NCBI RefSeq assembly: GCF_009762795.1
Contig: NZ_CP046400.1
Location: forward strand, 1,217,501-1,281,500
Direction: 5' to 3'
DNA length: 64,000 bases
Origin: Pseudodesulfovibrio cashew
Lineage (GTDB): Bacteria; Desulfobacterota; Desulfovibrionia; Desulfovibrionales; Desulfovibrionaceae
The translations under genes and the position numbers were made by a program. Below the pieces are notes generated by a model. It was not told the origin of the DNA and searched no databases. It worked only from the letters and a program-made list of their open reading frames with translations. Shown piece by piece: positions 1 through 64,000 of this stretch (positions within the stretch are counted from its first letter, which is position 1; each line of letters starts with the position of its first letter).

Positions 1-113
1 TGCCGTGGGCGGCTATTGCCGTAAGTCCGGCAATTCGAGCTGGCACCTTGTTACGAATCAGAAAGAAGTAATTCGGCTCTCCGCCGGAGCATATTGCGAA
101 AAAACATCCTCCC

Positions 114-127
114 TTGATCGTGATCAA
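114..127. promoter_or_regulatory. FNR/CRP-family binding site
   Basis: The sequence is TTGATCGTGATCAA, an exact match to the FNR consensus TTGAT-N4-ATCAA. A TAAATT hexamer at 150-155 is a plausible -10 element. That would put the transcription start near 162 and centre the box at about -41.5, the class II activator position. It probably controls the zinc-ribbon gene and the permease downstream. Which of the CRP/FNR paralogues binds cannot be told from sequence. Confidence 0.6.
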
Positions 128-180
128 TGCGCGATCAGGCCGCCAGGCCTAAATTGGAGCCACAAACCAAGGAGGCTCCC

Positions 181-402
181 ATGTCCGTTATTACCGTCAA
201 CTGTCCGTATTGCGCCGCTGTCCGGTCCCTGCCCGCCCCGCAGGACTACAGCCCGTTCTATGTCGATTGCGACCGCTGTTCCGAGCGGTTCATCGTGGAA
301 CCGGTCCAGAACGGGACCATGGTCTACCGCGACGGCGAAGCCCCGTGCTGCTCCGACCCTGAGTGCCGGGCCACTGAAATGGGCGACGCCGGTCAGGACT
401 GA
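181..402 (+). CDS. small zinc-ribbon protein (73 aa)
   Basis: This cytoplasmic protein of about 73 residues carries two CxxC pairs near its N-terminus (CPYC and CDRC), the layout of a zinc ribbon, and a further Cys cluster (CCSDPEC) near the C-terminus. The start at ATG 181 is set by a strong AAGGAGG eight bases upstream; the frame stays open further upstream but without a ribosome binding site. It lies 20 bp before the BASS-type permease gene and likely shares its transcript, under the FNR-type box at 114-127. The family is not recognised; it may bind a metal or thiol-reactive ligand. Function unknown. Confidence 0.75.
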   Translation: MSVITVNCPYCAAVRSLPAPQDYSPFYVDCDRCSERFIVEPVQNGTMVYRDGEAPCCSDPECRATEMGDAGQD

Positions 403-422
403 TACGAAGGAGGAATTAGAAT

Positions 423-1424
423 ATGTTGACCTTGTTGAAGAAATTGTCCGCTCATCTCATTCTGGCCATCCCGGTCATGATGCTCGCGGGCTTTGCCTGC
501 GGCATGCTCATGGATGCGTCCCAGCTCAAGGCCCTGATCGTGCCCTTCACCTTTCTCATGGTCTACCCGATGATGGTCACCCTCAAGGTCCGCAAGGTCT
601 TCGAGGGCGGCGACATCAAGGCCCAGGTCCTGACCCAGTGCATCAATTTCGGGGTGGTCCCCTTTCTCGCCTTTGCGGCGGGCAGGATCTTCTTTCATGA
701 CAACCCCTACATGGCGCTGGGGCTGCTCCTGGCCGGGCTGGTGCCCACCTCGGGCATGACCATCTCCTGGACCGGCTTTGCCAAGGGCAACATGTCCGCT
801 GCCGTGAAGATGACCGTCATCGGCCTGGTGGCCGGGTCCCTGGCCACGCCGTTCTACGTGCAGGCGCTCATGGGCACGGCTATCGAAATGAGCCTGCTCG
901 CGGTCTTCAAGCAGATCGTGTTCATCGTTTTCCTGCCCATGGTCCTGGGCTACGCCACCCAGCGCTACCTGGTGAAAAAGTACGGCCAGCCCCGGTTCCA
1001 GCGGGAGATCGGCCCCAACTTCCCACCGCTCTCCACCGTTGGCGTGCTCGGCATCGTCTTCGTGGCCATGGCCCTGAAGGCGCGGACCATCGCCGCCGCT
1101 CCCGAGATGCTCCTGTCCATCCTCGCGCCCCTGGCCCTGATCTATGCCCTGAACTTCATTCTCTCCACCGTGGTGGGCAAGGCGCTGCTGCCGCGCGGCG
1201 ACGCCATCGCCCTGGTCTACGGCTCGGTCATGCGCAATCTATCCATCGCCCTGGCCATCGCCATCAACGCCTTTGGCGCAGAGGGCTCGGACGCGGCCCT
1301 GGTCATCGCCATGGCCTACATCATCCAGGTTCAGTCCGCGGCCTGGTACGTGCGCTTCACCCCGAAGCTGTTCGGCCCCGCCGAGGAGCCGGAAGCGGTA
1401 CCCGAGCCCCAACCGGCCAGGTAG
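423..1424 (+). CDS. BASS/Acr3-like membrane permease
   Basis: A protein of 333 residues with about nine or ten hydrophobic helices, resembling the bile acid:sodium symporter / arsenite permease (BART) superfamily. The segment around residues 105-120 (LVPTSGMTISW) fits the conserved crossover region of these carriers. It sits in the inner membrane and moves an organic anion or metalloid oxyanion; the substrate cannot be assigned. No arsenic genes (arsR, arsC) are adjacent, so an arsenite role is not supported by context. An AGGAGG precedes ATG 423. It follows the zinc-ribbon gene by 20 bp and ends at a hairpin terminator. Confidence 0.75.
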   Translation: MLTLLKKLSAHLILAIPVMMLAGFACGMLMDASQLKALIVPFTFLMVYPMMVTLKVRKVFEGGDIKAQVLTQCINFGVVPFLAFAAGRIFFHDNPYMALGLLLAGLVPTSGMTISWTGFAKGNMSAAVKMTVIGLVAGSLATPFYVQALMGTAIEMSLLAVFKQIVFIVFLPMVLGYATQRYLVKKYGQPRFQREIGPNFPPLSTVGVLGIVFVAMALKARTIAAAPEMLLSILAPLALIYALNFILSTVVGKALLPRGDAIALVYGSVMRNLSIALAIAINAFGAEGSDAALVIAMAYIIQVQSAAWYVRFTPKLFGPAEEPEAVPEPQPAR

Positions 1425-1451
1425 TCTTCCGCCGACCTGCACGCTCCATTT

Positions 1452-1504
1452 CGGCGCTCCCCGTTCCGGCATTTTGTTGCCGAAGCGGGGAGCGCCGTCG
1501 GTTT
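1452..1504 (+). terminator. rho-independent terminator after the permease
   Basis: A perfect 12-bp inverted repeat (CGGCGCTCCCCG at 1452-1463 and its complement at 1486-1497) has an inner, nearly paired TTCCGGC/GCCGAAG extension. It is followed by a short T-containing stretch. It lies 28 bp after the permease stop. Confidence 0.7.
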
Positions 1505-1627
1505 GATCGGACCTTTGGTTGCGTTCTCTCACTGACGGAATGCATTTTTGTTTCGTTCACTGAATGATTTTAGCACCAAATTTGCAATTCCTGCGGCGAG
1601 CGTTAACTTTTTGACCGTGGGAGCAGC

Positions 1628-3391
1628 GTGGTCCGCTATCGACTCAATCCGACATTTGTCGGCGAAATACCTGAAGATCATTGGCATGGACAGCTGGTGG
1701 TCGCCTTTGGTCGTGTCCGGATTGACGCGGCCATTCCCGAGGACCGGGTCTGGCGGGTGGAAAATCCTGCCGGGGACGGAATCAGGGGATTTGCCGACCG
1801 TCTCAGGCCCGAGCTGCTGGTGGACGGCATCTTTTTCGTGGTGCCCGAGTCCCTGGAGCCGGAGGACGCCTGTGCGGTTTTCGACATCCAGAGGCTCCTC
1901 ATCCATCTGCACTACAAGTATGTCTATTTCCCACAGCGCTCCCTATCCACCGCCGACGTGGCGGGCGTGCGCGAGGAGTCGCTGCCCGACGTCATCCGGG
2001 AGATCAACCAGCTCAGGAACTATCCCTGGCTGCTGAGCTCCCCGCTCACGGACAAGCTGGCCCGTGAGAAGATCGGCCTGCCGCTGCTGGTGGTCCTGCC
2101 CGGTCCGTCCATGCACGAGGTGCTGCCCCGCCTGGAGGCCATGCGCGACCACTGTCTGGTGGCCTGCGTGGGTCGGACCGTGAACGACTGCCTCCATGCA
2201 GGCGTGATCCCGGACGTGGTTATCCAGCTCGACACCTATCAGGTGCAGCGCAACTTCTACGAGAATCTGCCTGACATGCCGGAGACCCTGCTGGTCCCGC
2301 TCTCCATCTGTCCGTTCTATCCCTATGCCCGCAAGTTCCGGGGCGTGGTCATGATGGACAGCTTCAACCTGGAGCTGCTGCCCAACCCGGCCCGGCTGCG
2401 GGAGTCCTACGTCTCCACCATCACCGCCTGCCTGGGGCTCGCCGAGGCTCTGCACGCCCCGCACTGCTTCATCGCCGGGGCCGACCTCTCCGCGCCGCTG
2501 GCCCTGGCCGGTCATCCGTACGAGGGGCGGACGAGCGGGCCGTTGCCGGTCTTTTCACACCGCAACACCTATCTTTTTCAACGCCGGGACGGCTCCCTTG
2601 CCCAGGGATGGGACTATTTCATTGCCACGGCCCAGGAGGTGGACCAGTTCGCCGAGGCCATCGGCCAAAACACGGGCACGCGCTTCTATTCGACCACGGA
2701 CGCCACGCTGCTGTCGCGCCGCTGGTTCCCCCATGGACCGCCCGAGACGATTCTCGGGCTGCCGCAGGTGGACCGCGCCGTGTTCCTGGCCGCCGTGGAC
2801 CGCGTCCTGGCCGTGCGCGAGGACGTGGACATCACCCGTACGCGCATGCACCTGCTCCGCCTGCTGGAGGAGGTGCGCGGGGCCGAGACCGCCTATGTTG
2901 GCGGCGGGGTCCCCCGTGAGGTGCTGGAAAACCACACCCTGACCAAGGCCGTGGGTCGCATGCGCAATCCCATGCTCAAGGGGGATGTGGACCGGGTGGG
3001 CGTGGCCGCAAGGGTGGCGTCCAAGTGGCGCGAGGCCCTGAACGATGCTCGGTTGCTGATCCAGGCCGTGACCCAGGCCGGGCGTGGCCGTGCCGTGCCG
3101 CTGCTCTGCCTGCCCCATGAGGTCGAGCCGCTCAAAATGATGCTCGGACGCATTGTCGGTGGTGGCCGCTGGGAGCTGTTCACCATCTCCACGCCGCCGT
3201 GCCCGCCGTTCCCCGAGGCCGAGACCCTGGCCGTGAACGACGTGCTGGGCTGGCTGGCCGGACAGCAGGCGGTTTTTGCCTCCCCCGGCATCATGAAGGA
3301 ATTTGAATACATTATGGATTACGCGCCCGGCGGCAATGTGTATGACCTGCGCCGCGTAGCCGGGCCGGAAATCAAGAGGGAAACGGTATGA
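1628..3391 (+). CDS. DUF115 / MptE-like motility accessory factor-type protein
   Basis: A 587-residue protein of the DUF115 (6-hydroxymethylpterin pyrophosphokinase MptE-like) family, which includes the Maf proteins that transfer nonulosonic sugars to flagellin. The glycine-rich VVLPGPSMHEVL motif lies at about residues 153-165. It is followed by a GRTVNDCLHAGVIPDVV segment typical of the family. The GTG start at 1628 follows GGGAGCAG. The gene overlaps the next one by four bases (ATGA), so the two are translationally coupled. Its place at the head of a polyol-phosphate and glycan gene set suggests surface glycan or flagellin modification. No flagellin gene is in the window, so the acceptor is unknown. 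Confidence 0.75.
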   Translation: MVRYRLNPTFVGEIPEDHWHGQLVVAFGRVRIDAAIPEDRVWRVENPAGDGIRGFADRLRPELLVDGIFFVVPESLEPEDACAVFDIQRLLIHLHYKYVYFPQRSLSTADVAGVREESLPDVIREINQLRNYPWLLSSPLTDKLAREKIGLPLLVVLPGPSMHEVLPRLEAMRDHCLVACVGRTVNDCLHAGVIPDVVIQLDTYQVQRNFYENLPDMPETLLVPLSICPFYPYARKFRGVVMMDSFNLELLPNPARLRESYVSTITACLGLAEALHAPHCFIAGADLSAPLALAGHPYEGRTSGPLPVFSHRNTYLFQRRDGSLAQGWDYFIATAQEVDQFAEAIGQNTGTRFYSTTDATLLSRRWFPHGPPETILGLPQVDRAVFLAAVDRVLAVREDVDITRTRMHLLRLLEEVRGAETAYVGGGVPREVLENHTLTKAVGRMRNPMLKGDVDRVGVAARVASKWREALNDARLLIQAVTQAGRGRAVPLLCLPHEVEPLKMMLGRIVGGGRWELFTISTPPCPPFPEAETLAVNDVLGWLAGQQAVFASPGIMKEFEYIMDYAPGGNVYDLRRVAGPEIKRETV

Positions 3392-4761
3392 GCAGACCCA
3401 AGCGTTACTGCATCCTGCTTGCTGCGGGGTCCGGGAACCGGATGAACTTCCCCACCCCCAAGCAGTTTCTGAAGCTGGCGGGGCGGACCATCATCGAGCA
3501 CACCCTGGACATGGTGGACGGCCACCCCGAGGTTGATGAGATCTTCATCGTCACGGACCGGGACTACCGCTCGTTCCTGGAGGAGATCCTCCTGCGCAAC
3601 CATTACGCCAAGGTGACCAAGGTGCTCAACGGCGGCGCGTCCCGCCGGGAGAGTTCGGCCTCGGGCATTTTCGCCGTGGAAGAGGACGACGCCCTGGTCC
3701 TGCTGCACGACGCGGTCAGGCCCTTCCTCAGCCACCGGATCATCTCCGACTGCTACCGGGCCCTGGAGACCCACGCCTCGGTGGATGTGGCCGTGCCTGC
3801 GGTGGACACCATCATCGAGGTTGACGAGGCGGACGCCATCGCGGCCATCCCCAACCGGGCCAGGCTGCGCCGTGGTCAAACGCCACAGGGGTTCCGCGCT
3901 TCGGTTCTGCGCGAGGCCCACGAACGGGCCATGGCGGACGAGGGCGTGGAAGTCACCGACGACTGCGGCCTGATCCTGCGCTACGGCCTGGGCGAAGTAC
4001 ACGTGGTGGAGGGCGAGGAGCGGAACATCAAGATCACCTATCCCGAGGACCTCTACCTGGCGGACAAGATTTTCCAGTTGAAGACCGTGGACATCGAGCC
4101 TTTGCGCACCGGGAGAACCCTGGAGGGCAAGGTGGTGGCGGTGTTCGGCGCCAGCCGGGGCATCGGCGCGGAGATCATGCGTCTTGGCGCGGAGCAGGGC
4201 GGCGTCATGCGCGGCTTTTCCCGCTCAAGCGGTGTGGACGTCCGAGACTACGCCTCGGTTCGGGAGGTCATGGAGCAGGTGTATGCAGAGACCGGACGCA
4301 TCGACGCCGTGGTCAACACCGCAGCCATCCTGCGCTCGGGCACGCTGCTCTCGCGTGACATCGAGGACGTCAACCTGGAGATCGGCATCAACTACACCGG
4401 GGCCATCAACGTGGTCAAAGCTGGGCTGGATTATCTCAAGGAATCCCAGGGAGGTGTGGCGTTGTTCACCTCCAGCTCCTACACCCGTGGCCGCGCCCTG
4501 TACACGGTCTATTCCTCGACCAAGGCCGCCGTGGTCAACCTGACCCAGGGGCTGGCCGAGGAGCTACACGCGGACGGGGTGCGCATCAACGCGATCAACC
4601 CGGAGCGGACCAACACACCCATGCGGCGGGAGAATTTCGGCGTGGAGCCGGAGCACACCCTGCTCTCGGCAGAGGCCGTGGCCAAGGCCACCATCGATAC
4701 CCTGCTGGCCGATTTCTCCGGCATGGTCGTGGACGTCCGCCGCGAAACGGACGGCTCTTAA
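3388..4761 (+). CDS. bifunctional CDP-ribitol pyrophosphorylase / ribulose-5-phosphate reductase, Bcs1-like
   Basis: A 457-residue two-domain protein. Residues 1-230 are an IspD/TarI-type cytidylyltransferase (LAAGSGNRM near residue 10, PTPKQFL, HDAVRPF near 112, TDDCGL). Residues 245-457 are a short-chain dehydrogenase with the nucleotide loop GASRGIG near 254 and the catalytic pair Y375 and K379 (YSSTK). This domain order matches Haemophilus influenzae Bcs1, which reduces ribulose 5-phosphate and activates ribitol 5-phosphate with CTP to give CDP-ribitol. By homology the product is CDP-ribitol or a similar CDP-polyol. It is coupled to the DUF115 gene upstream. A CDP-polyol phosphotransferase homologue lies 211 bp downstream, consistent with use of this donor. 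Another polyol cannot be excluded. Confidence 0.8.
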   Translation: MSRPKRYCILLAAGSGNRMNFPTPKQFLKLAGRTIIEHTLDMVDGHPEVDEIFIVTDRDYRSFLEEILLRNHYAKVTKVLNGGASRRESSASGIFAVEEDDALVLLHDAVRPFLSHRIISDCYRALETHASVDVAVPAVDTIIEVDEADAIAAIPNRARLRRGQTPQGFRASVLREAHERAMADEGVEVTDDCGLILRYGLGEVHVVEGEERNIKITYPEDLYLADKIFQLKTVDIEPLRTGRTLEGKVVAVFGASRGIGAEIMRLGAEQGGVMRGFSRSSGVDVRDYASVREVMEQVYAETGRIDAVVNTAAILRSGTLLSRDIEDVNLEIGINYTGAINVVKAGLDYLKESQGGVALFTSSSYTRGRALYTVYSSTKAAVVNLTQGLAEELHADGVRINAINPERTNTPMRRENFGVEPEHTLLSAEAVAKATIDTLLADFSGMVVDVRRETDGS

Positions 4762-4817
4762 AATACATAGAGCTGAATCCTATGGTCATAAAAAAGCATA
4801 GTCTCGCGCCATAGGCG

Positions 4818-4900
4818 CAAAACGGGGATGCAAGGGGCTCAACCCCTTGCCCGCCGGAGGCGAAATCACCCGAAAATAGCCGCCAAAAGGCGGCATCAAC
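4818..4900. repeat. intergenic hairpin repeat, family B copy 1
   Basis: A hairpin GCAAGGGG-CTCAA-CCCCTTGC (4830-4850) runs into the block CCCGCCGGAGGCGAAATCAC and on to 4879. That 30-base block recurs with 28 of 30 matches at 55321-55350. A second small hairpin CCGCC-AAAA-GGCGG follows (4880-4893). It fills most of the 211-bp gap between the Bcs1-like and TagF-like genes and may act as a transcript-end or spacer structure. No gene was seen in this gap. Confidence 0.6.
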
Positions 4901-4972
4901 TCCTGATTTTAGCCCGCACGATTAAATGATTGCGGTCAAAATAAATCAGCAAAGGCCGAAGAGGAGAACACC

Positions 4973-6136
4973 ATGAGCGTCACCGAGGAGCTCGTCGCCA
5001 AATTCGAGGCCATGGCCGAGGTCACGCCCAAGGACCCGAACCTGTACGTGTTCATGGGCGAGTCCAACGGCTCGTTTACGGGCAACACCAAGCATCTTTT
5101 TCTGTACTTCGCCCTGCACCGGCCGGACGTGCGCTCCTGTTACTTCACCTGCAACCGCGAGACCTGGCGGGAGCTGCGTCACCACAAGCTGCCCGTGGTC
5201 CTGTTCCCGGACCTGCAGGCCGCCGAGACCCTGGTGGAGGCCGGAACCGTGGTCGTGGACTCCTTTGACTACAAGTTCGGCATCTACCGTCCGCTGACCG
5301 AGGGCGCGCGTATCGTCCAGCTCTGGCACGGCGTGGGTTTCAAGAAGATCGGCCTGCTGGAGAAGGACACCGAGATCGCGGAGAAATACAACAAGCTGGA
5401 TCTCGAGTACCTCTACTCCGGCTACGACGATGTGATCACCACCTCGCCGTTCTATGCCGATGAGGTCTTCGAGCCCTCGTTCAGGGCCGGGAATTTTCCC
5501 GTTCTGGGCTATCCGCGCAACGACGCGCTGCTGCAGAAGCCGACCAGGGAGACCATGCTCAACTGCGACATGGACGCCTTTTCCCGGGTGGGGGCCTGCC
5601 GCCGGGAGCGCAAGATCATTCTCTATGCGCCCACCTTCCGGGACCAGACCGGCACGCCTTTGGGCGGGCTGGACTTCAAGCGGCTGCACGACTTCCTGGA
5701 CCGCGAAGGGCTGCACATGGTCATCAAGGCTCACCGGCTCTCCAACGTCCAGGCCGCCTCTTCCCTGCCATGTCTCTCCTTCTATGAAAACACCCGCGAC
5801 GCGTACCCGTTCATGCCTTTGGTGGACGTCATGGTCACGGACTATTCCTCCATCTACATGGATTACCTGCTACTGGACCGGCCTGTGGTCTTCTACTGCC
5901 CGGACTATGAAGAATACGTCACGTACAACCGTGAGTTCCAGTTTCCGTATGACGAAATGACGCCCGGCCCCAAGTGCCGGGATCAGGACGCGTTCCACGC
6001 CGCGCTCAAGACCGCCGCCTACGGTGACGACGGGTTCGGCGAAGCGCGCCGCACCCTGTGCGCCAAGGCGTTTTTGGACCGGGACGGTGAGTCGTCCCGG
6101 CGCATCGCCGACTATCTGTGCGGTCCGCGCGGGTAG
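4973..6136 (+). CDS. CDP-glycerol/ribitol glycerophosphotransferase family protein (TagF/TarL-like)
   Basis: A 387-residue member of the CDP-glycerol:poly(glycerophosphate) glycerophosphotransferase family. The motifs LWHGVGFKKIG (about residues 118-128) and VTDYSSIYMDYLLLDRPVVFY (from about 286) are the conserved active-site and donor-binding segments. Members transfer polyol phosphate from a CDP-polyol onto a growing chain at the membrane, in teichoic acids and in Gram-negative capsules. AGGAG precedes ATG 4973. The Bcs1-like gene upstream can supply CDP-ribitol, so ribitol phosphate is the favoured substrate by context. The length is that of a single catalytic domain with little N-terminal extension. 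It ends 6 bp from the convergent WavE-like gene. Confidence 0.82.
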   Translation: MSVTEELVAKFEAMAEVTPKDPNLYVFMGESNGSFTGNTKHLFLYFALHRPDVRSCYFTCNRETWRELRHHKLPVVLFPDLQAAETLVEAGTVVVDSFDYKFGIYRPLTEGARIVQLWHGVGFKKIGLLEKDTEIAEKYNKLDLEYLYSGYDDVITTSPFYADEVFEPSFRAGNFPVLGYPRNDALLQKPTRETMLNCDMDAFSRVGACRRERKIILYAPTFRDQTGTPLGGLDFKRLHDFLDREGLHMVIKAHRLSNVQAASSLPCLSFYENTRDAYPFMPLVDVMVTDYSSIYMDYLLLDRPVVFYCPDYEEYVTYNREFQFPYDEMTPGPKCRDQDAFHAALKTAAYGDDGFGEARRTLCAKAFLDRDGESSRRIADYLCGPRG

Positions 6137-6142
6137 GGCGGA

Positions 6143-7336
6143 TCAGATTCCCTCGTATTGCTGGCCGGGCTTGCGGATGATGGCGTAGTAGGGCTGTTCT
6201 CCTATGATGCCGGTGAGCTTCTGGAAGAAGCGCGCGGCCCCGGGGTGGGGCTCGCCGAGGCTGTCCCGGAACTCGGCGTGGAAGGCGTTGTCCGAAACCG
6301 TTTCGTACACGGCCCGCAGCCGCCTGTAGTCGGCGGTGTCGGCCAACTCGCCCTGGCGGAAGGCGTCCAGAAAGGCGTGGTTGCGTGCCCTGATGAAGTA
6401 GTTGTCCGGTCCGCGCGTGTTGTTGGGCAGTCCGTGGCCGGGCGAGGTTGCCGGGGCGAGAAGTTCCTCCAGAGGCACACCCGCCAGCCGCTCTCTGTCC
6501 GCTGCGCACGCGGTTTCCGAGCCCGCGCTCTGCGTCAGTCCGATGCGAAAGTAGCGGTCCAGAATGGCCCACCAGGTCATGAGCATCGAGGACGCGAACT
6601 TGTCCGACGTTACAAGTCTGACGATCTTGGCCGACACGGCCGAGGCCTCGGGCGACAGGCTTTCGTGACGGTAGACCGGGACGTCGGGCAGGTTGATCCG
6701 GACCGGGTCCACGGCTCGGCGGAAATAGGCCCGGAACACCGGGAAGTCCGCGCAGAAGGGCAGACCGAAGAGACGAATTTCCGGAATCCAGTGCTCCCGC
6801 CATCCGTTGTGCCGGAACCAGAGGTTGGCGTTCAGGTCCAGCAGCCGCGTCAGGTCGCGCCGGTGGCCGTAGAATTCAAAATCCGTGATGAAGAATGGAG
6901 AGAGGATGTGAGCCTCGTTCACCGCGATGCGGTGCTCGAACAGGGGCGGGAAGCCCGGATAGGACTCGGCGTCCGGTGTCAGGTCCGTGGAAAATATTGC
7001 CGTGTCCAGGTCCGTGGTGAGATTCTTGTCCGTGCGCGTCTTGAGCACGAAGGCGTCCTCGGGGCAGAGTTCCAGGCCGAGTCGGAGCTGCTTGGTCTGC
7101 CTGGCCAGGTTGCCCGAGCGGTCCATGCCCGGGTCGGCGGTCTCCACCGTGCCGATGCCCAGCGTTTCCAGAAGGTCTCTAAGCCCCTGATGTTGATCTA
7201 TTTCTCCATACCATGTCGAGAGGACGACGCCGTTGATGGTTCCGGCCTTGCGCAACCGGTGGTGGTGGAGCACGGTCTCCTCCAGCCGCTCCCGGTTGCG
7301 GGCGGCGCCGCAGATGACAACCCAGTTTTCGCGCAC
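6143..7336 (-). CDS. WavE-like polysaccharide synthesis protein (putative glycosyltransferase)
   Basis: A 397-residue protein with an N-terminal VVICGAARN segment and a KTRTD motif at residues 99-103. This resembles the KxRxD signature of WavE-type lipopolysaccharide synthesis proteins. No signal peptide or membrane helix is apparent. It is the only minus-strand gene in the glycan cluster, convergent with the TagF-like gene and divergent from the HAD phosphatase gene. A role in adding a sugar to the surface polymer is an inference from family resemblance and position. Assignment to WavE is tentative, since only short motifs can be compared by eye. Confidence 0.55.
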   Translation of the reverse strand: MRENWVVICGAARNRERLEETVLHHHRLRKAGTINGVVLSTWYGEIDQHQGLRDLLETLGIGTVETADPGMDRSGNLARQTKQLRLGLELCPEDAFVLKTRTDKNLTTDLDTAIFSTDLTPDAESYPGFPPLFEHRIAVNEAHILSPFFITDFEFYGHRRDLTRLLDLNANLWFRHNGWREHWIPEIRLFGLPFCADFPVFRAYFRRAVDPVRINLPDVPVYRHESLSPEASAVSAKIVRLVTSDKFASSMLMTWWAILDRYFRIGLTQSAGSETACAADRERLAGVPLEELLAPATSPGHGLPNNTRGPDNYFIRARNHAFLDAFRQGELADTADYRRLRAVYETVSDNAFHAEFRDSLGEPHPGAARFFQKLTGIIGEQPYYAIIRKPGQQYEGI

Positions 7337-7438
7337 GCGGATTCTCCTCGTTCAGGGGCACGGTATTTGCTTTCTTCAGGCGTGGCGTCAATTTGACCAC
7401 ACTCATTGGTGTTTTTCAAGACGGTTGCGAGCAACATA

Positions 7439-7828
7439 ATGAAACGATTGGTTTTCGATATAGACGGCACCCTGACCATGCAGGACGGCGCTCCCTATCC
7501 AGAGGCCACGCCCCGCGCCGATGTCATCGAGCGGCTGCGGCGCTATCATGCCGATGGATTTGAAATCATTCTCTTTACCAGCCGGAACATGCGCACGCAC
7601 CAGTGCAGCGTGGGACGGATAACAGCCAAGACCCTGCCCATCATCCTGGACTGGCTGGAACGCCACGACATCCCCTACGACGAGATCCACGTGGGCAAGC
7701 CGTGGTGCGGAACCGAGGGGTTCTACATTGATGACCGGGCCATCAGGCCGTCGGAATTTCTTACAAAAAGCCGTGCCGAGCTCGACGCGCTCCTGGACGC
7801 GGAGAAGACCGCGCAGGAGGGCTCGTGA
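7439..7828 (+). CDS. HAD-superfamily phosphatase, capsule-biosynthesis type
   Basis: A small HAD hydrolase of 129 residues. The catalytic motif FDIDGTLT is at residues 5-12, motif II is in ILFTSRNMR, and a late acidic motif (GFYIDDRAIRP) completes the active site. It is short, with only a minimal cap, like phosphatases found beside nucleotidyltransferase genes in capsule loci. It probably removes phosphate from a sugar or polyol phosphate intermediate. ATG 7439 is chosen because it starts exactly at the conserved core (MKRLVFDIDGT); an upstream TTG at 7406 is possible. Its last four bases overlap the following nucleotidyltransferase gene. Confidence 0.75.
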   Translation: MKRLVFDIDGTLTMQDGAPYPEATPRADVIERLRRYHADGFEIILFTSRNMRTHQCSVGRITAKTLPIILDWLERHDIPYDEIHVGKPWCGTEGFYIDDRAIRPSEFLTKSRAELDALLDAEKTAQEGS

Positions 7829-8574
7829 TCGTCATCCCCATGGCCGGACTTTCCTCCCGCTTCGCCAAGGCGGGCTACGTGCTCCCCAAGTACATGCTTG
7901 AGGCGCACGGCAAGTCGCTGTTCCGCCATGCCGTGGAGAGTTTCTCCCGTTATTTCGGGGATACGCCGTTTCTCTTCGTCCTGCGGGACGTGGTCGGAAC
8001 GAGGGCGTTCGTGGAAGAGGAGTGCCGGGATATGGGCGTGGCCGACACGCGCGTCGTGGCCCTGGAGGATCTCACCCGGGGCCAGGCCGAGACGGTGCTC
8101 ATGGGCATCGACCTGGCCGGGGTGGACGACGACGTCCCGTTAACCATTTTCAATATCGACAGCGTACGGCCAGGTTTTGTTCATCCCGAGTGGGCGGATC
8201 GTTGCGACGGCTATCTTGAGGTTTTTCGCGGCGAAGGGGCGCACTGGTCCTTTGTGGACCCCAGCCAGCGCAACGACGGGCGGGTCAGGCGGACCACCGA
8301 GAAGGTACGCATCTCCGACCTCTGCTCAAACGGGCTGTATCATTTCGCCAGGGCCGGGGACTTCCGCGAGGCCGTCGCCGTGCAGGCCGCCTTGTCCGGG
8401 GACCGGTTCCAGGGCGGAGAGCTTTATGTGGCCCCGCTTTACAACGAGCTGATCGCCCGCAAGCGGGACATCCGTTACCGCGTTGTTGACCGGGACGCCG
8501 TGCAGTTCAGCGGCACGCCCGAGGAATACGAGGCCTTTTGTCGCCGCCCCCTGAGCAAAGGAGCAGACGCATGA
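7825..8574 (+). CDS. sugar-phosphate nucleotidyltransferase-like protein
   Basis: A 249-residue protein with the nucleotidyltransferase signature at the extreme N-terminus (PMAGLSSRF, then LPKYML). An internal FNIDS corresponds to the metal-binding aspartate. Members activate sugar or alcohol phosphates with an NTP. The GTG start at 7825 overlaps the HAD gene stop. Its own stop overlaps the ATG of the next gene (ATGA at 8571), so three genes are translated as a coupled unit. The substrate is not evident. The pairing with a phosphatase and a kinase-bearing paralogue suggests a dedicated route to an unusual activated building block. Confidence 0.72.
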   Translation: MIVIPMAGLSSRFAKAGYVLPKYMLEAHGKSLFRHAVESFSRYFGDTPFLFVLRDVVGTRAFVEEECRDMGVADTRVVALEDLTRGQAETVLMGIDLAGVDDDVPLTIFNIDSVRPGFVHPEWADRCDGYLEVFRGEGAHWSFVDPSQRNDGRVRRTTEKVRISDLCSNGLYHFARAGDFREAVAVQAALSGDRFQGGELYVAPLYNELIARKRDIRYRVVDRDAVQFSGTPEEYEAFCRRPLSKGADA

Positions 8575-10226
8575 TCCTGATCACGTCCGGGGCCTACGTG
8601 GGCCATGAAATAGCCGCCGAACTGGGACGTCTGCCCACCGCATTCCTGCCCGTGGGCAACCGGCGGCTCTTTGCCGTGCAGATCGAACTGCTCAAGGAAT
8701 CCGGCGAGGAGATCGTCCTCTCCCTGCCCGAGGACTACGCGCTGCCCGAGCACGACCAGGCCTTTCTGGATCGCCTCGGGGTGCGCGTGCTCCGGGTGCA
8801 GCCCACCGTTTCCCTGGCCGAATCACTGCAATACTGTCTCTCCCAACTGCTGCCTCTGGACGGCCCGTTCCGTATCCTGCACGGCGACACCCTGATTCTG
8901 GACATCCCTTTTGGTGAGGATGATGTCTTTTCCAAAGGGATGACCGACGCCTACTACTCCTGGGCCGAGTTCCGGGAGGACGCCGGAGGCATCCGGTTCA
9001 TCGAGGGACTGCCCAACGGCGGCTTCAACCGCGAGGTCCTGAGCGGCTATTTTTCCTTTTCCTCGCCCTATGCCCTGCTGCGCGCCCTGTCCGGCAGCCG
9101 GGGCAACTTCATCGACGCCCTGAATCGCTACGCCGCCAGCCACCGACTCCACCCCCTGGAAACCGGGAAGTGGTTCGACTTCGGGCACTTGCAGACCTAT
9201 TACCGGTCCAAGGCCATGCTCACCACCGAGCGGGCCTTCAACAGCCTGATGATCACCTCGCGCACCGTGACCAAGAGCGGGCGCAACCCGGCCAAGATCG
9301 AGGCCGAGGCCGGGTGGTTCGGCGCGGTGCCGCCCGCCCTGCGTCTCTACCTGCCCGCCATGCTGGAAAGCGCCAAGGGGGAAGGTGCGTTCTACCAGTT
9401 GGAATACCTGTATCTTTCATCGTTGAGCGAACTCTTCGTTTTCGGCGACCTGCCCCCGTTCCTGTGGGAGAACATTTTCGCCTCCTGCGACGAGTTTTTG
9501 ACCCAGGCCAGGGCGGCCAAACCAGGAGCAGGGGACGCCGCGGCCACGGACGGCCTGTATCTGGACAAGACCCTGGAGCGGCTGGAGCGCTTCTCCCGGG
9601 AGAACGGCGTGGACCTGGACCGCGAATGGCGGATCAACGGCAGGCCGGTACCCGGCCTCTCGCGCATGGCCGAACTGGCGGCCTCGGCCATCCCTCCAGT
9701 CACGGACAAGGACCTGGGCGTCATGCACGGGGACTTTCATTTCGCCAATATCCTCTACGACTTCCGCCACGGGATCATCAAGGCGCTCGACCCGCGCGGA
9801 CTGACCGCCGACGGGCGCTTCTGCGTGCACGGCGATCTGCGCTACGATGTGGCCAAGCTGCACCACTCGGTGGTGGGGCGGTACGATTTCATCAAGGCGG
9901 ACCGGTTCGCCTGCCGTGATCACGGCGGGCACGCCCTGAGTCTGACCCTGCCCGGCAGCGAGCGGCTGGACCGGGTGGAGGCTCTGTTCAAGGAGCGGAC
10001 CTTTGGCGGCTATACCCTGGAGGGCGCATCCTCCCAGGCCGTGTGCGTGCTGCTCTTCCTGTCCATGCTCCCGCTGCACGCGGATAGGCCCGGCCACCAG
10101 TTGGCCCTGCTGGCCAATGGCCTCAGGCTGTTTGCGGATATGGACGCGCTGCATGTGGCCGCGCCGCCCAAGGGAGTTGCTCCCCTGGCCGTGGGCCGAG
10201 ACCCGCTCTCCGGATTCGTCCGCTAG
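8571..10226 (+). CDS. nucleotidyltransferase-like / APH-type kinase fusion protein
   Basis: A 551-residue fusion. Residues 1-240 resemble a sugar nucleotidyltransferase (PTAFLPVGNRRLF and a metal-site ILHGDTL near 103), but the N-terminal Gly-rich loop is altered (ITSGAYVGHEI) and lacks the usual G-x-G-x-R. Residues of about 270-530 resemble aminoglycoside/choline-type phosphotransferases. There the catalytic loop HGDFHFAN is at about 385-392, followed by a metal-binding DPRG near 406. The cytosolic enzyme could phosphorylate a small alcohol and present it to the coupled nucleotidyltransferase upstream. The start at 8571 is fixed by overlap with the previous stop; the frame extends upstream without support. 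Confidence 0.7.
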   Translation: MILITSGAYVGHEIAAELGRLPTAFLPVGNRRLFAVQIELLKESGEEIVLSLPEDYALPEHDQAFLDRLGVRVLRVQPTVSLAESLQYCLSQLLPLDGPFRILHGDTLILDIPFGEDDVFSKGMTDAYYSWAEFREDAGGIRFIEGLPNGGFNREVLSGYFSFSSPYALLRALSGSRGNFIDALNRYAASHRLHPLETGKWFDFGHLQTYYRSKAMLTTERAFNSLMITSRTVTKSGRNPAKIEAEAGWFGAVPPALRLYLPAMLESAKGEGAFYQLEYLYLSSLSELFVFGDLPPFLWENIFASCDEFLTQARAAKPGAGDAAATDGLYLDKTLERLERFSRENGVDLDREWRINGRPVPGLSRMAELAASAIPPVTDKDLGVMHGDFHFANILYDFRHGIIKALDPRGLTADGRFCVHGDLRYDVAKLHHSVVGRYDFIKADRFACRDHGGHALSLTLPGSERLDRVEALFKERTFGGYTLEGASSQAVCVLLFLSMLPLHADRPGHQLALLANGLRLFADMDALHVAAPPKGVAPLAVGRDPLSGFVR

Positions 10227-10235
10227 GAGGCTGGG

Positions 10236-11060
10236 ATGAACCATCTGTTTTTCCTTCATATTCCCAAGACAGCCGGGACCACGCTCAACGCGGTGCTCAA
10301 CGACAACTTCGCCTCCTCCGATATTTTCGACCTCTATACCGACGAGCAGCGAATTCGGCTGCGGGAGACCACTTACGAGGAACTGGCCCGCTACCGGTTG
10401 GTGCGAGGCCATGTGTTCGTCACGGATTTTGCGGATATCCTGGACGGCCCCATCCCCTTCGAGGTCTTCACCTTCCTCCGCGATCCGGTGGAAAGGGTGA
10501 TCTCCGAATATCATTTCCTGAAGAGTTGGCCCAAGAGCCATGTCTACCGGTTCCTTAACGAAAACAACGTGTCGCTGAGTGAGTATGTGGCGGGCGAGAG
10601 CCCGGAGTTGCGTTGGCGCGGACGCAACGCCATGGTGAACTCTCTCTCCGGAGTGGGGCATCCGTCCATCGAAAAGGGACTGGAGGTGGCCTGGCATCAC
10701 CTCAGGAACCGCTTCTGCTTTTTCGGCATCCTGGAGCGGTTCGACGAGTCCCTGCTGCAACTCAGCCGCATTCTCGGTCTGGAGCGGTGCTTCTACGAGC
10801 GGCAGAACGTGCGCAAGGGGCGGGCGCGTTATGCTGCCACGACCGAGGAAGTGGAGTTGATACGGGAACACAACCAGGCGGACATCGAGTTGTATGAGCG
10901 CGCCTGTGTGGAGTTCGATCGGCGCATCCGGCTCATGGGTGAGCCCTTTCAAGCCAATCTGCGCCTCTTCCGCAAGGTCAACGACCGCTTCCAGCGCGTC
11001 TCCCGGCTGATCATGGCGCGGGACAACCTGGACCGGGGTGAAATCCTCAACGCCAAGTAG
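10236..11060 (+). CDS. sulfotransferase family protein
   Basis: A 274-residue sulfotransferase of the carbohydrate sulfotransferase (sulfotransferase family 2) type. The PAPS 5'-phosphosulfate-binding loop HIPKTAGTT is at residues 8-16. The 3'-phosphate-binding segment FTFLRDPVERVISEY lies near 84-98. It has no signal peptide, so it would act on a cytoplasmic sugar, glycolipid or protein acceptor. A strong AGGAGG precedes ATG 10236, nine bases after the kinase fusion stop, so it ends the plus-strand glycan operon. It probably sulfates the glycan made by this cluster. Confidence 0.82.
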   Translation: MNHLFFLHIPKTAGTTLNAVLNDNFASSDIFDLYTDEQRIRLRETTYEELARYRLVRGHVFVTDFADILDGPIPFEVFTFLRDPVERVISEYHFLKSWPKSHVYRFLNENNVSLSEYVAGESPELRWRGRNAMVNSLSGVGHPSIEKGLEVAWHHLRNRFCFFGILERFDESLLQLSRILGLERCFYERQNVRKGRARYAATTEEVELIREHNQADIELYERACVEFDRRIRLMGEPFQANLRLFRKVNDRFQRVSRLIMARDNLDRGEILNAK

Positions 11061-11155
11061 ATCGATTCGCATTTATTGCTGTCCCGTCCATTTGACATTG
11101 CCGACACGTTGGCCCACAGTTCTAGACTGGAAAACCATACTATGGAGTGGGACCT

Positions 11156-12550
<1,395 letters not shown>

Positions 12551-12584
12551 CCGCATAGCTCCTTCTGTTGCCGGGGTTTGATGA

Positions 12585-13172
12585 TCAGATGAGCATGGCG
12601 TAGGCCGTGGCCCCGACCATGACCGTGACCAGCACGATGTTGAAGCCCATCCTGACGGAACGAGAGCGGAGCAGCTGCATTATCCCCATGCCCATCAACC
12701 CCCACAGGGAGTGGAACGAGACCTGGAAAAACATGAAGGTCAGGACGAAGACCACCACCTGGGGCGGCAATGGCGCTTCCGGGTTGGCGAACTGACTGAA
12801 TCCGACCACGGCCATGGTCCAGCTTTTCGGGTTGGTCGGATGGAGAAACAGGCCATCCCGGAACGAGAGAGGTTTTTCCATTCCCGGCGCGGCAAGCTGC
12901 ATCCTGATGATCTTCCAGCCCAGATAGAGAATATAGGCCATTCCGCCGATCTTCATGAACCAGGCGGCCTGGGGATTGGCTGTGAACAATCCGCCCAGAC
13001 CGAGGGCGACCATGGTGTTGAGAAGAACCGCGCCCGCAGTGGTGCCCGCCAGAAAAGACAGGGATGAACGAAATCCCGTTGTCTGGCCTATGGCCATCAT
13101 GGAAAGATTGCCCATGCCGGGTGTGCCGGTCATGACAATGACGAAGAGGACAAAAGCTGCATACGTTTCCAT
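12585..13172 (-). CDS. LysE/RhtB-family amino acid exporter
   Basis: A 195-residue inner-membrane protein with about six helices. It shows the family pattern near the N-terminus (VMTGTPGMGNLSM) and the mid-protein HPTNPKSW motif of LysE/RhtB translocators, which export amino acids or related compounds. AAGGAG lies nine bases before the ATG. It is divergent from a MocR-type regulator, and its probable promoter sits inside the regulator-gene spacer, so that regulator likely controls it. The exported substrate is unknown. Confidence 0.85.
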   Translation of the reverse strand: METYAAFVLFVIVMTGTPGMGNLSMMAIGQTTGFRSSLSFLAGTTAGAVLLNTMVALGLGGLFTANPQAAWFMKIGGMAYILYLGWKIIRMQLAAPGMEKPLSFRDGLFLHPTNPKSWTMAVVGFSQFANPEAPLPPQVVVFVLTFMFFQVSFHSLWGLMGMGIMQLLRSRSVRMGFNIVLVTVMVGATAYAMLI

Positions 13173-13208
13173 ACCGTTATTCTCCTTGGGGACGGTTGTT
13201 CATGCTGC

Positions 13209-13237
13209 CTTGTATGGTTGACATTGTATGGTGTCAA
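13209..13237 (-). promoter_or_regulatory. lysE-type gene promoter overlapped by a composite MocR operator
   Basis: Four abutting blocks read TTGTATGG, TTGACA, TTGTATGG, TGTCAA. They form two 8-base direct repeats 14 bp apart and a TTGACA/TGTCAA inverted pair. Read on the minus strand, TTGACA (13237-13232), a 17-bp spacer and TACAAG (13214-13209) form a good sigma-70 promoter for the exporter gene. The direct repeats fill its spacer and -10 region. Direct-repeat operators are common for MocR regulators. Confidence 0.6.
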
Positions 13238-13253
13238 TGAAAGCATTGTCCGC

Positions 13254-14618
13254 ATGACAATGTACACACCGCACGTGGCAAGGGAGAACGGGCCCCTGTA
13301 CAAGGCCCTGGCGGATTCCATCGAACGGGATATTCAGGCCGGAACGCTCACGCCCGGAGAACGGCTGCCGACCCATCGCGACATGGCCGACGCCTTGGGC
13401 GTGAACGTGTCCACGGTGACGCGCGGCTACCGCGAGGCCGAGAAGCGCGGCCTGCTGTCCGGTACCGTTGGCCGGGGGACCTTCGTGGCGTCGGACGCGG
13501 TCACGTCTTCGGCCATGGTTTCCTTCGAGCCCGGCGCGCCCGGCATGATCGAAATGGGGCTCATCGCGCCCCTGTCGTACCTGGACCCTGACGTGGCCGA
13601 GGGCTTCCGGCGTATTGCCCGGCGAAAGGATCCCACTACATTCCTGCGCTACACCGACCCTCGCGGCCTGCCGGACCACCGCCAGGCGGGTGCGCTCTGG
13701 GCGCGGCTCTACGGTCTGGAGTGCGGCCCCGAGGAGATCATTGTCTGCGCCGGAGCACAGCACGCCCTGACCTGCTGCCTGGCCGGGCTGCTCCGCCCCG
13801 GCGACCGGCTGGCCGTGGACTCCCTGACGTATCCCGGCCTCAAATCCCTTGCCTCCATGCTCGGCATCAGGCTGGCGCCCATCACCATGGACGGGCAGGG
13901 CATGATGCCCGAGGCCCTGGATGCCGCCTGCCGCCGCAACGACATCAAGGCCGTCTATCTCATGCCCGGCGTGCACAACCCCACCACCGCCACCATGAGC
14001 GAACCCCGGCGTGACGAGATCGCGCGGCTGGCCGAAGTTCACGACCTGATCATCATCGAGGACGACGCCTACGACCTGACCCACCCCGGTCGGACCACGC
14101 CCGTGTCCGACCGCGCCCGGCACCGCGCCGTGTTCGTGGCCGGGCTCTCCAAGTCCCTGGCCGCAGGACTGCGCGTGGCTTTTCTGGTCGCGCCGCCCGC
14201 CCTGCGCAAGCCCCTGGCCCAGGCCGTGCTCAACACCATCTGGATGGCCCCGCCACTCAACGTCGAGCTCGCCGCCATGTGGATCACCGACGGCACCGCC
14301 GAACAGATTCTTGAAGCCAAGCGCGCCGAAGCCGCCCGCCGCTACATGATCGCCTGTGACGTGCTCGACGGGCTGCGCTTCCGTGGCAAGCCCACCGGCT
14401 TCTTTTGCTGGCTGGAGCTGCCCGCGCCCTGGACCGGCGCAGCCTTCGAGGCCGCCGCCCGCGCCAGGGGCATCAATGTGTTTGGCGCGGAAAAGTTCGT
14501 GGTCGGCGACACTGCCGCGCCTGCCGCCGCGCGCCTCTCTCTTACCGGAGCCGAGGACATAGACGACTACCGCCAAGGACTCTGGGTGCTCTGGCATCTG
14601 CTGACCCGCAAAGACTGA
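13254..14618 (+). CDS. MocR-type (GntR-aminotransferase) transcriptional regulator
   Basis: A 454-residue regulator with an N-terminal GntR winged helix (residues of about 10-75; THRDMADALGVNVSTVTRGYREAE is its recognition-helix region). A class I aminotransferase-like domain follows (residues 100-450). The PLP-lysine motif LSKSLAAGLRVAFL and the upstream IIEDDAYD are present, so PLP binding is expected. MocR proteins sense PLP or amino-compound adducts. ATG 13254 is taken as start; ATG 13260 is an alternative, and the open frame further upstream overlaps the promoter region. It is divergent from a LysE-type exporter, the likely target, and may autoregulate. Confidence 0.85.
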   Translation: MTMYTPHVARENGPLYKALADSIERDIQAGTLTPGERLPTHRDMADALGVNVSTVTRGYREAEKRGLLSGTVGRGTFVASDAVTSSAMVSFEPGAPGMIEMGLIAPLSYLDPDVAEGFRRIARRKDPTTFLRYTDPRGLPDHRQAGALWARLYGLECGPEEIIVCAGAQHALTCCLAGLLRPGDRLAVDSLTYPGLKSLASMLGIRLAPITMDGQGMMPEALDAACRRNDIKAVYLMPGVHNPTTATMSEPRRDEIARLAEVHDLIIIEDDAYDLTHPGRTTPVSDRARHRAVFVAGLSKSLAAGLRVAFLVAPPALRKPLAQAVLNTIWMAPPLNVELAAMWITDGTAEQILEAKRAEAARRYMIACDVLDGLRFRGKPTGFFCWLELPAPWTGAAFEAAARARGINVFGAEKFVVGDTAAPAAARLSLTGAEDIDDYRQGLWVLWHLLTRKD

Positions 14619-15098
14619 GTTGGGGAAGGGGGGACCCTTTGGCGGGCAACCGGGGCTGCTCCGCAGGGCCTACCGGCGGTCCCTTCGGGGAGCCTGCCGG
14701 CGGTCTCCTTCGGAGAGACCAGGCCGCTGTCCTAGACCTGCCAAAGGCCGAGGGCCTTTGGAATCCCATTGCTCGCTTCGCTCGAATTCGTGAGGAAGCC
14801 GAGTTCGTGCCGCTTTTGCGGGGACGGACTGTTCGCTCGACACCGCCGTGCCGGGTGGCGGTTCGGGCCGGGAAAAGTGAGAGGTAAACCCGCCTTCGGA
14901 CCGGCCCAGGACCGTCACTTTTTCCGGCCCGAACCGCTAGGGTTGTATTTGGGTATTGTCGAAAGCGGCTTGTTGCCGATTTGTTAAAAAAAATCGGGAG
15001 AGGAGAAGCTGATGTTGATTGTTGGAGAATAGGAGAGCCCTATTCGTTTTGGCCGTTAACACATAGCGGCACGCGAGAGCCTTTTTTTAAACTCCCTC
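14619..15098. other. non-coding, hairpin-rich interval
   Basis: No gene is supported in this stretch. It holds a perfect hairpin CCAAAGGCC-GAG-GGCCTTTGG at 14741-14761, a GGTCTC/GAGACC hairpin at 14702-14720, and a 23-base inverted repeat with 22 matches (14858-14880 against 14915-14937) enclosing 34 bases. Short open frames here lack ribosome binding sites. It follows the MocR gene and precedes a repeat element. Confidence 0.5.
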
Positions 15099-15225
15099 CC
15101 CCCGCCGAAGGCGCGCCAAAAAGTTTAGGAGGGGAGATGGGGATGGGGGGTCTGGGGGGAAGGGGAAGAGGGGAAGCCTTTTCCAAAGGGTGCCCCTCTT
15201 CCCCTTCCCCCCAGCCGCCGGAGGC
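15099..15225. repeat. large G-rich hairpin repeat, family A copy 1
   Basis: It begins with the motif CCAAAAAGTTTAGGA (15116-15130), followed by a G-rich run and a perfect 20-bp inverted repeat (15154-15173 with 15193-15212). The loop itself pairs (CCTTT/AAAGG). It ends in GCCGCCGGAGGC, abutting the stop of the minus-strand DUF2959 gene. Copy 2 lies at 16939-17136. On the minus strand it would form a stable stem just after the DUF2959 gene, a possible transcript-end structure. Confidence 0.65.
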
Positions 15226-15867
15226 TTATTCCAACGTCTTGATAAAGGCGTCGGCTTCGGCGATGGATTTTTCCATTTCCTTGATCAGGGTGCCGACATT
15301 GGACTGGATGGTGGTGAGTTCGCCTTCGAGGGAGGCGATGGCCTTGGCGTTGAGGTTGTGCTTGAGGTAGAGCACTTGATCTTTGAAGGCGTGCAGCACG
15401 GGGTCCATCTTGGCGCTGGCCTTTTTCATGGCGCGAATGAGTTTGTTGTAGCGCGACTTGGTGGCAGAAAGTTTCTGCTGGCTGGCGCGGCGCAGCTTGG
15501 AGGAGGTGTACTGGGTGATCTCGTCGGCCCATTCCTCGAACAGGGCTTCAGCCACGTCCTCGACGGATTCGATGCGGTCGCGGACGTCTTCGGCCATGGC
15601 CTCGCTGGTCTCGTACTCGCTGTTGAGGATCTCGTATTTTTCTTCGAGCTCACCGCCGTCGAAGTTGACCACGGACTTGTAGCGTTCAAGGGCGTTGGCG
15701 AACTGTTCCTTGGCGTCCTGCTGGGATTCGCGGGCGTTCTCGACGCGGTCGGACAGGATTTCGCGCTTGTCGTACCCGACCTTTTCCATGGCCGAGTAGT
15801 AGGCTTTCTGGCAGCCGAGGGTGAAGATGAGGGAAAAGAGGGTGAGGGCGAGGACGATCCGTTTCAT
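15226..15867 (-). CDS. DUF2959-family exported coiled-coil protein
   Basis: A 213-residue protein with an N-terminal signal sequence ending near a cysteine (IFTLGC at about residue 19, an imperfect lipobox). A long helical body follows. The stretch AYYSAMEKVGYDKREIL after the signal is typical of DUF2959 proteins, whose function is unknown. The body is rich in Glu, Lys and Ala, consistent with a periplasmic coiled coil. It stands alone on the minus strand, with a hairpin repeat at its 3' end and the ArgP gene 64 bp upstream in the same direction. Confidence 0.75.
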   Translation of the reverse strand: MKRIVLALTLFSLIFTLGCQKAYYSAMEKVGYDKREILSDRVENARESQQDAKEQFANALERYKSVVNFDGGELEEKYEILNSEYETSEAMAEDVRDRIESVEDVAEALFEEWADEITQYTSSKLRRASQQKLSATKSRYNKLIRAMKKASAKMDPVLHAFKDQVLYLKHNLNAKAIASLEGELTTIQSNVGTLIKEMEKSIAEADAFIKTLE

Positions 15868-15931
15868 GTCAGGCTCCTTGAGGCGTATTCTTTTTCGGAC
15901 AGATACAACAAAGCCGTGGCGCGGGCAACGG

Positions 15932-16825
15932 CTAGGCGGGCGGGGCGAGTTCGCGGCGCGCTCCGCTCACGAGGGCTTGGGTGAAGCGGGAGAGCTGTGC
16001 GGATTCGAGATTCCAGCAGTGCCAGTGTAGCCGCACCGTGTAGACGTGGCCGGGCAAAAGGTCGATGAGTTCGCCCCGATCAAGGTACTCTGCGGCCTGC
16101 TGGTCCGGGAGCATGCCGCAGACCCGGCCGGAGGCGATGGTCGGCGCGAACTTCTCTGAGGAGGGCAGGTAAAAGGCGTTGTATGCAGTCGGCGCGCTTC
16201 CAAGGGCTTCGGCGATGAGGTCGCCGTGCATCAGGTCTTTGCGGTTGAAAATGAGGATTGGCGCGGCTTCCATACCTTCCGGCGCCACGCCGCGGGGGTG
16301 CCATTTTGCCCTGTAGTCCGGTGTGCAATACAATCTGTAAGTCTGATCGCCCAGGTAGTCCACGCGACAGCCCTGGAAGGGCTCGCTCCGGTCGCTGATA
16401 CAGCCGAGGACTTCGCCGTCTCGGAGGAGCTGGTGGGTCTGGGCCTGGTCGTCCACGGCCAGGTCGAGCAATACGGGGTTGGCATCGAGGTAGTCGTTCA
16501 CCGCCGGGAAGAACCAGGTGGCCAGGGAGTCGGCATTAATGCCCACGGGCAGGGTTACGTACCCGCTGCCGTCCTGTTCCGTACCAAGGCCGAGGTCCGC
16601 CTCCAGCAGTCTCACCTTCCGGTAGTGCTTGAGCATCTCCCTGCCCGCCGGGGTGGGCGAGGGCGGGGAGGATCGGACGAGCAGCACGCACCCGGCCTGT
16701 TCCTCCAGCAGCTTGACCCGCTGCGACACGGCGGACTGGGTCAGATGCAACACCTTGGCAGCCTTCTCGAATCCGCCTTCCCGCACTACGGCCCCGAAGG
16801 CCTCCACCAACTTGTAATCGAGCAT
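15932..16825 (-). CDS. argP: LysR-family regulator ArgP (IciA)
   Basis: A 297-residue LysR-type regulator. The N-terminal winged helix (VREGGFEKAAKVLHLTQSAVSQRVKLLEEQAG, about residues 14-45, given here as a region) is followed by a two-lobed effector domain. The sequence, including RSSPPSPTPAGREML and the late ALVSGARREL, fits ArgP, which responds to lysine and arginine and activates the argO exporter. The gene pair here is divergent from a LysE/ArgO-type exporter, exactly the known partnership. The ATG at 16825 begins MLDYKLVEAF, the usual ArgP start. No strong ribosome binding site is obvious. Confidence 0.85.
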   Translation of the reverse strand: MLDYKLVEAFGAVVREGGFEKAAKVLHLTQSAVSQRVKLLEEQAGCVLLVRSSPPSPTPAGREMLKHYRKVRLLEADLGLGTEQDGSGYVTLPVGINADSLATWFFPAVNDYLDANPVLLDLAVDDQAQTHQLLRDGEVLGCISDRSEPFQGCRVDYLGDQTYRLYCTPDYRAKWHPRGVAPEGMEAAPILIFNRKDLMHGDLIAEALGSAPTAYNAFYLPSSEKFAPTIASGRVCGMLPDQQAAEYLDRGELIDLLPGHVYTVRLHWHCWNLESAQLSRFTQALVSGARRELAPPA

Positions 16826-16938
16826 GCCCGATCATTAGCAAAATTAATCCAACATGAAAACAATGAGTTTTACATCTGGACGGTTCTCCGGCTACCCCTT
16901 ACCTCACCAACGGAAAACAACCTTCAACGCGATTACCC

Positions 16939-17136
16939 TCCCCGCAAAGCGGCACCAAAAAGTTTAGGAAAAGGAGGGGATGGGGGTCCGGGGGAAGGGG
17001 AGAGGGACAACCTTTTTCACAAATCCGCAGGACTGCGGATTTGGGCGTTGCGGCGCAGCGCAACGGGTCGAAGACCCGAGCCCCAGGACGGGGCGAGTCC
17101 AAGGGTTTTTCCTCCCCTTCCCCTGGCCGCCGGAGA
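16939..17136. repeat. large G-rich hairpin repeat, family A copy 2, with nested hairpins
   Basis: It shares CCAAAAAGTTTAGGA (16955-16969) and the outer arms GGGGAAGGGGAGAGG / CCTCCCCTTCCCC with copy 1. It carries an internal block of hairpins absent from copy 1: AAATCCGCAG-GA-CTGCGGATTT (17021-17042), a CGTTGCG/CGCAACG pair and GGGTC-GAA-GACCC. It ends in CCGCCGGAG, which also provides the ribosome binding site of the argO gene. It occupies most of the argP-argO divergent spacer. Confidence 0.65.
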
Positions 17137-17143
17137 CAACCAT

Positions 17144-17755
17144 ATGACACCATTTCTCCAAGGGTTCGGCATGGGCGGCGGGCTCATCGTGGCCATAGGG
17201 GCGCAGAACGCCTTTGTACTGACCCAGGGCGTGCGACGCAACCATCATCTCGCCGTGGCCGCGCTGTGCATCCTGTGCGACGGCGTGCTGATCTCGTTGG
17301 GCGTGACGGGCGTGGGCACCATGGTCGCGTCCAACCCGCTCCTGGGTAAGATGGCGGCCTGGGGCGGGGCTGCGTTCCTGACGTGGTACGGGCTGGGCTC
17401 GTTTCTATCGGCCTGGCGCGGCGGCGTGCTGGGCGAGGGCGAGGACGCGGGCAAGACCTTGCGTCATACCCTGGCGCTCACTTTGGCGGTGACACTGCTG
17501 AATCCGCATGTCTATCTGGATACGGTCGTTTTGATGGGGTCGGTCTCGGGCCGCTTCGGCGATCCGGGCCGCTACCTTTTCGGCCTGGGCGCTTTCTGCG
17601 CCTCCACCGCCTGGTTTGTCCTGCTCAGCCTTGGCGGCCAGGCCCTGGCTCCGGTGTTTCAACGTCGCTCCACCTGGCGCATCCTGGATGGCGTGGTCTG
17701 CCTGACCATGTGGACCATCGCCGCTACCCTTATTCACTCCGCCGTCAGCGCATAG
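17144..17755 (+). CDS. argO: LysE-family arginine/lysine exporter ArgO
   Basis: A 203-residue inner-membrane exporter with six hydrophobic segments. The N-terminal FGMGGGLIVAIGAQNAFVL and the mid-protein TLLNPHVYLD motif are hallmarks of LysE/ArgO proteins that export L-arginine or L-lysine analogues. ATG 17144 is fixed by the family N-terminus and by GGAG eight bases upstream; the reading frame is open far upstream across argP but that part is antisense. It is divergent from argP, its expected activator. The stop codon lies in the first of two ATAGCTGGCTAT repeats (17752-17763 and 17785-17796). Confidence 0.9.
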   Translation: MTPFLQGFGMGGGLIVAIGAQNAFVLTQGVRRNHHLAVAALCILCDGVLISLGVTGVGTMVASNPLLGKMAAWGGAAFLTWYGLGSFLSAWRGGVLGEGEDAGKTLRHTLALTLAVTLLNPHVYLDTVVLMGSVSGRFGDPGRYLFGLGAFCASTAWFVLLSLGGQALAPVFQRRSTWRILDGVVCLTMWTIAATLIHSAVSA

Positions 17756-17859
17756 CTGGCTATTTATTAGTGTTTCGTTAATGAATAGCTGGCTATCCTA
17801 TGTATCTATCCAATTGAATTGAATTGATTATATCGATATCATCAAAGGATTAGGGGGAA

Positions 17860-18150
17860 CTACTCATCGTCTGGGCAATCCTTCCTGCCGAGGCGGAACA
17901 GGGCTTGCCAATCCAGCGGGACGAGGGAGCGGCGGTTCTTCCACTGGAGGTAGTCCCAGCCCTCGGCGGGGATGGTGCGCACGGCCACCTTGTTGACGAA
18001 CTGCTTGCCGTCGTCGCCGCAGCATTTGCAGGCCCAGCCGCAGATGTCGCAGGTGCAGCCGCCGGTCTTGATCATCTCCTTGGCAGTGCCGGAGTTGTCG
18101 CAGCAGCCGTCGCACAACCGCAGATAGCCGGGATCGGTGTTGTTGCCCAT
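17860..18150 (-). CDS. small cysteine-rich protein (96 aa)
   Basis: Residues 10-45 contain nine cysteines arranged as CDGCC, CTCDICGWACKCC, suggesting a metal-binding or iron-sulfur module. A basic C-terminal half follows with several tryptophans. The proposed ATG at 18150 gives MGNNTDPGYLRLCDGCC; the ribosome binding site is poor, and the frame remains open to 18438 with low-complexity sequence that looks non-coding. It lies convergent with argO and divergent from the CULT protein gene. The family is not recognised; the strong Cys periodicity is the main argument that it is real. Confidence 0.6.
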   Translation of the reverse strand: MGNNTDPGYLRLCDGCCDNSGTAKEMIKTGGCTCDICGWACKCCGDDGKQFVNKVAVRTIPAEGWDYLQWKNRRSLVPLDWQALFRLGRKDCPDDE

Positions 18151-18293
18151 GCCGGAAGGTAGGCGTCGGCAAGGACTGTGGTCAAGACGGGAGTGGCTTT
18201 TCCTTCTCCATGACCGGGATGGCGAGCCCCTGCGATGTGGAAGCGTCTTCCTCTTTCGTACCGAATGGGGTATGCTGGAAAGAGGAGTGTCGC

Positions 18294-18734
18294 ATGTTGT
18301 ATCATCATTCATTCGGCGTTGTTTTTCCCCTGGTTTGCAAGGACGGGCCGGAAAGGGACGCGCCCGGACCGGAGGAGCCCGAGTTGACGCCGGAACCCCA
18401 TGAAGGGTTTGGCGACAGGACGTTGGTCTGCAGGGCATGCCAATCAGTGATTACCCGTCGCGAGCTGGCGATGGAGGTGAGCGGCCAGCATCGTCACGTC
18501 TTTTTCAACCCCTATGGGGTGGTCTTCGAGCTCGGGTGTTTTGCCTCGGCCAAGAACGTGGAGCCCGTGGGACCGCCCACGGACGAGTTCACCTGGTTTC
18601 CGGGATTCGCCTGGCAGGTGGTGGCCTGCTCGGGGTGCCGCTCGCAATTGGGGTGGCGCTACGTCGGCCGGGAGGGCGGTTTTTACGGCCTGATCCTCAA
18701 GGCGCTCGTGGAGAAGGCCGGGCGCAAGGCTTGA
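18294..18734 (+). CDS. CULT-domain (cereblon-like) protein
   Basis: A 146-residue protein that matches the thalidomide-binding CULT domain of cereblon. Two CxxC pairs (C46/C49 in CRAC, C112/C115 in CSGC) form the structural zinc site. Trp101, Trp107 and Trp121 (TWFPGFAW and GWRY) correspond to the three tryptophans of the ligand cage; human cereblon has the same SWFPGYAW...GWKF spacing. Bacterial single-domain CULT proteins are known, but their natural role is not. ATG 18294 follows AGAGGAG closely; the frame stays open upstream without another site. An acidic 30-residue stretch precedes the domain. It is followed by an HD-domain gene 48 bp on. Confidence 0.85.
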   Translation: MLYHHSFGVVFPLVCKDGPERDAPGPEEPELTPEPHEGFGDRTLVCRACQSVITRRELAMEVSGQHRHVFFNPYGVVFELGCFASAKNVEPVGPPTDEFTWFPGFAWQVVACSGCRSQLGWRYVGREGGFYGLILKALVEKAGRKA

Positions 18735-18782
18735 TTCCCGGCCTTTCCCTTCGGTGCGTCCTGGCGTATGTTGCCTCCCGTC

Positions 18783-19586
18783 ATGACACAATCCCCTTTG
18801 CATCCATACGAACAGTGGTTTCACGGCCATGTGGACCGCTATCTGGCTTTGGCCGGAGAGGACGCCTTCATGGTCGAGCGCAAGGTGCGCCACACCCGGC
18901 GTGTCCTCGCCCATGCGCGGGCGATCCTCAAGGAAATCAAGCCGGGAGCGACATTTTCCCATGTGGTGGAAGTGGCCACCCTGCTGCATGACGTGGGCAG
19001 ATTTCCGCAACTGGTGGACCAGGGGACCTATGACGACAGGGCCGGGTTCAATCATGCCGAGGCCGGGGCCGAAATTCTGGAGAGCCAGGGTGTGCTCGCT
19101 CCACTGGACGAGGTCGACCGGCGCAGGGTGCTGGACCTCGTGCGCTATCACAATCGGGCCGTGGTGCCCGAGGGATTGGACCCGGACACCCGCCTGGGGC
19201 TTCACGTGGTACGCAATGCGGACAAGCTGGACGCCATCCGCAACAATCTCAAGTACCTGAACCCGGCGGCACCCCACGGCAAGGCGCTCAAGGCCGGGGT
19301 TGTCTGGCATGATGCCGAGGTTTCGCCCGCGGTGCTGGAGAGGGCGCGGAACCGGCAACTCATCCCTTTTGCCGATATCCGCTGGTCCAACGACTTCATT
19401 CTGTTCCTGTGTTGCTGGCTCTACGATCTGCACTTCCGCTACAGCTTTCGCCACCTGTTGTCCTCGGGCCGCTTCGAGGAGCTGCTAGGAAGGCTGCCGG
19501 ATCACGGCCCCCTGGCCGAGTTGGCCGACATGTTCCGGGAGGACCTGGAGCGGCTGGCCGAAGAAGGGGCTGACCCGCTTTCTTGA
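18783..19586 (+). CDS. HD-domain phosphohydrolase
   Basis: A 267-residue HD-superfamily protein. Metal ligands are visible as H in KVRHTRRVL, the HD pair in ATLLHDVGRFPQ (near residue 72) and a later RNADKLD. The middle contains DDRAGFNHAEAGAEIL and RYHNRAV, consistent with an all-helical phosphohydrolase fold. It lacks a GYP motif, so a c-di-GMP role is not indicated; the substrate is unknown. ATG 18783 is used, with ATG 18768 possible and no clear ribosome binding site at either. It lies between the CULT gene and a YigZ-family gene. Confidence 0.75.
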   Translation: MTQSPLHPYEQWFHGHVDRYLALAGEDAFMVERKVRHTRRVLAHARAILKEIKPGATFSHVVEVATLLHDVGRFPQLVDQGTYDDRAGFNHAEAGAEILESQGVLAPLDEVDRRRVLDLVRYHNRAVVPEGLDPDTRLGLHVVRNADKLDAIRNNLKYLNPAAPHGKALKAGVVWHDAEVSPAVLERARNRQLIPFADIRWSNDFILFLCCWLYDLHFRYSFRHLLSSGRFEELLGRLPDHGPLAELADMFREDLERLAEEGADPLS

Positions 19587-19618
19587 CCTGCCGGAACGGG
19601 GCGGGCTACACCCGGCCC

Positions 19619-20230
19619 ATGGCCATCCGTTATCCCATCCCCGCTGAAACCTACCGCACCGAGGACTCCATCAAGCGCAGCCGCTTCATCGTCACAGCGA
19701 GCCATGCGCCTGACAGCGAGAGCGCCAAGGCCTTCATCACGGAGATAAAGGCCGAATTTCCTGACGCCACCCACAACTGTTGGGCCTATGCCGCCGGTCC
19801 GCCGGGCGACACGGCGCAGGTGGGCATGAGCGACGACGGCGAGCCCCATGGTACGGCGGGAAAACCCATGCTCAACACCCTGCTGCACGGCGGCGTGGGC
19901 GAGATCGCCGTGGTGGTGACGCGCTACTTTGGCGGAACCAAGCTCGGCACGGGCGGACTGGTGCGGGCCTACACCTCCCTGGTCAATCTCGCCCTGGAGG
20001 GATTGCCGCAAAAGGAAAAGGTCGAGACCGTGCGTCTGCTCGCCACCGTGCCGTACCAGTCGGTGACCCTGTTCAAGCGGATGCTCCCGGAGTTCGAGGC
20101 CGAAGTGGCCGAGGAGCGGTTCACGGATGAGGCCGGGTTCGTTCTGGTCATGCCCGCAGAGCACGAGGCGGACTTCGCCGCCAGAGTGGCGGAGTTGACC
20201 GATGGGCGGGGCCGGATCAAAGCGGGATAA
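19619..20230 (+). CDS. YigZ/IMPACT-family protein
   Basis: A 203-residue protein of the YigZ/IMPACT family, related to ribosome-stress regulators and of uncertain bacterial function. The conserved SDDGEPHGTAGKPML motif lies in the N-terminal domain. VVVTRYFGGTKLGTGGLVRAY completes the family signature. A C-terminal DUF1949-like ferredoxin fold spans about residues 135-195. ATG 19619 is chosen because homologues start near MAxRYPIPA; a TTG at 19583 overlapping the upstream stop is possible. It is 32 bp after the HD gene and probably co-transcribed. Confidence 0.85.
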   Translation: MAIRYPIPAETYRTEDSIKRSRFIVTASHAPDSESAKAFITEIKAEFPDATHNCWAYAAGPPGDTAQVGMSDDGEPHGTAGKPMLNTLLHGGVGEIAVVVTRYFGGTKLGTGGLVRAYTSLVNLALEGLPQKEKVETVRLLATVPYQSVTLFKRMLPEFEAEVAEERFTDEAGFVLVMPAEHEADFAARVAELTDGRGRIKAG

Positions 20231-20313
20231 TTACGGATTGATGGTTGCAATGGGTTGCGTAAATGGGCTAGCCTTGTGTTAATTCATATAACAGCAAACA
20301 GAACGCAAGGCCT

Positions 20314-20763
20314 ATGTCCGCACACAAGCTCCGCGCCATCTACAAGCAACTCAATGACAAAATTGACGAAGCAACCGAAGCGGCCCTGTTTGAAATCAAG
20401 GAACTGAAAACCGACCTCAACGAACTGCAACGACATTTCTCCGGACGCAAGAAGGTAACGGACATCCAGCCGGACGACGTCCTTCGCTCCGCGTACGAGA
20501 TTGCCCACCGCATGCGGGACATCCAGAAGCGCAAGGAAATCCTTGCGGAAATGGAGGATGTGGCCGCCGAGACCGAAGCTCTCGGCTACCTCGAATCGCG
20601 CGGCGCCAAGCTGCTCACGCGACCGGCGGGGTGGCATTTTCAGACCGCCAAGGAGCGTTTCCTGCTTCATGAGAGCGACCCGGTGGCCGCAGCGGCCGAG
20701 CTGCGCAAGCTCCTGGCCGCGGGCAAGCGGCTCAAGCGTCCCGCAAAACGGAAAAAGAAGTGA
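20314..20763 (+). CDS. hypothetical coiled-coil protein (149 aa)
   Basis: A charged, mostly helical protein of 149 residues. Residues 5-45 form an amphipathic heptad-like stretch, and the C-terminus ends in a strongly basic tail (RLKRPAKRKKK). There is no signal peptide, membrane segment or cysteine. The family is not recognised. A weak GCAAGG lies before ATG 20314. It stands between the YigZ gene and the LemA cluster, with its own 80-bp leader. The basic tail might bind nucleic acid, but nothing else supports that. Confidence 0.65.
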   Translation: MSAHKLRAIYKQLNDKIDEATEAALFEIKELKTDLNELQRHFSGRKKVTDIQPDDVLRSAYEIAHRMRDIQKRKEILAEMEDVAAETEALGYLESRGAKLLTRPAGWHFQTAKERFLLHESDPVAAAAELRKLLAAGKRLKRPAKRKKK

Positions 20764-20845
20764 TATTGACGGAAAGCGCGCTGGCCCGCCTTGACTTTTT
20801 CAGGGTGGGTCGCATCTTTCGGTAACGTCTCAACACCCAAACCCT

Positions 20846-21457
20846 ATGGACCATCCGATGATCAAACGCATCACCCTGGCGCTCGTCGCCCTGTTCATGA
20901 CCCTGTCCCTGACCGGCTGTGGCTACAACTCCATGCAGCAGCAGGAGGAGAATGTCTTCGCGGCCTGGGGCAACCTGGAAGCCGCGTTGCAGCGTCGCGC
21001 CGACCTGATCCCCAACCTGGTGGAAACGGTCAAGGCCGCCGCCTCCCATGAAAAGGACACCCTCCAGGCAGTGGTCGAGGCGCGGGCCAAGGCCACCCAG
21101 ACCCGGATCACGCCGGACATGCTCGGCGACAAGGCCGCGCTGCAGCAGTTCCAGGCCGCGCAGGGCGGGCTCTCCTCGGCCCTGTCCCGGCTGATGGTCG
21201 TGGTGGAACGCTACCCCGAGATCAAGGCCAACCAGAACTTCCTGGGCCTCCAGCATCAGCTCGAGGGCACGGAGAACCGGATTAACGTGGCCCGTCAGCG
21301 CTACAACGACGCGGTCAAGGTCTTCAACAGCTCCATCCGCTCCTTCCCCAACTCCCTGACCAACTCGCTCATGCTCAAGCTGGACCGCAAGGAGTTCTAT
21401 CAGGCCGATCCCGGGGCCAAGACCGCGCCCAAGGTCAACTTCGGCAACAACTCCTAA
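20846..21457 (+). CDS. lemA: LemA-family lipoprotein
   Basis: A LemA-family protein of about 203 residues. A signal sequence ends in a good lipobox (LTGC, near residue 24), so it is probably a lipoprotein rather than the membrane-anchored form. The conserved helical core has [28 protein letters not shown] near the start and [20 protein letters not shown] near the end. LemA and TPM-domain proteins often occur together, as here with three TPM genes downstream. ATG 20858 (MIKRITL) is an alternative start. It is the first gene of the four-gene set. Confidence 0.88.
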
Positions 21458-21469
21458 CGGGAGCCTTTC

Positions 21470-22288
21470 GTGCGCAAAGTAATCCTTTTCGTCCCGGCGG
21501 CGCTGCTCGTGCTCGTGTTCGCCTCCGGCGCGAAAGCCCTCGACGTCCCCGAGTACAAGGGATACGTCAATGATCTGGCGGGCATGATCTCGCCCAAGGT
21601 CCGGCAGACCCTGGAGGCGCGGCTGGCCGATCTGGACCGGACCGATTCCACCCAGATCGCGGTGCTGACCGTTCCATCTCTTGAGGGAGAGGACATCAAC
21701 GACTTCTCCATCCGCGTGACCGACGCCTGGAAGATCGGCCAGAAGAACGAGGACAACGGCGTGCTGCTGCTGGTCAGCAAGGCGGATCGAAAACTTCGTA
21801 TCGAGGTGGGCTACGGCCTGGAGGGAGTGCTCACCGACGTGCTCTCCGGGCAGATCATCACCAACGTCATCGCTCCCCGCTTCAAGGCAGGGGATTATGA
21901 CAGCGGCTTCCTCGACGGCGTGGGCGCCATTTCCGGCGCGGTGCGCGGCGAGTTCAAGGCCGCACCCGTCAAAACGTCGCGGCGCTCCGGGCGCGGCGCG
22001 TTGCCGCTGATCATCATTCCCATGATCCTCTTCGTGGCCCTGACCGAAATCTTCGGCAGGCGCAGGCGCGCCGCCCGCATGAGCGGATGGGACGGCCTGG
22101 ACGGACAGCATGGCAGATCCTCCGCCATGGGGTCGGCGGCCTCGACGCTCTTCTGGCTCTCCCTGCTCGGCGGAGGCCACCGGGGCGGAGGCGGCGGCTT
22201 CGGCGGCGGTGGATTTGGCGACGGCGGTGGTTTCGGCGGATTTGGCGGTGGCGGTTTCGGCGGCGGCGGCGCCTCGGGCGACTGGTGA
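21470..22288 (+). CDS. TPM-domain membrane protein with Gly-rich tail (first copy)
   Basis: A 272-residue TPM-domain (YgcG/TLP18.3-type) protein. It has a signal peptide, a TPM domain of about residues 25-160 (YVNDLAGMISP, LADLDRTDSTQIAVLTVPSLEG, LRIEVGYGLEGVLTD), one transmembrane helix near 175-195, and a glycine-rich C-terminal tail of GGGF repeats. The domain faces the periplasm by this topology. The GTG start follows GGGAG. It starts 12 bp after lemA and overlaps the next gene by one base. The next gene is a close paralogue sharing the LADLDRTDSTQ block, so a tandem duplication is likely. Confidence 0.85.
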   Translation: MRKVILFVPAALLVLVFASGAKALDVPEYKGYVNDLAGMISPKVRQTLEARLADLDRTDSTQIAVLTVPSLEGEDINDFSIRVTDAWKIGQKNEDNGVLLLVSKADRKLRIEVGYGLEGVLTDVLSGQIITNVIAPRFKAGDYDSGFLDGVGAISGAVRGEFKAAPVKTSRRSGRGALPLIIIPMILFVALTEIFGRRRRAARMSGWDGLDGQHGRSSAMGSAASTLFWLSLLGGGHRGGGGGFGGGGFGDGGGFGGFGGGGFGGGGASGDW

Positions 22289-23049
22289 TGCCGGGACGGG
22301 TCCTTCCTCTCCTGCTCGCGGTCCTGCTTGGCTGGACCGCCTGCGCCTGGGGGTTGGAGGTGCCTGCTTCGGACGGCTATGTCACCGATCTGGCCGGTAT
22401 CATGTCCTCGTACACGGAACAGACCGTCGAGCAGAAGCTGGCCGACCTGGACCGGACCGATTCCACCCAGGTGGCGGTGCTGACCATTCCGTCCTTGGAA
22501 GGCGAAGACCTGGAAGGATTTTCCCTGAAGGTGGCCGAGGCCTGGGGCATCGGCCAAAAGGGAAAGGACAACGGTGCGCTGCTTTTGATCAGCAAGGCGG
22601 ACCGGAAGATCCGTATCGAGGTCGGCTACGGCCTGGAGGACACGCTGACCGATATCAGAGCCGGGCGGATCATTGACCAGGAGATGTCCCCGCGCTTCAG
22701 GAAAGGCGACTTCGACGGGGGCGTCATGGCCGGAGTGGACGGCATCGTGGACACGGTGCTGGGGCGGTATGAGGCGACTCGTGCGCCGGAGGATAAAGGC
22801 GAAAGCTGGCTTTCCATAGTGCTCGGCATCCTGTTTTTCCCGGTGCTGATCCTCATGTCCTCCCCTCGGTTGGTGTACTATCTTATCGGGAAATTTATTT
22901 TCAAAGTCCCACCGGATTCCCTCCGGGGTAACCGCTACCCCGGGTCCGGCCCGACCGGTTCCGGTGGAATCGGCTTCGGGGGCGGAGGGTTCGGCGGCGG
23001 ATTTGGCGGTGGCGGTTTCGGCGGAGGCGGGGCCTCCGGCGGCTGGTAA
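22288..23049 (+). CDS. TPM-domain membrane protein with Gly-rich tail (second copy)
   Basis: A 253-residue paralogue of the preceding protein. The layout is the same: signal peptide, TPM domain (YVTDLAGIMSS, LADLDRTDSTQVAVLTIPSLEG, IRIEVGYGLEDTLTD), one hydrophobic helix near 175-195 and a Gly-rich tail. The ATG at 22288 overlaps the previous stop (TGATG), fixing the start. Divergence is clear in the segment after the TPM domain, so the copies are not recent. The protein probably works with LemA at the inner membrane or periplasm; the exact biochemical activity of TPM proteins in bacteria is unsettled. Confidence 0.85.
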   Translation: MPGRVLPLLLAVLLGWTACAWGLEVPASDGYVTDLAGIMSSYTEQTVEQKLADLDRTDSTQVAVLTIPSLEGEDLEGFSLKVAEAWGIGQKGKDNGALLLISKADRKIRIEVGYGLEDTLTDIRAGRIIDQEMSPRFRKGDFDGGVMAGVDGIVDTVLGRYEATRAPEDKGESWLSIVLGILFFPVLILMSSPRLVYYLIGKFIFKVPPDSLRGNRYPGSGPTGSGGIGFGGGGFGGGFGGGGFGGGGASGGW

Positions 23050-23067
23050 CCATAGCAAGGCATCATA

Positions 23068-23712
23068 ATGAAGACACTCGCACAGACATTTCTTTCCCAG
23101 GACGAGCAGGAAAAACTCGTCCAATGCGTCATGGACGTGGAAAAACGGACCTCGGGCGAAATCGTCCCGGTCATCGCGTCCTCCAGCTACGACTATCCCC
23201 GGGCCTCGCACCTGGGCGGGCTGCTGCTCGGCGTGCTCACCGCCGTGTGCGTGGCCATGCTCCTGGGGCGTGAGGACATGTGGGTTTTTCTCGCCCTGTT
23301 CCTGGCGGCCTATGTGCTCTTTTCCCAGCTGCTTAACGCCATCCCGGAGCTCAAGATGCCGTTCATCTCCAAGCGGGAGATGCGCGACGAGGTGGACGAG
23401 GCCGCGCTCACGGCGTTTTACGTCAACGGGCTGCACCGGACCCGCGACCGGACCGGGATCATCATCTACGTCTCGGTCTATGAACGCACCGTGCGCATTC
23501 TCGCGGACAAGGGGATCAACGACAAGGTCAATCCCACGGCCTGGGACGAGGTGGTGGCCGACATCACCAAGGGTATCAAGGAAGGCAGGCCGGGCGAGGC
23601 CCTGTGCCGGGGCGTGGTGCGTTGCGGCGACCTGATTACCCGCCACTTTCCGGTCAAGCACGACGACACGGACGAGCTGCCCAACCTGATCATCGGAGGG
23701 GAGGCCAAGTAG
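23068..23712 (+). CDS. TPM-domain protein with two transmembrane helices
   Basis: A 214-residue third TPM-family protein with a different layout. An N-terminal VMDVEKRTSGEIVPVI segment starts the TPM fold, a hydrophobic hairpin of two helices lies at about residues 47-92, and the rest of the domain follows (GIIIYVSVYERTVRILADKGI). There is no signal peptide and no Gly-rich tail. It starts 18 bp after the second TPM gene and completes the LemA-TPM-TPM-TPM set. A joint complex is plausible from conserved co-occurrence of these families. Confidence 0.82.
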   Translation: MKTLAQTFLSQDEQEKLVQCVMDVEKRTSGEIVPVIASSSYDYPRASHLGGLLLGVLTAVCVAMLLGREDMWVFLALFLAAYVLFSQLLNAIPELKMPFISKREMRDEVDEAALTAFYVNGLHRTRDRTGIIIYVSVYERTVRILADKGINDKVNPTAWDEVVADITKGIKEGRPGEALCRGVVRCGDLITRHFPVKHDDTDELPNLIIGGEAK

Positions 23713-23804
23713 CTCCCGATGCGGGCGCGGCGTTCATCTTGCGGAAAGATTCTTGCAATTCCATCTGGTTTGGGCGATATGGGTCAAGATCAGAGGGAGA
23801 TACC

Positions 23805-25046
23805 ATGGATGATGCCCATTTACTCGGCCATGATGCCGCCGTCCTGACCATCCTCAGGACCACGGACGAGGTGAACCAGCTCAGGGACGTGGACACGATC
23901 CTTGACAAGATTCTCATGGAGTCCCGGAAGTTCGCCAATGCGGATGCCGGCTCCATTTTTCTCGTGGAAGGCGATAGCCTTATTTTCAGCTATGTTCAGA
24001 ATGAGACTCTCTTTGCAGAGGGAAGCGCCAACGCAGCGCTTTACCAGAACTTTTCCATCCCCATCAGTGAAGATTCCATAGTCGGCTACGCGGCCAAGAC
24101 GCGCAAGAGCCTGGTCATCGACGACGCCTACGAGCTGGACCCGACCCTGCCGTACTCCCTGAACAAGGCCTTTGACGAGAAGTCGGGATACCGGACCACC
24201 TCCATGCTGACGGTCCCGCTTATCGCCCAGGAAAGCCGGTTGGTGGGGGTCATGCAGCTGATCAACGCCAAGACCGAGTCCGGCCGAGTGGTGCCTTTCT
24301 CCTGTGAGGCCGCGACGTATATTCCCCTGTTCTGCAACAACGCCGCCGTGGCCATCGAGCGCGGGATCATGAACCGTGAATTGATCCTGCGCATGATGCA
24401 GATGGCCGAGCTGCGCGATCCCACGGAAACCGGCCCTCACGTCCAGCGTGTCGGCGCATTCAGCGCCGAGATCTACGGTGCCTGGGCCGCACGCCGGAAG
24501 ATTCCGCCCAAGGAGATCAAGCGGGAGCAGGACAGCCTGCGCCTGGCGGCCATGCTCCACGACGTGGGCAAAGTCGGCATCCCGGACGCCATCCTCAAGA
24601 AACCGGCCAAGCTGACCACCGAGGAATTTGAGATCATCAAGCTGCATACCCTGTTCGGGGCTCGGCTCTTCCGAAACCAGACCAACGAACTGGACCGCAT
24701 GTCCATGGAGATCGCTCTCCGCCATCATGAGCGCTGGGCCGAGCCCGGCTATCCGGGCATCGTTACGCCGGACATTTGGGCTCCGGAGCCGAAGCTGGGC
24801 GCAGGTGAGCCCATCAACGGCGAGGCCATTCCGCTGGCCGCCCGTATCTGTGCCGTGGCCGACGTCTTCGATGCGCTGTCTTCCCCGCGCGCGTACAAGG
24901 AGCCATACGACGACGCCAAGTGCCTCCGCATACTGGAGGAGGAGTCCGGCACGCACTTCGACCCCGAACTGGTCGAGATCTGTTTTGAGATTTTCGACGT
25001 CATCAAGGCCATCAGGGACAAATACCAGGAAAAGTGGACCGTGTGA
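23805..25046 (+). CDS. GAF-HD-GYP cyclic di-GMP phosphodiesterase
   Basis: A 413-residue signalling protein. A GAF domain spans about residues 25-185 and an HD-GYP domain about 200-400. The HD pair is in AMLHDVGKVGIPD; the downstream HHERW...EPGYPG carries the GYP-type motif and ICAVADVFDALSSPRAYK the late metal ligands. HD-GYP enzymes hydrolyse c-di-GMP, and the catalytic set looks complete. The GAF domain is the likely sensor; its ligand is unknown. ATG 23805 follows AGGGAGA; the frame is open upstream but unsupported. It is followed directly by another HD gene. Confidence 0.88.
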   Translation: MDDAHLLGHDAAVLTILRTTDEVNQLRDVDTILDKILMESRKFANADAGSIFLVEGDSLIFSYVQNETLFAEGSANAALYQNFSIPISEDSIVGYAAKTRKSLVIDDAYELDPTLPYSLNKAFDEKSGYRTTSMLTVPLIAQESRLVGVMQLINAKTESGRVVPFSCEAATYIPLFCNNAAVAIERGIMNRELILRMMQMAELRDPTETGPHVQRVGAFSAEIYGAWAARRKIPPKEIKREQDSLRLAAMLHDVGKVGIPDAILKKPAKLTTEEFEIIKLHTLFGARLFRNQTNELDRMSMEIALRHHERWAEPGYPGIVTPDIWAPEPKLGAGEPINGEAIPLAARICAVADVFDALSSPRAYKEPYDDAKCLRILEEESGTHFDPELVEICFEIFDVIKAIRDKYQEKWTV

Positions 25047-25048
25047 CC

Positions 25049-25957
25049 ATGGCCACCGCTAAGACGCTTTACGACTTCATCGATCCGGCGGACGGGGAGG
25101 GCGTCCTTCGCGAGGTGGAATTTCTGCTGGCCCGGGCTTGGCCCGAAAGGGATTTCAGTGTGGTCAGGCAGGCATTTCGCGACGTGGAACGCCTTTTTGC
25201 CGGAGAGTATCCTGGTTACCGGGCGTGCAACACCGCGTATCACGACTTCGAACACACCTGCGCCGTTTTCCTGGCTGCTGTCCGGCTTGTGGACGGGGCT
25301 CTGGCCGAGGGGGAGACCTTTCCCCGCGCTGCCGCCGTCAAGTGCGTGCTGGCAGCCCTGTTCCACGATGTGGGGCTGATTCAGGCCGAGGGCGACGACT
25401 CTGGCACAGGTGCCGTGCACACTGTGGGGCACGAGGCGCGCTCAATCCGCTTCATGCGGGAGAATCTTGAGGGGAAGCTTGCCCCCGAAGACCTCGACGA
25501 CGTGGCGGATTGCATCCGCTGCACCATCCTGAACATGCCGCCCGGGCTGATCGAGTTCCGGACGGACGACATGCGCAGGATGGGGGAATTCGTGGGCAGC
25601 GCGGACTTGCTGGCCCAGATGGCGGACCGCTACTATCTGGAAAAGCTGCCCCGCCTGTTCGAGGAGTTCCGGGAGGCGGGCATCCCGGGCTACGCCTCGG
25701 CCCACGATCTGCTGGTCAGGACGCGCGTCTTCTATCAGGAGGTGGCCAGGCCGCGCCTGGAGAGGGACCTGGGCCGCGCCCGTCGGTTCATGGCAGCCCA
25801 TTTCCGCAGCCGCTGGCAAGCCGGCGAAGATCTCTACGCCCGAGCCATTCAGGACAATCTCAAGCGCCTGGACCGCATTCTGTCGGAATGCGGCGAGGAC
25901 CTGGACTGCTTCAGGGAACAGCTCCGCCTGGACGGTGTTTCCCTGGACCTCCTTTAG
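25049..25957 (+). CDS. HD-domain phosphohydrolase
   Basis: A 302-residue HD-superfamily protein. The N-terminal metal ligands are in YHDFEHTCAVFLAA and the HD pair is in ALFHDVGLIQAEGD; a later EFVGSADLLAQMADR supplies the last aspartate. No GYP motif is present. This arrangement (HxxxH, HD, D) resembles cyclic-nucleotide phosphodiesterase-type HD domains, but the substrate is unknown. The start is uncertain: ATG 25049 is used, and GTG 25043 or 25034, overlapping the upstream stop, are possible. Close spacing to the GAF-HD-GYP gene suggests one operon. Confidence 0.72.
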   Translation: MATAKTLYDFIDPADGEGVLREVEFLLARAWPERDFSVVRQAFRDVERLFAGEYPGYRACNTAYHDFEHTCAVFLAAVRLVDGALAEGETFPRAAAVKCVLAALFHDVGLIQAEGDDSGTGAVHTVGHEARSIRFMRENLEGKLAPEDLDDVADCIRCTILNMPPGLIEFRTDDMRRMGEFVGSADLLAQMADRYYLEKLPRLFEEFREAGIPGYASAHDLLVRTRVFYQEVARPRLERDLGRARRFMAAHFRSRWQAGEDLYARAIQDNLKRLDRILSECGEDLDCFREQLRLDGVSLDLL

Positions 25958-26028
25958 GTTTCTTTTCCCGGTTTCGTCTTCCCGGAAAAACTCATTGTGT
26001 CCGGTCCCGTATCCGGTATGATGGGACC

Positions 26029-27306
26029 ATGTCCGACCAGTCCAAGAAATCATACGAAAAGGTGTTCGTGGCCCGGCAGCCCGTGTTTCGCCCGGATGAG
26101 ACCCTCTGGGGATACGAGCTGCTGTTTCGTTCCGGCAGGGAGAATATGGCCGTCGTGGTCGACGAGTCCGAGGCCACGTCCTCGGTCATCGCAGACGGTC
26201 TGATCATGGCCCTGGAGGGAGTGGACGAGAGCGCGCGCATTCTCATCAACTTTCCTGAGCAGATGTTGCTGGAGGACGTGGGGTTCGCCCTGCCCAGGGA
26301 AACCTGCGTCATCGAGATTCTGGAAAACGTGCGCCCCAGCAAGAAGACCCTGGCCGCCGTGCGGCGGCTGAAGGAGGCGGGCTACACCATCGCCGTGGAC
26401 GACTATTTCGGTCAGCCACAGCTCAAGCCTTTCATCGACCTGGCGGACATCGTCAAGATCGATCTGCTGGAGCTTGGCTCCGACCCGGACAGAGTCGCAG
26501 AGGCCGTAGAGGCCGTACCGGTCTCCGGGGTCGAGCTTCTTGGCGAGAAGGTGGAGGACGAAGCCACCTTCCGTTTCCTCAAGGACTTGGGCTTCACCCT
26601 GTTTCAGGGATTTTTCTTCAGCAAGCCGGAAATCCTGCCCGGTCGCAAGCTCTCGGCCAATGAGACCACCAAGCTGCAGCTGCTTTCGGAGCTGTCTTCA
26701 GAGGGGCTGGAACCGGCTCGGCTGGCCGAAATCCTCCAGTCTGATCCGAGCCTGAGCTACCGTCTGTTCCGCTACATCAACTCCGTGGGGTTCGGGCTGC
26801 GCAGCAAGGTTACCTCGCTCAAGCGGGCCATCGACATGATGGGCATGCTCCAGGCCAAGCAGTGGCTGCGCACAGTGGTTCTGGCGGACATGAACACCAC
26901 CCCCAAGGGCGGAGAGCTCGCCTTCATGGCCGTGCATCGCGCCCGGTTTCTGGAATCCTTCTGTTCCCTCTCTTCGGACAAGCCCTGCAACACGGACGTC
27001 CTGTTCATCGTCGGCCTGTTTTCTCTCCTCGACAGCATGCTTGGCATGAAGATGGTGGACATCCTGGAGACGCTCCCCCTTGACGACGAGGTGAAACGGG
27101 GACTGACCAGCGAGAGCGATGCTCATGATTATCTTCATCTGGCCGCCTGCTACGAGCGGGGGCAGTGGGAGGAGACCGTGCGGATCATTGAACGGCACGG
27201 ACTGGACGTGGATCAGGTGGACGCCATTTACGCCCGGGCGCGCATCTGGGCACAGGAGATGATGGGGCACGCCTCGCCGCCCGAAGAGGCAGACGTTGTG
27301 GAATAG
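26029..27306 (+). CDS. EAL-HDOD (YuxH-type) signalling protein
   Basis: A 425-residue protein with an N-terminal EAL-like domain (about 10-210) and a C-terminal HDOD domain (about 215-400). The EAL-type residues are mostly kept: ELLFR, NFPEQ, EILENV, VDDYFG, KIDLLEL, EKVE and FQGFFF. The HDOD core is seen in LAEILQSDPSLSYRLFRYINSVGFG. YuxH-type proteins usually act as c-di-GMP sensors or weak phosphodiesterases that recruit partners. ATG 26029 matches the family N-terminus (VFVARQPVF follows); the open frame upstream runs through the neighbouring gene and is not real. Confidence 0.85.
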   Translation: MSDQSKKSYEKVFVARQPVFRPDETLWGYELLFRSGRENMAVVVDESEATSSVIADGLIMALEGVDESARILINFPEQMLLEDVGFALPRETCVIEILENVRPSKKTLAAVRRLKEAGYTIAVDDYFGQPQLKPFIDLADIVKIDLLELGSDPDRVAEAVEAVPVSGVELLGEKVEDEATFRFLKDLGFTLFQGFFFSKPEILPGRKLSANETTKLQLLSELSSEGLEPARLAEILQSDPSLSYRLFRYINSVGFGLRSKVTSLKRAIDMMGMLQAKQWLRTVVLADMNTTPKGGELAFMAVHRARFLESFCSLSSDKPCNTDVLFIVGLFSLLDSMLGMKMVDILETLPLDDEVKRGLTSESDAHDYLHLAACYERGQWEETVRIIERHGLDVDQVDAIYARARIWAQEMMGHASPPEEADVVE

Positions 27307-27406
27307 CCTCCGTTTACCGGGACGATCCAAAGTTTAGACTTTTTCATGAAAATGTGTTGGTCTTGCCTAGCGCGGGACCACCGGCCCCGCATAAGGAGCC
27401 AGAACC

Positions 27407-28246
27407 ATGGAGAATCCAGCGTCCCTGCCCATCGGCATCTTCGATTCCGGCGTGGGCGGACTGACCGTACTCAAGGCCCTTGCGGAGCGGTTGCCCTGCG
27501 AGGACTTCCTTTATCTCGGCGACACGGCCAGGCTGCCCTACGGCACCAAATCGGCCCAGACTGTCTCCCGCTACGCCGTGCAGTGCTCGGCCGAGCTGGT
27601 GCGGCGGCGGGTCAAGCTCCTCGTGGTGGCCTGCAACACGGCCTCTGCCGTGGCCATCGCCCCGCTCCGGCAGGCCTATCCCGGCATTCCGGTCATCGGC
27701 GTGGTGGAGCCCGGCGCACGGGCTGCCTGCGCCGCCACTCGCAACAAGGCGGTGGCGGTCATCGCTACCGAGTCCACCATCGCCGGGGGAGCCTACCAGC
27801 GGGCCATCCATCTGATCGAGCCGGAGGCGCGCATCGTGGGCCACCCCTGTCCGCTGTTCGTGGCGCTGGCCGAAGAGGGCTGGACCGAGGGAGCTATTCC
27901 CGAAGGGGTGGCCGCCCGCTATCTGGACCCGGTGTTCCGCCCCGCATCCGGCACGGAGCACCCTGTGATCCCGGATACGTTGGTCCTGGGCTGCACGCAC
28001 TTCCCGCTTCTGGCCCCGGCAATACGCAACGTGGTGGACCCGTCCACGACCATCGTGGACTCCGCCGCAACCACGGCCGAGACCGTGTACGCCGAACTTG
28101 CCCGCCTCGGCCTGGGGCGCAAGGACGGGGCCTGCGGGTCCGCTCGCTACCTGACAACGGACGACGCCGCACGCTTCGCCCGGACCGGCACCCGCTTCCT
28201 GGGCAGGCCCATCGGCGAGGGCGACGTGGAGCTGGTCGACCTCTAA
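27407..28246 (+). CDS. murI: glutamate racemase
   Basis: A 279-residue glutamate racemase that supplies D-glutamate for peptidoglycan. The N-terminal IGIFDSGVGGLTVL and the YLGDTARLPYG loop are conserved. The two catalytic cysteines are visible in VACNTAS (near residue 75) and LGCTHFPLL (near 195). AAGGAG lies nine bases before ATG 27407. Length fits the family (260-290). It is followed by a transporter gene after 24 bp. Confidence 0.95.
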   Translation: MENPASLPIGIFDSGVGGLTVLKALAERLPCEDFLYLGDTARLPYGTKSAQTVSRYAVQCSAELVRRRVKLLVVACNTASAVAIAPLRQAYPGIPVIGVVEPGARAACAATRNKAVAVIATESTIAGGAYQRAIHLIEPEARIVGHPCPLFVALAEEGWTEGAIPEGVAARYLDPVFRPASGTEHPVIPDTLVLGCTHFPLLAPAIRNVVDPSTTIVDSAATTAETVYAELARLGLGRKDGACGSARYLTTDDAARFARTGTRFLGRPIGEGDVELVDL

Positions 28247-28270
28247 GCCGGGAGGCGGATCGTTTTTCCG

Positions 28271-29740
28271 TTGCGCCCCCTTGGCGTGAAGGGCAAAGCG
28301 GTATACACTCGGTTCGTGATCCATTACCTGCGCGAAAAACGGTGGTTCTTCATCACCCTGGTCATCCAGGCGGCCATGCTGCTCGGCCCCGTGCCCGAAG
28401 GCGTCACGCCCGAAGGGTGGAAGGTGCTGGTCATGACCGTGGGCGCGACCCTGCTGTTCGTCACCGAGCCCATCCCCCTGCCCGCAGTGGCCCTGCTGAT
28501 CATCCTCGGTCAGGTCTTCCTGCTCGGCATGGACTCCAGCCTGGTGGCCAAGTCGCTGATGAAGGACTCCGTGCTCTTCATCATGGGCTCGCTCATGCTC
28601 GCCGTGGCCCTGGTCAAGCAGAAGCTCGACAAGCGCCTTGCCTTGGTCATCGTCAGTATTACGGGATCGAATACGTATAACATCGCGTTTGGTATTTCCA
28701 TTTTCTCCGGTATTCTGGCCTCGTTCATCGGCGAGCACACCGTGGCGGCCATGATGCTGCCCGTGGCCCTTTCCCTGCTGCAATTGGCCACCGATGACGA
28801 GAGGCAGCGCAGAGCCCTGGCCATCCTGTTCCTGTTCTCCATCTCCTACGCCTGCGCCATGGCCGGTATCGGCACACCTTCCGGCGGGGCGCGCAACGCG
28901 ATCATGATCGATTACCTGCGGGACTTTTTCTATTCAGGGACCGATCCGGCCACGGACCGCTACCGCGTCAGTTATCTCCGCTGGATGATCTACGCCTACC
29001 CGGTCTTCCTGATACAGCTGCCGCTCATGCACTTCATCCTCCGTCGCACCTGCGGGGTGGACGTCCGGGACATGAGCGTGGCGGTGGCGAAGCTCAGGGA
29101 GCAGGTGGGCGAGGAGGGCGCGCTTCAGGGCAGGCACTATGTGGCCATTGCGCTTTTCCTGGGCATCCTGGTGGGCTGGGTCGGATTTTCGTCCAAGGTG
29201 GGCATGGGCACCATCGCCATCCTGGGCGCGGTCCTGTTCCTGGTGGCCGGGCTGGTCCGCTGGCAGGACCTCAACTCCGGCGTCAACTGGGGCGTGGTCT
29301 GGCTGTATGCGGCGGCTATCTCGCTGGGAGTGCAGATGCGAGACACGGGCGCGGCGGCCTGGGCCGCAGGGCTGTTCATGGACACCCTGGCCCCGGTGGG
29401 GCTGGGCAGCGGTCTGGGGCTGCTCGCCTCGGTCATGTTCCTGACCACCTTCATCACCAACACCATGAGCAATGGCGCGGCCGTGGCCGTGCTCGGGCCC
29501 ATCGTTCTCTCCATGGCCGTTGAGTCCGGGACGAATCCACTGGCCGTGGGGATGGTTACCGCCGTTTCCAGCGCCTTTGCCTATTTCACGGTCATCGGCA
29601 CCCCGGCCTCCACCATCGTCTATTCGTCGGGCTATCTTCTTCCCCCCGATTTCATGCGTGTCGGATGGCGCATGGCGATCATGTCTTTTGCCGTCCTCAT
29701 TCTGGCTTCGAAACTGTACTGGCCCCTGGTGGGCATGTAA
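28271..29740 (+). CDS. DASS-family (SLC13-type) anion transporter
   Basis: A hydrophobic protein of up to 489 residues with about 11-12 helices, of the divalent anion:sodium symporter type. Family features include VTEPIPLPAVALLI near residue 75, the AGIGTPSGGARNAIM loop near 200 and the mirrored NTMSNGAAVAVLGPI segment near 400 in the second half. It would import dicarboxylates, sulfate or related anions with sodium. The start is unclear: TTG 28271, GTG 28286 and GTG 28316 all lack a well-placed ribosome binding site. It precedes the universal stress gene by 12 bp, and the two are likely one operon. Confidence 0.82.
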   Translation: MRPLGVKGKAVYTRFVIHYLREKRWFFITLVIQAAMLLGPVPEGVTPEGWKVLVMTVGATLLFVTEPIPLPAVALLIILGQVFLLGMDSSLVAKSLMKDSVLFIMGSLMLAVALVKQKLDKRLALVIVSITGSNTYNIAFGISIFSGILASFIGEHTVAAMMLPVALSLLQLATDDERQRRALAILFLFSISYACAMAGIGTPSGGARNAIMIDYLRDFFYSGTDPATDRYRVSYLRWMIYAYPVFLIQLPLMHFILRRTCGVDVRDMSVAVAKLREQVGEEGALQGRHYVAIALFLGILVGWVGFSSKVGMGTIAILGAVLFLVAGLVRWQDLNSGVNWGVVWLYAAAISLGVQMRDTGAAAWAAGLFMDTLAPVGLGSGLGLLASVMFLTTFITNTMSNGAAVAVLGPIVLSMAVESGTNPLAVGMVTAVSSAFAYFTVIGTPASTIVYSSGYLLPPDFMRVGWRMAIMSFAVLILASKLYWPLVGM

Positions 29741-29752
29741 GGAGTTGTCCCC

Positions 29753-30688
29753 ATGACGCAGGACGACCAAAGGTTGCGGATATTGGTTTGCATAGGAGGA
29801 GGGCCCGAGGCCTTCACGGGTCTCAAGTTCGTCCACCGCATGGCCGAGGCGAGTTGCCCGGACATCGCGCTGCTCTATGTCCGTCCCCTGGATTCGGGTC
29901 TCAAGTCCGGCGGCATGGAAGTGCGCGTGGCCAGGGAGAACGTTTTGGACTGGGGATTGGAACTGCCCGGCATGGCCCACCTCAAGAGGGCGCGGGACAT
30001 CCTGGCCGAGATGGGCGACATCGACAAGGAAAAGACCGAGGGCTGGGTCCACAGAGATATTTCGGGCGATCCTGCGGGCGAGTTCATCCGCGAATGCGAG
30101 AACCCTTGCGGGGGGAGCATCTCCCTGCGGCTGCGCACCGCGCATGACGTGACCAGCGCCGTGGTGGACGAGGCTGATCGTTTCAAGGCGGATTTCATCA
30201 TCGTGGGCGGTTCCCCCGCCCCGAGGGAAGGGCTCAGGCGGTATCTGGCACCCCGACAGCGGGCGTTGAAGATTGCGGCCCACATCGGGTGCTCAGTCAT
30301 CGTGGCCAGGCGACTGGAGCCCGGACACGGCCATATGGTCTGCGTGGAGGATACCGACACCTCACGGGCCATGCTGCCCAAGGCCATCCGGTACAGCAAG
30401 GCATGCGACTGCCCGGTCACCCTCCTGTCCGTGGCCGGGGACGAAGCGGACCGGGAAGCGGCCGAGAAGGCCGTGCGCGAGGCCGCCGAAGCCTTTCGCG
30501 CCGAGGGCATGGAGCCCCATGAGGAACTGGTGGAGGTGGGCGACCCGGCCGAGGTCATCATGGAGATAGGATACGATTTCTCGCTCATCGTCCTCGGAGA
30601 GTCCGAAAAGCCGTGGTTCGCCAAGGCGTTCAGCGTCTCCCACGAGGTCGCGGACCGGGCCAGGAACTCGGTGATGATCATCAAGTAG
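29753..30688 (+). CDS. tandem universal stress (USP) protein
   Basis: A 311-residue protein with two USP-like Rossmann domains (about residues 8-185 and 195-311). The first ends with ADFIIVGGSPAPREGLRRYL and GCSVIVARR, the second with FSLIVLGESEKPWFAKAFSVSHEVADRARNSVMIIK. The glycine-rich nucleotide loops are variant, so ATP binding is not assured. AAGGAG precedes the ATG. Coupling to a DASS-type transporter gene suggests it senses or regulates that transporter, as other USP-transporter pairs do. Confidence 0.82.
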   Translation: MTQDDQRLRILVCIGGGPEAFTGLKFVHRMAEASCPDIALLYVRPLDSGLKSGGMEVRVARENVLDWGLELPGMAHLKRARDILAEMGDIDKEKTEGWVHRDISGDPAGEFIRECENPCGGSISLRLRTAHDVTSAVVDEADRFKADFIIVGGSPAPREGLRRYLAPRQRALKIAAHIGCSVIVARRLEPGHGHMVCVEDTDTSRAMLPKAIRYSKACDCPVTLLSVAGDEADREAAEKAVREAAEAFRAEGMEPHEELVEVGDPAEVIMEIGYDFSLIVLGESEKPWFAKAFSVSHEVADRARNSVMIIK

Positions 30689-30771
30689 CCGCATTTGCCC
30701 GACTTTCCTTTTTCGCTGCCCTGGGGTAGCCTGCGGTCAACCGCAACGAACAACAACCAAGGAGTATCGCC

Positions 30772-31251
30772 TTGAAGCGCACCATGTCCGCCCTGGCCGA
30801 GAACAAGCCGGGCGTGTTGGCCGAGTTGGCCGCGGCGTTCGGCAAGTCCGGCGCAAACATCCTGTCGCTGGCCGCCGGAGAGACCGAAAATCCCGGGGTA
30901 TCCCGCATCGTGCTGCGGCTGGAGGGGGACGACGAGGCCATCGACGCTGCCGAGCTGTGTCTGCGCAATCTCGACGGCATCATCGGGATCGACGATCTTT
31001 CCCGGAAGGATTTCGTGGATCGCGAGCTGGTCATGATTAAGATCGCCATGAGCCCGCAGAGCACCGGGCAGCTCATGCAGATTTTCGAGGTCTTCCGGGC
31101 CAACGTCGTGGGCATGGGCCAGGAGACCATCACCGTGGAGCTTTCCGGTGACCAGGAGCGCATTGACGGCCTGATTCAGATGGTCAAGCCTTACGGCATC
31201 AAGTCCATGTGCCGGTCCGGGATGATCGCACTCAAGCGCGGCGACGAGTAG
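30772..31251 (+). CDS. ilvN: acetolactate synthase small-subunit-like ACT protein (IlvN/IlvH)
   Basis: A 159-residue protein. It has an N-terminal ACT domain (MSALAENKPGVLAELAAAFG and GANILSLAAGETE) and the C-terminal domain typical of the IlvH/IlvN regulatory subunit (RELVMIKIAMSP, FRANVVGMGQETITVELSG, MVKPYGIKSMCRSG). In that complex the ACT domain binds valine and the subunit activates the catalytic IlvB/IlvI. No catalytic subunit gene is present in the window, which is unusual. The TTG start at 30772 is supported by AAGGAG seven bases upstream. It lies three bases before ptb, so it heads an ilvN-ptb-buk unit. Confidence 0.8.
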   Translation: MKRTMSALAENKPGVLAELAAAFGKSGANILSLAAGETENPGVSRIVLRLEGDDEAIDAAELCLRNLDGIIGIDDLSRKDFVDRELVMIKIAMSPQSTGQLMQIFEVFRANVVGMGQETITVELSGDQERIDGLIQMVKPYGIKSMCRSGMIALKRGDE

Positions 31252-31254
31252 CCC

Positions 31255-32199
31255 ATGATCGAGTATGAAGCCGTAACCAGCCTTAACGGGCTGGTCCGCA
31301 ACGTCCTGGAGCACACACGCGGCGGGCCGCTGCCCCGGGTAGCCATCGCCCGCTCCGCCGAAGGGCACGTCTTGCGCGCCGGGGTGGAGGCCTACGAGCG
31401 CGGCGTGGCCGAGCCCATTCTCATCGGCGACATGGAGGAGACCCGGCGCATCGCAGACGAGCGCGGCCTCGACATTTCGCAGTTCGCATCCATCCACATG
31501 CCGGACGACGCCCAGGCCGTGCACGAGGCCGTACAGCTGTTTCGGCGCGGCGAAGCGCATTTTATCATGAAGGGGCTGGTCTCCACCGCCGTGCTGCTCA
31601 AGGGTGTGCTGAACAAGGAGACGGGCGTCCCGCTGGAGGGCCGCATCCTGAGCCACGTGGCCGCGTTCGAGTCGCCCATCGACGGAAGGCTGATGCTCAT
31701 CACCGACCCGGCCGTGAATATCGCGCCCAACCTGCAACGCAAGGTGGCCATCCTCAAGAACGCCCTGGACGTGGCTCGGAAGCTGGGCATCCCCCGGCCC
31801 AAGGTCGCCGTGCTGGCGGCCACGGAAAAGATAAACTATCCGGCCATGCCCGCCACCCTGGACGGAGACATACTGACCAAGATGGCGCGCCAGGGCGAGT
31901 TCGGCGACGCCGAGGTCCTCGGCCCCCTGTCCCTGGATCTGGCGGTCTCCCGCCAGGCCGCGTGCAGCAAACATTTCGAGAGCCCCGTGGCCGGATGCGC
32001 GGACATCCTGCTCGCCCCGAATATCGAGGCGGGCAACATTCTGTACAAGGGGCTGACCGTGCTGACCGGCTGCACCATGGCCGCCGTGGTGGTGGGCAGC
32101 CGCGCCCCGGTGGTGGTGCCTTCGCGGGGGGATTCCGACGAGTCCAAGTTCCATTCCCTGGCCCTGGCGAGCCTGCTCGCCCATCGGAGCGAGGTATGA
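31255..32199 (+). CDS. ptb: phosphate butyryltransferase
   Basis: A 314-residue phosphate acyl/butyryltransferase that interconverts acyl-CoA and acyl-phosphate. Family features include HFIMKGLVSTAVLLKGVL, the VAAFESP stretch, ITDPAVNIAPNLQRKVAILKNA and the C-terminal ADILLAPNIEAGNILYKGL motif. Length matches Ptb (about 300). It overlaps buk by four bases (ATGA) and begins three bases after the ilvN-like gene. The likely substrates are butyryl-CoA or the branched isobutyryl- and isovaleryl-CoA; context with IlvN hints at branched chains. Confidence 0.88.
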   Translation: MIEYEAVTSLNGLVRNVLEHTRGGPLPRVAIARSAEGHVLRAGVEAYERGVAEPILIGDMEETRRIADERGLDISQFASIHMPDDAQAVHEAVQLFRRGEAHFIMKGLVSTAVLLKGVLNKETGVPLEGRILSHVAAFESPIDGRLMLITDPAVNIAPNLQRKVAILKNALDVARKLGIPRPKVAVLAATEKINYPAMPATLDGDILTKMARQGEFGDAEVLGPLSLDLAVSRQAACSKHFESPVAGCADILLAPNIEAGNILYKGLTVLTGCTMAAVVVGSRAPVVVPSRGDSDESKFHSLALASLLAHRSEV

Positions 32200-33284
32200 G
32201 GATATTCGTCATCAACCCCGGCTCCACCTCGACCAAGCTGGCGGTCTACGAGGACGGAGAGCAGTCGCTGTACCGGGAATACCAGCACGACAAGGCGGAG
32301 ATGATCCGCTTCGACCATGTGACCGACCAGCACGGGCTGCGCATGGAGGCCATCCGCAATACCCTTAAGGATGCGGGGCTGGACGGCGCGGATTTCGATG
32401 CCGTGGCCGCGCGCGGCGGATTGCTTCATCCGCTGGAGGGTGGCGTTTACGAAGTGTCCGACGGCATGTTGGACGACCTGTCCCAATGCCGTTACGGAGA
32501 GCATCCGTGCAACCTCGGCGCGGTCCTGGCCGACGAGCTGAGCCGGGAGTGGGGCGTGCCCGCCTACGTGGTGGACCCCGCGGTGACGGACGAGCTCATG
32601 GATGTGGCCCGGATCACCGGGCTGCCCGGCCTGGAGCGTCGTTCCCTGTTTCACGCCCTGAATCAGCGCAACGCGGCCCGCACCGTGGCCGCGCAACTCG
32701 GCATCGAATACGAATCAGCCAATTTCATTGTCTGCCATATGGGCGGCGGCGTGACCATCGGCGCGCATCGGCAAGGCCGGGTGGTGGACGTGGTCAACGG
32801 CCTGGACGGCGAGGGGCCGCTCACCCCGGAGCGTACGGGTGGCCTGCCCGTGGTCCCGGTGCTGGACAGAATTATTTCCGGGCGGACCACGCCCGAGGAG
32901 TTGCGGGAGAGCGTGCTCAGGCGGGGCGGCCTGTTCGCGCACCTCGGCACCAGCGACATGCGCGAGGTGGTCCGGCGAATTGAGGAGGGCGACGGCGGCG
33001 CACGCCTTGTCTTCCGCGCCCAGGCCTACCAGACCGCCCGGTTCATCGCGTCCATGGTTCCGGCTCTGGTGGACGAGCACGGCGTGCTCGACCTCGCCTC
33101 TGTGGTGCTGACCGGGGGCCTGGCCCGCAGCGAGGCGCTGGTGAGGGAAATAACCCGGATGACGGCCTGGATCGGACCGGTTTCCGTGGTCGTCGGCGAC
33201 GAGGAAATGCGCGCCCTGGCCTCCGGGGCGGAGCGGGTGTTGACGGGTCGGGAGAGCGCGAAAACGTACGTGCGGCGTACATAG
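32196..33284 (+). CDS. buk: butyrate kinase
   Basis: A 362-residue acetate/butyrate kinase-family enzyme that makes ATP and a short fatty acid from the acyl-phosphate. The ASKHA phosphate loop INPGSTSTKLA starts at residue 6. The family signatures ARGGLLHPLEGGVYEV, CHMGGGVTIGAHRQGRVVDV and LTGGLARSEALV are present. ATG 32196 overlaps the ptb stop. With Ptb it forms the two-step route from acyl-CoA to acid plus ATP, or the reverse activation. It ends the operon. Confidence 0.9.
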   Translation: MRIFVINPGSTSTKLAVYEDGEQSLYREYQHDKAEMIRFDHVTDQHGLRMEAIRNTLKDAGLDGADFDAVAARGGLLHPLEGGVYEVSDGMLDDLSQCRYGEHPCNLGAVLADELSREWGVPAYVVDPAVTDELMDVARITGLPGLERRSLFHALNQRNAARTVAAQLGIEYESANFIVCHMGGGVTIGAHRQGRVVDVVNGLDGEGPLTPERTGGLPVVPVLDRIISGRTTPEELRESVLRRGGLFAHLGTSDMREVVRRIEEGDGGARLVFRAQAYQTARFIASMVPALVDEHGVLDLASVVLTGGLARSEALVREITRMTAWIGPVSVVVGDEEMRALASGAERVLTGRESAKTYVRRT

Positions 33285-33402
33285 TAGTGTAAAATATCAT
33301 TGAGATTCAGGAGCAGAAGCCGTAAGGGTTAACTTGTTACGGGTATACGAATCAGCGCCCGGGCGGACCGGGCCTGTTGAACTAAGCGCAAGGATTTGGT
33401 GC

Positions 33403-34281
33403 ATGGGCTCCCTGTTTTCCAAGACCATCAGCCTGAGAAAGAACATCAAAATCGAGGACGACGAGTTCGTCCTGTTGCGTGATTTCATTTATTCGAAAAG
33501 TGGAATCTACGTCGATATCAAACGGAAGTACCTGTTTGAAAACCGTTTTTCCGCTCGGCTGGCCAAGCTGGGGCTCCAGACGTTCACAGATTACGTCAAT
33601 TACCTGAAGTTCGACAGCAAGAAGGATCAGGAACTGGCCAAGCTCTTTGAACTGGTCACCACCAATGAGACCAGTTTTTTCAGGGATATGAAGCAACTGG
33701 AGGCCTTCCGCGACAACGTGCTCAAGCAGAAGCTCGACGAGCAGCGCAAGGCCGGCAAGCGGGAGTTGAACATCTGGTCGGCGGGTTGCTCATCAGGTGA
33801 GGAGCCGTACACGCTCTCCATGCTCCTGCATGAATGCCTGGGCGCGGAGATGGCCCGGTGGCGGATTCAGATTGCCGCGGTAGACCTCTCCCATGCCATG
33901 ATCGCCAAAGCCAAGGCCGGGGTCTACAAGGAGTACGCCTTCAAGACCACGCCTCCGGAGATGCGGAAGAAGTATTTCATCGAGCAGGGCGAGGAGTGGA
34001 AGCTCCGTCCCGAGGTCATGCGCCCGGTACGTTTCGCCCAATTGAATCTGAATGACCGAGCCTCCCTGAAGCGCCTTCCGCGTTCGCATATCGTCTTTTG
34101 CCGCAACGTGATCATCTATTTCGACGAAGACATGAAGAAACGGGTTGTCGGCTCCTTCTACGACAATCTCTTGCCCGGCGGGTATCTCCTGCTCGGCCAC
34201 TCGGAAACGCTGCACAGGGTCTCCAAGACCTTCAAGCCCATTTTCCATCCGGGCTCCATCGTGTACCAGAAAGAAGGCTAG
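33403..34281 (+). CDS. cheR: CheR-type protein-glutamate methyltransferase
   Basis: A 292-residue CheR methyltransferase that methylates chemoreceptor glutamates with SAM. It has the N-terminal helical domain (about 20-90) and the SAM domain with NIWSAGCSSGEEPYTLSMLL near 128-147. SHIVFCRNVIIYFD and GGYLLLGHSETL lie in the C-terminal part. The site NETSFFRD is intact. ATG 33403 is preferred by AAGGA upstream. It is followed 36 bp later by an HDOD gene; no other chemotaxis gene is in the window, so its receptor target is elsewhere. Confidence 0.9.
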   Translation: MGSLFSKTISLRKNIKIEDDEFVLLRDFIYSKSGIYVDIKRKYLFENRFSARLAKLGLQTFTDYVNYLKFDSKKDQELAKLFELVTTNETSFFRDMKQLEAFRDNVLKQKLDEQRKAGKRELNIWSAGCSSGEEPYTLSMLLHECLGAEMARWRIQIAAVDLSHAMIAKAKAGVYKEYAFKTTPPEMRKKYFIEQGEEWKLRPEVMRPVRFAQLNLNDRASLKRLPRSHIVFCRNVIIYFDEDMKKRVVGSFYDNLLPGGYLLLGHSETLHRVSKTFKPIFHPGSIVYQKEG

Positions 34282-34317
34282 GGATACGGCGCGCCGCAGA
34301 CAGGGAGGGAAGACGTT

Positions 34318-35538
34318 TTGGCTATCAAACCGCTTAGCGAATTGACTCCGGGCATGGCCCTGGCTTCCGACCTCAGGGCCGAAGACGGAAGGCTGCTCTT
34401 CACCGCCGGGACCGAGCTGGAGGAGCGCCATTTGGCGCTGCTCGATCGGGTGGGCGTGGCCGAAGTCGACGTGACCGAAGAGGAGGCATCGCTCAGCGAC
34501 GAGACCCTGCGTGATATCGAGGACTACGTTCGTGACTTCTTCCTCTACGTAAATCCTGATTTTTCCCCGGCCATCGAGTTGTTTCATGTGGTCCTGGAGA
34601 TCACCGCCCGGGCCGTGGCCTCGGGTTGGGCTCTGCCCGACCTGGATGCCAGGCGTGCCACCAACGTGGAGCACCTTGAAGACATCTTCATCACGGGCAT
34701 GGGCACGCCGGAAACCATCGCCAAGCACGAGACCGAGCTGTCCAGCTTCCCGGACATCTATTTTCGCATCCGCGAGGTGCTGGAGGACGAGTCCGCCTCG
34801 GCCGAGCGCATCGCCAAGGTGGTCAGCACGGACATGAACCTGTCCGCCAAGCTGCTCAAGCTGGTCAACTCGCCCCTGTACGGGTTTTCCCAGTCCGTGG
34901 ATACCATCAGCCGCGCCGTGGCCCTGGTCGGCGGTCGTGAGTTGTCCACACTGGCCCTGGGGCTCTCCGCCATCAATTATTTCAAGGATATTCCGCCCGA
35001 GCTGGTGGACATGCGCACCTTCTGGCGGCATTCCCTGGCATGCGGCATCTTCGCCAAGCTCCTGGCCGAGACACAGACCGGCCTGTCCCCGGAACGGTTC
35101 TTCATCGGCGGCCTGCTGCACGACGTGGGCCGCCTGATCCTGTTCAAGAAGCTGCCATACGCCTCCACCGAAGCCATGCTGTTTGCCCGTGAAAATTCCA
35201 TTCCCCTGGTGGAGGCGGAGCGTTCGGTCATCGGGTTCATTCATACGGACATCAGCGTCTCGCTCCTGGCCGCCTGGCAGTTTCCGACGGGAATATCCGA
35301 CATGATCAACTTCCACCACACTCCGTTGCAGTATCCCAACCCCCTTGAACCCGCCATCATTCATGTGGCCGACAACATCGCCAATGCGGTGGAGATCGCC
35401 GAAGGGGGCATGTACGTTCTTCCGGGCATCGAAGAGGGTGCCTGGGACCTGCTGGGCCTGGAGCCCGATCCCTTCCTGGCCGAGGCCGTGGGACAGTACC
35501 GCCATCAGATCGATTCGTTGATGAGCGCCTTTTTCTAG
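34318..35538 (+). CDS. HDOD-domain signalling protein
   Basis: A 406-residue protein. An N-terminal segment of about 60 residues (PLSELTPGMALASDLRAEDGRLLFTAGTEL) resembles the extension often seen before HD-GYP domains. An HDOD domain follows at about 145-350, with VVSTDMNLSAKLLKLVNSPLYGF and a residual GGLLHDVGRLILF that retains an HD pair. HDOD proteins act in signal transduction and often lack catalysis. The TTG start has GGGAGG ten bases upstream. It follows cheR closely, and a role in chemotaxis or motility signalling is inferred. Confidence 0.82.
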   Translation: MAIKPLSELTPGMALASDLRAEDGRLLFTAGTELEERHLALLDRVGVAEVDVTEEEASLSDETLRDIEDYVRDFFLYVNPDFSPAIELFHVVLEITARAVASGWALPDLDARRATNVEHLEDIFITGMGTPETIAKHETELSSFPDIYFRIREVLEDESASAERIAKVVSTDMNLSAKLLKLVNSPLYGFSQSVDTISRAVALVGGRELSTLALGLSAINYFKDIPPELVDMRTFWRHSLACGIFAKLLAETQTGLSPERFFIGGLLHDVGRLILFKKLPYASTEAMLFARENSIPLVEAERSVIGFIHTDISVSLLAAWQFPTGISDMINFHHTPLQYPNPLEPAIIHVADNIANAVEIAEGGMYVLPGIEEGAWDLLGLEPDPFLAEAVGQYRHQIDSLMSAFF

Positions 35539-35634
35539 CAAGACAGATCCATTGTAGACATCACCGTTTGACTTGGCGGCGGTACGCCGTTGGCGTGGCC
35601 TTTGAGCGCGTCAGCCGGAGAGGGCGCAGACGCC

Positions 35635-35832
35635 TCAGGCGGTTGCCGGGCTTTGGCGGACGGTCGTTTCGGCGTTGTGTTGTCTCCCGGATTTCCCCTC
35701 GGCGGGTTCGGGCTCGTCCAGAAGCGTGGCGAGCAACTCGGCGTTGGGGCTGGAAGGGCGCAGGCAGCGGCAAAGCGTACCCGCAACCAGGAGCAGAAGC
35801 AGAACTGCGGCGATGGGAATGGCATTACACAT
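35635..35832 (-). CDS. small single-helix membrane protein (65 aa)
   Basis: A 65-residue open frame with one strongly hydrophobic helix at residues 5-21 (IPIAAVLLLLLVAGTL), then a short hydrophilic acidic-then-basic tail. The ATG at 35832 is preceded by AAGGAGGAA with ideal spacing, stronger than that of most neighbours, which is the main evidence it is real. It lies alone between the HDOD gene and a minus-strand solute-binding protein gene. No family is recognised. Confidence 0.5.
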   Translation of the reverse strand: MCNAIPIAAVLLLLLVAGTLCRCLRPSSPNAELLATLLDEPEPAEGKSGRQHNAETTVRQSPATA

Positions 35833-35932
35833 GGCTTTCCTCCTTATACAGGGGAATGCCATGGTCATGTTACGGTGGCATGCCGTTCCGGGGGCGGTTG
35901 GATGAAAGCGCCCCCCGGTCCGAGCGTGACGC

Positions 35933-36709
35933 CTAGAAGCGAAGCAGGTATTTGCGGGCGATGCGGTTGTACGTCCCGTCCTTGCGCATCTTGTCCAGGG
36001 CAAGTTCCAGCTGCTGGAGCAGCAGTTCCTTGTCTTTCAGCGCCGAGGCCCGCGACATGACCAGGTAGGCGGGCTTATTGGCCAGGATTTTTTTGGGCAG
36101 GTAGACCACGGAACTGGTCAGGCCCATGTCCTTGAGCCGGTAGTAGGTGACGTCGATGTTGCCTGCGTATGCGTCGATTTCACCCAGGAGCAGGCCGCGC
36201 AGGGCGGCGGCCAGATCGGGGTAGTCCTTGACGGTCATGATCGCAGCGGCTTCGGCGGCGGCGAAATCAGGTCCGAGGTCGGTACCGCTGGCACGACCGA
36301 TGACCTTGCCCTTGAGGTCGGCGTAATCCTGGAAGGGAAACTTGTCGCCCACCTTGGTGAACAGCACGTAATTGCTTACGTGGAGGGGGACGGCCTCCAT
36401 GAACAGGGAGTATTTCAGGCGTTCGGGCGACTGGAAAAACGAGAGGCCGCCGTCGCATTGACCGTTCTTGACCATGGAGACGAGTTCGTCCCAGGGCACA
36501 AGCCGGATGTCCAGGTCCAGTCCGGCACGGAGGGCCGCTTCATTGATGACGTCGACGTCGATGCCGGCGGGGACGCCGTCGACAAGCATGGAATAGGGCG
36601 CGAAATCAAGATTGGCCGCAAAGACGGGGCGTTGCGCCCGGGCAGGAAGCGTCATCAGGATCAGGCCGAGGATCAGGGCGAGGGCCGGGGCGATTGCGAA
36701 GCGGCGCAT
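35933..36709 (-). CDS. family 3 extracellular solute-binding protein
   Basis: A 258-residue periplasmic binding protein with a cleavable signal peptide (cut after LPARA near residue 25). The bilobed SBP_bac_3 fold is marked by FAPYSMLVDGVPAGIDVDVINEAA and by LKGKVIGRASGTDLGP in the second lobe. ATG 36709 has GGAG upstream; an in-frame ATG at 36772 is less likely because the signal peptide starts at 36709. No permease or ATPase is adjacent, but a sensor kinase gene is divergent from it. It may be a stand-alone sensor input or an orphan transporter subunit. Confidence 0.82.
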   Translation of the reverse strand: MRRFAIAPALALILGLILMTLPARAQRPVFAANLDFAPYSMLVDGVPAGIDVDVINEAALRAGLDLDIRLVPWDELVSMVKNGQCDGGLSFFQSPERLKYSLFMEAVPLHVSNYVLFTKVGDKFPFQDYADLKGKVIGRASGTDLGPDFAAAEAAAIMTVKDYPDLAAALRGLLLGEIDAYAGNIDVTYYRLKDMGLTSSVVYLPKKILANKPAYLVMSRASALKDKELLLQQLELALDKMRKDGTYNRIARKYLLRF

Positions 36710-36878
36710 GTTTTTTCTCCTGCTGGATGTTGTCGATGTCGCAGGTTTACCCGGTTCCGCAATCCCTGGCAAGGCACGCCTTGTCTGTGTTCCCGGTATG
36801 ATGGCGAAGGCATTGGAAGATTGCTTTTCCTTTGTTTAAAACATAGAATGTCCGGTAGCGATCAGGAGGATAAGCTTT

Positions 36879-39800
36879 TTGCGGCAGCCACATTTGCTCA
36901 TCATCGACGACAGCCCGTCATTTCGTTCGATTCTGGTTTCAGAAATGATCCGTCGCGGTTACAGGGTTACTGAAGCGGACAACGGCACGGATGGGGTCGA
37001 AGCATTCACCTTGGACAAGCCCGACGTCGTGCTTGTCGCCTTGCGGCTGTCCGGGATGAGCGGGGTCGCCGTGGTGGCCGAGCTGGCGGAGCGGGGGCCG
37101 GAACTGCCCCTGATCGCCCTTTCCGAGGGCGGGGAGCTGAAGGACGCCGTCAGGTCCATGCGCCAGGGTGCCTGGGACATCGTGGCCAAGGGTGAAGGCA
37201 TGATGGCGGAGCTTGATCAGGCCTTGGTCAAGGGATTCGAGCGGGCCGCCTTTCTGCGCAGGCAGAAGGCGGAGCTTGAGGCCGAAGTGCGGGAGCGGAA
37301 ACTGGCCGAGGACCGTTTCCGAACCATGCTGGAGGTCTCCCCCCAGCCTGTGGTCATCGTGAACCTGGAGAACGGGCGTTGTGTCTTCGCCAACCACGCG
37401 GCCGCAGAACAGCTCGGGGTGGCCCCCGGCGAAGCCGAGGGGTTGCGGGCGCGAACCTTTTTCGACGAGGCCAACGTACACGGGGATGTGAGAGGCCGCC
37501 TGCTTCGGGACGGGCACCTCAAGGAAGTCGAGCTGGAGCTCTGCCGGAAGGACGGTTCCGTCTTCTGGGTACAGGCCTCGGCTTCTCTCATGAGTCTGGA
37601 TGGACGCAGGGTTGCCTATGTTTCATTCATCGACATTTCCGCCCGCATGGAGCTGGTGGACGCCCTCCGGAAATTCAAGTTCATCGCCAACGCCTCCCAT
37701 GACAGCATGACCCTGGCCAACCGCGACTATGTCTACGAAGCGGTCAACAGGGCGTATCTGGATCAGACCTGGGGAACGGACAAGGATATCCTCGGACGGA
37801 ACATGGTGGAGATCTGGGGCGAGAAAAATTTCGAACAAAATATCCGACACCATTTCGACCTGTGCCTCACGGGTCGCACGGTAGTCTATCGGGCATGGTT
37901 CGCCTTCCCCGGCCAGGAGACACGGTATTACGAAGTGTTCATGTATCCGTATGGCAGGAAGAAGGAGGAAATCACACACGTTGCCACTGTCTCAAGGGAT
38001 ATCACCGAATCGGCCGAAGCCGAGGCCAGGATCATGCAGACCCGGGAGTACTTCCAGGCCATTTTCGAGAGCTCCCTCGATCCCATCCTTCTTTTTGACG
38101 AAGATTTGAACATCCTGGACATGAATACGGCGGCCACGGCCAGGTTCATTGGCGTATCCGGCAAGAAGAGGCTGGGTTTGACCAAGCTGTTCCCGGATGA
38201 GGCCGGACAGGAGTTCCGGTCGATGGTCATGCCCGCCTTGAAGTCCCTTGGCTCCTGGTTCGGCGTCTGGTCCTTCGTGGATATCAATGGCGAGTCGATT
38301 CCTACGGAGACGGCCATCTCGGCTCTCCCCCAGCGGGGTAATGCCCGTCCCTGCCGGTACGTGGCCGTGGTCCGCGACATCAGTCCGCGGCTTAAGGCCG
38401 AGGCAAGGCGGCGGGAGACCGAGGAACGATACCGGGCGGTTTTCGAATTCACCGGGGCCGCTACCGTGCTCATCAACGAGAAAGGCTTGGTGGTCAAGGC
38501 CAACCAGCGTTTTGCCGAGCTCTACGGCCAGGACCGGGAAGAGATTGAAGGTCGGCTGGATTGGATCGACTACGTGGCCGAGGAAGACAGGGAGCGGCTT
38601 CTGGGTCAGCGGCAGAAGCGTCTGCGGGCCGGGTGCGGCGCGGTGACCGAATACGAGTTCCGATTCGTCAGCCATGACGGCGAGGTTCGTGACGCGTGCA
38701 GCCTGGTCTCCCAGATGCCGGACGGCAAGGAGTCCATCGCCTCCATTACCGACATCTCCGAACGCAAGTACAACGAGACCGTGGCGTTCACTCTCTACCG
38801 TGTGTCCAACGCGGTGAGCACGACCCCCTGCCTGGATGAACTTTACAAGCGTATCCACTCGATTCTGTGCGATATTATCAACGCCGAGAACTTTTTCATC
38901 GCCGAGCTGGACAAGTCCAGGCGTTTTCTCGAGTTCCCGTATTTCGAAGACGCCATGGATAATTGCAAGGGCGTGGTGTTCGACACCTGGGATGACGAGG
39001 TGACGAGCCTGTCCGTGGAGGTGCTTAGGCTGGGGCGGCCATTGCTGGTCAAGGACGTTGACCACTCGGTTGCCATGAGCCGTAGATGCCTGGACGACGC
39101 TTCCATCAAGATCGAGTGCGTTGCCAGGAACGAGTTGCTGCGTCGCAAAGGGGCGGCGGAGGGCTCCATGTTTGGCTCCTCGTCCAAGGACTGGCTGGGC
39201 GTCCCCATCAAGGTCAAGGGCGAGGGTATCGGGGTCTTGGCCGTGCAGTCGTATGACGATCCGGAGCAGTATTCCGCCAGGGACGTGGAATTGCTGGTGT
39301 CCGTTGCCGAGCAGGTGGCGTTGGCCATCGAGCGCAGGGCCAACGAACGGGATCTGCTTTCGGCCAAGGAGCTGGCCGAGGCCGCCAACCTGACCAAGAA
39401 CGAGTTCCTGGCCAACATGAGCCATGAGGTGCGAACTCCCCTCAACGGCGTCCTGGGCATGCTCCAGCTGGCCAAAACCACGCCTCTTTCCAGGGAGCAG
39501 CGGGATTATGTGGACACTGCATTGGCCTCCGGGAGGTCTCTGCTGTCCATCATCAACGACATCCTCGATCTGACGAAGATCGAAGCCGGACGCCTGGAGA
39601 TCGCCTGCGAGCCGTTTTCCCCCAGGCATTTGGTGCGCGACGTGATCGCCACCTTCCGGCACGACGCAAGCGACAAGCACATCACCCTGGAGGCCGACCT
39701 GTCGAGCAACCTGCCGGACCTTGTGGTGGGCGGCAAGGGGCGGCTGCGGCAGATTCTTTTCAACCTGGTGGGCAATAGCGTCAAATTCACCGAAAAAGGC

Positions 39801-40529
39801 AAGATTACCGTTTCCATGCTTCCCATGAATATTGATCATGAGGCGGGAAAGGTTCGCATGTTGGTGAGCGTCGCCGATACGGGCATCGGCATTCCGGACG
39901 ATATGATCAGTCATGTCTTCGAACCCTTTACCCAGGTGGACGGTTCTTCCGTGCGCCAGCACCAGGGTTCCGGGCTGGGGCTGGGCATCGTCAGGCGACT
40001 GGCCTCGCTCATGGGCGGTTATCTGAGCGTGGACACCATGGAGGGAGAGGGGACCACCGTCTATCTGACCCTGACTTTCGATCTGGACCCGGCTGGGGCC
40101 GAACGCTCCTGTTGTCTGTACAACGCGAGCGGGCGCCAGGACTCGATGCATTTTCTGGTGGTCGAGGACAACCGGATCAACCGGTTGCTCGCCATCAGGA
40201 TGATCGGCAAGCTCGGGCACACCGAGGAATCCGCCAAGGACGGGAACGAGGCCCTGGAGAAGTTGCGGGAGTCCCACTTCGATGCGGTCTTTACGGACAT
40301 TCAAATGCCCGGCATGGACGGGTTGGAGCTGACCCGACGCATCCGGGCCTCGGAACCGGGCTCGGACATCAATCCGGACATTTGGATCATCGCCATGACT
40401 GCCCACGCCATGAGCGGAGACCGCGAGCACTTCCTGGCCAAGGGGATCGATGACTACATTGCAAAGCCCTTGGAGATGGACGACATCCAGGCCGCAGTGG
40501 CCAGGCTCTATGCCAGCAGACAGCCCTGA
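36879..40529 (+). CDS. hybrid sensor histidine kinase (pseudoREC-PAS4-GAF-HK-REC)
   Basis: A 1216-residue cytosolic hybrid kinase. In order it has a receiver-like domain (1-120), four PAS-like domains (about 145-260, 265-385, 386-510 and 512-632), a GAF domain (about 650-822), HisKA with phospho-acceptor H849 (NMSHEVRTPLNG), HATPase (NSVKF, DTGIGIP, GSGLGLGI) and a C-terminal receiver with D1140 (FTDIQMPGMDG). The N-terminal receiver keeps D10/D11 and the late Lys but has Ala54 where the phospho-Asp should be, so it cannot be phosphorylated normally. No membrane helix is seen. The TTG start follows AGGAGGA by nine bases. It is divergent from the solute-binding protein gene. Confidence 0.88.
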   Translation: MRQPHLLIIDDSPSFRSILVSEMIRRGYRVTEADNGTDGVEAFTLDKPDVVLVALRLSGMSGVAVVAELAERGPELPLIALSEGGELKDAVRSMRQGAWDIVAKGEGMMAELDQALVKGFERAAFLRRQKAELEAEVRERKLAEDRFRTMLEVSPQPVVIVNLENGRCVFANHAAAEQLGVAPGEAEGLRARTFFDEANVHGDVRGRLLRDGHLKEVELELCRKDGSVFWVQASASLMSLDGRRVAYVSFIDISARMELVDALRKFKFIANASHDSMTLANRDYVYEAVNRAYLDQTWGTDKDILGRNMVEIWGEKNFEQNIRHHFDLCLTGRTVVYRAWFAFPGQETRYYEVFMYPYGRKKEEITHVATVSRDITESAEAEARIMQTREYFQAIFESSLDPILLFDEDLNILDMNTAATARFIGVSGKKRLGLTKLFPDEAGQEFRSMVMPALKSLGSWFGVWSFVDINGESIPTETAISALPQRGNARPCRYVAVVRDISPRLKAEARRRETEERYRAVFEFTGAATVLINEKGLVVKANQRFAELYGQDREEIEGRLDWIDYVAEEDRERLLGQRQKRLRAGCGAVTEYEFRFVSHDGEVRDACSLVSQMPDGKESIASITDISERKYNETVAFTLYRVSNAVSTTPCLDELYKRIHSILCDIINAENFFIAELDKSRRFLEFPYFEDAMDNCKGVVFDTWDDEVTSLSVEVLRLGRPLLVKDVDHSVAMSRRCLDDASIKIECVARNELLRRKGAAEGSMFGSSSKDWLGVPIKVKGEGIGVLAVQSYDDPEQYSARDVELLVSVAEQVALAIERRANERDLLSAKELAEAANLTKNEFLANMSHEVRTPLNGVLGMLQLAKTTPLSREQRDYVDTALASGRSLLSIINDILDLTKIEAGRLEIACEPFSPRHLVRDVIATFRHDASDKHITLEADLSSNLPDLVVGGKGRLRQILFNLVGNSVKFTEKGKITVSMLPMNIDHEAGKVRMLVSVADTGIGIPDDMISHVFEPFTQVDGSSVRQHQGSGLGLGIVRRLASLMGGYLSVDTMEGEGTTVYLTLTFDLDPAGAERSCCLYNASGRQDSMHFLVVEDNRINRLLAIRMIGKLGHTEESAKDGNEALEKLRESHFDAVFTDIQMPGMDGLELTRRIRASEPGSDINPDIWIIAMTAHAMSGDREHFLAKGIDDYIAKPLEMDDIQAAVARLYASRQP

Positions 40530-40743
40530 GCGTGTTTCGTCAAAGCTCTTCCAGGTATTGAATGCGTCTGTTGCAGTTGCGCTATGCATTCATCCAATGC
40601 ATAGTACTTATTGCGTAAAATGAAGCAAAATAGTGTGTCAATTAACCTATACCTTACAATCGAACTATTTGAAACTACTGCTTTTCTAGAAAATATCCCG
40701 AATTTTGCTAGCATTCCGTTTGCATATAATATATGGCTCGACA
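40530..40743. promoter_or_regulatory. AT-rich upstream region of the HD-GYP gene
   Basis: This 214-bp gap is much more AT-rich than its surroundings. It holds a TATAAT at 40725-40730, eight bases after which lies the sequence leading into ATG 40744. No convincing -35 hexamer is found at 16-18 bp. No open frame is supported. Confidence 0.35.
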
Positions 40744-41724
40744 ATGGATGTGAAAACCCGGGCCGCACGACCGGTATCCTATTTTCCCGTTTCTCCGGTA
40801 ATGCTGTTCCCGGAGGCGTTTGGGGATTTTGCCGTCTACCTCTGGCAGGGAGGGGACTTCGTCCTCTACACCAAAGCGGGTCAGAAGTTCACGCTACGAC
40901 ACCGCCAGGTCCTGCACCGCAATGACGTGCAGGAAGTGTACGTTCAGGGCTCCGAAAAGCTTCAGTACGAGCAGTACATCGAAAAACACCTGGGCAAGAT
41001 CCTGCAGGACGAAACCCTGCCCATCGCCGTCCGATCCAAGATTTTCTACGAGGCGTCCACCGTGGTCATGCAGGACGTCTTCGACCGCAAGCTGCCCAGC
41101 GCCCTGCGCGCCAGGCACTTCAATCGCATCACCGACATCGTCAAGAATTCCATAAAGTTTCTGGCCTCGGACAATTCCCTGTCCTCGGTGGCGCCGTTCA
41201 TTTCACACGACTACAAGACGTATACGCACTGCATGCACGTGTTCATCTGTTCGGTGGCGCTGTTTCACGTCTACGACATGACTCCGGGCGAAGTCTTCGA
41301 GTGCAGCCTGGGAGCGCTGCTGCATGACGTGGGCAAGACCAAGATCCCCCACAGCATCCTCAACAAGCGCGGCTCACTGACTCAGGGCGAGCGGGAGATC
41401 ATCAAGGAGCATCCCGTGCACGGGGTCTCCATGTGCGCCCACCTTCCCCTGACCCAGAATTCCGTCAACTGCATTCTGTTCCACCACGAGAAGCTCGACG
41501 GCACCGGCTATCCCGCCGGGCTCAAGGCCGATAACATCCCCCTGCCCGTGCGCATCATCACCATGGTCGACGTCTATGACGCCCTGACTTCGACCCGGCC
41601 CTACGCCGAGGCCATGGACCCTTACGAGGCCCTGACGCTCATGCGCCACAGCATGCGTGACGGTCTGGACATGAGCGTCTTCAAGCGATTCGTGGCCGTC
41701 CTGAGCGGCGCGGACATGATTTAA
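40744..41724 (+). CDS. HD-GYP cyclic di-GMP phosphodiesterase
   Basis: A 326-residue protein with an N-terminal region of about 130 residues (DUF3391-like, with VSPVMLFPEAFGDFAVYLWQ) and a full HD-GYP domain (about 140-320). Catalytic motifs are complete: SHDYKTYTHCMHV, ALLHDVGKTKIPHSILNK, HHEKLDGTGYPAGL and MVDVYDALTSTRPY. It should hydrolyse c-di-GMP. ATG 40744 is used (MDVKTRAARP); the ribosome binding site is weak. The gene is monocistronic, with an AT-rich promoter region. Confidence 0.88.
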   Translation: MDVKTRAARPVSYFPVSPVMLFPEAFGDFAVYLWQGGDFVLYTKAGQKFTLRHRQVLHRNDVQEVYVQGSEKLQYEQYIEKHLGKILQDETLPIAVRSKIFYEASTVVMQDVFDRKLPSALRARHFNRITDIVKNSIKFLASDNSLSSVAPFISHDYKTYTHCMHVFICSVALFHVYDMTPGEVFECSLGALLHDVGKTKIPHSILNKRGSLTQGEREIIKEHPVHGVSMCAHLPLTQNSVNCILFHHEKLDGTGYPAGLKADNIPLPVRIITMVDVYDALTSTRPYAEAMDPYEALTLMRHSMRDGLDMSVFKRFVAVLSGADMI

Positions 41725-41862
41725 CCCGCCTCTCCCTCTCGATTCCCAACGCTGTATCCCTCCGGCAATCCCCGGATGGCCTCTCGTTGCTTTCCCTCGT
41801 TGCCATGGCCCATATCATTCCCTTCGAACGGGCCAAGACAAATCCCGTTCCGCTCCGTCCTC

Positions 41863-41895
41863 AAAAAAAAGGCCCCGGAGGGAGTCCGGGGCCTT
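41863..41895 (-). terminator. rho-independent terminator of the proVWXX operon
   Basis: A perfect 9-bp stem (GGCCCCGGA at 41871-41879 and TCCGGGGCC at 41885-41893) is followed on the minus strand by eight T residues. It lies 22 bp after the distal proX stop. Confidence 0.9.
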
Positions 41896-41917
41896 GGGCG
41901 CGTTGTGATGGTGTTCT

Positions 41918-42940
41918 CTATTCAGCGGCTTCGCGGGCGGCTTTGAGCCAGCCGTCCCAAGTGGCCTTGTTCTTGGCGATCCATTCGTCGGCATGCTTGG
42001 CGATGTCCTTGTCGGACTTTTCGCCTTCGTTCATGCGAGTGTTCTGCTCGCTGATGTCGACCAGGGGCAGGGTGAAAATCTCAAGGAACTTGGCTGCGGC
42101 GGGATTGTCGGCCAGGAACTTCTTGTTGGCCACGACGCGGATGTCCGAGATCACAAAACCGGCCTTGAGCGGGTTGCTCACTGCGCCGACCACGTCATTT
42201 GCGACCATGCGGTCTTCGCTGCCGGTCTGGGCTTCATTGGGGATGATTTCGGGCACGTTGATCCACATGACGTCCTTGCCGGGCTTGAACTTGAACACCG
42301 TCCAGTTGGGGGTCCAGGTATAGAAGAAGACAGGCTTGCCGGACTTGTAGGAGCCCAGGGCGGAGGCCATTCCGGCCTCATAGGAGGCCTTGACCGGATT
42401 GATGGAACCCTCGAGGCCGTATGCTTTCATGTGGTGGGAGATGACCTTTTCGCAGGCCCAGCCAGGGGGGCATGCGGTCAGCTCGGCCTTGCCGTCGCCG
42501 TTGGAGTCGAAAGCCTTCATGACTTCGGGACGCTTGAAGTCGTCCAGGGACTTGATGTTGTATTTTTCCACGTCGCGCTTGGAGACGAGGTAGCCCTGGA
42601 GGCCGCCTGCCTTGGCAACGTAGCCGATCTTCTGCGCCTTCTGGTCGAAGTTCTTGGGCAGCTGTTCGTTGTGCATGGGGAACCAGCCGTTGGCCCAGTA
42701 GTCCACGTCGCCCAGGACGACTGACTTGTAAAAGATGGGATTTTGTAAATCTTTGGGTTTTTTGACGTCGTAACCGAGTTCGGTCAGCCCCTTGTTGATG
42801 AGGGCCTCCTGGAAAAAGCCGGTGTTCCAGGTAGCTCGGGCGGGCTGGACAGTGACGCCCTTGCCGGGCTTCATGTCCATGGCGAAGGCGCTTGTCGCTG
42901 TGATGGCAAGACACAGAATGAGGATTGCAAGACGTTTCAT
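41918..42940 (-). CDS. proX: glycine betaine/proline ABC transporter substrate-binding protein (second copy)
   Basis: A 340-residue periplasmic binding protein with signal peptide (ending ATSAFA), of the ProX/OpuAC type. The segments RATWNTGFFQEALI, VDYWANGWFPMHN and FFYTWTPNWTVF contain the aromatic residues expected for quaternary-amine binding. It is closely related along its whole length to the other proX (43077-44081) but differs in the region PEIIPNEAQTGSEDRMVANDVV. This gene is the last of the operon, after a hairpin that may lower its expression. It has its own 136-bp leader. Confidence 0.9.
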   Translation of the reverse strand: MKRLAILILCLAITATSAFAMDMKPGKGVTVQPARATWNTGFFQEALINKGLTELGYDVKKPKDLQNPIFYKSVVLGDVDYWANGWFPMHNEQLPKNFDQKAQKIGYVAKAGGLQGYLVSKRDVEKYNIKSLDDFKRPEVMKAFDSNGDGKAELTACPPGWACEKVISHHMKAYGLEGSINPVKASYEAGMASALGSYKSGKPVFFYTWTPNWTVFKFKPGKDVMWINVPEIIPNEAQTGSEDRMVANDVVGAVSNPLKAGFVISDIRVVANKKFLADNPAAAKFLEIFTLPLVDISEQNTRMNEGEKSDKDIAKHADEWIAKNKATWDGWLKAAREAAE

Positions 42941-43025
42941 ACTCTCTCCTTGGTTATGGTGAGTCCGCGCCGCATCCAGCTTCCGTGCCGGGGGCAGCCC
43001 ATGCCGAAGGGCAGAGCATGGCGGA

Positions 43026-43055
43026 CATAAAAGAGGAGCGCCCGGCGGGCGCTCC
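43026..43055 (-). terminator. intra-operon hairpin between the two proX genes
   Basis: A 9-bp stem GGAGCGCCC-GGC-GGGCGCTCC (43035-43055) is followed on the minus strand by TCTTTTA. It lies 22 bp beyond the stop of the proximal proX gene, so it probably terminates or attenuates transcription into the distal proX. Confidence 0.65.
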
Positions 43056-43076
43056 TTGCGTACGTATTGGTCGATG

Positions 43077-44081
43077 CTACTCGGCGGCCTGGCGGGCTGC
43101 TTCGAGCCAGCCGTCCCATGTCGCCTTGTTCTTGGCTATCCATTCGTCGACATGCTTGGCGATGTCCTTGTCGGACTTTTCGCCTTCGTTCATGCGGGTA
43201 TTCTGGGCGGATACGTCGCCGATGGTGAGTTTGAAGTTCTTGAGGAAGGTGGCTGCCGCCGGGTTTTTCTCAAGGAACTTCTTGTTGGCCACGACAGTGA
43301 TGTCATAGACCATGAAGCCGTTGCGCAGGGGGTCGGATACCGCGCCCTTGACGCCGGAGACGGTGCCCTGGTCGTCGCCTTCCTCGGGGACGTTGATCCA
43401 CATGACGTCCTGGCCGGGCTTCAGCTTGAACACGGTCCAGTTCGGGGTCCAGGTGTAGAAGAAGATCGGTTTGCCGGATTTGTAGGCGCCGATGGCGGAA
43501 GCCATGCCCGCCTCGTAGGAAGCCTTGATCGGGTTGATGTCCCCGGCGAGGTCATACACCTTCATGTGCTTGGAGATAACCTTTTCGCAGCCCCAGCCCG
43601 GAGGGCAGGCGGTGAGGTCGGCCTTGCCGTCGCCGTTGAGATCGAACGCCTTTTTCACTTCGGGGCGCTTGAAGTCATTCAGGGATTTGATGTTGAATTC
43701 TTCAACGGCCTTCTTGGATACAAGGTAGCCCTGCATGCCGCCGGCCTTGATGATCGGGTCGAGAATCACGGCCCTCTTTTCAAAGTTCTTGGGCAGTTGC
43801 GGATTGTGCAGCGGGAAGTTGCCGTTGCACCAGTAGTCGATGTCGCCAAGGTAGATGGACTTGTAGGCGATGGGGTTTTGCAGGTTTTTTGGAGCCTTGA
43901 CTTCGTAGCCCAGTTCCTCCAGGCCGCGGCGGGCCAGAGCTTCCTGGAAGAAGCCGGTGTTCCAGGTGGCTCGAGCCGGGCGCAGGGTGACGCCTTCGCC
44001 GGGTTTCATGTCCAGGGCAAACGCGGTGGACGCGATCATGACCGCGCACAGGGCGGCCAGCACGATTTTCAGCAGTTTCAT
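43077..44081 (-). CDS. proX: glycine betaine/proline ABC transporter substrate-binding protein (first copy)
   Basis: A 334-residue ProX/OpuAC-type binding protein with signal peptide (ending STAFA). The family segments RATWNTGFFQEALA, IDYWCNGNFPLHN and FFYTWTPNWTVF are conserved. It delivers glycine betaine, proline betaine or a related compatible solute to ProVW. It follows proW by 36 bp on the minus strand, and AGGAGG precedes the ATG. The paralogue downstream shares most of the sequence, pointing to a tandem duplication that may broaden substrate range. Confidence 0.92.
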   Translation of the reverse strand: MKLLKIVLAALCAVMIASTAFALDMKPGEGVTLRPARATWNTGFFQEALARRGLEELGYEVKAPKNLQNPIAYKSIYLGDIDYWCNGNFPLHNPQLPKNFEKRAVILDPIIKAGGMQGYLVSKKAVEEFNIKSLNDFKRPEVKKAFDLNGDGKADLTACPPGWGCEKVISKHMKVYDLAGDINPIKASYEAGMASAIGAYKSGKPIFFYTWTPNWTVFKLKPGQDVMWINVPEEGDDQGTVSGVKGAVSDPLRNGFMVYDITVVANKKFLEKNPAAATFLKNFKLTIGDVSAQNTRMNEGEKSDKDIAKHVDEWIAKNKATWDGWLEAARQAAE

Positions 44082-44117
44082 ACTACCTCCTAGGATATTC
44101 TTTTGTCTTTTTTCGGA

Positions 44118-44948
44118 CTATTTCTTTTGGGCCATGGATTGCGTGATGCGGTCCAGGACGATGGCCATGAGCACGATGCCCACGCCGCCTACCACGGCAC
44201 GCCCGATGTCCAGGGTGTTCAGGCCGAGGATAACCGGTGAGCCGAGTCCGCCCGCGCCGATGAGCGCGGCGATGACGACCATGGACAGGGCCATCATGAT
44301 GGTCTGGTTGAGTCCGGCGAGGATGGTCGGCATGGCCAGCGGGATCTGAACCTTGACGAGCACCTGCCAGCGGGTGGCGCCGAAGGCCTGCGCCGCCTCC
44401 ACCAGTTCGGGGTGCACCTGGCGAATGCCCAAGCCTGTAAGGCGGATGATGGGCGGCAGGGCGAAGATGATGGTGGCCAGAACGCCTGCCACGTTGCCCA
44501 CGGAAAAGAGCATGACGATGGGCACGAGATAAACGAAGGCAGGGGTGGTCTGCATGGCGTCGAGCACGGGCCTGAGGCCTGCCTCGAAGCGATCGCTTCG
44601 GCCGGACAGGATGCCAAGCGGCACGCCGAACAGGGTGCAGATGACCACTGAGGACAGGACCATGGCCAAGGTGATCATGGTCTCTTCCCAGAGCCCGAGG
44701 AAGCCTACCAGGAGCATGGCGGCCAGAGAGAAGACGGCCAGTCGCTTGCCGGAAAAACGCCATGCGGCCAGGCAGACCACAGCAATGATAATGCCCGGGT
44801 GCAGGGCGTTGAGCCCGTGTTCAAAGCCGTTGAGCAACTGCTCCACCGGCCACTTGAGGGTCTGGAAAAATTCCCGGTGGTAATCCACCAGCCAGTCGAC
44901 TCCAGCGGAAACCCATTGATCCAGAGGAATGATCGCTTCTTCAAACAT
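44118..44948 (-). CDS. proW: glycine betaine/proline ABC transporter permease
   Basis: A 276-residue inner-membrane permease with several hydrophobic helices, of the ProW/OpuAB type. The cytoplasmic coupling loop is visible as EAAQAFGATRWQVLVKVQIPLAMPTILAGL (about residues 177-206). It forms the channel of the compatible-solute uptake system with ProV. It overlaps proV by one base (its ATG and the proV stop), showing translational coupling. Length is somewhat shorter than E. coli ProW, which has a longer N-terminal extension. Confidence 0.92.
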   Translation of the reverse strand: MFEEAIIPLDQWVSAGVDWLVDYHREFFQTLKWPVEQLLNGFEHGLNALHPGIIIAVVCLAAWRFSGKRLAVFSLAAMLLVGFLGLWEETMITLAMVLSSVVICTLFGVPLGILSGRSDRFEAGLRPVLDAMQTTPAFVYLVPIVMLFSVGNVAGVLATIIFALPPIIRLTGLGIRQVHPELVEAAQAFGATRWQVLVKVQIPLAMPTILAGLNQTIMMALSMVVIAALIGAGGLGSPVILGLNTLDIGRAVVGGVGIVLMAIVLDRITQSMAQKK

Positions 44949-46171
44949 TATTCTTCACCCCCGTCGATTTCCAGGTTTGTTTCCGCCTTGTGCAGGGTGT
45001 GCAGGAATCTGTTTTTGGAAACCACTCCCCTGTAGACGTTGTTTTCGTCCACCACCGGCACGGGCCAGGTGGCCGAGGCGACCAAGGGCAGGATGTCCTG
45101 CATGGAATCGTCTGCCTTCACCGGCGAGACCTCGGGCAGGAAGGCCTGGCTCAGCGGCTTGTCGGGCACGTTGGCTTCCAGACCGTTGCGGATGCCCTCG
45201 GAGGACACGATGCCGAGGAAGTGGCGTCTGGTGTCGAGCACGTATCCGTGCTCCCGCTCGCTGCCGCTCAGGATTTCATGAGCGGTGCGGAGGCTGCCCT
45301 CCTTGGACAGGACGATGGTCGGGTGAGTGTCGCGGGCGATGTCTCCTGCGGAGATGACGCCCGTGGGGTCCACGCCGCGGAAAAATGCGCGAACATAGTC
45401 GTTGGCCGGATTCTGGAGGATTTCGTCCGGGGTGCCCACCTGGACGACCTTGCCGCCTTCCATGATGGCGATGCGGTCGCCTATGCGCAGGGCTTCATCC
45501 AGATCGTGGGAGATGAAGACGATGGTTCGCTGGTGCTCCTCCTGGAGCTTGAGCAGTTCATCCTGCATTTCCGTCCGGATGAGCGGGTCCAGCGCGGAGA
45601 ACGCTTCGTCCATGAGCAGGATTTCCGGGTCCACGGCCAGTCCTCTGGCCAGGCCCACGCGTTGCCGCATGCCGCCGGAGAGCTGGGACGGATACTGGTC
45701 CTCCCATCCCGCCAGGCCGACCTGGGCCAGGGCTTCCCTCGCCCGTTCATAGCGTGTGGTCTTGTCTATGCCTGCCAATTCCAGGCCGAAGGCCGCGTTG
45801 TTGAGTACTGTCTGGTGCGGCATGAGGGCGAAGGACTGAAAGACCATGCTCATGTTGTGCAGTCGGAATTTGACCAGTTCCTGCGGCGACATGGCGGTGA
45901 CGTCCTCGCCGTTGACCAGGACTTTGCCAGCCGTGGGTTCGATGAGTCGGTTGAGCATGCGGACCATGGTCGACTTTCCGGAACCGGAGAGGCCCATGAT
46001 AACGAAAATTTCACCGGACTCGATAGAAAAGGAGGCGTTGTCAACGCCGACAGTCATGCCCGTTTTCTCGAGCACTTCGGACTTGTCGAGTCCTTTCCGG
46101 AGCATGGACAGGCCCAATTTCGGCTTGGGGCCGAAAATTTTATAGAGGTTTTCTACGCGAATTTTTTCCAT
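44948..46171 (-). CDS. proV: glycine betaine/proline ABC transporter ATPase
   Basis: A 407-residue ATPase with Walker A GLSGSGKST at residues 60-68, the signature LSGGMRQRVGLARGL near 170, Walker B ILLMDEAFSALD and two C-terminal CBS domains (about 285-400) as in osmoregulated ProV/OpuAA. The CBS pair is known to sense ionic strength in this family. It is the first gene of proV-proW-proX-proX on the minus strand. A hairpin ATTCACGG/CCGTGAAT (46300-46321) lies in its leader. Confidence 0.93.
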   Translation of the reverse strand: MEKIRVENLYKIFGPKPKLGLSMLRKGLDKSEVLEKTGMTVGVDNASFSIESGEIFVIMGLSGSGKSTMVRMLNRLIEPTAGKVLVNGEDVTAMSPQELVKFRLHNMSMVFQSFALMPHQTVLNNAAFGLELAGIDKTTRYERAREALAQVGLAGWEDQYPSQLSGGMRQRVGLARGLAVDPEILLMDEAFSALDPLIRTEMQDELLKLQEEHQRTIVFISHDLDEALRIGDRIAIMEGGKVVQVGTPDEILQNPANDYVRAFFRGVDPTGVISAGDIARDTHPTIVLSKEGSLRTAHEILSGSEREHGYVLDTRRHFLGIVSSEGIRNGLEANVPDKPLSQAFLPEVSPVKADDSMQDILPLVASATWPVPVVDENNVYRGVVSKNRFLHTLHKAETNLEIDGGEE

Positions 46172-46826
46172 TGTTTCTCCAATAGGTGCGATAAAAGGCC
46201 GTTAGCCGCCGGGCGGCAACGGTGCATCGGTTGCTAAGAGGGGGGGAGATGGAAAAAGCTAACTGGGGGGGACCCGCTTTCGCAGGCCGCAAGGGATGGA
46301 TTCACGGGGTTCGCCGTGAATGGGTGAGATTTTGAAGTCTATAGTATAGTCAGATGGTAGAGACATATTTTGATGCAATATTCCTGTACAACGTAAAAAA
46401 CCATTGTTGCATGACACAATAAAGGCAAAGGCCAAATTGTTATTGATTTATCATGCTCGAATCACGAGGCGTTACAGTGAATATAGAAGCTAATTCATGA
46501 ATTTCATACTGTATAAATTAAGAGAAATCTGCGCTGGGAATTGAAAAGTACCTCGGAGTTTTTTATCGTAGGTAAAATGAAACAGCTTGTCAAATCTCAA
46601 TCTGATGACAAAAAAACAACGAACTCGTCTAGGCTTGCACAGGGATGCATTTCGAATGGAGAAGGCTGGCTTTTGAGGCTGTGCGGAAGGCTGCTTCCGG
46701 GCGCGGAAGAGGTGGGGCTCGGCGGATGGAAATCCCTTGGAAAATATGTCTTTACCGGCTGGCGGCGCTGCCATATAGTGTTTAGGTAGCAAAAAACGTG
46801 TCCCCTTCATGAGAGACGGAATTCCA
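46172..46826. other. AT-rich intergenic region between divergent proV and GGDEF genes
   Basis: No gene is supported in this 655-bp stretch. It contains the proV leader with a small hairpin (46300-46321) and a TATACT hexamer on the minus strand in the 46335-46345 area that might be part of the proV promoter. An 18-base imperfect palindrome ATTGT...ACAAT lies near 46405. Open frames here have no ribosome binding site and no family resemblance. Promoters for both flanking genes must lie here. Confidence 0.4.
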
Positions 46827-47876
46827 ATGAATGATTGTAACAATAATGGCGCTGTACATATGAACGAGGTTCTTCGAAAATTCGGTATTGAACACGATCC
46901 GGATTGGGTCGCCGTGGTTTTATTTGTTCGCAACCTGCTGACCAAGCTTTCCATCTACTCCTATGAGAAGAAAGCCGAGATCCAGCGCGAAGTGACCAAG
47001 GAGCTGGCCAAGCGCGACTTTTCACCGGAGCATTTTGACCAAGTTGTCGCCATGCTCGACATGTATATCATGCAGAACATAGGCACTGTTGAGCTGGAGG
47101 ATGCGCTGGCGCAGGAAAAGCGTTCGGCCGTCCAGTTGCTCAATGAAATGGATGAGATCATCAATTCCATGCATGGCACCACGGAACGCCAGCAGCGAAG
47201 GCTTGACGCTTTCAAGGAGCATACCGTGGGGGTCATCCAGTCCAACTCGGACAAGTCGGTGATCGTGGCCAAGGTGCGGGAGATGTTCACCGAGCTGATC
47301 GTGGAGTTCAAGGAAGAGGCCCGGGAGCTTCAGGCCAAGGCTGAAATGCTGGAACGCACGGCCAATTTCGATCCGCTGCTCACCGAATTGCACAACCGGC
47401 GCGCCCTGGACGCCTTTCTCAACCAGGCCGTACGGGAGCAGGCCGAGGGAGAGGGGACGCTGTCCATGATGATGATCGACGTGGACTTCTTCAAGCGGGT
47501 CAACGACACCCATGGGCACCAGGCCGGCGACGACCTGCTGCGCGCCCTGGCCAGAATCCTGACAGCACACGCCACCCTGTATCAGGGGTTCACGGCCCGC
47601 TATGGCGGCGAGGAGCTGGCCCTGGTGGTCAAAAACATGGATCAGACCATCGCCGCCATCAAGGCCGAGGCCATCCGGGCCGGGGTGGAGAGTTACGATT
47701 TTCGCATCCGCACCGACGGCAAGTTGTCCAGCCGGGTCGACTTCACAGTTTCCATCGGCGTCGCGCAGTGGCGCGAGGGATGGGATGCTGGGAAGCTCGT
47801 CAGCGCCGCAGATGCCGCGCTGTACGAGGCCAAGAACTCCGGCCGGAACAAGGTCTGCGAATACACGGGGAGCTAG
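46827..47876 (+). CDS. GGDEF diguanylate cyclase
   Basis: A 349-residue protein whose N-terminal half (about 1-180) is helical and charged, ending in a coiled coil (FKEEARELQAKAEMLERTANFDPLLTEL as a linker region). A C-terminal GGDEF domain follows (about 185-345). The active site reads RYGGEELAL, the substrate loop IDVDFFKRVNDTHGHQAGDDLL and the late SIGVAQWREG. No RxxD inhibitory site lies at the usual place just before it. It should synthesise c-di-GMP. ATG 46827 with GGA six bases upstream is preferred; 46809 and 46860 are other options. Confidence 0.85.
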   Translation: MNDCNNNGAVHMNEVLRKFGIEHDPDWVAVVLFVRNLLTKLSIYSYEKKAEIQREVTKELAKRDFSPEHFDQVVAMLDMYIMQNIGTVELEDALAQEKRSAVQLLNEMDEIINSMHGTTERQQRRLDAFKEHTVGVIQSNSDKSVIVAKVREMFTELIVEFKEEARELQAKAEMLERTANFDPLLTELHNRRALDAFLNQAVREQAEGEGTLSMMMIDVDFFKRVNDTHGHQAGDDLLRALARILTAHATLYQGFTARYGGEELALVVKNMDQTIAAIKAEAIRAGVESYDFRIRTDGKLSSRVDFTVSIGVAQWREGWDAGKLVSAADAALYEAKNSGRNKVCEYTGS

Positions 47877-47932
47877 GCGCGGCGGCGTTGCCGCCCCAAG
47901 CGGTGTGTGTTCCCTTTTTCCCATTAATTGTC

Positions 47933-49057
47933 ATGCCCGATCATTGCCGATTCGTCCTTCTTTGTTGCCTGGCGCTGGTCTGCTGGTGCCGTCCCGCTTT
48001 GGCCGCCGAAGTCGTGCTGCTGCATTCCACGGCTGAGCCCGACGCCTGGACCGAGGCCGTGGGGAGCGGACTCCGGCAGGCCCTGGACGGAGTCGCCGAG
48101 GTAGGCGAGCTGTATCCCGGCACCCCCCTGGACGATGAGGACCGTATCGCTGGCCGGTTTGATGAAATATCCCGTCGATGGGCGGACCGGCCTGTGGCTG
48201 CCGTGGTCACGGATGGCCCTACGGCCTTTGCGTTCATCCGCAAGTACCGGGAAGATCTGTTTGCCGGAGCGCCAGTCGTCTACTGCGGAACGCCCCGCCC
48301 GGAACCGGAGTACCTGCGCCAGTGCGGCGAGTGCGCCGGAGTCCCGTTGGAATATGCGGTTCGGGAGACAGTCGATCTTATCTATGCGCTACGCCCGGAA
48401 ACCTCCCTTGTAGCCGGAATCATGGATGGTTCTCCGAAAAGCGTGCGGTTGCGGCGTCGGCTCGAAGCGGCCATGGCCTTGCGGGGCAGGGAGGCGGCCC
48501 TGATCTTTCCTGGTCATGAACCGGGAGACGATAGAGGGCTGGACCCGAGCTCCCTGGCTGACGTGGCCATGGGCATGCCGGGCCTGGGCGTGGTGCTGGT
48601 GTTGTCCGTTCAACAGGATAATGCGGGAAATCCGCTATCGGTGTCGCAGGCAGTGAAAATTCTAACAGAAAAGAGTGTGGCGCCGGTCTATGTCCTGTCG
48701 CGGGACCTCGTCGGCGCGGGAGCCTTGGGCGGGGTGGTCGTTCGGGGCGAGGACCAGGGGCGGGCCGCCGGGAACCTGGTACGCAGGGCTCTGGTCGGGG
48801 AGCGGCTGGGCGAGATGCTGGCCGAGGCCCCCTCTGCCGTGGCGGTGGCGGACCTGTCGGTCATGGCCCGGTTGGGCATGTCGGCGGATGCGCTGCCATC
48901 CGGGGCGGAGCGACTCAACGCGCTGCCGACGACAAAAGAGCCCGAGGGACTCTCTCCTGCCGGAGCGGGCGTCGCGTTTCTGGCGGCGGTTGTCCTTGTC
49001 CTGGCCTATGTCCTGCTCAGACGGTCAGCAAACGGTAGAGGTGGCCGGCTTCGATGA
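47933..49057 (+). CDS. membrane-anchored ABC-type substrate-binding-like sensor domain protein
   Basis: A 374-residue protein with an N-terminal signal sequence (cut after RPALA near residue 24), a bilobed domain resembling the ABC_sub_bind family (VVTDGPTAFAFIRKYREDLFAGAPVVYCG; PVYVLSRDLVGAGALGG) and a single helix at about 345-362. A basic tail ends the protein. In other proteins this domain precedes a histidine kinase, GGDEF or chemoreceptor domain; none follows here. ATG 47933 fits the signal peptide; the ribosome binding site is not clear. It lies 56 bp after the GGDEF gene and may feed that enzyme. Its 3' end overlaps a convergent small ORF. Confidence 0.7.
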   Translation: MPDHCRFVLLCCLALVCWCRPALAAEVVLLHSTAEPDAWTEAVGSGLRQALDGVAEVGELYPGTPLDDEDRIAGRFDEISRRWADRPVAAVVTDGPTAFAFIRKYREDLFAGAPVVYCGTPRPEPEYLRQCGECAGVPLEYAVRETVDLIYALRPETSLVAGIMDGSPKSVRLRRRLEAAMALRGREAALIFPGHEPGDDRGLDPSSLADVAMGMPGLGVVLVLSVQQDNAGNPLSVSQAVKILTEKSVAPVYVLSRDLVGAGALGGVVVRGEDQGRAAGNLVRRALVGERLGEMLAEAPSAVAVADLSVMARLGMSADALPSGAERLNALPTTKEPEGLSPAGAGVAFLAAVVLVLAYVLLRRSANGRGGRLR

Positions 49058-49187
49058 CGGCCATGAGCCCGATCATTATTCCCGCCACATAGATCATGCG
49101 CCTGGTTTCGCGCCGTACCTTCAGGCGGATGGCCTCCAGCCGGCTGGCCATGCGGTCCTCGCTGTTTTTAACCCGTATCCAGATCAT
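49017..49187 (-). CDS. small membrane protein (56 aa)
   Basis: A 56-residue open frame with a basic N-terminal half (residues 1-30) and one hydrophobic helix near the C-terminus (MIYVAGIMIGLMAVIEAG). ATG 49187 has GGAG eight bases upstream. Its 3' end overlaps the convergent binding-protein gene by 41 bases. No family is recognised. It may be membrane-associated with a cytoplasmic basic N-terminus. Confidence 0.45.
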   Translation of the reverse strand: MIWIRVKNSEDRMASRLEAIRLKVRRETRRMIYVAGIMIGLMAVIEAGHLYRLLTV

Positions 49188-49326
49188 GCCTTGAACTCCA
49201 TGCTTGGTTGTCTGACGCACCGAATGCGTTGTCGACCATACCCGACGGCGGGCTGGAATCGAGCGCGCAGGTGACGTCCGTGCGACGGTCGCATGGAATT
49301 GTTGTGTGGTTTTCGTGACGCGGCTT

Positions 49327-49551
49327 CTACCGGAGCATGGCCACGAGGGCGGCCACGCCCCAGAGCAGGGCGCAGCATGCCGAAGTGGTCGGGATCATCC
49401 ACCATTTGAGGTGGACCCGCCTGCCTCGCAAGGTGAAGGCGGCGCAGCAGGAGAAGAGGCTGAGTACCATCTGGGCGAGCAGGCCGGATACGGCCAAGGC
49501 CGGAAGGGCGAAGAGCCAAAAGACGGGGTCTGAAATCCAGGAAACGGTCAC
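49327..49551 (-). CDS. small two-helix membrane protein (74 aa)
   Basis: A 74-residue hydrophobic protein with two helices (residues of about 9-37 and 49-72) separated by a basic loop (LRGRRVHLKW). It starts with GTG 16 bp after the DisA_N-like gene on the same strand and has no clear ribosome binding site, so coupled translation is possible. The family is not recognised. Adjacency suggests it could localise or partner the DisA_N-like protein. Confidence 0.5.
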   Translation of the reverse strand: MTVSWISDPVFWLFALPALAVSGLLAQMVLSLFSCCAAFTLRGRRVHLKWWMIPTTSACCALLWGVAALVAMLR

Positions 49552-49567
49552 GGCGAAGCTGAGGGGA

Positions 49568-50992
49568 TCAGGCCATGATCCATTCGGCCAGGAGAGGAGG
49601 CCGTTTCAGCCTGCCGATGTGTTGGAAATGACAGGCCGCAGTCAACTCCACGCCATTCTTGATGATGGAGACCGGTCTGTCCGCAGAGACCACCACCACG
49701 ACGATGTCCTCATGTTCCGCCGTAAAGCGCAGGGCGGAGTTGAAGCGCGCGCCGCGCGCCCGGTTTTCACCCGGCACGCACCGTCCGTCCATGAGGCAGC
49801 CGAAGCCGTGCAGCTTGAGGTCGCGGCCCACGTGCAGCGCGCCATCGAGCTTGGCCAGGGAGCAGGCGAGCTTGAGCTGGCTGGACTCCTGAAGGTCCAG
49901 CGGCTTCTCGAAGTGCTGACCTGACATGGTCAGGCGGTCGTGGCTGGTGTCGATGACCAGGGTGCAGCCGTGCTTGCGGTCGCGCACGCGGTTGACCATC
50001 AGCGAGACGATCTGCATGAGCGTGTGCTGGTCCGCCATGCTCATGTCGGTTTCCAGGAGCTGCTCCTCCAGTTGGACCAGGTTGGCCCGCAGGTTGGAGG
50101 AGTGGAACCGGCCCTCGTAAAAGGTGCAGATGAGCGCGTCCCGGAGCCAGAGAAAGCCGTGGCGTCCGCTGAACTGGGCGGCCAGGTAGGAGCCGGGCAT
50201 GGGCCCGATGGCTACACCGAGGATGCGTTGCCCGTCAGAGACCAGCACTCGTCCGGATTCCTCCACGGCCTGCAACAGCTTGCGGACGTGCTTGGTGTCC
50301 TGGATGCGCGGCTGCTCGGTCTCGGGGAAGCGGCAGACGAAACGCACCGTATCCAGTTGGCTTGGCTCGACTACGACCACGCGGCCGCGCGGCCACTCGC
50401 CCTCCTCCTGGGTCTCGGAGACCCCGAGGACAGCGTCCAGGAAGGGGTAGATGCGGATTCGGGTATCCAGCCAACCCTGGCGGGAGCGTTCGTCCACGAT
50501 GAAGTCGCGCACGGCATGGGTACCACAGTGCTGGAGCACGAACCCGGCGGTGTCCAGGTTCTGCACGTCACACGTGGCGAAATTCTGGGAGAGGAGTCCT
50601 GCGGCGTATTCCAGCCAGCGTTTGGTGGGCCCCACGGAGCACATGTCCGGGTGCTCGTCGGTGAACCAGGCCTGATACCGCATGAACCTGGAGTGGGCTT
50701 CCAGGGAGATGATGCCCGCCATGTCCAGGCCATCGCCTGCGTTTTCAATGACGTGGATTTCGTTGTGGTTGATGTCCTTGCCGCGCCACTTGTTGGAATA
50801 GAGGTAGAAGTCGCGCAGTTTGGGCTGGTGGCCCTCCAGGAGACCGAGCGGGTCGCAGATGCGCGGCGGGGAACCCGCTTCCACGGCGTAGATAAGCGCC
50901 ACCCGGCTGGGTTGAGAAAAGTGGGTGAGACCATCCCGGAGGCCGTCCAGGATGTGCGAAATACAAATATTCTCAAAGGATGACGAACTCAT
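49568..50992 (-). CDS. DisA_N (DAC)-domain protein with degenerate active site
   Basis: A 474-residue protein with no membrane segment. The C-terminal part (about 370-460) resembles the diadenylate cyclase (DAC/DisA_N) fold. It has the DGA motif at residues 383-385, and RGARFNSALRFTAEHEDIVVVVV aligns with the GTRHRAA...VIVVSEE block of active enzymes. The RHR triad reads R416-F417-N418, so cyclase activity is doubtful and nucleotide sensing is more likely. The N-terminal 350 residues are of no recognised family. ATG 50992 follows AGGGAG. A small membrane protein gene follows on the same strand. Confidence 0.65.
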   Translation of the reverse strand: MSSSSFENICISHILDGLRDGLTHFSQPSRVALIYAVEAGSPPRICDPLGLLEGHQPKLRDFYLYSNKWRGKDINHNEIHVIENAGDGLDMAGIISLEAHSRFMRYQAWFTDEHPDMCSVGPTKRWLEYAAGLLSQNFATCDVQNLDTAGFVLQHCGTHAVRDFIVDERSRQGWLDTRIRIYPFLDAVLGVSETQEEGEWPRGRVVVVEPSQLDTVRFVCRFPETEQPRIQDTKHVRKLLQAVEESGRVLVSDGQRILGVAIGPMPGSYLAAQFSGRHGFLWLRDALICTFYEGRFHSSNLRANLVQLEEQLLETDMSMADQHTLMQIVSLMVNRVRDRKHGCTLVIDTSHDRLTMSGQHFEKPLDLQESSQLKLACSLAKLDGALHVGRDLKLHGFGCLMDGRCVPGENRARGARFNSALRFTAEHEDIVVVVVSADRPVSIIKNGVELTAACHFQHIGRLKRPPLLAEWIMA

Positions 50993-51170
50993 GCTCACTC
51001 CCTGGCTGACCATGGGCCGCAAGCGGCCCCGATGTATGGATGTACCCTTAAAGAGGGAATAAAGTCCAGTCGAGAGCCCTCCGGCACTGCCTGCGTTCGG
51101 TGGAAGTGGAGCTTTGTGCAGGAATCGGAAGTTGTTTGCACGCCGGGCTCACCGCGCGTATGGGAAGTTG

Positions 51171-51893
51171 ATGAACTTTGTTGGAGTGGATGGATGCCGA
51201 GGCGGGTGGCTGTCATGTCGTGTTGAGGGCCGGGAGGCGGTGTTTGCCGTGCGCCCGGATTTCGAAGCGGTGTGGCGGGAACACGGCGACGCCCGGTTGC
51301 TTCTCGTGGACATCCCCATCGGCCTGCCGGGCAGGCTGCATGCCGCGCGCAAGGCCGATGCCGAGGCGCGGCGAGTTTTGGGAAAAAGGCATTCCTGCGT
51401 GTTCTCTCCCGGGGTGCGCGAACTCGCTGGATGCGTTACATACAGCGAGGCTTGCAAGGCTAACCGGAAGCTTACCGGTAAGAAGATAAGCAAGCAATAT
51501 TGGAATATTAAAAATAAGGTTGAGAGCGTCGATTCCTTTTTGTGCGCCACCCCGAGCGCGTTACGGATTGTCCGGGAGGCTCACCCCGAGGTCCTGTTTT
51601 CTCTTGCAGGAGGCGGTGTTTCCCTGCCCAACAAGCGGACACGGGACGGACAGGAGGCACGGTTGGCCATCCTGCAAAAATTCATAATGAATATTGAAGG
51701 GATAGTGAAAGAATTTCTGCAAAAGTCTCCGAGGAGTACGTTTGGCACGGACGATGCCCTCGATGCGGCCATCCTCGCGGTGGCTGCGCAGGAGAGTAGG
51801 GGAAAGCTGCGCTCTCTGCCGGATCCGCCCGAACAGGACGACCTCGGCCTGCCCATGGCCATCTGGTATCACGATTTTTCTTCAGCCCCATGA
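51171..51893 (+). CDS. DUF429-family protein
   Basis: A 240-residue protein of the DUF429 family, with an RNase H-like fold predicted for the family. Visible family features are FVGVDGCRGGWL at the N-terminus, LLVDIPIGLPG near residue 65, the CVFSPGVREL stretch and HPEVLFSLAGGG. A late DDALDAAILAVAA supplies acidic residues. GGGAAG precedes ATG 51171. It overlaps no neighbour but lies 10 bp before the ChaN-like lipoprotein gene, so co-transcription is likely. Biochemical role is unknown. Confidence 0.82.
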   Translation: MNFVGVDGCRGGWLSCRVEGREAVFAVRPDFEAVWREHGDARLLLVDIPIGLPGRLHAARKADAEARRVLGKRHSCVFSPGVRELAGCVTYSEACKANRKLTGKKISKQYWNIKNKVESVDSFLCATPSALRIVREAHPEVLFSLAGGGVSLPNKRTRDGQEARLAILQKFIMNIEGIVKEFLQKSPRSTFGTDDALDAAILAVAAQESRGKLRSLPDPPEQDDLGLPMAIWYHDFSSAP

Positions 51894-51903
51894 GGTGACC
51901 ACA

Positions 51904-53157
51904 ATGCAATGCAACTTTCGAAATCCGATCCTCGCCCCAGGGCGCGTCCTGACGCTTCTGGCCCTTGCCCTGGCCCTGGGAGCCTGCGCCAGGCACGTGG
52001 AGCACCCGCCCCTTGAGGTGACCTTCCTGCCCCAGCGCGGTGATTTTCTCTCCAACGGGGGTGATCAACTCTCCCTGGAAGAGATCACAGCAATGGCAAA
52101 GGGTAAGGACTACATCCTCATCGGCGAAGGGCACACCAACGGCTGTGACCACAATATACAGCAACGCGTTCTCGCCGCCCTGGCCGCCTCGGATGCGCCG
52201 CCGGCGGTGGGCCTTGAGATGGTGAGCGTGGACATGCAGCCCGTGCTCAACGATTTCTGCAAGGGACAGGTGGAAGTGGATGGCCTGGAGGAGGAACTGC
52301 AATGGAGCACAAGGTGGGGATACCCGTTTTCCCTGTTCCGGGGGCTGTTTGAGCTCGCTCAGCGCCACAGTCTGCCGGTGGCAGGGCTCAATGTTCCCAC
52401 CCAGGTGACGCGCAAGATCGCGCGGGAGGGCATGGACGCCCTGACCGACGAGGAGCGGGCCTTTCTTCCGTCCGAAATCGTGCCTCCTTCCAATGACCAG
52501 GTGGCGTTTCTCGATGAAGTCTTTGCTCAGCACGAGGCTCGGAATGCCGCAGACCCGGTCCAGCGGGAGCGGTTTCACCTGGTCCAGTCCATCTGGGACT
52601 CGAAGATGGCCGAGGAAGCGGTCCGGCTTCGCAAGCAATACGAGTGGCCCGTGCTGGTCATCGCCGGGGGCGGCCACGTGGAGAACGGCTGGGGCATTGC
52701 CCGGCGCATCCGCCGTTTTGATCCCGGTGCCCGCATCTTGATTATCATGCCGTGGCGTGGCGGCGAGTTCGACGGCAAGAGCGGCGACGCACTGTTCTAT
52801 TGTCCGGAAAGCTATGAATCCCGCATGGGTGCATTGCTCACGGCTACAGGCTACGGCGGGCTGCTGGTGGAGCGGGTCCAGCGGGAATCCCGTGCGGACA
52901 AGGCCGGGTTGCGGCCCGGCGACGTGCTGCTCGAGGCGGGCGGTGTGCAGTTGGACCATCTCTTTGACCTGCACATGGCAGGGTTCAAGGTGCATGAAAA
53001 GAACGCGGAATTGGTTTTCACGGTCCGGCGCGGGAGAGAGTCCTTTCCCGTGAGCGTGGGCAAGCTGGGACAGCGCAGTCCCGGTTCCGCTTCGGCCAAG
53101 CATCCGGCATCCGGCCCTGTCGATAAGAAAAATGATACTGGAAAGGAAGACAAGTAA
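51904..53157 (+). CDS. ChaN-family lipoprotein with C-terminal PDZ domain
   Basis: A 417-residue lipoprotein with lipobox LGAC near residue 28. A ChaN-like haem-binding domain (DUF399) spans about residues 50-300, marked by YILIGEGHTNGCDHN, AVGLEMVSVD and VLVIAGGGHVENGWGI. A PDZ domain (about 310-385) follows, with GYGGLLVERV and KAGLRPGDVLLEAGG. ChaN proteins sit in the outer membrane or periplasm and have been linked to haem and iron. PDZ suggests binding of a protein partner. ATG 51904 has GAGGTGA upstream. The next gene starts immediately after its stop. Confidence 0.82.
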   Translation: MQCNFRNPILAPGRVLTLLALALALGACARHVEHPPLEVTFLPQRGDFLSNGGDQLSLEEITAMAKGKDYILIGEGHTNGCDHNIQQRVLAALAASDAPPAVGLEMVSVDMQPVLNDFCKGQVEVDGLEEELQWSTRWGYPFSLFRGLFELAQRHSLPVAGLNVPTQVTRKIAREGMDALTDEERAFLPSEIVPPSNDQVAFLDEVFAQHEARNAADPVQRERFHLVQSIWDSKMAEEAVRLRKQYEWPVLVIAGGGHVENGWGIARRIRRFDPGARILIIMPWRGGEFDGKSGDALFYCPESYESRMGALLTATGYGGLLVERVQRESRADKAGLRPGDVLLEAGGVQLDHLFDLHMAGFKVHEKNAELVFTVRRGRESFPVSVGKLGQRSPGSASAKHPASGPVDKKNDTGKEDK

Positions 53158-53640
53158 ATGCGCGCGATATCAACTCTTTTGTTTGGATGGCTGCTGCTTT
53201 GCCACCCGGCCATGGCCCATAATCTGGCCTCTCTTCTGCCCAAGTCGGCGGGTGATTTGAGTCGGGTGGAGCTGGTTACGGGAGAAGCGGCGCAGGAGGC
53301 GGTGGACAAGCTCCACGGCAAGCATCTGCCCGCACAGGAGAGTGCCATGGCCCGCTATGCCCGGCCCGGGCAATCGGCGCATCCTGCAGAGGTGTGGGTC
53401 TCGCGGGTGGAATCCGAACAGGAAGCGCGCCGCCAGACCGGGCAGATGGTCCATCTCATGTTCGAGAATCCCAAGTCGCCGTTCAAGCACCCTAAGCGCG
53501 TTGATCATAACGGGATACCGGTCTATCGCTTCGAGGGCATGGGCATGGTTCATCTGATTTGGTACAAGGGTGACCATGTCTGGTGGGTCAGCGCGGCTCC
53601 CGCCGCCGAACAGGCTTTGCTGGAGACGCTCTGTCGCTGA
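53158..53640 (+). CDS. exported hypothetical protein (160 aa)
   Basis: A 160-residue protein with a cleavable signal peptide (LLLCHPAMA, cut near residue 20), predicted periplasmic. The mature part is hydrophilic with a YRFEGMGMVHLIWYKGDHVWWV segment rich in aromatics near the C-terminus. The ATG abuts the stop of the ChaN-PDZ gene (TAAATG), so the two are coupled and the products may act together. The family is not recognised. Confidence 0.7.
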   Translation: MRAISTLLFGWLLLCHPAMAHNLASLLPKSAGDLSRVELVTGEAAQEAVDKLHGKHLPAQESAMARYARPGQSAHPAEVWVSRVESEQEARRQTGQMVHLMFENPKSPFKHPKRVDHNGIPVYRFEGMGMVHLIWYKGDHVWWVSAAPAAEQALLETLCR

Positions 53641-53714
53641 GCGGAGGCCATGAGATTTGACATCGGGACGGCGGACAGCTAATGGCGGAATAAGTCAAAA
53701 AGCGAGGTGACGGC

Positions 53715-54254
53715 ATGAAACGGGTATTCTTGATGTTGGTTGCGGCGTTGGTGCTCTGCACGGCGTCCACGGCACTGGCCGAGGGCGACTCAATTCTGTC
53801 CGAGATCCGGGGCGGCATCTACGCGCATGACATCAGCTTCTGGAGCTTTCACCGTGAGGACGGGCCCGACGTCAACGCGGAGCTGCTTTTCGTCTCCCCC
53901 GAATTCCTCAAGGTGTTGTGGGCTCCGCGTCCCCACGTCGGCGTGACCATCAACACCGCGGGCGACACCTCCCACGCCTACGGCGGCCTGACCTGGGAAT
54001 ACGACCTGCCTGCCGGATTCTTCGTGGACGGCAGCCTCGGCCTCTCCGCGCACAACGGCCACCTCGACACAGACAACAGCAAGCGCAAGTCTCTGGGCTC
54101 GCCCGTGCTCTTCCGCGTGGGCGCCGCGCTCGGTTACAACTTTACGGAAAGGTGGAACGTCTCCGTTCAGTACGAACACATGTCCAACGCCTACATCGCC
54201 AACCCCAACGAGGGGATGGACAACGTGGGGTTGCGTCTGGGCTACCGTTTCTAG
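53715..54254 (+). CDS. pagL: PagL-type lipid A 3-O-deacylase
   Basis: A 179-residue outer-membrane beta-barrel protein with signal peptide (cut near ALAE, residue 23). The C-terminal motif EHMSNAYIANPNEGMDN carries the PagL catalytic His155 and Ser157, and the protein ends in Phe (LGYRF) as outer-membrane barrels do. PagL removes the 3-O acyl chain from lipid A. The acidic partner of the catalytic triad is expected in the NEGMDN stretch. GAGGTGA precedes the ATG. It is monocistronic between a hypothetical gene and mutM. Confidence 0.85.
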   Translation: MKRVFLMLVAALVLCTASTALAEGDSILSEIRGGIYAHDISFWSFHREDGPDVNAELLFVSPEFLKVLWAPRPHVGVTINTAGDTSHAYGGLTWEYDLPAGFFVDGSLGLSAHNGHLDTDNSKRKSLGSPVLFRVGAALGYNFTERWNVSVQYEHMSNAYIANPNEGMDNVGLRLGYRF

Positions 54255-54346
54255 TCCCTGGTATGCGTCGGGTGCGCGAGTTTCCGCGTCATTTGCTCCA
54301 CGCATTGTTTCTTTTCTCCACCCCGGTTTTCGGGTAGTTGAGGGAC

Positions 54347-55162
54347 ATGCCTGAACTGCCCGAAGTGGAAGTCATCGCCCGGGGCCTCAACGCCACCCTG
54401 TGCGGACGGACCATCCGTTCCGTGGACCACCTGGACCTCACCCGCCAGAGCGATCCGGCGGAGGTGCTCTGTTCCCGTCTGCCGGGCCGGACCGTTGTGC
54501 GCGTCTACCGCCGGGCCAAGGTCTTGCTGGTGGAGCTCTCGGATGGCGTGACCCTGGCCTTTCATCTAAAGATGACCGGACGGGTCGTGCACGGTCCCAT
54601 GCGGAAGCCGGGCAGGCATGACCGACTGTTCCTGGCGCTGGACGACGGTTCGCTGCTCTCCTTTGCGGACATGCGGCGGTTCGGCTATGTGCGCGCCATG
54701 ACGGCAGGTGAGCTGGCGGAGTGGGGTTTTTTGCTGCGTTGCGGCCCGGAGCCGCTGGAGACCGCACCAGAGGTGCTGGCCGATCGCATCGCCGGGCGGA
54801 AGTCCGCCATCAAGGCGTTGTTGCTTAACCAGAGCGTGGTGGCGGGTGTGGGCAACATTTATGCGGATGAGTCCCTGTACCGGGCGGGCATCCACCCGCA
54901 GGCCAGGGCGGACCGCCTCAGCCGGGGGCGCGCCTTGAAGCTCTTTACGGAACTCCAGGCGGTGCTGCGCCAGGCCATTAGCGAGAACGGCAGTTCCATC
55001 CGCGATTACGTCAACGCCAGCGGTGACGCCGGAGCGTTCCAGAACAGCTTCAACGTGTACGGCAAGGGCGGCGGCAAGTGCCCGGAGTGTGGCGCGCCAT
55101 TACAGACCGAAAAGGTGGCCGGTCGAACTTCCACCTTCTGTCCTCGTTGCCAGAAGCGGTAG
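54347..55162 (+). CDS. mutM: formamidopyrimidine-DNA glycosylase
   Basis: A 271-residue Fpg/MutM that removes 8-oxoguanine and formamidopyrimidines. The N-terminal MPELPEVEV gives the catalytic Pro2 and Glu3 and fixes ATG 54347. The ADMRRFGYV and LNQSVVAGVGNIYADESL blocks follow. The C-terminal zinc finger is intact (CPECGAPL...CPRC). It stands alone, upstream of a non-coding repeat region. Confidence 0.95.
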   Translation: MPELPEVEVIARGLNATLCGRTIRSVDHLDLTRQSDPAEVLCSRLPGRTVVRVYRRAKVLLVELSDGVTLAFHLKMTGRVVHGPMRKPGRHDRLFLALDDGSLLSFADMRRFGYVRAMTAGELAEWGFLLRCGPEPLETAPEVLADRIAGRKSAIKALLLNQSVVAGVGNIYADESLYRAGIHPQARADRLSRGRALKLFTELQAVLRQAISENGSSIRDYVNASGDAGAFQNSFNVYGKGGGKCPECGAPLQTEKVAGRTSTFCPRCQKR

Positions 55163-55590
55163 GCAGGTGAATATAGTGTCTACATGGCAGCCCGGGTTGT
55201 CTGTCAGGCCAACAAAGAGAGGACCCGCGCCGCATGCGCAGCAAGGGGATGCAAGGGCGCTAGTCCTGTCGCTGCTGTCGGTATCTCTAAGACCGAACAA
55301 GTTCGGCCTAAGATCTGCCGCCCGCCGGAGGCGAAATCACCTGAAGATAGGCGCGAAACGGCCATCCTCTTCGGATTTTGCCACACCACAAGCTGCCGAT
55401 GGAACTCCTGCTAGGATCGGAGGCCGGGCTTTACACCCCCTGCCGCCAGCCAATATGTTCATGCACCCCTGAAAAAAGTCCCGAGAGATGCCGGGGAGTT
55501 GCCAATTTTCTGCATAAGCACTAGAGAAAGTCTGGAACAACAGGTGGCCCCGAACCGGGGATTTGGGCAATCGGAAAGCTACCGGATGGT
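55163..55590. other. non-coding interval with family B repeat
   Basis: No gene is supported in this 428-bp gap before murJ. It contains the second copy of the family B repeat and otherwise unremarkable sequence; the stretch 55500-55580 has no clear promoter. A tRNA was looked for and not found. Confidence 0.5.
55237..55360. repeat. intergenic hairpin repeat, family B copy 2
   Basis: It starts with GCAAGGGGATGCAAGGG (55241-55257) and ends with a 30-base block (55321-55350) that matches copy 1 (4850-4879) at 28 positions. Between them lies an extra 60-base insert with a hairpin CCGAAC-AA-GTTCGG (55293-55306), flanked by partly paired TCTAAG/CTAAGA arms. The simple stem of copy 1 is therefore replaced here. 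Confidence 0.6.
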
Positions 55591-55593
55591 GTG

Positions 55594-57138
55594 ATGAACA
55601 AGCACGGAAAGGCCATAGCCAGCAACGCCGCCGTTGTGGCGGGAGCGACCCTGATTTCCCGGATACTGGGATTCGTCAGGGACGTCATCGTGGCCTTCGC
55701 TTTGGGCGCGGGGCTCTTTGCCGACGCCTTTTTCGTGGCCTTCCGCATTCCCAACCTGCTGCGGCGGCTGTTCGGTGAGGGCTCGCTGACCATGGCCTTC
55801 ATTCCGGTCTATTCACGTATTCGGGAAGAGGAGGGCGAAGAGGCGGCCCAGGCCATGGCTCGTTCGGCCATGATCTGGCTCGGGGTGATCCTGACGGGCA
55901 TCACCGTGCTGGTCGAGCTGCTGGCGAGTCCGCTGACCATGGCTATCGCCCCCGGCTTCACCAAGAACCCGGAGCAGTTCCGGGTCACGGTGGATCTGGT
56001 CCGCATCTGCTTCCCCTACGCCATCTTTATCTGCTCCGTGGCCCTGTGCATGGGTATCCTTAACTCGCGCAACCATTTCCTGGCCCCGGCCCTGGCCCCC
56101 ACGGTGCTCAATGTGGCTCTGATCGGCTCGGCCCTGACCGGCTACTTCCTCGGCTGGAACGTGGCCTACGCCATGGCCTGGGGCGTACTGCTCGGCGGCG
56201 TGGGCCAGTGGCTGCTGCAACAGCCCTTTTTGCGCCGCACCGGCTTTACCTGGCGCGGCGCGTGGTCCTGGCGCAACAAGGGAGTGGCCCGGATGGGGCT
56301 GCTCATGCTGCCTACGGTCTTCGGGGCCGCAGTCTACCAGATCAATATTCTGCTCTCCACGCTCCTGGCCTCGTTCCTGCCAGTGGGCTCGGTCTCCTAC
56401 CTTTATTACGCGGACAGGCTGGTCCAGTTTCCCCTCGGGGTATTCGGCATCGCGGTTTCCACTGCGGCCCTGCCCAGCCTGGCCAAGCTGGCCGCCCGGC
56501 GCGAGATGGAGGAATTCGACTCGGCCCTTTCCGCCTCCCTGGGGCTGACGCTGTTCATCGCTCTGCCGTCCGCTGCCGGACTTATCGCCCTGGCTTCGCC
56601 GGTCATCGCATTGCTTTTCGAGCGTGGGGCATTCTCGCCCGAGGCCGTATCAGCCACGGCATCGGCCCTGGTTGCTTACAGCGCGGGGCTGCCCTTCATC
56701 GCCCTGTCGCGTCCCCTCGTGGCGGCGTTCTACGCCCTGGAGGACACCCGTACACCGGTGAAGATCGCTGCGGTCTGCCTGGTGGCCAACGTGGGGTTGG
56801 GAGTCTGGCTCATGCAGCCCATGGCCCATGTGGGGCTCGCCCTGGCCGTAAGCTTTTCCTCGCTGCTCAACTTCGTGCTGCTGTTCGTCCTGCTCTCGCG
56901 CAAGCGGGGCGGCCGGGTCATGTCTTTCGCGTCCTGCATCAAATCACTGGTTCTCAGTGCGGGCGTCGGAGTAGGCGCGTGGTTCACGGCATCCCTGCAC
57001 CCGTGGTGGCTGCTGCTTATTCCGGGCTGGGTGGTCCTGTATATAGCCGGCGGTTCCCTCTTGCGCATGGAAGAGGCGCGCCTGTTCACCGCCGCGCTCG
57101 GTTCGCGGCTGCGCAGGCGCAGGGAGGGCAAGGCGTGA
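55594..57138 (+). CDS. murJ: lipid II flippase MurJ (MviN)
   Basis: A 514-residue inner-membrane protein with about 13-14 helices. The MurJ family N-terminus (ATLISRILGFVRDVIVAFALGAG, FRIPNLLRRLFGEGSLTMAFIPVY) is unmistakable. It flips lipid II for peptidoglycan synthesis. The start is ATG 55594 or the adjacent GTG 55591. It overlaps the next gene by four bases (GTGA), so the methyltransferase is translationally coupled to it. Confidence 0.94.
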   Translation: MNKHGKAIASNAAVVAGATLISRILGFVRDVIVAFALGAGLFADAFFVAFRIPNLLRRLFGEGSLTMAFIPVYSRIREEEGEEAAQAMARSAMIWLGVILTGITVLVELLASPLTMAIAPGFTKNPEQFRVTVDLVRICFPYAIFICSVALCMGILNSRNHFLAPALAPTVLNVALIGSALTGYFLGWNVAYAMAWGVLLGGVGQWLLQQPFLRRTGFTWRGAWSWRNKGVARMGLLMLPTVFGAAVYQINILLSTLLASFLPVGSVSYLYYADRLVQFPLGVFGIAVSTAALPSLAKLAARREMEEFDSALSASLGLTLFIALPSAAGLIALASPVIALLFERGAFSPEAVSATASALVAYSAGLPFIALSRPLVAAFYALEDTRTPVKIAAVCLVANVGLGVWLMQPMAHVGLALAVSFSSLLNFVLLFVLLSRKRGGRVMSFASCIKSLVLSAGVGVGAWFTASLHPWWLLLIPGWVVLYIAGGSLLRMEEARLFTAALGSRLRRRREGKA

Positions 57139-57902
57139 CCGGAGTCGATACCAAGGCCGTGCTGGAACGGCGTGAGTTTTTTCCCCGAGGCATGATTCAG
57201 CCGGAGGGCGGTTATCGCTTTTCCCTGGACTCGCTGCTCCTGGCCTGCTTCGCCCGGCCTGGACGTCGGCACGTGGGCGTGGACCTGGGCTGCGGCTGCG
57301 GCGTCGTCGGTCTGGCCTTGCTCCTGCGCGAGCCGGGGGTGACCGTTACTGGCGTTGAAATCGACACCCAGTCCATCGAGGCGGCAGCGGCTAATGCCGA
57401 TAGCTTGCTCCTTTCCGGTAAGTTTTCGGTAATGCAGGGTGACGTGGGCTCATGGAGGCCGGAGAAGGTGGTGGATTTCGTGGTGGCCAACCCGCCATAC
57501 CGTGAGCTGGGGCGGGGTAGGGTGAGTCGTGGCGACAGCCGTGCGACCGCTCGTTTCGAAGACCGGGGGAGTTTCGCAGGGTTTGCCCGGTGCGCCGCCG
57601 TGGCCTTGAAAACGCGGGGCAAGTTCTCCTTTGTTCACATTCCGGAGCGGTTGCCCGCCCTCATGGCCGCGCTGCACGCCAACGGTCTGGAGCCAAAACG
57701 CATGCGGCTGGTTCACGGGCGTGTGGACGAGCCCGCGCGCATGGTGCTCATGGAGACGGTCAAGGCAGGCGGCAGCGGTCTGAAGGTGGAAGCGCCGCTC
57801 ATTCTGCATGAAGGCAGGGGAAAAGAGACCAGGCTGACGCGAGAGGTAATTGAATTTTGTCCTTTTTTGGACTGCAATCCCGGCACGGAGGAAACAGCGT
57901 GA
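57135..57902 (+). CDS. TrmN6-like SAM-dependent methyltransferase
   Basis: A 255-residue class I methyltransferase. The SAM loop VGVDLGCGCGVVGLALL is at about residues 50-66. The NPPY motif is in FVVANPPYREL and is typical of enzymes that methylate exocyclic amino groups. The N-terminal RREFFPRGMIQPEGGYRFSLDSLLLACF is typical of the TrmN6 (tRNA1-Val A37 N6) family, also called YfiC. The GTG start at 57135 overlaps murJ, with GGAGGG upstream. The exact target base is inferred from family likeness only. Confidence 0.8.
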   Translation: MTGVDTKAVLERREFFPRGMIQPEGGYRFSLDSLLLACFARPGRRHVGVDLGCGCGVVGLALLLREPGVTVTGVEIDTQSIEAAAANADSLLLSGKFSVMQGDVGSWRPEKVVDFVVANPPYRELGRGRVSRGDSRATARFEDRGSFAGFARCAAVALKTRGKFSFVHIPERLPALMAALHANGLEPKRMRLVHGRVDEPARMVLMETVKAGGSGLKVEAPLILHEGRGKETRLTREVIEFCPFLDCNPGTEETA

Positions 57903-58801
57903 GCGAGTACATCCGGAAAAGAGTTGAGGAGCTGTTCGGCGGCGGACAGTTGTATTGCGCCGAAACGGTGCTGGGGCTCATCGCGGAGGCAGGAGGCAGG
58001 GAGGCCAAGGACGTCGTGCCTCTGGCCACCGGATTCTGCAGTGGCGCGGCAAGGACCTGCGGTCAATGCGGGGCCGTGTCCGGCGCGATCATGGGCATCG
58101 GGCTCTTTGCCGGACGAAGCGAGCCGGGCGGCGATTACGAACCATGCTATGCCCTGGTGCAGGAGTTCCTGTCGCGCTTCAATGCGGCGTTCGGGTCCAT
58201 CAACTGCCTGGAACTGACCGGGTGCGACTTCGCCTCCGAAGCGGACCGGGAGCGGTTCAAGGAAGAGCGGATCGTGGTCAAGTGCTTCAACTACGCCGTG
58301 ACCGCCGTCGACATGGCGCTCACCCTGTTGCGGGAGGAAGGCTACCTGCCGGAACGGGAGGATTTCATTCGCTCCAGGCTGGCCCCTTGCGGCCTGTCCT
58401 GCGGAAGCTGCCTCGCCTTTGCAGGTGGGCCTATCCAGCGGCATGCCAAGGCGCTGCAAGCATTGCTGGGCGAGAATTTCGCTGCCTATGCCAAGCGCTT
58501 TGAGGGTATGAATCCGGTTTTTGAGAACTACAGTCAGTTCGAGGTGTTGCTGGGTTTCCTCGGCCAGGGAAGCTGCTCCGGCTGCCGCGAGCAGGGGTGT
58601 CTGTTCCTCCAGTGCAAGGTCCCGGCATGCTGCCGCGAGCACAGGGTGGACTATTGTCACCAGTGCGAGGAATTCCCCTGTGATGTTCACGGCATGCCCG
58701 AAGGCCTTGCCGAGCGCTGGCGGATCAATAATGAAAAGATGCGGGAACTGGGCGTTGCGACGTGGTACCAAGGGTGTTGCGTCAGGCCGCGATATCCCTG
58801 A
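57899..58801 (+). CDS. C_GCAxxG_C_C / DUF3795 two-domain cysteine-rich protein
   Basis: A 300-residue protein with two cysteine-rich modules. Residues 1-145 fit the C_GCAxxG_C_C family (CAETVLGL, TGFCSGAARTCGQCGAVSGAIMGIG, then further Cys). Residues 155-300 fit DUF3795-type zinc or iron-sulfur-like regions (APCGLSCGSCLAF, CSGCREQGCLFLQCKVPACC, YCHQCEEFPC). The GTG start at 57899 overlaps the methyltransferase stop, and GGAGGAAA lies seven bases upstream. The cytoplasmic protein likely binds a metal or iron-sulfur cluster; its function is unknown. It completes the murJ-trmN6-like operon. Confidence 0.78.
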   Translation: MSEYIRKRVEELFGGGQLYCAETVLGLIAEAGGREAKDVVPLATGFCSGAARTCGQCGAVSGAIMGIGLFAGRSEPGGDYEPCYALVQEFLSRFNAAFGSINCLELTGCDFASEADRERFKEERIVVKCFNYAVTAVDMALTLLREEGYLPEREDFIRSRLAPCGLSCGSCLAFAGGPIQRHAKALQALLGENFAAYAKRFEGMNPVFENYSQFEVLLGFLGQGSCSGCREQGCLFLQCKVPACCREHRVDYCHQCEEFPCDVHGMPEGLAERWRINNEKMRELGVATWYQGCCVRPRYP

Positions 58802-58866
58802 CCGCCTGCCATATTGAATTACTATAAGGCAAGTAAAGCAGTTGGTTAACAATAACCGATAAGTGT

Positions 58867-60216
58867 ATGATAACCAGGATTGTTCTCAAGGATTTCATGG
58901 CTCATGCCGACACTGAGCTGGAGCTCGGACCCGGCATCAATGCTCTGACAGGTCCCAACAACACGGGCAAGTCCGCCATCGTGGAGGCCTTGCGATGCGT
59001 GGCCACCAACCCGATCCCGCGCCACTATATTCGGCACGGGGCCAAGGAGGCGCGGGTCACTGTGGAGCTGGAGGACGGCACCCGCATCGTCTGGGTTCGG
59101 AAAAAACGCTCCTCGGGGTATGAGCTTTGGGCACCAGGCGCGGAAGAACCGGTGGAATACTGGAAATTCGGCCGCAAACCGCCCGAGGACGTCTTGGCCG
59201 CGCTCCGACTGGACCTGGTGGAGCTGGAGGGGGAGAACAAGGATCCTGTTGACGTACATGTGGGCAACCAGCGCGACCCGGTCTTCCTGCTCAACCAGCC
59301 CAAGTCCGACGCCGCCGCGTTTTTTGCCGCGTCCACGGAGTCGGCCCACCTGTTGGCCATGCAGAACCTGCTCAAGCGGAAAACTCAGGATGCGAAGCGC
59401 CGGGAACGGGAGCTCCAGGCGCGGTTGACCGCCATCGAAACCGAAATGGAGCGGTTTTCCCTGTTGCCGGACATCGCGTTGCACCTGGAAACGGCCCGTG
59501 AACTGGAGTCGACAGCAAAGGAACTTCAAGTCGCTGTTCCCGCCCTGGAAGCGACCCTTGCCGACCATGTCACACTGACAGTCGAGCATGCCGGACTGGT
59601 TCGATGCAAGGGGGTTTTGGATACGATTACTGACGTACCGAAACTCAATGATGTAGGTGGATTAACAGAACTGCTCTCACAGTTGGAAGGAACCGGGGCG
59701 TTCCTCAATGGCGCGGCGCGAATTTCAGCAACTCTGGCCGTCCTGGCCGACCCGCCCGAGGTACACGACACCCCGCTTCTGGCCCGCTTCCACAAGGAAC
59801 TGCAAGACATTGAGGCGGCCCTGAATCTCGCTCGGAAACAGGCCGAAACCGGTCGGGCTCTATTGCCTCCCCCAGTGCCGGATGAAACGGCACAACTCGT
59901 CGCAATCCTGGACGAAATCATTGCCCACACCTATCGATCACGGCGGGAGACGCGACGGAGGGAGACGCTTCGGAGCGTTGCGGAACCTCCCGCACTCGCG
60001 GACTGCGAACCTCTCCAAGGGGTGGTGGCCGAGCTTGACGGGATCACCGGGCAATGCCGGGAGGCACAAGACCGCCTGGCAGGCTTGGAGACGGAGTTGG
60101 AGACCTTGGAGAAGCACATTCGCCACCGGCTGGATGAGCTGGGGCGGTGCCCCACCTGCGGCGGGGAGTTGAATTCCCTTGGATTCCTTGAGCGGAGGCA
60201 CGGACATGACGCTTGA
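58867..60216 (+). CDS. N-terminal half of a split Rad50/SbcC-type ATPase
   Basis: A 449-residue protein equivalent to the N-terminal half of Rad50/SbcC. It has Walker A GPNNTGKS at residues 29-36, a Q-loop-like FLLNQPKSD near 145 and long helical arms (about 165-420). A CPTC zinc-hook-like motif lies at 428-431 (CPTCGGEL) near the end. It has no Walker B, signature or H-loop, so it cannot complete an ATPase site alone; those lie in the protein encoded at 61481-62134. The gene overlaps the phosphoesterase gene by 11 bases. ATG 58867 begins MITRIVLKDFMAH, the usual Rad50-type start. The arms are short for Rad50, so a compact complex is expected. Confidence 0.8.
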   Translation: MITRIVLKDFMAHADTELELGPGINALTGPNNTGKSAIVEALRCVATNPIPRHYIRHGAKEARVTVELEDGTRIVWVRKKRSSGYELWAPGAEEPVEYWKFGRKPPEDVLAALRLDLVELEGENKDPVDVHVGNQRDPVFLLNQPKSDAAAFFAASTESAHLLAMQNLLKRKTQDAKRRERELQARLTAIETEMERFSLLPDIALHLETARELESTAKELQVAVPALEATLADHVTLTVEHAGLVRCKGVLDTITDVPKLNDVGGLTELLSQLEGTGAFLNGAARISATLAVLADPPEVHDTPLLARFHKELQDIEAALNLARKQAETGRALLPPPVPDETAQLVAILDEIIAHTYRSRRETRRRETLRSVAEPPALADCEPLQGVVAELDGITGQCREAQDRLAGLETELETLEKHIRHRLDELGRCPTCGGELNSLGFLERRHGHDA

Positions 60217-61165
60217 GCGCATCCGCGGCAACGGACTCTTCTTCATGGCCGACCCGCATCTGGCGGACATTCCGCCCGGTCAGCGGCTCGAGGGTTATCT
60301 CGATCAGATCATGATAAAGCTGGAGGCCGGACTGGCCCGTGCCAGCGAATTGGGGATGGTCACGGTCATCCTCGGAGACCTTTTTCACTGGCCCCGCGAC
60401 AACTCCAACAAGATGCTTGTGGAGTTGATCCGCATCTTCGGGGCGCGGCACGGCGACGAGCAGGTCTGGGCCCTGGTGGGAAATCACGACAAGTATCAGT
60501 CCCGGTTCACCGAAGATGTGTCCCTGGCCGTGCTCGAAGCCGCCGGAGTGATCCGGCTGATGAAGGAGGACGGCCCGCAGTTCGTGCTGGAGACCGGCGA
60601 AGGCGACGTCCTGGTCGGGGCCAGCCCGGACGGCACGCCGCTGCCCAAGGGGTACGCCCGGCAGGAGGGCGATCCAGAGACCGTACTTTGGGTGGCGCAC
60701 CATAACATCCGTTTCCCGGAGTTTCTGGACCGAGCCTACGGTATCAAGGAGCTTCCCGGTATCGACTGGCTGGTCAACGGTCATATCCATCGCCCCCAGC
60801 CGACCGTCAAGAAGGGACAAACCACCTGGGCCAACCCCGGTAATATCACCCGCCTCACCTTCACGGAGCTTTCCAAGGTCCGCGAGCCTGCCGCCGCCAT
60901 CTGGACGCCGGGCTGCGAGGAGCTGGAGAAATGGGTCGTGCCGTTCGAATCTTTTGATAAGGTCTTTCCGGATCAGGAGCTGCCGCCCCAAGATGAGAAC
61001 GCGACAGGAGAGTCCGACTACGTCAAGGGGCTGGAGCGGCTGGCCTGGCAGCGGACCAGGGAAGGCATGGGACTGAAGCAGTTTTTACAGGATAACGTTT
61101 CCCGCAAGAGCAGCGAGGGCAGGCTCATCTGGGAACTCTACGAGGAGGTCGTCAACGGTGAATAA
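60206..61165 (+). CDS. Mre11/SbcD-like metallophosphoesterase
   Basis: A 319-residue calcineurin-type metallophosphoesterase with a complete metal set: D16 and H18 (MADPHLAD), GDLFH at 57-61, GNHD at 92-95, the AHHN near 180 and the GHIH near 205. The fold and partner genes match the Mre11/SbcD nuclease, though the C-terminal part is shorter and has no obvious DNA-capping domain. ATG 60206 lies inside the end of the upstream gene, showing translational coupling. Its own end overlaps the coiled-coil gene by eight bases. It should bind the split Rad50-like ATPase. Confidence 0.82.
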   Translation: MTLERIRGNGLFFMADPHLADIPPGQRLEGYLDQIMIKLEAGLARASELGMVTVILGDLFHWPRDNSNKMLVELIRIFGARHGDEQVWALVGNHDKYQSRFTEDVSLAVLEAAGVIRLMKEDGPQFVLETGEGDVLVGASPDGTPLPKGYARQEGDPETVLWVAHHNIRFPEFLDRAYGIKELPGIDWLVNGHIHRPQPTVKKGQTTWANPGNITRLTFTELSKVREPAAAIWTPGCEELEKWVVPFESFDKVFPDQELPPQDENATGESDYVKGLERLAWQRTREGMGLKQFLQDNVSRKSSEGRLIWELYEEVVNGE

Positions 61166-61481
61166 TCACTCCAACGGAACAGGGAAAAACCAGGATGCCC
61201 AACTGGAGCAGGAGCTTAACGGCCTGCGTCGGCAGTATGAACAACTGCGGGATCAGCGGGTCCGCACGGAGCAGCAGGTGACGGATCTGACCGGCCGCCT
61301 GGAGGCGCTCAAGGCGCGCGCTGAAGCCGAATACGGCACCAGCGACCCGAAGGAACTGCAAGCGTTGCTTGAAGAAAAAAGAGAGGAAAACCGCAAGGTC
61401 GTGGCCAGCTACCGCGAGCACATCCAACAGATTCAAGCCGATCTGGCCGCCGTTGAGAGCGGGGTGGGCGGGGATAACTGA
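61158..61481 (+). CDS. small coiled-coil protein of the split Rad50 operon
   Basis: A 107-residue protein rich in Glu, Gln, Lys and Arg, with a long predicted coiled coil from about residue 15 to 95 (LEQELNGLRRQYEQLRDQRVRTEQQVTDL is its first heptads, here as a region). It has no cysteine and no catalytic motif. The GTG start at 61158 overlaps the phosphoesterase stop, and its own stop overlaps the next ATG (TGATG). It could be the missing part of the Rad50 coiled-coil arm or a bridging subunit; no family is recognised. Confidence 0.65.
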   Translation: MNNHSNGTGKNQDAQLEQELNGLRRQYEQLRDQRVRTEQQVTDLTGRLEALKARAEAEYGTSDPKELQALLEEKREENRKVVASYREHIQQIQADLAAVESGVGGDN

Positions 61482-62134
61482 TGACGACGGATGTGGCCCT
61501 GCCGGATATCCGCGAGGCGGAACGCAGCCTGGACCGTTTGGAGGCTCTCGCCGAGAGCTTGCATAACGAGCATGGGCGGGTGCGCTCCTCGCTTGGCGCC
61601 GAGCGCGAGTTTCTGGTGCTCGCGCCGGAGGCGAGGGACCGTCTCGAAGAACTGTCCAAGGCCCTGTTCGGCAAAATCCTGGACGAAGTGGAGCTTAACC
61701 TGACCCATGGCATCCGGGAGATTCTCGGCCAGGACCGCGTGGTCTTCACCGAACGGGAGGTGAAGAACAACCGCCTCCAGATTCATTTCCAGATCCAGAA
61801 CCGTGGTCGGGACGATGAGGTGGAGGATATCCTCACTGGTCAGGGCGGCTCGGTCTGCAATATCCTCTCAGTGGGGCTGCGCCTGATCGCCCTGTCGCAG
61901 CTGCCTGAAGAGCATCATCGCCGTTTCCTGGTGCTGGACGAGCAGGACTGCTGGCTCAAACCGGCGCTGGTACCGAAGTTCATGAAGATCATCAACGAGA
62001 TAGCCGACAAGCTTTCATTGCAACTTCTGGTCATTAGCCACCACCCCCTTGATCTTTTCGCCGGTGCCGCCGATCGGATTTTCGAGCTGAAGCCGGACCG
62101 GGAGCGCGGAGCGGTGGTTACCCGCGTGAAGTAG
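61481..62134 (+). CDS. C-terminal half of a split Rad50/SbcC-type ATPase
   Basis: A 217-residue protein with the ATPase elements missing from the first gene. An ABC-type signature region LTGQGGSVCNILSVG is at residues 118-132, Walker B FLVLDE at 149-154 and an H-loop histidine at 187 (LLVISHH). A helical arm spans residues 1-80. It has no Walker A, so it can only complete an ATPase site together with the 58867-60216 product. The ATG overlaps the coiled-coil gene stop. The signature is divergent from the usual LSGGE of Rad50. It ends the four-gene operon. Confidence 0.8.
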   Translation: MTTDVALPDIREAERSLDRLEALAESLHNEHGRVRSSLGAEREFLVLAPEARDRLEELSKALFGKILDEVELNLTHGIREILGQDRVVFTEREVKNNRLQIHFQIQNRGRDDEVEDILTGQGGSVCNILSVGLRLIALSQLPEEHHRRFLVLDEQDCWLKPALVPKFMKIINEIADKLSLQLLVISHHPLDLFAGAADRIFELKPDRERGAVVTRVK

Positions 62135-62303
62135 CGACCGTCGGTGCGAAACCAGACCAATGTTGCCCTGCTTTGTGCGGGGATGCTTTTATTTCCACTA
62201 TATCATGATACGGTGACGCGTCCCCGTAGACGGAAAACCTTTTGGCGCAATCCGCGCCGTTGCGTTTTGCCGCCGGGGTAGTCGGGCATACAAGGAGAAA
62301 ATT

Positions 62304-62834
62304 ATGAAACGAGCGAGTTTGTTTCTGTTGGCGGTATTGGTTTTGGGCGCTACGTGCGCCTACGCAGGGGATCCCTTCCCCGACCTCGCGCTCGGCGGCA
62401 AGCTGGACGAGGATCAGCGGGCGTATCTCGGGGTCGCCTCCGATTCCTTCAAGTTGAGCGACATTCGGGCCGAGTACCTCTTTATCGAAGCCTATTCCAT
62501 GTACTGTCCCATCTGCCAGCGGGACGCGCCCCACGTGAACGAGGCGTTTGAGGCGATTGCCGCGGCCGACAAAGCGGGCCGGATTCGCTTCCTTGGGCTG
62601 GCTCTGGGCAACACGCCTTTCGAGGTGGAGTTCTACAGGAAGAAGTACGCGGTCCAGTTTCCCCTGTTCGGCGATGAGGACTACGTCATCCACAAGGCCC
62701 TGGGCGAAGTTCCCACGCCGGCCTTTTATGTCGTCAAGCTCGGTCCGGAGCCGGAAATCCTTTTCAAGAAGGTGGGAGAAGCCGAGGGCACTGAGGCGCT
62801 GTTACAGGCCATCAAGGAGCATACTGGGATATAA
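62304..62834 (+). CDS. exported thioredoxin-fold protein with CxxC (TlpA-like)
   Basis: A 176-residue protein with signal peptide (cut near AYAG, residue 21) and a thioredoxin fold. The redox motif is CPIC in YSMYCPICQRDAPHVN (near residue 69), and the cis-proline region is GEVPTPAFYVV. It is expected to reduce or exchange disulfides in the periplasm, like TlpA/ResA proteins. AAGGAG precedes ATG 62304. It is followed 14 bp later by a peroxiredoxin-like gene, likely one operon. Confidence 0.82.
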   Translation: MKRASLFLLAVLVLGATCAYAGDPFPDLALGGKLDEDQRAYLGVASDSFKLSDIRAEYLFIEAYSMYCPICQRDAPHVNEAFEAIAAADKAGRIRFLGLALGNTPFEVEFYRKKYAVQFPLFGDEDYVIHKALGEVPTPAFYVVKLGPEPEILFKKVGEAEGTEALLQAIKEHTGI

Positions 62835-62848
62835 GTTGAGGTGATAAT

Positions 62849-63424
62849 ATGCTGAAAAAGATAGTTTTCACGATTATCGTAGGGTTATTGGCAACTGCCT
62901 CTTATGCGGATAAGCTGACCATCTACCAACTTCCGGAGCTCAAGCCGCGCGACAGTGTCCTCAAGGTCAAGGTGGGCAACCCGGCGCCGGACTTCGAGCT
63001 GCCGTCCATAACGGGAGAGCGGGTGCGCCTGAGCAGCTTCAAGGGGAAGAGCAATGTGGTTCTCTCCTTTGTCCCGGCCGCCTGGACGCCTGTGTGCTCG
63101 GACCAGTGGCCGGGCTACAACATCGCGTTGTCCCTGTTCGAGCAGCACGACGCTGTCCTGCTCGGCATCAGCGAGGACAACACGCCGTCCCAGTACGCCT
63201 GGTCCGAGGCCATGGGGACGCTCAAGTTTCCGGTTCTCTCGGATTTCTGGCCTCACGGCGCGGCAGCGTCCAGCTACGGGGTGCTGCGTTCGGACGGGAC
63301 CAGTGAGCGGGCCCTTTTCGTCATCGACCGGCAGGGAATCATCCGCTACATCGACGTACATGATATCAACAGGCGTCCCGATCTGGGGGTGCTCATTCAG
63401 GAGCTGTGCAAGCTCAAGAAGTGA
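62849..63424 (+). CDS. exported AhpC/TSA-family peroxiredoxin-like protein
   Basis: A 191-residue protein with an N-terminal signal peptide (cut near SYADK) and a peroxiredoxin fold. The active-site motif reads FVPAAWTPVCSDQ, matching the PxxxTxxC pattern; a later Cys is at the C-terminus (ELCKLKK). It would reduce peroxides with the upstream thioredoxin-like protein as a plausible partner. GAGGTGA precedes ATG 62849. It ends at a strong terminator. Confidence 0.85.
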   Translation: MLKKIVFTIIVGLLATASYADKLTIYQLPELKPRDSVLKVKVGNPAPDFELPSITGERVRLSSFKGKSNVVLSFVPAAWTPVCSDQWPGYNIALSLFEQHDAVLLGISEDNTPSQYAWSEAMGTLKFPVLSDFWPHGAAASSYGVLRSDGTSERALFVIDRQGIIRYIDVHDINRRPDLGVLIQELCKLKK

Positions 63425-63440
63425 GCCTGGCTTTTCGACG

Positions 63441-63475
63441 AAAAAGGCGCGGCCCTTCCGGGGCCGCGCCTTTTT
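63441..63475. terminator. bidirectional rho-independent terminator
   Basis: AAAAAGGCGCGGCCC (63441-63455) and GGGCCGCGCCTTTTT (63461-63475) form a perfect 15-bp inverted repeat with a five-base loop. Runs of A and T on either side let it work for the peroxiredoxin gene on the plus strand and the STAS gene on the minus strand. Confidence 0.95.
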
Positions 63476-63496
63476 CGTTCAACAGATTCAGACGGA

Positions 63497-64000
63497 CTAT
63501 TGCAGGGCTTCTTCTGCGCTTTCGTACATGCTGGCGAGCTTGGTGATGCCGACCATGTCGAATACGGTCTTGAAATTGGGGGAGAGGCCGGCAAGGGCCA
63601 CCTGGATGCCCTCGTCGCGGTGGGTTTGCAGAAGCCGGGTCAGGCCGGTGATGCCCGCGCCGTTGATGGAGGCGTTGTCCTCGAAATGGATCAGGATGAG
63701 TCCCTTGCCAAGTCCTTTTGCAGTGCGGAAGGCTGCGTCCAGATGGGGCACCGTGTGCCCGGAGATGTTGCCGCGCACGGCGATGACCGCAGCTTCGGGC
63801 CGCTCCCGGACGCTGATCTGGCCCTCCTCGTTGCGGGTGATGGCCAGCCGTTCCGAGGCACGGTTTAGGGCCTGCTCCAGCGCTTCCCGCTGCAACGGCT
63901 TGTTGATGAAATCCGTGGCGTCGAGGTTGAGGGCCTGGATGGCCAGGTCCATGTCGCCGTGACCGGTGATGACGATAACCTCCGCGTGGGGATCGATCCG
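63497..64000 (-). CDS. response regulator with C-terminal STAS domain (partial)
   Basis: Cut by the right window edge, so only the last 167 residues are seen. They show the end of a receiver domain (VIVITGHGD, then ATDFINKPLQREAL with the conserved Lys-Pro) and a C-terminal STAS domain (about the last 110 residues, with RGNISGHTVPHLDAAFR and INGAGITGLTRLLQTHRDEGIQVALAG). The serine commonly phosphorylated in antisigma antagonists falls at NASINGAG, which has Ser. It would act as a phosphorelay-controlled antagonist. Its start lies beyond 64000. Confidence 0.85.
   Translation of the reverse strand, partial: RIDPHAEVIVITGHGDMDLAIQALNLDATDFINKPLQREALEQALNRASERLAITRNEEGQISVRERPEAAVIAVRGNISGHTVPHLDAAFRTAKGLGKGLILIHFEDNASINGAGITGLTRLLQTHRDEGIQVALAGLSPNFKTVFDMVGITKLASMYESAEEALQ

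Follow-up and report, generated by a model that had tools for sequence, protein, structure and literature searches.

Four overlapping genes of Pseudodesulfovibrio cashew, here called P1 to P4, appear to encode a DNA-end nuclease that is a divergent form of Mre11-Rad50/SbcCD, has its Rad50 split at the hook and probably stands in for SbcCD; weighing sequence comparisons together with structure models, we put the probability of this reading at about 0.8. The genes lie in the order P1-P2-P3-P4 on the + strand at 58867..62134 of the window, the 64,000-nucleotide stretch of DNA that was analysed, and their joints overlap by 11, 8 and 1 bases. An earlier, sequence-only reading had reported this array and these overlaps, and the coordinates of the open reading frames agree with it.

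The array is not peculiar to the P. cashew genome. Homologous arrays had been proposed as something to look for elsewhere, and one scan of species genomes recovered the order P1-P2-P3-P4 at 57 of the 80 loci retained, from six or more phyla; weaker matches, above an E-value of 1e-9 and including frames of about 1190 aa and many of 250 aa, were set aside as other ATPases by score alone. The same order was present in 49 of the 54 host-family genomes fetched. Counting against the split Mre11-Rad50 reading, one locus (L150) carries P2-P3-P4, with P1 absent from the 3.5 kb ahead of them. All four genes are under purifying selection: dN/dS was 0.05-0.38 for P1, P2, P3 and P4 in six close locus pairs and 0.14-0.52 in the more distant pair L060/L088, and in another more distant pair, L076/L072, it was 0.11 for P1 and saturated for the other genes.

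The two proposed ATPase halves and their partners

The predicted Rad50 N-lobe, arm and terminal half hook are all found in P1 (58867..60216, + strand; 449 aa), which has a Walker A motif, GPNNTGKS, at residues 29-36, a Q-loop at Q135 and CPTC at 428-431. Pfam AAA_23 matches it at 2.6e-12. K35 and S36 of Walker A, Q135 and CPxC are invariant in 49 of 49 P1 proteins of the host-family alignment, a count that, like the other invariance counts for this family, leaves out incomplete copies as well as L097, a broken locus. The P1 head alone cannot separate Rad50 from SMC proteins, because the P1 profile matches SMC6 (9.5e-9) as well as Rad50 (1.3e-9), and because Smc5/6 chains hold ranks 1-2 (2.1-2.2e-6) when the P1 structure model (pTM 0.35) is searched with Foldseek; Rad50 follows from rank 3, with 1f2u_A matched at 2.9e-6. 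We favour Rad50 over SMC because of the phosphoesterase partner and the hook match.

That match comes from the P1 end, for which the Rad50 zinc hooks 6zff (4.7e-6) and 1l8d (1.1e-5) rank first and second among PDB sequences, with other CPxC proteins trailing from 0.002. All 113 of the P1 or fused proteins examined carry a CxxC close to the end of the chain, a count that leaves out two phage P1-like proteins, one with a CxxC and one, from phage Magritte, without. CPTC had been suspected of being a hook remnant: the hook itself finds support in the PDB matches, and the uniform presence of CxxC speaks against a decayed remnant. Judged by its sequence, the C-terminal CxxC region of P1 is a candidate Rad50-type zinc-hook half. 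The chain stops just beyond it, with no return strand after the hook. The arm segment (59614..60141, + strand; residues about 250-425) is made of 39-residue LxxLxxPPxL repeats, and arm length among P1 proteins is quantised in whole 39-residue units, spanning eight units.

P4 (61481..62134, + strand; 217 aa), the predicted Rad50 C-lobe with an N-terminal helix, had no match above cut-off in Pfam and was recognised through its motifs, a match to phrog_15167 'ATPase' (1.4e-5) and its fused relatives. The motifs are a signature-like TGQGGSV at 119-125, Walker B FLVLDE at 149-154 and an H-loop at H187; G120-S124, D153, E154, S186, H187 and H188 are invariant in 54 of 54 host-family proteins. The earlier placement of the N-lobe motifs and CPTC in P1, and of signature, Walker B and H-loop in P4, is thereby upheld, with conservation in the host-family alignments of both proteins. 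The ABC signature of Rad50 reads LSGGE. The P4 motif fits the signature in position and differs from it in sequence, reading GQGGS in 54 of 54 P4 proteins and, in three of the fused forms from plasmids, GNGGA, DQGGA and ENSGA; because it reads TGQGGSV and not LSGGE, the ATP contacts are uncertain.

Natural fusions argue strongly that the halves work together. P4 and P1 form a single permuted chain, P4 first and CxxC last, in 10 of the 80 loci from genomes; among plasmids, 9 records matched, and each of the 5 whose loci were opened has this chain too. P3 lies upstream and P2 downstream of the fused chain, and the 15 fused loci include one Variovorax pair with identical P2. A search of the phages collection with the fused protein gave no match. 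A model of the fused chain had a mean pLDDT of 83.9 and a pTM of 0.60; when residues 1-420 are divided into 42 blocks of ten, 37 blocks have a pLDDT of at least 87. Foldseek matched it to the Rad50 half-chains 9a9j_A, 9a9j_B, 1f2u_B, 1f2u_D and 1f2u_C, one half aligned at a time, at a TMq of about 0.2 and with no aligned ranges output. Matches of the P1 model also include Rad50 A and C chains, and we take the B and D chains to be the other half. The fusions and the modelled structures support a Rad50-type head with both lobes formed by P1 and P4 together, as the proposal of an ATPase assembled from two chains had anticipated.

Between the halves stands P2 (60206..61165, + strand; 319 aa from ATG, with an alternative start at TTG 60179), which had been read as an Mre11/SbcD-type phosphoesterase and continues to look like one of the calcineurin-like kind. 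Pfam Metallophos matches it at 6.5e-6 and its profile matches Mre11 in the PDB at 2.6e-5; Mre11 and SbcD chains top the PDB matches, which also include one UDP-diacylglucosamine hydrolase at 0.0035. Numbered along the longer frame from TTG 60179 (328 aa), D25, H27, D67, N102, H103, H174, H202 and H204 are invariant in 54 of 54 host-family proteins; we take these residues to be metal ligands, intact in P2.

P3 (61158..61481, + strand; 107 aa, GTG start) is helical, carries the conserved stretch YGTxDPxEL and probably sits at the arm or arm base. It is not a full-length return strand (descending coil) of Rad50, because the arm spans eight units and P3 keeps a near-constant length of 97-123 aa; the length of P3 does not follow that of the arm (rho 0.20, p 0.07, n 83).

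Distribution, relation to SbcCD and rival explanations

P4 was present in 55 of 149 host-family genomes, and the split locus in all 10 same-genus genomes. SbcD scored over cut-off in 1 of the 55 split-positive host-family genomes versus 29 of the 94 split-negative ones, and in 3 of 50 other genomes with the split system, 31 of which had matches of any strength; one same-genus genome (G116) has both SbcD and the split system. Shared ancestry confounds the anticorrelation with SbcD. The P. cashew genome gave no match to the TIGR00619 SbcD model (six other Metallophos places fall outside this comparison), which marks P2 as divergent. Nor did it contain an SbcC over cut-off by a model that is a weak test, being over cut-off in 1 of 14 controls. 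From the distribution of SbcD we infer that the split machine probably stands in for SbcCD in these genomes.

Nothing was found in favour of an artefact of this one genome, be it a sequencing error, a pseudogene or a recent breakage, and such an origin is scarcely credible. The recurrence of the order at 57 of the 80 loci and in 49 of the 54 fetched host-family genomes, together with purifying selection, speaks against it, and a frameshift splitting one Rad50 is ruled out because P2 and P3 stand between P1 and P4; the single-base error that the sequence-only reading had named as a way to rejoin the parts does not apply. It is slightly less improbable, though still very much so, that P1 and P4, both ATPase-related, work independently, for instance as regulator and nuclease partners, with no common nucleotide site. 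P4 does stand apart from P1-P2-P3 in four host-family genomes (G121, G058, G031 and G005; in G041 both parts are at contig ends and separation is undecidable) and alone in 8 of the 80 loci, two of them at contig edges. Against independence, the two are one chain in 15 loci, each lacks the motifs that the other carries, and a separated P4 still co-occurs with P2 in all such host-family genomes and in 5 of the 8 others.

ATPases of the Rad50 type are also used in defence, and we regard as unlikely, though more plausible than the preceding two explanations, a defence complex that senses and cuts invading DNA, like the Lamassu, Gabija and retron ATPase systems, with its chromosomal spread secondary. 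The best PADLOC match of P1 is Lamassu LmuB (9.5e-16 over residues 2-437), GajA is also matched, P4 weakly matches mad3 (4e-7), and relatives occur on plasmids and phages. One Microcystis phage has the same gene order, its P3 weakly similar; the phage cases rest on the phages collection, because single-sequence and profile scans of viral_contigs with P4 gave no confirmed relative. Against defence, most of the best 25 of 79 PADLOC matches of P1 cover the P-loop only, and P2 has no PADLOC match. For Lamassu itself the picture is mixed: LmuB is a 611-position single-chain model of which P1 covers 5-343; P3 matches it weakly (0.0016), and LmuA and LmuC were found neither for P2, P3 and P4 in PADLOC nor among the best 25 of 79 P1 matches. 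Neighbours recur in the host family, unlike those of patchy defence islands: among 59 fetched host-family stretches, the window's methyltransferase gene occurs in 34, its MurJ-like gene in 27 and its MutM-like gene in 20 (counted directly, since clustering lumped 1,832 frames from all 144 loci together). Six window neighbours had no PADLOC match; neighbour annotation covered the host family, and defence genes may accompany the locus elsewhere. Because these six neighbours lack PADLOC matches, the locus is present in all 10 same-genus genomes and SbcD is anticorrelated with it, we lean towards genome maintenance.

Proposed mechanism and known systems

Under the split Mre11-Rad50 reading, P1 would supply the ATPase N-lobe, arm and terminal zinc-hook half and P4 the C-lobe, so that each composite head would be P1+P4, and two such heads would sandwich two ATP, as in Rad50. 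P2 would be the Mre11 nuclease, probably binding the arm base via its C-terminal ~60 residues, and P3 a helical subunit of near-constant length. Zinc may bridge two CxxC termini and thereby connect arms of the same or of different complexes, and the arm would lengthen or shorten by whole 39-residue units. Going by its distribution, the likely task of the machine is to open DNA ends that are blocked or form hairpins, for recombination. We give even odds to a further proposal, that this is a distinct Rad50/SMC-class architecture with separable, permutable head lobes and a one-chain, topologically open arm of exact 39-residue modules ending in a zinc hook, its reach set by module number and not by a folded-back coiled coil. 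In this proposal P3 would be a dedicated helical subunit that completes the base of the arm, and the family would have started from the split form, with the permuted single chain derived from it on one occasion, in Pseudomonadota.

The system resembles Mre11-Rad50/SbcCD in its phosphoesterase metal-binding motifs, its ABC-type head with Walker A, Q-loop, Walker B and H-loop, its CxxC hook at the arm tip and its operon linkage. It differs in that Rad50 is two chains (about 450+217 aa, against model lengths of about 850-1050 aa for known Rad50/SbcC) with a helical P3, and in having no antiparallel return strand after the hook, a modular 39-residue arm and a signature other than LSGGE. Separate N and C segments are also found in 1f2t/1f2u and 9a9j, both halves of which the fused model matches. 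The half-chains of 1f2u presumably form one head, and we take these entries to be deposited fragments of a single-chain protein; the split here is natural. In PMC3175470, Mre11/Rad50 fusion proteins (Mimivirus R555 and kin), found in viruses and plasmids, have an Mre11-like domain ahead of a Rad50-like domain, and two cases are without one P-loop segment. These share with our system a rearranged Mre11-Rad50 architecture, whereas in our system it is Rad50 that is split or permuted, and Mre11 remains a separate protein. The probable phage members phrog_16465 ('exonuclease', matching P1) and phrog_15167 (matching P4) are listed separately, not paired as halves of one Rad50. In the part of the literature that our searches covered, we found no published description of a split Mre11-Rad50 array.

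The working of Rad50 is generally attributed to a chain that reaches out to the hook and returns. If true, a widespread natural Rad50 that is broken at the hook, whose lobes tolerate separation and permutation and whose arm length is quantised, would make it possible to test what purpose is served by the return strand, by an unbroken chain and by the length of the arm. Such a system would also explain why some bacteria seem to lack SbcCD when standard models are used, and would suggest a shared function for two families of phage proteins. In some bacteria, phages and plasmids, Mre11-Rad50 thus appears to be assembled from three or four small proteins, not two, with Rad50 broken at its zinc hook and its arm varying in length by steps.

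The operon and its distribution in the family

The sequence-only reading claimed a Rad50/SbcC-type ATPase split within four overlapping genes, and the gene coordinates bear this out: the forward strand encodes P1 (58867..60216; Rad50 N-lobe with Walker A and Q-loop, an arm and a terminal CPTC), P2 (60206..61165; an Mre11/SbcD-type phosphoesterase), P3 (61158..61481; a 107-residue helical protein) and P4 (61481..62134; Rad50 C-lobe). Every motif position that it gave was confirmed in the window proteins. The start of P2 is most likely the ATG at 60206, preceded by GGAGG, which gives the 11-base P1/P2 overlap originally read. The operon is flanked upstream by a C_GCAxxG_C_C redox domain joined to DUF3795 (57857-58801) and downstream by two AhpC/TSA-family proteins (62304-63424).

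A genome search matched P4 in 56 of 149 Desulfovibrionaceae genomes, taken here as 55 after G017 (match 3.3e-4) was dropped; all 10 genomes of the window's genus are among them. P2 was present in 57 of 149, namely the same 55 and two genomes with lone relatives. When the regions of the 54 other split-positive genomes were fetched, 49 had the order P1-P2-P3-P4 on one strand, including five in which P1 is cut by a contig end or frames are broken (L064, L073, L080, L093, L097). P4 lies apart from the other parts in G121, G058, G031 and G005, and in G041 both parts are at contig ends, so that the arrangement cannot be told. Seven of the 49 have a P3-P4 gap of 0.85-2.6 kb (G069, G088, G016, G037, G043, G071, G090), which in G069 holds an RNB-domain gene. 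Family alignments, made without partial copies, comprised 49 (P1), 54 (P2), 53 (P3) and 54 (P4) rows. Window neighbours that we read from their sequences as methyltransferase, MurJ-like and MutM-like genes recur in 34, 27 and 20 of 59 fetched family stretches, respectively. A second, partial P4 copy with two in-frame stops was seen at L101 (G046:C3:305724-305975), and at L097 (G082:C18), in a fragmented genome that is 87% complete, the array is in several broken frames, reflecting either assembly quality or decay.

The two lone P2 relatives (L098 5187-5984, reverse strand, and L099; G051, G010) are 262-265 aa long, 38% identical, and lack the C-terminal ~60 residues. In these genomes P4 was found nowhere, and neither P1 nor P3 within the fetched stretch. 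Both relatives adjoin a relative of the methyltransferase gene that lies upstream of the operon in the window, and this is therefore the same locus. These two related cases suggest that the tail may bind the ATPase.

Wider occurrence and fusion of the two halves

One scan with the P4 profile (A3), of a genome collection of 84,980 species by its own description, confirmed 123 loci, and 80 were kept, some of them not independent of the family loci because a few Desulfovibrionaceae genomes are in both collections (e.g. L159, L068). Profile searches classed the 80 as 57 P1-P2-P3-P4, 10 fused (P1 and P4 in one chain), 8 P4 alone, 4 P2-P3-P4 and 1 P3-P4. The P3-P4 locus starts at a contig end, as do all but one of the P2-P3-P4 loci; the exception, L150 (G565), has no P1 within 3.5 kb upstream. 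Two of the eight P4-alone loci are at contig edges, and five have P2 elsewhere in the genome. Plasmid and phage members had been added to broaden the classifying profiles; the unbroadened profiles already matched these members (E-values for a 23-sequence set: Variovorax, P1 6.1e-55 and P4 1.1e-29; Microcystis phage Mvi-JY20, P1 3.6e-22, P2 3.8e-10, P4 1.7e-10 and P3 just 1.5e-4). By their titles, complete split loci belong to Planctomycetota, Desulfobacterales and kin, Sumerlaeia, Parachlamydiaceae, Bacillota, Verrucomicrobia, Poribacteria and Fimbriimonadaceae. A search of the phylum, with E 0.001 as the limit, matched 57 of 395 genomes; 20 matches, four of them in family members, were better than 1e-30. 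At L209 (G453:C40), a 260-aa frame carries short P1 and P4 pieces in phase with each other, which looks like the result of a deletion inside the array.

A P2 relative occurs in nine plasmid records. In all five that were opened, a single ATPase chain has the P4 part followed by the P1 part and a CxxC end, with P3 upstream and P2 downstream. The same layout is found in the 10 fused genome loci, from Variovorax, Microvirga and other Hyphomicrobiales (L112 and L121 were checked by domain position); cyclic permutation of P1-P2-P3-P4 gives this order, P3-P4-P1-P2. A P2 tree built from 102 rows, 98 of them different, and rooted with three SbcD and two YhaO-like rows places all 15 fused rows in a single clade (100*) that is nested within split rows (99*, 97*), in a topology from a quick search with a root branch support of 77 and phage rows on long branches.

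Phages also carry these genes. Mvi-JY20 has overlapping P1-, P2- and P4-like genes in the same order, ~1.3 kb after a RecA-like gene; a 94-aa gene stands where P3 would be, and we tentatively call it P3. Bacillus phage vB_BboS-125 has a P1-like gene, an AP2-domain gene (L102 5910-6482), a 78-aa gene without significant match to the P3 profile (0.024), a P4-like gene and a P2-like frame (8e-25). In Microbacterium phage Magritte the P1-, P2- and P4-like genes are scattered, and the P1-like protein has no CxxC.

Arm modules, hook and structure models

Using a loose LxxLxxPP-type motif, picked after the consensus was seen, we obtained 137 successive spacings from 109 P1 or fused proteins; 98 were exactly 39 residues and 23 of the other 39 were multiples (78, 117, 156). 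In 50 arm shufflings, spacings of 35-45 averaged 0.02, with a maximum of 1. How far the terminal CxxC lies from the Q-loop could be measured for 86 of 93 split P1; the distances cluster at 258 (16), 297 (38), 336 (7) and 375 (2) and extend to 534. The period that fits best is 39.0 over 18 distinct values and 39.5 over all, and 0 of 500 random sets were equally periodic, in statistics that treat related sequences as independent. Just 4 of 15 fused proteins were measurable, and these gave no evidence of a 39 period. P3 length is near-flat against arm length (rho 0.20, p 0.07, n 83), and P3 therefore cannot be a full Rad50 return strand.

All 113 proteins compared have CxxC close to the C-terminus: the window P1, 15 fused proteins and 97 split ones, among which are a Bacillus phage protein and some partial copies. 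A His-rich tail, often HxH, follows the CxxC, with at least one His in 97 and two or more in 69, and may add metal ligands.

The model of the fused 656-aa Variovorax chain (alignment A5; mean pLDDT 83.9, pTM 0.60) matched both kinds of Rad50 half-chain in a Foldseek search of the PDB, with target-normalised TM of 0.60-0.70. Each match took in a single half, in line with the permuted order, in output that gives no aligned ranges. The window P1 model (A6; 79.1, pTM 0.35) has a long arm helix at 159-253, then helices at 264-291, 302-331, 339-370 and 381-425 before CPTC; its Foldseek ranks 1-2 are Smc5/6 chains and ranks 3-8 Rad50. Against PDB sequences the P1 profile matched Rad50 with SMC6 close behind, P2 matched Mre11 chains, the hook region Rad50-hook chains and P4, weakly, ABC/SMC proteins.

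Relation to SbcCD and proposed action

The SbcD model had no match in the window's own genome; of 14 controls, the same search was positive for 13, eight of them over cut-off. The SbcC model, which passed its cut-off for one control of 14, gave only a 40-residue match; we read the genome's best AAA_23 place as a RecN-like protein. Within the family, SbcD was over cut-off in 30 of 149 genomes; one is among the 55 split-positive and 29 are among the 94 split-negative genomes, counts that are not independent events because genera are near-uniform. Matches of any strength occurred in 6 of 55 split-positive versus 78 of 94 split-negative genomes, many of the latter being weak matches to 400-600-aa frames, possibly YhaO-type. 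Among 50 other system-holding genomes (50 of the 80 loci; 40 split, two of them seen just as P2-P3-P4, and 10 fused), SbcD was over cut-off in three, all split, with some match in 31. Both systems occur together in G116 (C1:1177265-1178053), the sole split-positive family genome over cut-off. In another split-system genome, at L227 (G133:C14), canonical-SbcD-like fragments (with a stop) and what we read as an SbcC C-terminus fragment adjoin a large AAA gene, and are possibly remnants of a lost sbcDC.

Our literature search, which covered openly licensed papers, found no description of a split or permuted Rad50. The composite motifs, linkage, fusion, hook similarity and quantised arm are seen at the level of sequence. 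We propose that ATP would drive head closure, that the arm tips would be zinc-linked, that the nuclease would act on DNA ends and that the split system would substitute for SbcCD.
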